From: Bolinopsis microptera
Taxonomy: Eukaryota; Ctenophora; Tentaculata; Lobata; Bolinopsidae
DNA: 28,203 nucleotides
Direction: 5' to 3'
NCBI RefSeq assembly: GCF_026151205.1
Contig: NW_026971852.1
Location: 1 to 28,203 of the forward strand
Part shown: piece after piece, positions 1 to 28,203 of the stretch
How positions within the stretch are numbered: position 1 is the first letter of the stretch
Layout of the letters: every line of letters starts with the position of its first letter
The notes under the pieces: model-generated
Database searches by the model: none
What the model was told of the DNA's origin: nothing
What the model saw: only the letters and a program-made list of their open reading frames with translations
Program-made: the position numbers and the translations under genes

Positions 1-225
<225 letters not shown>

Positions 226-232
226 GTATATA

Positions 233-274
233 GTGATGATATCATGGTTTTGTATCATGATTGAAACATTTGTC
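233..274 (+). other. Degenerate hammerhead-ribozyme-like motif
   Basis: GTGATGA (233-239) is followed by a 6-bp stem ATCATG/CATGAT (241-246 with 256-261), then GAAA (263-266), C, a four-base ATTT loop, and GTC (272-274). This is the order of a type I hammerhead with the tiny helix III typical of Penelope-like elements. The first core base is G instead of C, and the 5' strand of stem I is missing because the AT run starts there. The copy is probably inactive. Confidence 0.4.
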
Positions 275-334
275 TGACTCAACCGGTCGTTTCATTTTGT
301 ATCTAGCTCTCGGCTTGCCGATTGAGCACTGTAA

Positions 335-934
335 GCAGACGACGCCACCCACAATTATATATATATATATATAGAGGAGCCAGCTGTAGAAGATCCAGGC
401 CACGCCTCTCCAGACACAGCTGAGGATTCTGATTCTGGAGGTTGCTTCCCTTGTGCTAAGAAATGTGATCTCTGCAAAAACTTCCTGAAACCATCAACCA
501 CAATCGGCAGTTTCCACACCAACCAAGTATTCAGTATCAAAGGACGATTGGACTGTGATACCAAAAATGTTGTGTACATAGTTAATGATAATATTTGTAA
601 GTTAAGTTATATAGGATGTACTTCAGACTCTTTAAAGGTTAGATTTAGGAACCATAAATCCCACATTAAAACTCAAAGAAGGACATGTGAACTTTCCTGC
701 CATTTTATAGATAATGAGATTTTGCACAATCTGGACCGTACAACCACTAAGTTGTTTACCAGTACTTTAAGTAAGGACATTAATGTTTCTATTATAGAGC
801 AAGTTGACGTTGGGAATTTTGAGCAATGTGCCCAGGATAGACTAAGTATTTGTAAACAAAGGGAGAACTTTTGGCAAAACCAGCTTAAAACTTTAAAGCA
901 CTTTGGAGGGATGAACGTTAGAGAAGAAAGATGA
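335..934 (+). pseudogene. GIY-YIG endonuclease domain of a Penelope-like element (C-terminal fragment)
   Basis: The frame is open from just after a TAA at 332-334 to a TGA at 932-934, and it has no convincing ATG start. From 374 it reads an acidic linker, then a cysteine cluster (CFPCAKKCDLC, about 440-475), then the GIY-YIG nuclease core: VVYIV near the start, YIGCT, the arginine/histidine stretch LKVRFRNHKSHI, and the C-terminal signature RENFWQNQLKTL...GGMNVREE. In this family the Arg and the late Glu are catalytic, and both are present, so the domain itself looks undamaged although the reverse transcriptase that should precede it is absent. In Penelope-like elements this domain nicks target DNA to prime reverse transcription. 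The frame is antisense to PPM1G. It is probably a dead element piece rather than a host gene. Confidence 0.8.
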
Positions 935-1271
935 TTTTCTTCTTGCATATTCTATTTTCTCACCTCTACCACTCATTTGGGATTTCAACCCACCATAACT
1001 TGAATTGCTGAGTTACAAAAATTTCTAAATTTTAAATTTCTTTTATTTGATTGATTGATGGATTGATATTTTGAATAAATTTACTAACATGTCTTTATAT
1101 CAGGATGACTGTAAAGGTACATTTTACCGACATTTGAAGTCAAGGCGTTGTTTTACTGATAGTTGTGGCTAACTAATAATATATATATATATATATATAT
1201 TTCGTTGCTGTACTCCTACACATTAAAAGTCGGTGTCCCTCTCCCTCTCTCTCTCTCTAACATTGACTCAC

Positions 1272-1527
1272 TCCGCAATAGTATGTGTCTGAAGGTCCGG
1301 CATGGGACTTATCATCTGCTCCTCTGGAGGCAGGTCAGTGTTCTGCTTGTACTGATGATCCCCCAGTGCACGTGACAAGTTCAGACCACCGTTTACACGA
1401 CCATCCTTCGTTATCTTCCCTCCTGCTTTCTCAACCCGGGTCTTCTCAATCTCACTCTCTGGTTTGTGGTCCTCGGACAAGTCCACTGCAACTCCGTCCT
1501 TGGTACACACTACACACCTCGAGTCAC
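1272..1527 (-). CDS. PPM1G: PPM1G exon 8 (last visible)
   Basis: 256 bp. It completes GDSRCVV and carries [25 protein letters not shown] and [15 protein letters not shown]. It ends in phase 2 (codon begins GA) at the donor gtgagt. The following exon, expected to carry the HEF...ACDG motif, is not found between 1 and 1271. Confidence 0.93.
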
Positions 1528-4500
1528 CTGTGTAAAATTAACCGTGATTATATCAGGCAATTATCGGGCAATTATTAGGCAATTATCGGGCAATTATCAG
1601 GCAATTATCGGGCAATTAAGACCACTAAACTGAGTAAATTTTAAGGAGGTGAGATTGTAAGAGTGAAATTTCAACGGGAAGGGAAGTGATCAACTTACCA
1701 ACGTTAGCTACAGTAATAACCCCTTCCTGGATAACGGCTACACAAGCGGTAGTGCCACTTCCGTACCCCTCTCTCTCATCAAACTCTGGGGGAACGTCAT
1801 CATCGTCACTATCCTCTTCTGATGACCCCTCCTCTGACCCCTCTTCGTCCTGGAGAACATTATAAATATTACAAGGCTTGTTTATTCAATATCCACATAA
1901 TACTAACTAGAGTATTGCCACATTTGTTGATATTTCAGGATTATGATCGGTTAACATCATCGAACTAACCGAATCGTCCTCGTCAGTCATTTCTGCCTCT
2001 TCCTCTTCCTCTTCATCAGATTCCTCTTCACCCTCACCATTCTTACTCTCGTCCCCATTTGCTGAAAATGGAGCAAGTCGTGTGAGAAAATCACCTTATT
2101 CAAATAAAATCACCTTATTCCAGTAAAATCGAACAAGTCAGCTCAGGAAAGGTAAAATGTTAGTTTTCAGGCGGCAAATCCTGCTCCTTGATGTTGGATC
2201 TTTCTGTTTGATATCTACTAACCAGTCGTCTCGTCCGCGCCGTTTTTCTTTGAAGGGGAACTACTTTCAGATTCTGAATCTTTCTGAAATGTTTAAGGTT
2301 AGCGAATTAATTCAAAAGACGCACTGTAGCTGTACTGTATTCGTGGTACAAAGGGGATGATACATAGTTTATCAATATCAGTATATTATCATACGTCAAC
2401 AGAAAAATAACATCTTGAATACGCACTCCGTTTTTGACGATTTCCTTCCCATTTGCAGCTGATCCAGCGCTTGCAGGCTCTCCACCGCCTTGTAAGATAT
2501 CAGGAACTTCCACCTTAGCCTTCTTTCCTTTCCCGGATCCTTCAAAGTTGCCTTCTTTCTCCGCCATTTCTTCTTCCATGCACTCTTTGACTGGAAATAA
2601 GCCGTTTAGAAATCACAATTGGCAATTTACATCAGAAAGGTCGGTACAGTGAGCGTTCTGGAATTTTAGAACCTTTATTTTTGTGCTTTCAACACACTGA
2701 TTCGGGTGCATTTCATGCCGTTCAACTAGAAGCATAAATTAAATACTAACATTTTTGTTTGTATTTGGCGAGCAGGTCCACAAGTGGCAGCTGGGCCTCT
2801 TCGTTCAGCTCCTCACATTCTTTGATCTTATCTTCCATTCCTTCTTCATCTTCATCGTCTCCTTTAGTACCTTAGATACAACAAAAGATGAAAGTAATTG
2901 ACTCGTTTGTAGTTTTCTACGCAGTACTAATCAGATTCACGTTAGACACAAATTGGGGGGGGGGGGGGGGGGGGCTGACCATAATATTGAAGTACATTAA
3001 AATGTAGGTTTTTTCCCGATTTAGGGCAGGGGATATACTTTAATATACTCTAATATACTTAAATTTATCCCTATCTTTTTACCTAAAACAAAAATCGCTG
3101 CACACAATATGCTTGAAATGCAAATCTTAATCGATTCCGAAAATTTCATACAGAAATATTGAAAACTTATGGAGTTATTTTAATTTTAATGAAGTCATTA
3201 AATTGGCTAGTATCCCGAACCGAGATATTACATGTGCAATTTTGTTCATGGAGGTCTTTTTACTTAGTATCCACTATTCAACAGATATTGAGCTATATTT
3301 TTCACACAAAGTTAGTCTCATTCAAAAATATTGAAATTTGATCGAATTTTGGGTAAAAGCTTTCAAATTTGTTGCGTATGCCCAAATATGGGCATATGGT
3401 TTGAAGCTCATAACTCATCCATTTTTTGACCAAACTGGATGTAAATTCATGTACTAGTCCAAAAACAGGCTTATCTTGCAAATCTAAATGAAGAATATAG
3501 CTAGACTAATTTTGGGTATATTAAAGTATATTAAAATGTAGGTTTTTTCCCCGATTTAGGGCCGGGGATATACTTTGATATAATTAAATATGGTCAGCCC
3601 CCTCCGGCCCTCCCCTCCCCAAATAAAAAGTAGAATTGTCAAAAATGATGACAGTTCACCAATATAACCAAACTACGAGAATTAACAAGTAACAATGCGT
3701 ATAATTCCACTGACCTGCCAGCGTCTGCAATTCATCAGCCGTTTCCTCCAACACAATCTGCTTATCAACAGCCAGGAAAGTTGTTTTCAGAGCTTGCTCG
3801 ATCTTGCCATCAGTAAAATCGTACTGTGTTTTAAGGAGCATTGGAAGGTATTTAGCGACGTAGAGAGCCACCTCGCCTCCACCGTGGCCATCGTATACGG
3901 CAAACAGTGCCGAATTGTCTGTCAGGTCAGGAACACAGCTCATTGCATCCTGGAGATGATTTATTTAGAGCGATGATGTGATCTGTTTAGCAGTCAAAGG
4001 GGAATCTCGCTGAATGTCAAAGCGCCACGAATTACGAAATTGTGTCAAAGTTGATGAGAAGTGTGCTCACTCACATGCACGAGGGAAGACACTGCAGAAG
4101 ATTACTATATTTTCAACCTGATTAAATGACAATAACTTCTTGTTCACTGTTCAGTACCAATATCTAGAAAAGCGGATACCTATATTCTATAAGCCCATTT
4201 TGTAATTGTGGCCGGTGCCGCCAACGTACGCGCAAATATTACATTTTCGCGCGCTCGCGTCTTAATTGAACACGAAGCGCGGACGATATTGAATTTATGT
4301 CGACCGCGTCTGCAGTAATGGCAAAGACAGAAGACGTTTCCCTGAATTTTGTAGTGGATTTTGTAGTGGATTTTGCGCGCCGAACGTACGTTACAATATT
4401 TATCATTGTAGAATCTACGACGGTAGAAGTCAGAAGTCTCAATAAACTGCTCGTACTTATACATTTATAGAAACTTATAAGATATGAAAATCTAAGTAAC

Positions 4501-7500
4501 ACATCCACCCCAGTCAGGCCACCCATCCCAAATAGCTTGAAATCTGTGACAAATCCCTGAAAATCCAGAATGAGAATCTTGACCCCTGAGGGGATTTGTG
4601 TTGCTGAGTATTTGAAACATGTTTGGTGGGTAAATAGGTAGTACATATCCCTAACCATCACAAAGACCAAGCTCTTGAACCACTCAAGCCACTCCCAGAG
4701 GCCATGCCAATCCCAAAATTACCGAAATCCAGCTAAAATCCAGACTTTAAAATCTTTACCCCTGTAGTGCTTTTATGTTCCGGGGTAGGTGGGACCTGTT
4801 TTAGTTTTAAAATGGGTTCTACCTGTCCCAAACCATCATAAAAATCAAGTTTCGACCTCTCAACCCACTCAGGCCACTCCCAGGGGCCACGCCCATCCCA
4901 AAATTACCGAAATCTAGCTAAATCCAGACTTTAAAATCTTTACCCCTGTAGTGCTTTTATGTTCCGGGGTAGGTGGGACATGTTTTAGTTTAAAAATGGG
5001 TTCTACCTGTCCCAAACCATCATAAAAATCAAGTTTCGACCTCTCAACCCACTCAGGCCAATCCCAGGGGCCACGCCCATCCCAAAATTACCGAAATCCA
5101 GCTAAAATCCAGACTTTAAAATCTTTACCCCTGTAGTGCTTTTATGTTCCGGGGTAGGTGGGACATGTTTTAGTTTTAAAATGGGTTCTACCTGTCCCAA
5201 ACCATCATAAAAATCAAGTTTCGACCTCTCAACCCACTCAGGCCACTCCCAGGGGCCACGCCCATTCCAAAATTACCGAAATCCAGCTAAAATCCAGACT
5301 TTAAAATCTTTACCCCTGTAGTGCTTTTATGTTCCGGGGTAGGTGGGACCTGTTTTAGTTTTAAAATGGGTTCTACCTGTCCCAAACCATCATAAAAATC
5401 AAGTTTCGACCTCTCAACCCACTCAGGCCACTCCCAGGGGCCACACATATCCCAAAATTACCGAAATCCAGCTAAAATCCAGACTTTAAAATCTTTACCC
5501 CTGTAGTGCTTTTATGTTCCGGGGTAGGTGGGACATGTTTTAGTTTAAAAATGGGTTCTACCTGTCCCAAACCATCATAAAAATCAAGTTTCGACCTCTC
5601 AACCCACTCAGGCCACTCCCAGGGGCCACGCCCATCCCAAAATTACCGAAATCTAGCTAAAATCCAGACTTTAAAATCTTTACCCCTGTAGTGCTTTTAT
5701 GTTCCGGGGTAGGTGGGACATGTTTTAGTTTAAAAATGGGTTCTACCTGTCCCAAACCATCATAAAAATCAAGTTTCGACCTCTCAACCCACTCAGGCCA
5801 CTCCCAGGGGCCACGCCCATCCCAAAATTACCGAAATCTAGCTAAAATCCAGACTTTAAAATCTTTACCCCTGTAGTGCTTTTATGTTCCGGGGTAGGTG
5901 GGACATGTCTTAGTTTAGAAATGGGTTCTACCTGTCCCAAACCATCATAAAAATCAAGTTTCGACCTCTCAACCCACTCAGGCCACTCCTAGGGGCCACG
6001 CCCATCCCGAAATTACCGAAATCCAGCTAAATCCAGACTTTAAAATCTTTACCCCTGTAGTGCTTTTATGTTCCGGGGTAGGTGGGACATGTTTTAGTTT
6101 TAAAATGGGTTCTACCTGTCCCAAACCATCATAAAAATCAAGTTTCGACCTCTCAACCCACTCGGGCCACTCCCAGGCGCCACGCCCATCCCAAAATTAC
6201 CGAAATCCAGCTAAAATCCAGACTTTAAAATCTTTACCCCTGAAGTGCTTTTATGTTCCGGGGTAGGTGGGACATGTTTTAGTTTAAAAATTGGTTCTAC
6301 CTGTCACAAACCATCATAAAAATCAAGTTTCGACCTCTCAACCCACTCACATCCACAACCTTCCGAATGTAGGTACGGACTTCAAAAAACCGAAAAATAT
6401 ACAAAAGTCAAAAGTCAGTGGGCATACGTTGGCCTTAATAGCTCCGCTGTGTTTTACATTTGAGAGCTGTTACTTTGCAGATGGCATACTGTTCTTACTG
6501 GTTCGAGGATTCTGTCGTAAATATTTGAAAATTCGAATATTTTAGACCACGCCCATTCGATATTAAAACACCTATTATATTGTTTTCTCTGAACATGCTG
6601 AACGCCTATTTTTTTTCAGAGACGGTAGATTATTAAATGTTGCATATGATCCGAAAACATGAGGCAAAACGGATTAGAAATGAAAAAGTTATCAAGCATT
6701 TTCTGTATCTCGTTAACAACATTGACTGGGTGATTATGTAACACCGTGACACGACACCTTAATTGGGCACCCTTAACAATTCCCATAATGTTTAACGGAG
6801 TAGTTAACGGGGTCACCTAATCACGTGATTAGGTAAACCAATCACCTGATCACACGTAATGAATAAACTCGTTATGCTTCATATCTCTGTCATCTGAGGA
6901 GCAGTTCTAATTTTTTTTTCAGGACAAACGTAATTTGAATGGCCAAACACAATTCAACAAAATTTAGCTCGATTCGACTATCCAAACTATCAAATAAATG
7001 CAAAAATGAACCTTCATCCGAAAAAAAATAACTAAAATATTTATCGATTTGACAAATTCCTCGAACCAGTGGTAGTAGTAAGTCATAGGTACCAGAAAGA
7101 ATTATTACAATTGGGCACTCAGTGACTAAGCTATTAAGGCCAACGTATGCCCACTGACTTTTGGGCCACCCTGTATTTTCGGCTCAGAATGATCAGGGTA
7201 GCATGAAACATGAACAAAAGTAGTTTCCAGAAAAACTTTGAAAAATTTTGACTTAGAAAATTTTCAGTCCGAGTCATTCTCGATACGTACCTCTGAAAGC
7301 AGAGCTCCCGCTTCCGAGCTCGTATTGCGAAGGGGAGGCCTGCCTTCCGAGATCGCATTACAATGGGGAACCATCGAGTCCAAAATCGTATATCGAACTT
7401 CGAAAACCGAAAAAAATATTTTCGGCTCAGAATGATCAGGGTAACATGAAACATGAACAAAAGTAGTTTCCAGAAAAACCTTGAAAAATGTTGACTTAGG

Positions 7501-10500
7501 AAATTTTCGGTCCGAGTCATTCTCGATACGTACCTCTAAAAGCAGAGCTCCCGCTTGCAAGCTCGTATAATTGCGAAGGGGAGGCCTGCCTTCCGAGATC
7601 GCATTACAAAGGGGACCCTCGAGTCCAAAATCGTATATTTTCCGAAAGGGTAGGTGCGGACTTCGAAAACCGAAAAAAATATTTTTGGCTCATAGTGATC
7701 AGGGTAGCATGAAACATGAACAAAAGCAGTTTCCAGAAAAACTTTGAAAAATTTTGACTTAGAAAATGTTCGGTCCGAGTCATTCTCGATACGTACCTCT
7801 GAAAGCAGAGCTCCCGCTTCCGAGCTCGTATTGCGAAGGGGAGGCCTGCCTTCCAAGAGCGCATTACAAAGGGGAACCCTCGAGCCGAAAATATTTTTTT
7901 CGGTTTTCGAAGTCCGCACCTACCCTTCGATATACGATTTTGAACTCAAGTCAAAAATTTTCAAAGTTTTTCTGGAAACTACTTTTGTTCATGTTTCATG
8001 TTACCCTGATCATTCTGAGCCGAAAATATTTTTTTCGGTTTTCGAAGTTCGATATAAGATTTTGGACTCGAGGGTTCCCCATTGTAATGCGATCTCGGAA
8101 GGCAGGCCTCCCCTTCGCAATACGAGCTCGGAAGCGGGAGCTCTGCTACCAGAGGTACGTATCGAACCGTATCGAGAATGACTCAGACTGAAAATTTCCT
8201 AAGTCAAAATTTTTCAAGGTTTTTCTGGAAACTACTTTTGTTCATGTTTCATGTTACCCTGATCATTCTGAGCCGAAAATATTTTTTTCGGTTTTCGAAG
8301 TTCGATATACGATTTTGGACTCGATGGTTCCCCATTGTAATGCGATCTCGGAAGGCAGGCCTCCCCTTCGCAATACGAGCTCGGAAGCGGGAGCTCTGCT
8401 TTCAGAGGTACGTATCGAGAATGACTCGGACTGAAAATTTTTTAAGTCAAAATTTTTCAAAGTTTTTCTGGAAACTACTTTTGTTCATGTTTCATGCTAG
8501 TTGCTACCCTGATCACTACTTTTATTCTTGTTTCATGTTACCCTAATCATTATGAGCCAAAATATTTTTTTCGGTTTTTTGAAGTCCGTACCTACATTCG
8601 GAAGGTTGTGGATGTGAGTGGGTTGAGAGGTCGAAACTTGATTTTTATGATGGTTTGGGACAGGCAGAACCCATTTTTAAACTAAAACATGTCCCACCTA
8701 CCCCGGAACATAAAAGCACTACAGGGGTAAAGATTTTAAAGTCTGGATTTAGCTGGATTTCGGTCATTTTGGGATGGGCGTGGCCCCTGGGAGTGGCCCG
8801 AGTGGGTTGAGAGGTCGAAACTTGATTTTTATGATGGTTTGGGACAGGCAGAACCCATTTTTAAACTAAAACATGTCCCACCTACCCCGGAACATAAAAG
8901 CACTACAGGGGTAAAGATTTTAAAGTCTGGATTTAGCTGGATTTCGGTCATTTTGGGATGGGCGTGGCCCCTGGGAGTGGCCCGAGTGGGTTGAGAGGTC
9001 GAAACTTGATTTTTATGATGGTTTGGGACAGGCAGAACCCATTTTTAAACTAAAACATGTCCCACCTACCCCGGAACATAAAAGCACTACAGGGGTAAAG
9101 ATTTTAAAGTCTGGATTTAGCTGGATTTCGGTCATTTTGGGATGGGCGTGGCCCCTGGGAGTGGCCCGAGTGGGTTGAGAGGTCGAAACTTGATTTTTAT
9201 GATGGTTTGGGACAGGCAGAACCCATTTTTAAACTAAAACATGTCCCACCTACCCCGGAACATAAAAGCACTACAGGGGTAAAGATTTTAAAGTCTGGAT
9301 TTAGCTGGATTTCGGTCATTTTGGGATGGGCGTGGCCCCTGGGAGTGGCCCGAGTGGGTTGAGAGGTCGAAACTTGATTTTTATGATGGTTTGGGACAGG
9401 CAGAACCCATTTTTAAACTAAAACATGTCCCACCTACCCCGGAACATAAAAGCACTACAGGGGTAAAGATTTTAAAGTCTGGATTTAGCTGGATTTCGGT
9501 CATTTTGGGATGGGCGTGGCCCCTGGGAGTGGCCCGAGTGGGTTGAGAGGTCGAAACTTGATTTTTATGATGGTTTGGGACAGGCAGAACCCATTTTTAA
9601 ACTAAAACATGTCCCACCTACCCCGGAACATAAAAGCACTACAGGGGTAAAGATTTTAAAGTCTGGATTTAGCTGGATTTCGGTCATTTTGGGATGGGCG
9701 TGGCCCCTGGGAGTGGCCCGAGTGGGTTGAGAGGTCGAAACTTGATTTTTATGATGGTTTGGGACAGGCAGAACCCATTTTTAAACTAAAACATGTCCCA
9801 CCTACCCCGGAACATAAAAGCACTACAGGGGTAAAGATTTTAAAGTCTGGATTTTAGCTGGATTTCGGTCATTTTGGGATGGGCGTGGCCCCTGGGAGTG
9901 GCCCGAGTGGGTTGAGAGGTCGAAACTTGATTTTTATGATGGTTTGGGACAGGCAGAACCCATTTTTAAACTAAAACATGTCCCACCTACCCCGGAACAT
10001 AAAAGCACTACAGGGGTAAAGATTTTAAAGTCTGGATTTAGCTGGATTTCGGTCATTTTGGGATGGGCGTGGCCCCTGGGAGTGGCCCGAGTGGGTTGAG
10101 AGGTCGAAACTTGATTTTTATGATGGTTTGGGACAGGCAGAACCCATTTTTAAACTAAAACATGTCCCACCTACCCCGGAACATAAAAGCACTACAGGGG
10201 TAAAGATTTTAAAGTCTGGATTTAGCTGGATTTCGGTCATTTTGGGATGGGCGTGGCCCCTGGGAGTGGCCCGAGTGGGTTGAGAGGTCGAAACTTGATT
10301 TTTATGATGGTTTGGGACAGGCAGAACCCATTTTTAAACTAAAACATGTCCCACCTACCCCGGAACATAAAAGCACTACAGGGGTAAAGATTTTAAAGTC
10401 TGGATTTAGCTGGATTTCGGTCATTTTGGGATGGGCGTGGCCCCTGGGAGTGGCCCGAGTGGGTTGAGAGGTCGAAACTTGATTTTTATGATGGTTTGGG

Positions 10501-13500
10501 ACAGGCAGAACCCATTTTTAAACTAAAACATGTCCCACCTACCCCGGAACATAAAAGCACTACAGGGGTAAAGATTTTAAAGTCTGGATTTAGCTGGATT
10601 TCGGTCATTTTGGGATGGGCGTGGCCCCTGGGAGTGGCCCGAGTGGGTTGAGAGGTCGAAACTTGATTTTTATGATGGTTTGGGACAGGCAGAACCCATT
10701 TTTAAACTAAAACATGTCCCACCTACCCCGGAACATAAAAGCACTACAGGGGTAAAGATTTTAAAGTCTGGATTTAGCTGGATTTCGGTCATTTTGGGAT
10801 GGGCGTGGCCCCTGGGAGTGGCCCGAGTGGGTTGAGAGGTCGAAACTTGATTTTTATGATGGTTTGGGACAGGCAGAACCCATTTTTAAACTAAAACATG
10901 TCCCACCTACCCCGGAACATAAAAGCACTACAGGGGTAAAGATTTTAAAGTCTGGATTTAGCTGGATTTCGGTCATTTTGGGATGGGCGTGGCCCCTGGG
11001 AGTGGCCCGAGTGGGTTGAGAGGTCGAAACTTGATTTTTATGATGGTTTGGGACAGGCAGAACCCATTTTTAAACTAAAACATGTCCCACCTACCCCGGA
11101 ACATAAAAGCACTACAGGGGTAAAGATTTTAAAGTCTGGATTTAGCTGGATTTCGGTCATTTTGGGATGGGCGTGGCCCCTGGGAGTGGCCCGAGTGGGT
11201 TGAGAGGTCGAAACTTGATTTTTATGATGGTTTGGGACAGGCAGAACCCATTTTTAAACTAAAACATGTCCCACCTACCCCGGAACATAAAAGCACTACA
11301 GGGGTAAAGATTTTAAAGTCTGGATTTAGCTGGATTTCGGTCATTTTGGGATGGGCGTGGCCCCTGGGAGTGGCCCGAGTGGGTTGAGAGGTCGAAACTT
11401 GATTTTTATGATGGTTTGGGACAGGCAGAACCCATTTTTAAACTAAAACATGTCCCACCTACCCCGGAACATAAAAGCACTACAGGGGTAAAGATTTTAA
11501 AGTCTGGATTTAGCTGGATTTCGGTCATTTTGGGATGGGCGTGGCCCCTGGGAGTGGCCCGAGTGGGTTGAGAGGTCGAAACTTGATTTTTATGATGGTT
11601 TGGGACAGGCAGAACCCATTTTTAAACTAAAACATGTCCCACCTACCCCGGAACATAAAAGCACTACAGGGGTAAAGATTTTAAAGTCTGGATTTAGCTG
11701 GATTTCGGTCATTTTGGGATGGGCGTGGCCCCTGGGAGTGGCCCGAGTGGGTTGAGAGGTCGAAACTTGATTTTTATGATGGTTTGGGACAGGCAGAACC
11801 CATTTTTAAACTAAAACATGTCCCACCTACCCCGGAACATAAAAGCACTACAGGGGTAAAGATTTTAAAGTCTGGATTTAGCTGGATTTCGGTCATTTTG
11901 GGATGGGCGTGGCCCCTGGGAGTGGCCCGAGTGGGTTGAGAGGTCGAAACTTGATTTTTATGATGGTTTGGGACAGGCAGAACCCATTTTTAAACTAAAA
12001 CATGTCCCACCTACCCCGGAACATAAAAGCACTACAGGGGTAAAGATTTTAAAGTCTGGATTTAGCTGGATTTCGGTCATTTTGGGATGGGCGTGGCCCC
12101 TGGGAGTGGCCCGAGTGGGTTGAGAGGTCGAAACTTGATTTTTATGATGGTTTGGGACAGGCAGAACCCATTTTTAAACTAAAACATGTCCCACCTACCC
12201 CGGAACATAAAAGCACTACAGGGGTAAAGATTTTAAAGTCTGGATTTAGCTGGATTTCGGTCATTTTGGGATGGGCGTGGCCCCTGGGAGTGGCCCGAGT
12301 GGGTTGAGAGGTCGAAACTTGATTTTTATGATGGTTTGGGACAGGCAGAACCCATTTTTAAACTAAAACATGTCCCACCTACCCCGGAACATAAAAGCAC
12401 TACAGGGGTAAAGATTTTAAAGTCTGGATTTAGCTGGATTTCGGTCATTTTGGGATGGGCGTGGCCCCTGGGAGTGGCCCGAGTGGGTTGAGAGGTCGAA
12501 ACTTGATTTTTATGATGGTTTGGGACAGGCAGAACCCATTTTTAAACTAAAACATGTCCCACCTACCCCGGAACATAAAAGCACTACAGGGGTAAAGATT
12601 TTAAAGTCTGGATTTAGCTGGATTTCGGTCATTTTGGGATGGGCGTGGCCCCTGGGAGTGGCCCGAGTGGGTTGAGAGGTCGAAACTTGATTTTTATGAT
12701 GGTTTGGGACAGGCAGAACCCATTTTTAAACTAAAACATGTCCCACCTACCCCGGAACATAAAAGCACTACAGGGGTAAAGATTTTAAAGTCTGGATTTA
12801 GCTGGATTTCGGTCATTTTGGGATGGGCGTGGCCCCTGGGAGTGGCCCGAGTGGGTTGAGAGGTCGAAACTTGATTTTTATGATGGTTTGGGACAGGCAG
12901 AACCCATTTTTAAACTAAAACATGTCCCACCTACCCCGGAACATAAAAGCACTACAGGGGTAAAGATTTTAAAGTCTGGATTTAGCTGGATTTCGGTCAT
13001 TTTGGGATGGGCGTGGCCCCTGGGAGTGGCCCGAGTGGGTTGAGAGGTCGAAACTTGATTTTTATGATGGTTTGGGACAGGCAGAACCCATTTTTAAACT
13101 AAAACATGTCCCACCTACCCCGGAACATAAAAGCACTACAGGGGTAAAGATTTTAAAGTCTGGATTTAGCTGGATTTCGGTCATTTTGGGATGGGCGTGG
13201 CCCCTGGGAGTGGCCCGAGTGGGTTGAGAGGTCGAAACTTGATTTTTATGATGGTTTGGGACAGGCAGAACCCATTTTTAAACTAAAACATGTCCCACCT
13301 ACCCCGGAACATAAAAGCACTACAGGGGTAAAGATTTTAAAGTCTGGATTTAGCTGGATTTCGGTCATTTTGGGATGGGCGTGGCCCCTGGGAGTGGCCC
13401 GAGTGGGTTGAGAGGTCGAAACTTGATTTTTATGATGGTTTGGGACAGGCAGAACCCATTTTTAAACTAAAACATGTCCCACCTACCCCGGAACATAAAA

Positions 13501-16442
13501 GCACTACAGGGGTAAAGATTTTAAAGTCTGGATTTAGCTGGATTTCGGTCATTTTGGGATGGGCGTGGCCCCTGGGAGTGGCCCGAGTGGGTTGAGAGGT
13601 CGAAACTTGATTTTTATGATGGTTTGGGACAGGCAGAACCCATTTTTAAACTAAAACATGTCCCACCTACCCCGGAACATAAAAGCACTACAGGGGTAAA
13701 GATTTTAAAGTCTGGATTTAGCTGGATTTCGGTCATTTTGGGATGGGCGTGGCCCCTGGGAGTGGCCCGAGTGGGTTGAGAGGTCGAAACTTGATTTTTA
13801 TGATGGTTTGGGACAGGCAGAACCCATTTTTAAACTAAAACATGTCCCACCTACCCCGGAACATAAAAGCACTACAGGGGTAAAGATTTTAAAGTCTGGA
13901 TTTAGCTGGATTTCGGTCATTTTGGGATGGGCGTGGCCCCTGGGAGTGGCCCGAGTGGGTTGAGAGGTCGAAACTTGATTTTTATGATGGTTTGGGACAG
14001 GCAGAACCCATTTTTAAACTAAAACATGTCCCACCTACCCCGGAACATAAAAGCACTACAGGGGTAAAGATTTTAAAGTCTGGATTTAGCTGGATTTCGG
14101 TCATTTTGGGATGGGCGTGGCCCCTGGGAGTGGCCCGAGTGGGTTGAGAGGTCGAAACTTGATTTTTATGATGGTTTGGGACAGGCAGAACCCATTTTTA
14201 AACTAAAACATGTCCCACCTACCCCGGAACATAAAAGCACTACAGGGGTAAAGATTTTAAAGTCTGGATTTAGCTGGATTTCGGTCATTTTGGGATGGGC
14301 GTGGCCCCTGGGAGTGGCCCGAGTGGGTTGAGAGGTCGAAACTTGATTTTTATGATGGTTTGGGACAGGCAGAACCCATTTTTAAACTAAAACATGTCCC
14401 ACCTACCCCGGAACATAAAAGCACTACAGGGGTAAAGATTTTAAAGTCTGGATTTAGCTGGATTTCGGTCATTTTGGGATGGGCGTGGCCCCTGGGAGTG
14501 GGTTGAGAGGTCGAAACTTGATTTTTATGATGGTTTGGGACAGGCAGAACCCATTTTTAAACTAAAACATGTCCCACCTACCCCGGAACATAAAAGCACT
14601 ACAGGGGTGAAAAGCACTACAAATCCACTACAAAATTCAAGGAAACGTGCTCTCGCAAAGATTAGAACTAGCAGGAGTACTACCCTCAGGCTTACATCGA
14701 CAGAAACTAGACTCAGATGCGACCGATCGAAGATACTCCGCAGAAAAAGCAGAAGGATACCTAGTGGATTATTCACGGGGTTCCTACAATAACACTTACA
14801 TGACAATCGTCAGTTACCAGTATCCAAGAAGCTGGCCCAGTCCGTGCACCAGTCCACGGACTACTTATGACATGAAGGTTAGAAGATCATATGAATGATA
14901 TCTTGGATGCAATTGGTAACGTTGTAAATTACTGAATGAAGACAAAGATTACGATTGATTAAATGAGGTATACAATATACATAAGTCATTCGATTTCTAT
15001 GGAGTATTATCAATTACCACTATCAGCAACGACAACAACTATTCCAATTCCTGAAACGGTTACGGTCTAGTAATAAACGAAAGAAGGACCCACGGCCTCC
15101 ATATTAGAGAACGCTCGAGACTTCCTATTCCAGAAAAGAAAAAAAAACCTTTTAAAGAACTCCATGTCCTGTCCCTTTCCATTCGGAGCTGAGGGGACTG
15201 ATTGAGGAGAAGCAAAGTTAGAATGGTCTCTGGCGTCAAAAGCGGTCACAGGGTGGTATGTGGAGCAGGATATAACATCATGTCCTATAATGCTAGCCGT
15301 AAGTAATTGCATCCAAGATACCATTCATATGATCTGTTTACCATCATGTCATAATTAGTTCGTGGACTGGATCGGGCTTCTTTGATACTGTCCCCAATTG
15401 TTCACGGAAACCTATATTCCCTAGTTTTAATGTAAGTTGAACCAATAAAAATGTTCGCTACCATTTTGCATTAACCTGGTTTCCAGTTGCGGACATAAGA
15501 CAAATTTTAGAGGGCAGCAAAATAATCGAGAGTGGGGGTGACAAATGGGAACCGTTGCAATATCAAGTAATGCACACATAAAGACATAAGATGTCTATCA
15601 TGATCATGAAGGTACATTTATAATACCCCGCTTTACTGCGCCCCGATTTAACACAAACCGGGGTTTTACTGTACTTAACTTGATAGTTCTCTTGGTGGAC
15701 AAGCATGTTGCGCTGTACTCAGTACTGGTTCTAATAAGTTTATTATCGGATGTTTACCTATAATTATTATGATATGAATATTTAGTGTAATGGCAATCAA
15801 TCTCCTTAAAATTTACCTTATTTCACAAGCCACGGACAGTAAAAAAGACTTAAAAGTAAATAAGTGAACATAGACAATGAGAGAGATAACAGAAAGATAA
15901 CACGGACAATGAGAGAGATAACAGAGGGATAAGAATGAGAGAGATAACAGAGAGATAAGAATGAGAGAGATAACAGAGAGATAAGAATGAGAGAGATAAC
16001 AGAGAGATAAGAATGAGAGAGATAACAGAGAGATAAGAATGAGAAAGATAACAGAGGGATAAGAATGAGAGAGATAACAGAGAGATAAGAATGAGAGAGA
16101 TAACAGAGAGATAAGAATGAGAAAGATAACAGAGGGATAAGAATGAGAGAGATAACAGAGAGATAAGAATGCGAGAGATAACAGAGAGATAAGAATGAGA
16201 GAGATAACAGAGAGATAAGAATGAGAGAGATAACAGAGGGATAAGAATGAGAGAGATAACAGAGAGATAAGAATGAGAGAGATAACAGAGAGATAAGAAT
16301 GAGAGAGATAACAGACCTCGTTAGCAACCCTCCATCCCTGCATACTGCTAGCACCGTATTTCAGTCCCAACTTTGATATTCCGTCGATTACCTCCTTCTC
16401 CGTAACTGGGGACTCCAGATATCCGCTCATTACAGCTCCCAT
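1272..16442 (-). CDS. PPM1G: PPM1G-like PP2C-family protein phosphatase (3' end beyond window)
   Basis: This is a metal-dependent Ser/Thr phosphatase of the PP2C family. The vertebrate orthologue is nuclear and acts on splicing factors and histone chaperone substrates. Exons, in order: 16317-16442, 3715-3949, 2751-2870, 2427-2590, 2223-2283, 1970-2061, 1699-1849, 1272-1527. Every junction is GT-AG and all phases fit, giving 1205 coding bases (about 401 residues). Visible: MGA start (possible N-myristoylation at Gly2), SSMQGWRV, metal-binding Glu42-Asp43, [11 protein letters not shown] (about 60-70), a central Glu/Asp-rich insert (about 240-285) characteristic of PPM1[20 protein letters not shown] (Asp318), SEDHKPE and [16 protein letters not shown] (about 358-373). 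The last exon(s), with the two C-terminal metal-binding aspartates, must lie left of base 1. Intron 1 is 12,367 bp; the others are 120-844 bp. Confidence 0.94.
1556..1618. repeat. 11-bp tandem repeat in PPM1G intron 7
   Basis: Nearly six copies of ggcaattatcg. The last two bases of the unit vary between cg, ta and ca, giving an alternating higher-order pattern. It lies about 30 bp upstream (in gene sense) of the exon 8 acceptor. Confidence 0.92.
1699..1849 (-). CDS. PPM1G: PPM1G exon 7
   Basis: 151 bp. It finishes the acidic stretch ([18 protein letters not shown]), then enters the second half of the catalytic fold: [20 protein letters not shown]. It ends in phase 1 inside the VGDSR motif. 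Donor gtaagt. Confidence 0.93.
1970..2061 (-). CDS. PPM1G: PPM1G exon 6 (acidic domain)
   Basis: 92 bp encoding the core of the acidic domain, with a long Glu run ([16 protein letters not shown]). Acceptor ttttcag, donor gttagt. The acidic insert is the distinguishing feature of PPM1G among PP2C enzymes. Confidence 0.88.
2223..2283 (-). CDS. PPM1G: PPM1G exon 5
   Basis: A 61-bp microexon encoding a Ser/Asp/Glu-rich stretch ([20 protein letters not shown]). Acceptor catttcag, donor gttagt. Phase 0 in and phase 1 out, which fits both neighbouring exons. Confidence 0.82.
2427..2590 (-). CDS. PPM1G: PPM1G exon 4
   Basis: 164 bp starting [15 protein letters not shown] and continuing through a low-complexity Gly/Lys/Ala-rich linker to EIVKNG. 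Acceptor tttccag, donor gtgcgt. The region matches the poorly conserved insert between the two halves of the PP2C fold in PPM1G. Confidence 0.85.
2751..2870 (-). CDS. PPM1G: PPM1G exon 3
   Basis: 120 bp, phase 1 to phase 1. It encodes an acidic linker ([13 protein letters not shown]) and a helix-like stretch ending LLAKYKQK. Splicing from acceptor atctaag to donor gttagt keeps the frame. Confidence 0.85.
2952..3621. mobile_element. Non-autonomous DNA transposon (TIR with subterminal direct repeats) in PPM1G intron 2
   Basis: The ends are inverted: a G-run then GGGGCTGACCATA on the left (to about 2983), and TATGGTCAGCCCC then a C-rich tail on the right (about 3594-3621). Just inside each end lies a ~58-bp block in direct orientation (about 2991-3048 and 3529-3588), containing attaaaatgtaggtttttt and gggatatactt. 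The interior has no gene. Part of it (about 3150-3460) is related, in reverse orientation, to 26745-27110. The 18-base G homopolymer at about 2956-2974 probably grew by slippage from a mixed G-rich terminus like that on the right. Confidence 0.7.
3715..3949 (-). CDS. PPM1G: PPM1G exon 2
   Basis: The exon begins with DAMSCVPDL after the acceptor atctccag, which completes the E-D metal-binding pair. It contains [19 protein letters not shown] and ends in phase 1 (LAG) at the donor gtcagt. Confidence 0.93.
4498..6343 (-). repeat. Left satellite array, 185-bp unit, about 10 copies
   Basis: The landmark gttccggggtagg recurs at 4777, 4961, 5146, 5331, 5516, 5701, 5886, 6070 and 6255, spacing 184-185 bp. 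The outermost copy (about 4498-4690) is strongly diverged; the inner ones differ by scattered single-base changes. Relative to the right array (read in the opposite sense) this arm carries different diagnostic bases, for example acctgtccc where the right arm corresponds to gcctgtccc. No coding potential. Confidence 0.95.
6402..7173. mobile_element. Mariner-like MITE inserted in the left arm
   Basis: A 772-bp segment flanked by TA on both sides (6400-6401 and 7174-7175). The ends carry 35-bp perfect inverted repeats (6409-6443 with 7129-7163). The right terminus read inward is CAGGGTGGCCCAAAAGT, the style of IS630/Tc1/mariner termini, which insert at TA. The outer few bases of the left terminus are altered (caaaagt). 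Removing it restores ccgaaaaaTAttttcggctc, close to the intact repeat at about 7405-7430. The interior has no transposase. It contains an 18-bp palindrome, cctaatcacgtgattagg, near 6813-6830. Confidence 0.85.
7176..8570. repeat. Inner inverted cluster of ~250-bp repeats
   Basis: Three units in one orientation start at 7176, 7421 and about 7681 (landmark ggctca-tgatcagggta). From 7885 the same unit runs in reverse at 7885, 8022 and 8272, plus a partial copy to 8570 (landmark ttaccctgatcattctgag). The units are 245-260 bp. The longer ones have an extra tattttccgaaagggtaggt segment. Many overlapping reading frames stay open through the repeat in several frames, which is a property of the repeat and not evidence of a protein. 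Confidence 0.92.
8621..14608 (+). repeat. Right satellite array, 184-bp unit, about 32.5 copies
   Basis: ggttgagaggtcgaaactt recurs every 184 bp from 8621 to 14501, then a partial copy follows. By reading, the copies are essentially identical. Exceptions are one extra T at about 9852 and a 9-bp loss in the last full junction (near 14500). Compared with the left arm the unit has fixed differences (ggtcatttt versus ggtaatttt; gggacaggcag versus gggacaggtag). No coding potential was seen. Confidence 0.97.
14819..15397. mobile_element. Inverted-repeat element (MITE- or foldback-like)
   Basis: About 95 bp at 14819-14914 is imperfectly inverted at 15307-15397. Shared blocks include agtcca-cgaacta-ttatgacatga and agatcatatgaatg-tatcttggatgcaatt. 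The ~390-bp interior has no recognisable gene; its open frames show no known motif. No clear target-site duplication is visible, so the outer limits are approximate. Confidence 0.65.
15880..16315. repeat. 26-bp minisatellite at the PPM1G exon 1 donor
   Basis: About 16 copies of gagagataacagagagataagaatga with a few substitutions (agaaagata, gagggata, gcgagag). It begins within a base or two of the splice donor at 16316. On the gene strand it forms a long C/T-rich tract. The coding frame of exon 1 stays open through it, but the hydrophobic repeat peptide is unlikely to be real protein. Confidence 0.95.
16317..16442 (-). CDS. PPM1G: PPM1G exon 1
   Basis: 42 codons start at an ATG at 16442 and end in phase 0 with ...GWRVANE before the donor gtctgt. 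The start matches the known family N-terminus (MGA...). The exon ends on the first residue of the Glu-Asp metal-binding pair. The donor runs directly into the 26-bp minisatellite. Confidence 0.93.
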
Positions 16443-16728
16443 CTCGACAACTTGCTAGTGTTAATAAGATTTTAAATACTATGTTATATTGTAAGTCGCC
16501 GTATTAATTTGTACAGTGAAGCTGCTAAAACAAATTATTTACAAATACCAAACATATTCTAAACAACTTATTAACAATCCCTTATAGCTCAACTCGGTGA
16601 TTCGATTTTAATAAGACAACATTATAGCAAATAAAATTTAGTGATTAAAGACAACAAAATTATGTTAAAAGCCCATTAGTGGGATTAGTACAATAGTAAA
16701 AGATTAAAATGCTACTTCAAACAATTTA
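16443..16728 (-). promoter_or_regulatory. RTEL1-PPM1G intergenic spacer (3' UTR of one, 5' region of the other)
   Basis: 286 bp between the RTEL1 stop codon and the PPM1G start codon, both on the minus strand. It is AT-rich and has no clear TATA box. An AG acceptor-like site (cactag) lies about 12 bp before the PPM1G ATG. RTEL1 transcription must terminate here, and PPM1G must either start here or be co-transcribed. Confidence 0.6.
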
Positions 16729-16730
16729 TT
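16725..16730 (-). terminator. Polyadenylation signal of RTEL1 overlapping the stop codon
   Basis: AATAAA on the minus strand overlaps the TAA stop (ATATAATAAATTG). It is the only AATAAA on this strand between the two genes, so the RTEL1 3' UTR may be only about 10-30 bases long. Confidence 0.5.
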
Positions 16731-18120
16731 ATATTAAACCTTTCTCTGACAAAAATTTGTCGAATGTTTCCTTATCTTTATCCTTAAGAAATATTCTAAA
16801 ACCTTTCAATAAGTCCTTGTGATTTGCCATAAACAAATCTGTAACATTGTCGATAAGTTTCACGATATTCTTTTCTGTCTTATACTCCTTCACGACCCCT
16901 CTGAATACTTCATACTCAGCGTCAGATAACGAAATTTTTAATGTTGCAGAGAAATTTTGGGATTTTGTCACTTTAGGTTGTTCTCTCTGGGTAGAAGCCA
17001 GAGGGCTACTCATAACGGATGTTATTTGCGACAAAGAGTTGAGGTTATTTTCTTTATCTTGTTTGGTAACAAGTCTGAATTTCTTTCTGGGATTTCTGAT
17101 AGCCTCAGGTGTCTTGTAGTCCGTGGTAGATCGACTGCTTACCGGAGACATAGAAGGAGCAAAGGAGTAATCAGCCGAACCGGTACCGTTCAATGAGCTT
17201 ATCAAGCTTACTCTCTTATCAGTTCGAGCCATTTTCCTGGGAGGCGGCGTAACTTCATGTGTAGAATCATCCAAGTTTGGTGCTGCAAATCTTTCTTTGG
17301 GTAAGTCCTTCTCGGTGGATCTAAAGGCATCATACATGTTACTCAGTCGGTTGGTATTTGATGATTTAACAGGTTCTTCATTTTCTTCTTTCTCACATAC
17401 CCTATTAACATGAAGTTTAAAGAATTGGGATAGTTCACGTAAACCGGAACCAAACTGCTCGTTTACCTTTGCAAATCCTCGTGCCCACTTAGGTAGCTCA
17501 TCAACATTTGATCTGAATGAAAATCTTTTGTCCATAAAAATAACTGCCCCAAAGTCATCTTTGTGTCGAATAACTCGGCCGACAGCCTGGTTCACAGCTC
17601 GGGAGCTCTGTTGAATGTACCACTCTTGACCGTTCAACGAATTTGGTCTGTTTCTCTTCTGTTGATCCAGATAGTTGATTTTAGCACTCACTTTAGGGTC
17701 GTTTTTCGGTGGAAAAGGCAGGCCTGTTATGATTACAGCCCGTCCATGCATGTCCGCAAAATCAATACCTTCACTGGCTTTACCTCTGCAAACTGCAAAC
17801 AGCATTGCTCCCGTAGCTCCATCTGTAGGGTTTCTGACTTTGTCATCAAATTCACTCATCAATTTTGCCATTTCGTTCTTAGATCGTGGCTCTGTGAAGC
17901 AGTGTTTAGTTTTCAGCATACGAGAGTAAATATTGGTGGTTTGCCAAGATTGGATGGTGTTGTTCATTACTCCGTAGCTGGGAAAGAAAACCAAAACTCC
18001 GTTGGGAATTACTCTGAGTAGATTAACAATGGAAGTGCCCAAAGAGGAGAGGTATTTTGGGTTGCTTCTATTTGCGTATGTTGAAAGAAAATCAGTTCCA
18101 TCACAGCCTTTACAGATTAT
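16729..18120 (-). CDS. RTEL1: RTEL1 coding exon 2
   Basis: 463 codons plus TAA. It begins IICKGCDGTDFLSTY after the acceptor atttcag, and carries the second helicase lobe (motifs IV-VI), a Ser/Lys-rich linker with NLS-like basic patches (NPRKKFRLV) and the terminal harmonin-like domain. Confidence 0.95.
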   Translation of the reverse strand: MICKGCDGTDFLSTYANRSNPKYLSSLGTSIVNLLRVIPNGVLVFFPSYGVMNNTIQSWQTTNIYSRMLKTKHCFTEPRSKNEMAKLMSEFDDKVRNPTDGATGAMLFAVCRGKASEGIDFADMHGRAVIITGLPFPPKNDPKVSAKINYLDQQKRNRPNSLNGQEWYIQQSSRAVNQAVGRVIRHKDDFGAVIFMDKRFSFRSNVDELPKWARGFAKVNEQFGSGLRELSQFFKLHVNRVCEKEENEEPVKSSNTNRLSNMYDAFRSTEKDLPKERFAAPNLDDSTHEVTPPPRKMARTDKRVSLISSLNGTGSADYSFAPSMSPVSSRSTTDYKTPEAIRNPRKKFRLVTKQDKENNLNSLSQITSVMSSPLASTQREQPKVTKSQNFSATLKISLSDAEYEVFRGVVKEYKTEKNIVKLIDNVTDLFMANHKDLLKGFRIFLKDKDKETFDKFLSEKGLI

Positions 18121-19830
18121 CTGAAATGGAAACGATTATACCATAAATAAGATGCATTATAGATATTACAACTTTGATTTTATATCCACAAAATTGATTG
18201 TATCGTATTTGACGAAATACAAACACATCACAAAATACTGGCAAATAATGAGAAATAATGAGCTTCCAATTAAATGTTATATCCAATGATAGATATTGCA
18301 GGATTAGTACAGATCCAAATTGTAAAAATGTGTGAAACGTACCTGCACAGATATTTGACTTGGCTGAATGACATGAGGATTCTGTAAAGTGATAGGAAAA
18401 GGTATCCTCAATTCACAAGAAAAGGAATTTATTGGAGAAAGAGTACCACTGGTTAGTATAATGGAGTAAACACCACTCTTCACAAACTCCTCCATGGCTA
18501 GCCCAGGACTAAAACACCAGTAAGAAAGCTTGGTAATGAACTGTGGGGCAACTGATTCTATATTTTTATCAACCCAAGTCGAGGCTTTCCCTGACTTACC
18601 ATATTTTGAATCCTTTTTCTCCTTCGACACATAACAAACATACTGGTGTTTGGAGGCCTCGCTCTGGTCGAGAGTCAAATCAAGTATCTGCATAAAGTTG
18701 TTGAGGACAACAAACGTGTTACCCACTAGTTTATTAGAACTGCTTAGAGATAACACTGATTCCATCTTTTGAAGAACCTCCGTAATCAACCCTTTTGTCT
18801 CTTGATTCACATTTATGGACACAAGCAGGTTTTTAAAAGTAGACTTGTCTATGATGTTACCTGATCCTTTTACTTCTAACTTATTGAATTCTCTTTCAAG
18901 AGACAGGAAAATAGCTTTCATAGTCAAAACATCCTCTTTTGTCAATTCACCACTGTCATAACTTGGCCCCGAACTTGTGCTAGCAGACCCATCGTCATCC
19001 AATATCCTTTGTAATGTCAACTGACAGTTTTCTATACAGTTAGCTATGTCTAAAGAAGTTATTTCAAATGAATACGATTCCTCACAAACCTTTTCTATGT
19101 TGTGAGCTTCATCGAAGATAACAATGGAATTTTCAAGTGTTATGTTTTGATTTTTCCTAGTTTTGCTATCAATAAGATAGTTATATGGCATGAAGATTAT
19201 ATCAGCACGTCTCAAGAGTTCTCTTGATGAATAATATGGACACATGGTCTTCTCCTTTGAAACTGAAACAAGTTCCTCAATATCCAGTATCTCCCCAAAT
19301 ATTGCGTCATTTATTTTCTTATCTACGTTAGTGTAGTGCACACAAGATCTTTCCTTCACTTTCGCACGGCAGGTGTGGATTTTTGCCATGTTGTTCTCGA
19401 TGTTCATCACTTTGGGATGTAAACAGAGCTGATCTCTGGAGCCGAGCACACTCACTTTTGGTTTATATATCGTATTCTTGAGCTCGTTGACAACTTGTGA
19501 AATCTGAGAGTGAGTCCTTGATGCATATATAATTTTAGGAATAGCATTAAATCCCTCTAATGCTTGATTGTTCCCAGCAGCTTCATCCAATCCGGCAATA
19601 TTAGCATTAGCTGCTATTCCACTGAGCTGAAGTTTGGCAATGTAAGTAAGTCGCCATGCAAGAACTGAGCACAGAAGGCACAATGTTTTACCAGTTCCAG
19701 TTGGAGATTCCAGAATTGCATTTTGTTTTGACTGAAGAGCTCTGATTACATGTCCCATGTAATCTTCCTGACATTTATAAGGAGAAAATGGAAAGTCAAC
19801 ATCTACATTGTTTACTGTCACTTGGGGCAT
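16729..19830 (-). CDS. RTEL1: RTEL1, regulator of telomere elongation helicase 1
   Basis: An XPD-family 5'-3' DNA helicase with an iron-sulfur cluster. RTEL1 unwinds D-loops, T-loops and G-quadruplexes in the nucleus. Two coding exons: 18343-19830 and 16729-18120, with a 222-bp GT-AG phase-0 intron, giving 959 residues. The start ATG at 19830 gives MPQVTVNNVDVDFPF, matching the family N-terminus. Visible: Walker A ESPTGTGKT (41-49, Lys48), four cluster cysteines at 136, 154, 163 and 197 with family spacing, DEAH box at 240-243, ILTSGTLSP, VFFPSY, ASEGIDF (motif V) and QAVGRVIRH (motif VI). The C-terminus (about 890-959) is one harmonin-N-like helical domain ending FLSEKGLI. The human protein is longer (about 1,220 residues or more), with a second such domain and further C-terminal sequence not present here. 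Confidence 0.96.
18343..19830 (-). CDS. RTEL1: RTEL1 coding exon 1
   Basis: 496 codons from the ATG to ...PSQISVQ before the donor gtacgt. It holds the first helicase lobe with Walker A, the iron-sulfur domain, the DEAH box and the arch region. The TTG at 19839 is in frame but lies upstream of the splice acceptor, so it is not the start. Confidence 0.95.
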
Positions 19831-19840
19831 TGCCTGCAAC
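19831..19840 (-). other. Splice acceptor immediately before the RTEL1 start codon
   Basis: On the gene strand the sequence is cgttgcag|GCAATGCC, placing an AG acceptor three bases before the ATG. It is the 3' end of a 5'-UTR intron or a trans-splice site; no donor was identified upstream. Confidence 0.6.
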
Positions 19841-20502
19841 GAGATTTAAAATTACTTATTGTTAAATAAAATTACATTTTTTACAAATCTATTACATTTA
19901 ATTGTCAAATGACGTAGTAAACTATATCACAGTTAATATTATATGGATATAAATGTTCAATGATATAGAGCGATTTCAAGAGTAGTGGTCCACATGGGTC
20001 CGAAAAAGCCGTACAGGCACTTGGGTCCTTATCCTTGTCACTAGTCTCAATTGGATTCAGTTTACACAAAACATGAACATTTACAATTTAAACGTACACA
20101 TTGACACTATATTTATTAGAAAGCTAAAATTATAAAATAATACGTGTGTGCGCAGCTTGGGCCGCGCTGCATAAGAATTGATGCGTGTAGGGGCTAGGCT
20201 GGAGTACACTTGTTTATAGATTAATGAATTGCATTGTAAATATTTAGAATTGACGATATATTAGAATTAGAATTAGAATCAAATTTACACAGCAATACAA
20301 TAACAATAAAAAATAATTTAAGAAGCTTCAATCTGCTGTGCAGGACATTCAAGTCAGTCGAAAACTGTTAGCAGAACACCCTTCTAGGGACATAAGGATA
20401 TAGTATGTAAAACATAATAAGTAGTAAATTAATGAGTGATAAAATAAGATATGATTTAACAGTGAACTGTGGGCAGTTCATATATTATGATCTAATAGTA
20501 TA
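19841..20502. other. AT-rich region upstream of RTEL1, no gene seen
   Basis: It presumably contains the RTEL1 promoter and 5' UTR. Only a short tandem attagaattagaattagaatc near 20262-20280 and scattered AT-rich sequence are visible. No ORF with recognisable content. Confidence 0.5.
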
Positions 20503-20932
20503 TATGGGCAATTCCACGTAGTGTAATTCACACTTTGCACAAAATTTAGCTTTTAATTGCATGCTAATTGTAGGCTAACATTAGCAGCATGATAATATAA
20601 AGCTAAAGTCAGAATGAAGTTTAAACGTTTGTGATGATGTGGCAACAAAAGTTTAATGTCTATCTCTTATACTTTTTATGAGAGCAGCATTTTAAAAAGT
20701 AGACGTTATTCACAGGCATAATTTGGTGTTTTAGAAATCTTGCCTTAAAATTGCAATTCGTGCCCCAGTGTAATAGCAGAAGTTACAATAAGGCTTGATC
20801 ACAATAAAGTACACATTTTTTCAACTTCCTATGTCCTTCCTAACATAAATTTGTGGAATGTGTGTAGTACAGGGACAATATAGGAAGTAAACTTTATTCA
20901 CATTTGGACGTAGTGTAACTCACACTCTGCCC
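20503..20932. mobile_element. Possible MITE with palindromic ends
   Basis: Both ends carry tgggca and a near-palindromic agtgtaattcacact-type block: acgtagtgtaattcacact near 20515, acgtagtgtaactcacact near 20910. An internal inverted pair (acttcctatgtcc near 20825, ataggaagt near 20880) adds to the structure. There is no ORF, and the boundaries are uncertain. Confidence 0.4.
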
Positions 20933-21455
20933 AGTTGCTCTGTTTGTGCGTTGTATTGATGTTTGCTTGTTCTTAATTTGGTTGCTGCTATTGTAAAATG
21001 GTGAAGTAGACTGACTATTACTGATTTTAAATTAAATCAAGACTACTAATTGGTCCAATTAGATACTGGTAATGGTGTAGATTACACCCTACTGCCATAC
21101 CACAGTGGTCCGGGCGCCCATGCGAGGTAGACATAAGACATAGGCATGACTGAGGGGTATGATATACCACAAAACATGTATTCTAAGGGTATCTTGCCCC
21201 AAAATAACGTTTAAAAAGGTTTTTAGAGTGATTAAATGGACATTTGACCTCAAATATTAATTTTACCTCATTTTTTGTCAAAAATTGCATTTTTTGGCAA
21301 TTTTTTTGCCATTTTTTAGGACAAACTACAAAAATAAGTTGCAAATTAACTTTGGTAAGGATCTATAAGTTGATCTATCTGTAAGTATAGGACAACTTAG
21401 AGTAATCCTAGAAAAATGTACAGTGTAATATTGTGGCATGATTTTTTATGAGCTT

Positions 21456-21500
21456 TATTGATTCTATTGATGATGCCTTATTGATTCTATTGATGATATT
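21456..21500. repeat. Short tandem duplication (~25 bp)
   Basis: ttattgattctattgatgat occurs twice back to back, directly before the retrotransposon fragment. The second copy reads in frame into that fragment (IDSIDDIG). Confidence 0.8.
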
Positions 21501-21506
21501 GGAACA

Positions 21507-21621
21507 CTTCCTTACAGTGAAAGGTTGGATGCCTTACAGATTACAACACTTGCAGAGAGACGGGTTAGAGGAGATTTAATTGAGGCCTACAAAATTTTGA
21601 GTGGATTGGTTGAGTATGGAA
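21507..21621 (+). pseudogene. Fragment of a non-LTR retrotransposon reverse transcriptase ORF
   Basis: The reading LPYSERLDALQITTLAERR followed by VRGDLIEAYKILSGL matches the conserved ERL..L.L.TL..RR.RGDLI..YKI..G segment that follows the RT domain in many animal LINE-type (CR1/RTE-like) ORF2 proteins. Only about 38 residues are recognisable. Downstream the frame continues to a stop at 21722 without familiar motifs. RT core motifs are absent, so this is a truncated relic. Confidence 0.7.
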
Positions 21622-22355
21622 ACAGTATGTCGTGGTTTTCCTTCGAAATATGTCGTAGATTTATATGCGAAATATGTAATGATATTGACCTGGGGGGCCG
21701 ACAGCTCTTCGACATTGCATGAGGGATGCTGTGGCTTTTTTGGTGGTGTTGATGGTATGTTCAATGAAGTTAAGTTTGCTGTCCTAGCTAAGGTCACTCC
21801 TAGAAATTTAGCCGACTTAGACAGACCTATAATGTTGTTGCCAACTGTTATAGGTCTTAAAACCTTTCAGCAGTAATTGGGTTAATAGTTGTCTGTTACA
21901 GACAAGCCAATGTCTGTAATCTAGGTAAACTATAGGTAAAAACATAATATTTATCATAAGCTAAAATGTACTAATCTTTGTATTCTAAATGGGGAAAAGA
22001 AGAGACATTGTCAGTCAGTCGAGATAACTATTAAGTAAATGAAGCTCGTTTTCAGAATTTCACCTCATCAGTTTTTGTTAATCTGGGAGAGTTTCCTTGA
22101 TACTATGATAAAAAGCAGCCTAGTATTGCACGTTATGAGGAGTGCATACCGAAATTTTGTAATTGCAAAGAATCCTGTAAAAAGGGTTACATACTGGATA
22201 AATCTGATTTGAAAGCCTGACATAGTCGAAGAAATCTTATGAGTTATCATAATTGCTTTTTATTGCAATAATGTTTCCATCATTTAGCAAAAAATTAGTT
22301 GTAGAATATACGATAACAGCTTTTAATCTGTATCATTTCAAGGTTATTTTAATAT

Positions 22356-24560
22356 ATATGGACACGTTCATTTGAGTTTGAGGATATTGGTAAATATAAG
22401 TGACCCTATTAAAAGGCACAGTGTAGTTGACTTTGTCACACTATGAAATTACTTAAACCCTTGATGGTTAGGATAATCGTCTCATCTTCCAGGCTAACTT
22501 TGTCACATAACGATATCTTAATCAGGTGATAAGATATCGCTTAAATACGGCCGGCACGGAAATGGTTACATTGTCACACTATAAACATGTGACGGAGTAA
22601 ATATGGACCCCTTGCTGGCGTTTTTGATCAAATTTTTGAGTGTCCAGTTAATTGGATGGGTACATATGACCATTACCTACATATTTGACGACTTTTTTCG
22701 TTAGATGGTGCATTCAGGTTTACTCTGTCACACATTAAAGAAAATATGTGATGAATGTTTAGGGCACCCTGATAAGCAATGCTCAGTAGTGTCAGTTTAT
22801 TTGATGGCCTGGAAGTGCTGGGAATTGTTATTATATCATATAGTCGTAAGGAATTAAAACACAGAAGGCACAACCAAGCTTACTTTGTCACATAATCTTG
22901 ATGATATCTGAACATGTGTGAAATTGAACAAATAATGATATACCAGCTTAAACCCCTTTAAATATTATACGTACTATGGGTCAAACAACACTGCTAGTAC
23001 CATGCACCAGTCACATAAATCATTATCAGGTGGTAATATGTTAACAGTGTCACAATTAAACTACCGCTACATGGTCAAAAATAGGGTAATTTCGTCACAA
23101 AACATTATTATAACTCTGTTAGCTCCTTGCTGGCAAAATAACTAGTTTATCGAAATTTTTTTAATGATAAAGTTACATAGTATTCTAATAGAGGTATAGT
23201 TCTTCAAAATAGGGGCAAGACATGTTTACTTTGTCACATCAGTTATTATAAGAGTTAGGTAATCGTCATCAGATTAAAAGATATTTTTCGTAGTTTGGAT
23301 CGATTAATACTTTAATATACCTGTAATAAATCCTATGCCAATTTTAACACACTATCTTGATACTGTTGGGGCAGGGAAAGTTAATTTTGTCACATTTTCA
23401 ATGTCTTTGACAAATTAATCTACATTTTTAAAATTGAGTTCTTATGTTCTGGACAATATTCTTCCAATCGTTTATGAAAGAATTTTGAATTCTAATAGAG
23501 TTATAGATCTTCAAAATAGGGGCAAGACATGTTTACTTTGTCACATCAGTTATTATAAGAGTTAGGTAATCGTCATCACATTAACATATATTTTTTTGTA
23601 GTTTGGATTGATTTATATAGGTAATAAAGCAGCCTATGCTAATTTTTACACACTATCTTGAAATTGTTGGGGCATGAAAAGTAAATTTTGTCACATTTTT
23701 AGTGACTTTGACAAATTTAACCTTAAATTGTTAAACTTAAGCTCTGATGTTCTGGACAATATTCTAATAAAGGTATAGAATATAGATCTTGAAAATAGGG
23801 GCAAGACATGTTTACTTTGCCACATCAGTTATTATAAGGGTTATTATAAGAGTTATTATAAGAGGCTATTTCATTCTATAATCATTGTTTTTAATCTATT
23901 TACGATTTCGTATAATTTTTTGTGACAATGTTAACATCAACTGATCTTAACTTGCATCAACTACATTGTCATCATATAAAATTTTCCCGCCTTTCAAACC
24001 AAAATCAGATATAAATAATTCGCCCAAAATTTTAAATTCCATATTTTGTGACAGAATTAACCTCATTTCCCAATAACCGAGTGCCTGTATTAGCTAACTA
24101 TTCAAAACAACATATTTTAGGGCTATGATTGGTAGAGCAACCATCAAATAATGAGTTGAAAGGGTTTTTAGGACACCTCACAGTAGAATAGAGGTATGGT
24201 ATCATGAGTGTGACAAAGTTACCCAAATATTGCCTTGTAACCGTTCGATCCGTGCCCATTAACCAATGTTGTATCATAATTGTTAGATTGACCTAATTTA
24301 CTATATATCAGACCAAGGAATGATAATTAGACAACTGCAGTTAACTAAGTCACACAAAATGTGACATTTGAAACATTATAGTGCCTAACAACAATAGATT
24401 TTCTTTCTGAGCGGTGCATATGGGAGGATGGGTTACGTGGCTAATGTTCAGAACTTCTGAACGTGCTAGGTTAATAGATGTCAAAATTAAGCCACTATCG
24501 TCAAAAACGCTATTATTTTTGTTTACCAATATCCTCAAACTCAAATGAACGTGTCCATAT
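22356..24560. mobile_element. 2.2-kb inverted-repeat element with internal tandem repeats
   Basis: A perfect 39-bp inverted pair bounds the segment (22356-22394 and 24522-24560; it begins atatggacacgttcatttga on the left). Inside, a TTTGTCACA-type box recurs at roughly 22431, 22498, 22571, 22724, 22883, 23047, 23091, 23230, 23387, 23537, 23687 and 23816. It is reversed (TGTGACA) at about 24046 and 24209. There is no transposase or other protein. It is probably a non-autonomous foldback-like element, but the outermost ends may lie beyond the 39-bp repeats. Confidence 0.7.
23185..23880. repeat. ~300-bp tandem repeat, about 2.4 copies
   Basis: The block attctaatagaggtatag...aaaataggggcaagacatg...actttgtcacatcagttat starts near 23185, 23490 and 23763. 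The third copy is truncated and ends in a short ttattataag reiteration (23827-23865). Each full copy contains two TTTGTCACA boxes about 155 bp apart, so the 300-bp unit may be a dimer of an older ~155-bp repeat. Confidence 0.85.
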
Positions 24561-24911
24561 GTATAAGATTTACTCTGTGCTGTTTTATGACAATACATCA
24601 GATTGTACCTATTCATAAATTGTTGATGCTATTGTCATTCCTGTTAGGATAATACAACAATATTCGAAACTTGATTCTTATCCTTAAAGCCACTTATCGT
24701 ATTTTGTAATAAAAATTATTCAAACAACATATACATAATGTCACAATGACCCTATAAAACAAAAACCCTTCAGAAACTCAATATATTCTCTATTATATAT
24801 CAAATATTGGGAGAAACATTTGAAAATCACCCTTGGCCTTGTGGCTCCAAGTTCAAATCTAGACTATCTATATAAACAAAATTCTTTCTCGCACCTCTGA
24901 TCGTGCAAAAC

Positions 24912-24947
24912 TTTTAGGAAAGAAAAATTTTTTAGGAAAGAAAAATT
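24912..24947. repeat. 18-bp perfect tandem duplication
   Basis: ttttaggaaagaaaaatt is present twice in direct succession in an AT-rich region without genes. Confidence 0.9.
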
Positions 24948-25305
24948 TTTATTTACCACAAATAATCAATACATAATGTTATATTCATAAATAAATTCAA
25001 ATTCCAATTTCAAACACATATACAGTACGCTGCGCTCACAGCCACAATTTAAAATTGTTCAGAAATTCGTAAGTCAGCTGTAGGCGCCGCGCACAGGATC
25101 TATTTAATTGTTATCTTACAATTACATGTCACATTTCTTAAGCCAAAATTTCAGAAGCAAAATAATTTAAAAGATATTTCTGTCGTTCACGCAGTACAGG
25201 CCGTGAGCACTAGGATCTAATTAATATAATAATGGAGAGATTTTAAAAAACCGCGCGCTCGTTATCTATTGTGATTAAATTGAGTGCGCGCCACTGTGAA
25301 CAGTA

Positions 25306-25352
25306 GTACCGCTCAAGCATGAATTAGTACTGTAATTAGTACTGAGCGGTAC
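25306..25352. other. Hairpin-forming inverted repeat
   Basis: Perfect 10-bp arms gtaccgctca and tgagcggtac enclose a 27-base loop that contains the direct repeat aattagtact twice. It lies in a locally GC-richer patch (about 25070-25380) that contains several GCGC runs but no gene. Confidence 0.6.
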
Positions 25353-25815
25353 GCAGTTCTGCGTCGCGTGAAGCGTAGACATTTGTAGCACACGTTTCAT
25401 TCAACTAATCCATTAATCCATGTGACATGTAATTATATTAAAGCAAAAAGAATATTAATTTTAGTAATAATTGACGTAAACATATGTGTTTAAATAACAT
25501 ATATCTATAATCTAGCGAGTTACTAATACTGTTTGTTTGTAATCTTGATTATATATCTTTACACTAGCCTATATTATGATGGAGATATACATTATATAAT
25601 TGCTCCAATATTCAAAATTTTCTTTCCTAGACGCATGATACTGATATGATACGATAGTCAATTTGATTTGAAGCGCCCAATTTTGCGGCTTCTGGCTCTA
25701 CTGTCAAATTTCTTTTTACTGGGCCGCGCTCAGCCTGTCATTCCGCCAAATCTTTATTCTATTATTGTTAATGAACATAATAGCCTGGGGTCCTCAGGTA
25801 AATTTCTTTGTGCTT

Positions 25816-25942
25816 TTGACGAATGTTACTCGTCTAAATTTCTTTGATAGAAGTTGTGCGCACCGATTTTTTTCTCGAAATGCTTGTCCGCGAGGCAAGT
25901 GCTACGAAGAAGCGCGCGCTGGGCTTTTTCATTAACAATGAA
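25816..25942. repeat. GC-rich dispersed repeat, copy A
   Basis: It starts ttgacgaatgttactcgtct and ends with gcgcgcgctgggc...cattaacaatg. The same order of blocks recurs at 26487-26607 with differences. The family was not identified; no coding content. Confidence 0.7.
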
Positions 25943-26486
25943 AATCATGAAGATAGCTGAAATACAGCCGCACATGATGGTATAAAATAAAACAAATCCC
26001 TTAATTTTTTTCCCGTGTAAAAATCCAAAAAGGTGGTCAAATGTGCCCTTTTTTGCTTAAAGTATAAATAATTTTCTGCAGTTGTATTGAATCAACCCAA
26101 AAATAGTCACATCGTGTTTTCGAAAATTTTTCCTTTCCGAAAAGTACCCATTTTATAATTCATATACCTTATCGAAGTTTGAATATTGTCACTCCGCAAG
26201 CGTTTTTGCCAAATTTTCGACGCGCACTACGCGCAAAAGCAAAAAGCATTTAGTTGATATTAATTGTCCAATTAATGGTTAGGTCTCAAAACGCATAGCA
26301 GAAAATTAAACACGTCTTTTTGCCCGTAAAAGCCTCTACTAAAAAGGGGTTCACCCTGATTTTCTTGTGAAATTTGATTTCGAGATAACAATTTACCAAT
26401 GGCAATAAACTTAGGTGCGGCATGTGACCGAACTTTTGAGGGGGTTCAGGACTCCGGTGTCCAGATGCCCACCGGTGCCCGCGGGA

Positions 26487-26659
26487 TTGACGGATGTTAC
26501 TCGTCTAAATTTCTTCGAAGTAGCGCGCGCCGCTTTCTTCTCGAAATGGCCCGACGGCACGAGCTACGAAGTAGCGCGCGCCGGGCCAGATCATTAACAA
26601 TGGTCAAGAAAGCACATCGTTAGGTGAACGCGCCGGGCCAGATCATTAACAATGGTCAA
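26487..26659. repeat. GC-rich dispersed repeat, copy B with duplicated 30-bp end
   Basis: Blocks ttgacggatgttactcgtct, ctcgaaatg, gctacgaag and gcgcgc occur in the same order as at 25816-25942. The final 30 bp (gcgccgggccagatcattaa and the next 10 bases) is present twice without change, at 26578-26607 and 26630-26659. Confidence 0.75.
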
Positions 26660-26744
26660 CCGCGGGAGAGCCACGTCCATATTTGGTTAAGGTGCTCTAC
26701 TTGTATACTTGTTATGTTATGTAGCTAGTGCCAGTGGTCCCCTG

Positions 26745-27110
26745 AACTCGTATATGAATTTTCATCAAGATTTGACAAAAATGACTAAGTTATGAGCTAA
26801 AAACCATATGCCAATATTTAGACATACGCACCAAATTTGATAGATTTTAGTAGCCCATAAATTGGTCAATTATCAATATTTTGGATGAGACAAACTTTAT
26901 ATGAAAGGTAAGCCTATATTTCACATTTTCTATGATTATCAGCTCAGTATCTAGTTTACCTAACTGTGGATTTTGTGTTCAAATAATCGCAAAAAATTAA
27001 CAAAATCGCCCATATCTCAGTTCGCGATATTTGCGAAACTGATTTTGCTCAAAACAATATAAATATAATTCAAAAGGGTTTCAATATTTTTCATTTTTAC
27101 ATGAAATTTT
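26745..27110 (-). repeat. Dispersed repeat related to the PPM1G intron 2 element
   Basis: Read on the minus strand, it shares diverged blocks with about 3150-3460: ggcatatggtttttagctca against ggcatatggtttgaagctca, plus tcaaattt-gtgcgtatg and tttcaatatttt. The terminal G-rich repeats of the intron 2 copy are not visible here, so it is a degraded or partial relative. Confidence 0.55.
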
Positions 27111-27300
27111 CAGAATCAACGTAGAATTATCACATTTCGACTTTAATTTTTTCCCTACTCTTGCCGAAGGCAAAAAGATCGTAAGGATCGGAATAAGTAA
27201 TCGGGCTTGGATATATGAGGTGGCCCGATGGACCTGCGTTGTCGACAAAAGTCTGCTCCTTCGCAATATAGACCACTCCCCTATAATATATGTGTATAAT

Positions 27301-27312
27301 AATGTGTATAAA
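27301..27312 (+). promoter_or_regulatory. Possible TATA box
   Basis: gtgtataaaaag is a good TATA-box match, about 30 bp upstream of a GC-richer stretch. No recognisable gene follows. The short frames downstream (27220-27533) have no known motifs, so this may belong to a decayed mobile element or be chance. Confidence 0.25.
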
Positions 27313-27539
27313 AAGAGTCTGTATTGCACGCGCGACGCCAGTTATGTGTTAATTACTGGATTAATTACAGGCATAGCAACCAGTTTTTGGTGCTTGACGA
27401 CTGTTACACACGGATCAATCTTGTAGCGCGATGCACTACTGGGTCGCGCCGCGCATCAAATAATTCTTCTCGCAACCACTTCGGTAGATCGCCGAGATGC
27501 ACCACTGTGCCTCACCGAGCTGCGAAGGATTGACATCGT

Positions 27540-28203
27540 GAATCAAGGATCAATCATCAATTTAAGTGTTATTTTGGTGAAACAAGCTTAATAAATTACC
27601 GAGTGATAAAATTCAGCAAGTCAAAATTAAAACAAATAAAATTATGTTATCACTATCAGCTGATAGACCATAGACTCGTGGCTGATTATTTAAGTTTAAC
27701 AGTTAATCGACACTGAATCACTGAATGGTAAAAAGCGAATACAAAGTTAAGAACAGATGTTACTTTACATTTACATTCAAGAAGCAACTAATATCAAAAT
27801 TGCTATATGCTTTTATTTTCAAAGAATCCCATATCAAATAAATTAAAGGCTCGGAAGTCGAATTTCGATGGTGCTGTAGTATAGAGTGTAGATGTGTCGA
27901 GTAAGCATCAAAATATTTTAGTTTATGTTACATCTTACTATCTTACTATATATAAAGCGAGACGATATATATATATATATAGTTTTAATACTTTCAACAC
28001 TACTATATAACAAATAATTTGAGAATTGATGTAAATAAATGATGCAAAGACTTTCGACGATCTAATCACAACCGCTTTCTTTTATTGTGTAGAAGTCCAG
28101 CCATGAAATATATATATATATTTATCCGTGCCATTTTACTGACACCACGGCATCAACTTTAACGCAAATTTCCGCAAAAACCGTAAATATATACAACTGA
28201 AAC
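27540..28203. other. AT-rich region with short AT microsatellites, no gene seen
   Basis: It holds tatatatatatatatat near 27966-27982 and another AT run near 28109-28121. No ORF with recognisable content and no RNA gene could be supported. Confidence 0.5.

Follow-up and report, generated by a model that had tools for sequence, protein, structure and literature searches.

The locus and its second haplotype

The window analysed here is a stretch of 28,203 nucleotides of Bolinopsis microptera DNA that makes up the whole of contig C93. Two PP2C profile matches lie on its minus strand (Pfam; 3656-3964 and 1268-1537) and, as judged from the sequence, fit PPM1G, while a segment near 16,316-16,442 on the same strand, recognised by eye in the list of open reading frames (ORFs), is presumably the N-terminal exon of that gene. 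A large mirror-image block lies between these PPM1G-like exons and would thus sit in the first coding intron (intron 1), which is where an earlier reading of the sequence alone had placed it; the flanking PP2C matches and the exon recognised by eye are consistent with this location. RTEL1 is also found on the minus strand, with matches to DEAD_2, ARCH_RTEL1 and Helicase_C_2 (Pfam). The window opens with 206 bp of (CT)n, and an open frame at 335-934 on the plus strand has a weak GIY-YIG match (E 0.00059, below the Pfam cut-off) and is taken, by eye, to resemble the endonuclease of a Penelope-like element. A 26-bp tandem array at 15876-16315 adjoins the N-terminal exon of PPM1G.

Searches covered a genome assembly of 264.65 Mb in 232 contigs. 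The surroundings of the block align to the chromosome-size contig C11, with 98% identity immediately to its right, 100% at window positions 16,700-18,300, and 96-97% to its left. Window 1-28203 is an unplaced second haplotype of C11:9,639,800-9,647,000 (L029). C11 likewise has (CT)n, and its 26-bp array (about 5267-6103 of L029) is seemingly longer than that of the window.

The C11 allele is an empty site reading ...GTAATG GCAAAGA TTAGAAC..., and the window reads ...GTAATG GCAAAGA [10,327 bp] GCAAAGA TTAGAAC.... The window therefore holds a clean, target-duplicating insertion of 10,327 bp, 4328-14654, flanked by a 7-bp target site duplication (TSD). GCAAAGA occurs once in C11 and in two copies around the insertion, so 4328-14654 is the true extent of the element, which is carried by one assembled haplotype. 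Such precise insertion against an allelic empty site is characteristic of cut-and-paste DNA transposons of the terminal inverted repeat (TIR) order. The contig is short and unplaced, and satellite arrays assemble poorly, which could point to an assembly or chimeric-read artefact, or else to an inverted duplication formed in situ that was never mobile. This explanation deserves almost no weight: the empty allele and the TSDs exclude an assembly chimera, and like elements, most with a TSD of their own, are found on many chromosomes. The mirror-image structure in the PPM1G intron is real and mobile.

Anatomy of the element

The features of the insertion are as follows.

4321..4327, no strand: left TSD, GCAAAGA, present once only in the empty C11 allele
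4328..14654, plus: whole foldback-like element of 10,327 bp including both ends, delimited by the allelic empty site and the exact L and R ends
4328..4361, plus: L terminus, 30/34 bp inverted to the R terminus
4351..4373, plus: two subterminal iterons GTAGTGGATTT (4351-4361 and 4363-4373)
4374..4679, plus: L-end subterminal region grading into degenerate satellite-like sequence
4680..6349, plus: left arm, an array of 185-bp satellite units in 9.0 copies, in which 8 iterons were found
6344..6393, plus: left junction of satellite and captured repeat, inverted without mismatch at 8571-8620
6348..8616, no strand: centre, captured 'B' repeat, palindromic, in units of ~250 bp
6409..7163, no strand: insert of ~0.75 kb, bounded by 32-bp inverted ends (6409-6440 / 7132-7163), within B on its left half
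8571..8620, minus: right satellite/captured-repeat junction
8616..14608, minus: right arm, an array of 184-bp satellite units in 32.6 copies, with 33 iterons
14592..14631, minus: three outermost R-side iterons, with 5' ends at 14631, 14620 and 14602
14621..14654, minus: R terminus, GAGAGCACGTTTCC...
14655..14661, no strand: right TSD, GCAAAGA, adjoining the insertion as judged against the empty C11 allele

The element begins with CAGAAG... at 4328 and closes with ...GCTCTC at 14654, and its terminal inverted repeats, like those of the TIR order, agree over 30 of 34 bp. The inner part of the L-end subterminal region is ~70-75% like the satellite units, and the third R-side iteron (5' end 14602) falls within the first unit of the right array. 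The two arrays, 4680-6349 (185 bp, 9.0 copies) and 8616-14608 (184 bp, 32.6 copies), are mutually inverted, as the sequence-only reading had claimed, and the 50-bp inverted boundary that it had reported (6344-6393 / 8571-8620) shows 0 mismatches. Its outer motif (4334-4361 / 14621-14648) is indeed inverted at 27 of 28 positions; the true termini, however, lie 6 bp farther out on each side. Within the centre, the ~250-bp B units run forward at 7185-7892 and in reverse at 7882-8588, and the insert at 6409..7163 is presumably a mariner-like MITE, a label applied by eye.

A genome-wide family

Exact L ends (CAGAAGACGTTTCC[CT]TGA) occur 95 times in the genome and exact R ends (GAGAGCACGTTTCCTTGA) 97 times; the reversed patterns used as controls gave 0 matches each. 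When facing ends up to 25 kb apart were paired by proximity, nearest first, 71 L/R pairs resulted, leaving 24 L and 26 R ends unpaired, and no L/L or R/R pair faced each other within 25 kb. The two ends are thus fixed and not interchangeable. Pairs span 218-21,099 bp (median 6,409; at least 3 kb in 47 of the 71), the largest being known from their end positions alone. Read from L to R, the family layout is a terminus, two iterons, a subterminal region of ~300 bp fading into degenerate satellite, an array, a centre, an inverted array, and an R terminus with two iterons.

Copies on many chromosomes repeat this arrangement, with an array and its inverted counterpart on either side of a centre and between an L and an R end, and such recurrence of arms, ends and order is far beyond chance. 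The search for other copies with the same order of parts that had been proposed from the sequence alone thus found them at other loci, and the genome-wide copies support a family of foldback-like elements with satellite arms. Inverted arms of tandem repeats are the mark of foldback-type elements; certain short copies have a single array or lack arrays altogether. A single array is seen in L034 and L035, two arrays stand back to back without the captured repeat in C1:25451763, L030 and L033, and the smallest copies, L037 and L038, hold no satellite unit or part of one.

Flanks were compared in 72 rows; as 17 of these have flanks already present in another row, the distinct flank pairs number 55. 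They are not all independent, as L032, L034, L035 and L036 come from one carrier repeat. An exact 8-bp TSD is present in 40 of the 55, and the window copy has 7 bp. A TSD of constant length is typical of cut-and-paste DNA transposons of the TIR order, and the family as a whole has been mobile. The 15 pairs with no exact 8-bp TSD include the 7-bp case of the window, two copies with a damaged L end, both pairs whose iteron cores disagree (see below), three flank pairs within one shared carrier repeat, L076 (also L116), where an 8-bp match is displaced by one base, and L092, whose TSD copies differ at a few bases. The absence is unexplained in L037, L038, L088, L106/107 and the duplicated site L031/L039. 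In the C7:9536 copy the inner L end is damaged, and its R end was paired by proximity with another L end 2.5 kb farther out.

The captured centre

Outside elements, the B repeat continues differently in 4/4 loci read. Since it exists independently with another continuation, it was captured by the element; the inner ~250-bp repeat is an independent and optional part, absent from C1:25451763, L030, L033, L092 and L093. The sequence-only reading was right that this repeat lies inside the arms; its treatment as an integral component did not hold. The 50-bp boundary was also rejected as a structural end of the element, because the repeat passes this point into other flank in 4/4 non-element loci; it is the junction of satellite and captured repeat. 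Allowing up to 3 mismatches, a 36-bp core of this boundary is found 160 times in the genome. Of 14 other loci, three (C5:4523, C6:17644 and C8:15252) resemble the window in having the boundary on either side of the repeat, and most of the rest have it on one side. Both junctions of the window are identical, so the inner part of one arm probably served as the template for that of the other after capture, an order of events deduced from this identity. L040-L043 and many other places hold a dispersed independent repeat with tandem units of 245-250 bp and a flank common to the four loci read; this repeat is the source of the captured centre.

Satellite arms

Right arms can be highly uniform: identical units number 30 of 32 measured in the window, 14 of 15 in C2:18032811 and 9 of 12 in C3:8016161, although consensus errors in satellite assembly may have inflated this uniformity. 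Left arms of the same three elements hold 7 distinct units of 8, 6 of 8 and 12 of 14, respectively, and right arms are less uniform in C3:17760 (8 distinct of 11), C5:1880 (15 of 18) and C5:4523 (3 of 3). The commonest right-arm unit is letter-identical in 5 of 8 elements compared, that of the window among them.

The arrays change in length. C5:4523891-4528322 is 99.0% identical to the window element over its first 1,468 bp and 97.9% over a longer shifted stretch, yet it has 4 right-arm units against 33 in the window element; the right array must therefore have grown or shrunk fast and recently. Unit consensus sequences are only 83-90% alike between the core classes described below, and the sharing of one arm layout by such diverged relatives indicates that the design is old.

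Iterons and core classes

A motif of ~12 bp, TTGTA[4-bp core]ATTT, is present twice at each element end and about once per satellite unit. In the window class, the pattern GTAGTG[GC][AT]TTT has 45 occurrences in the element and none in the remaining 17,896 bp of the window. The 10 copies on the left side are all on the plus strand and the 35 on the right side all on the minus strand, so that every copy points inward from its own end.

The core differs by subfamily (GTGG/GTGC, TGCG or GGGG) within an unchanged frame. In the other subfamilies TGCG or GGGG stands at L1, L2, R1, R2 and in the first unit, and in the window class the terminal core is GTGG, with GTGC, one base different, at R2 and in the satellite units. 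The commonest array-unit core of each class was GTAGTGC (450), GTATGCG (79), GTAGGGG (40) and, in a fourth class, GTAGTGC (37), as counted with a loose pattern that also matches elsewhere in the unit. Of 51 elements, 46 have a readable core at both ends (the other 5 are not readable at R by the core pattern), and 44 of the 46 carry the same core at both. One-base departures occur in L033, L085 and L128/129, and in L037 the cores agree, yet the L-end flank groups with the window class and the R end with GTGGb.

Between classes, substitutions accumulate in the core. TGCG and GTGGb differ at 14 of 20 core positions against 6 of 126 flanking ones, and in 5 of 6 class comparisons, each class being represented by one element, core and flank differ with p from 0.025 to 9.6e-11; these values treat repeated iterons as independent, which is wrong if one change spread by conversion, and they therefore describe concentration, not the number of events. 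GTGG and GTGGb show no core excess (2/20 core against 11/127 flanking, p = 0.69).

In a tree of L-end flanks with the cores left out, TGCG forms one clade (100/99), GGGG one group without support (43/36), and GTGG and GTGGb require 2 changes each, so the four classes need 4 changes where the minimum possible is 3, on a bootstrap that is not settled. In the elements sampled, TGCG therefore has a single origin and has since come to occupy the sites of its lineage. The two ends of an element have their core in common by descent, and L/R agreement alone is accordingly no proof of co-recognition.

These patterns bear on whether the iteron is read by a protein at all. The cores might be mere lineage markers of a mobile element, with homogenisation or gene conversion spreading neutral changes through an unread iteron; core class largely tracks lineage, as the TGCG clade illustrates, and strong homogenisation of arrays is possible, given the near-identical right-arm units of the window. 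Against this, change is concentrated in the 4-bp core, the surrounding GTA and ATTT being largely conserved, and the same core is also found in the L terminus, outside the arrays. The neutral explanation is hence rather doubtful.

Transposase and superfamily

Inspection by eye of the ORFs of 34 whole copies, 32 of them among the 71 pairs, revealed no recognisable transposase, and four frames of the window element have no Pfam match. The coding-size copies L030 (3.1 kb), L088 (2.6 kb), L089 (3.6 kb), L090 (3.5 kb) and L091 (4.5 kb) were read and hold no recognised transposase; they contain satellite, captured repeats or nested inserts. A peptide of L089 (1847-2230), taken by eye to be MULE-like, has no Pfam match and sits in a nested insert, both edges of which are apparently repeated in translation. 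Reverse-transcriptase-like open frames at C8:1827222 are, by eye, presumed to belong to a nested non-LTR element.

The length of the TSD here fits hAT, P or some Mutator relatives. MULEs usually duplicate 9-10 bp and the Drosophila Foldback element (FB) 9 bp, against 8 bp in this family. Descent by deletion from a Mutator-like transposon of the MULE, Foldback-NOF or Phantom type could appeal to the 88 PF10551 (MULE) matches in the genome; however, none of the 88 lies inside a paired element, a single one, 8.3 kb away, comes within 10 kb of an exact end (192 in all), and together with the shorter TSD this makes such an origin unlikely. In the hAT superfamily, distinct ends and subterminal repeats are typical and the target pattern is nTnnnnAn. 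A hAT derivative would account for the 8-bp TSD, the L terminus starting with CAGA, and the distinct ends and subterminal repeats of the family. Its R terminus starts with GAGA, however, and nTnnnnAn was found in 2/40 TSDs, where equal base use would predict 2.5, which leaves hAT unsupported by target preference; this assignment, too, is improbable.

Galileo, of the P superfamily, carries long TIRs whose tandem repeats hold extra THAP-domain binding sites (PMC3688188). Derivation from Galileo or another P element would agree with such repeats and with the 7-bp TSD of the window copy. The common TSD here is 8 bp (40/55 flank pairs), in contrast to the 7 bp given for Galileo in a second report (PMC3573991), and the P derivation is distinctly unlikely. 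A genome-wide profile search for PF21787 (P type) gave 0 matches, its positive control being equally silent.

Comparison with known systems

Tetris, a foldback transposon of Drosophila virilis, has TIRs of up to 1,735 bp with tandem repeats of ~220 bp and is likewise non-autonomous; its middle varies, it lacks conserved ORFs, its TSDs measure 8-10 bp, and its repeats build satellite arrays (PMC4079207). By description, the elements studied here differ in their longer arms (6 kb in the right array), their polar L and R ends, and class-specific iterons common to ends and units. FB and other foldbacks of Mutator type, as assigned in that report (PMC4079207), share the inverted tandem-repeat arms around a variable centre; the absence of MULE matches inside paired elements sets the present family apart, again by description only.

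Galileo resembles the family in its internally repetitive long TIRs, its diverged subfamilies and its chimeric copies without matching TSDs, as portrayed in two reports (PMC3688188, PMC3573991). Galileo also has copies bearing a transposase, of which none was found here, and a ~210-bp repeat in two or three copies where the present arms have up to dozens. In Arabidopsis VANDAL21, a short motif accumulates in tandem repeats and changes together with the cognate VANC protein, and this joint change within a subfamily is paralleled here; VANC is an anti-silencing protein that reads non-coding repeats (PMC5735166), whereas here the motif is also present at both termini. Galileo is the closest precedent for the arms and VANC/VANDAL for the joint change of motif and array. 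The satellite arms might similarly serve as a platform for an anti-silencing protein instead of a transposase, for which VANDAL21 and VANC offer the model (PMC5735166). The motif is also found no more than about 46 bp from either terminus, a position that transposase sites would be expected to take, and this makes such a role very unlikely.

Neither the Galileo nor the VANDAL report, in the portions available (PMC3688188, PMC5735166), describes termini and satellite units with one motif of class-specific core, and searches of the open-access literature returned no report of such a motif, no text with the two terminal strings or the iteron string, and no description of this family. A foldback element with satellite arms is a known kind; the class-specific iteron common to ends and units is the feature worth following.

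Interpretation

The insertion is best regarded, with a probability of roughly 0.8, as a non-autonomous foldback-like cut-and-paste DNA transposon in PPM1G intron 1 of one haplotype, whose iteron arms are putative arrays of binding sites. With the iteron present twice per end and about once per unit, the arm arrays multiply these putative sites. A transposase supplied in trans would bring together a single L and a single R end, and TTGTA[core]ATTT would be read by this enzyme or by a partner protein; the arms would thereby offer many more binding sites, and turnover of the tandem arrays could spread a new core through the sites of a lineage. A more specific proposal, offered tentatively and at somewhat less than even odds, is that the core acts as an address code: a class-matched DNA-binding protein, most likely a transposase, would read arms and ends, the arrays would be its binding platforms, and homogenisation would write a new address.

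It has long been asked why the arms of foldback transposons hold kilobases of satellite. In this genome, several subfamilies have units and both termini with a common motif, its core changed in step and its frame kept, so that the idea of arms as binding-site arrays becomes directly testable by core swaps. Under the address-code proposal, related transposons in one genome could stay separately controlled. The family spreads satellite arrays across chromosomes by transposition, and one of its insertions segregates inside a gene.

Copies of mixed or duplicated structure

Two elements carry discordant cores, L094/095 (C12:5161662-5167326; GGGG with GTGG) and L120/121 (C7:13825218-13837744; TGCG with GTGG), and neither has a TSD, as expected of recombinants; an exact 8-bp TSD is present in 36 of the 44 core-agreeing elements and not in the other 8. 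The tie between TSD loss and core discordance is suggestive only, with just two discordant pairs. Both are likely recombinants and possible marks of chromosome rearrangement. Short copies with a common flank pair or close variants of it (L032, L034, L035, L036, L044-L047, L052/053, L062-L065, L072/073 and L089) represent one insertion spread to many places by another repeat. A 12.9-kb end pair of the TGCG class with an exact 8-bp TSD (G000:C114:3192-16043) lies on another short contig, of 24.9 kb, and is perhaps a second insertion present in one haplotype. At G000:C5:13629782-13630449, three tandem L ends, 325 bp apart, are found at one element.
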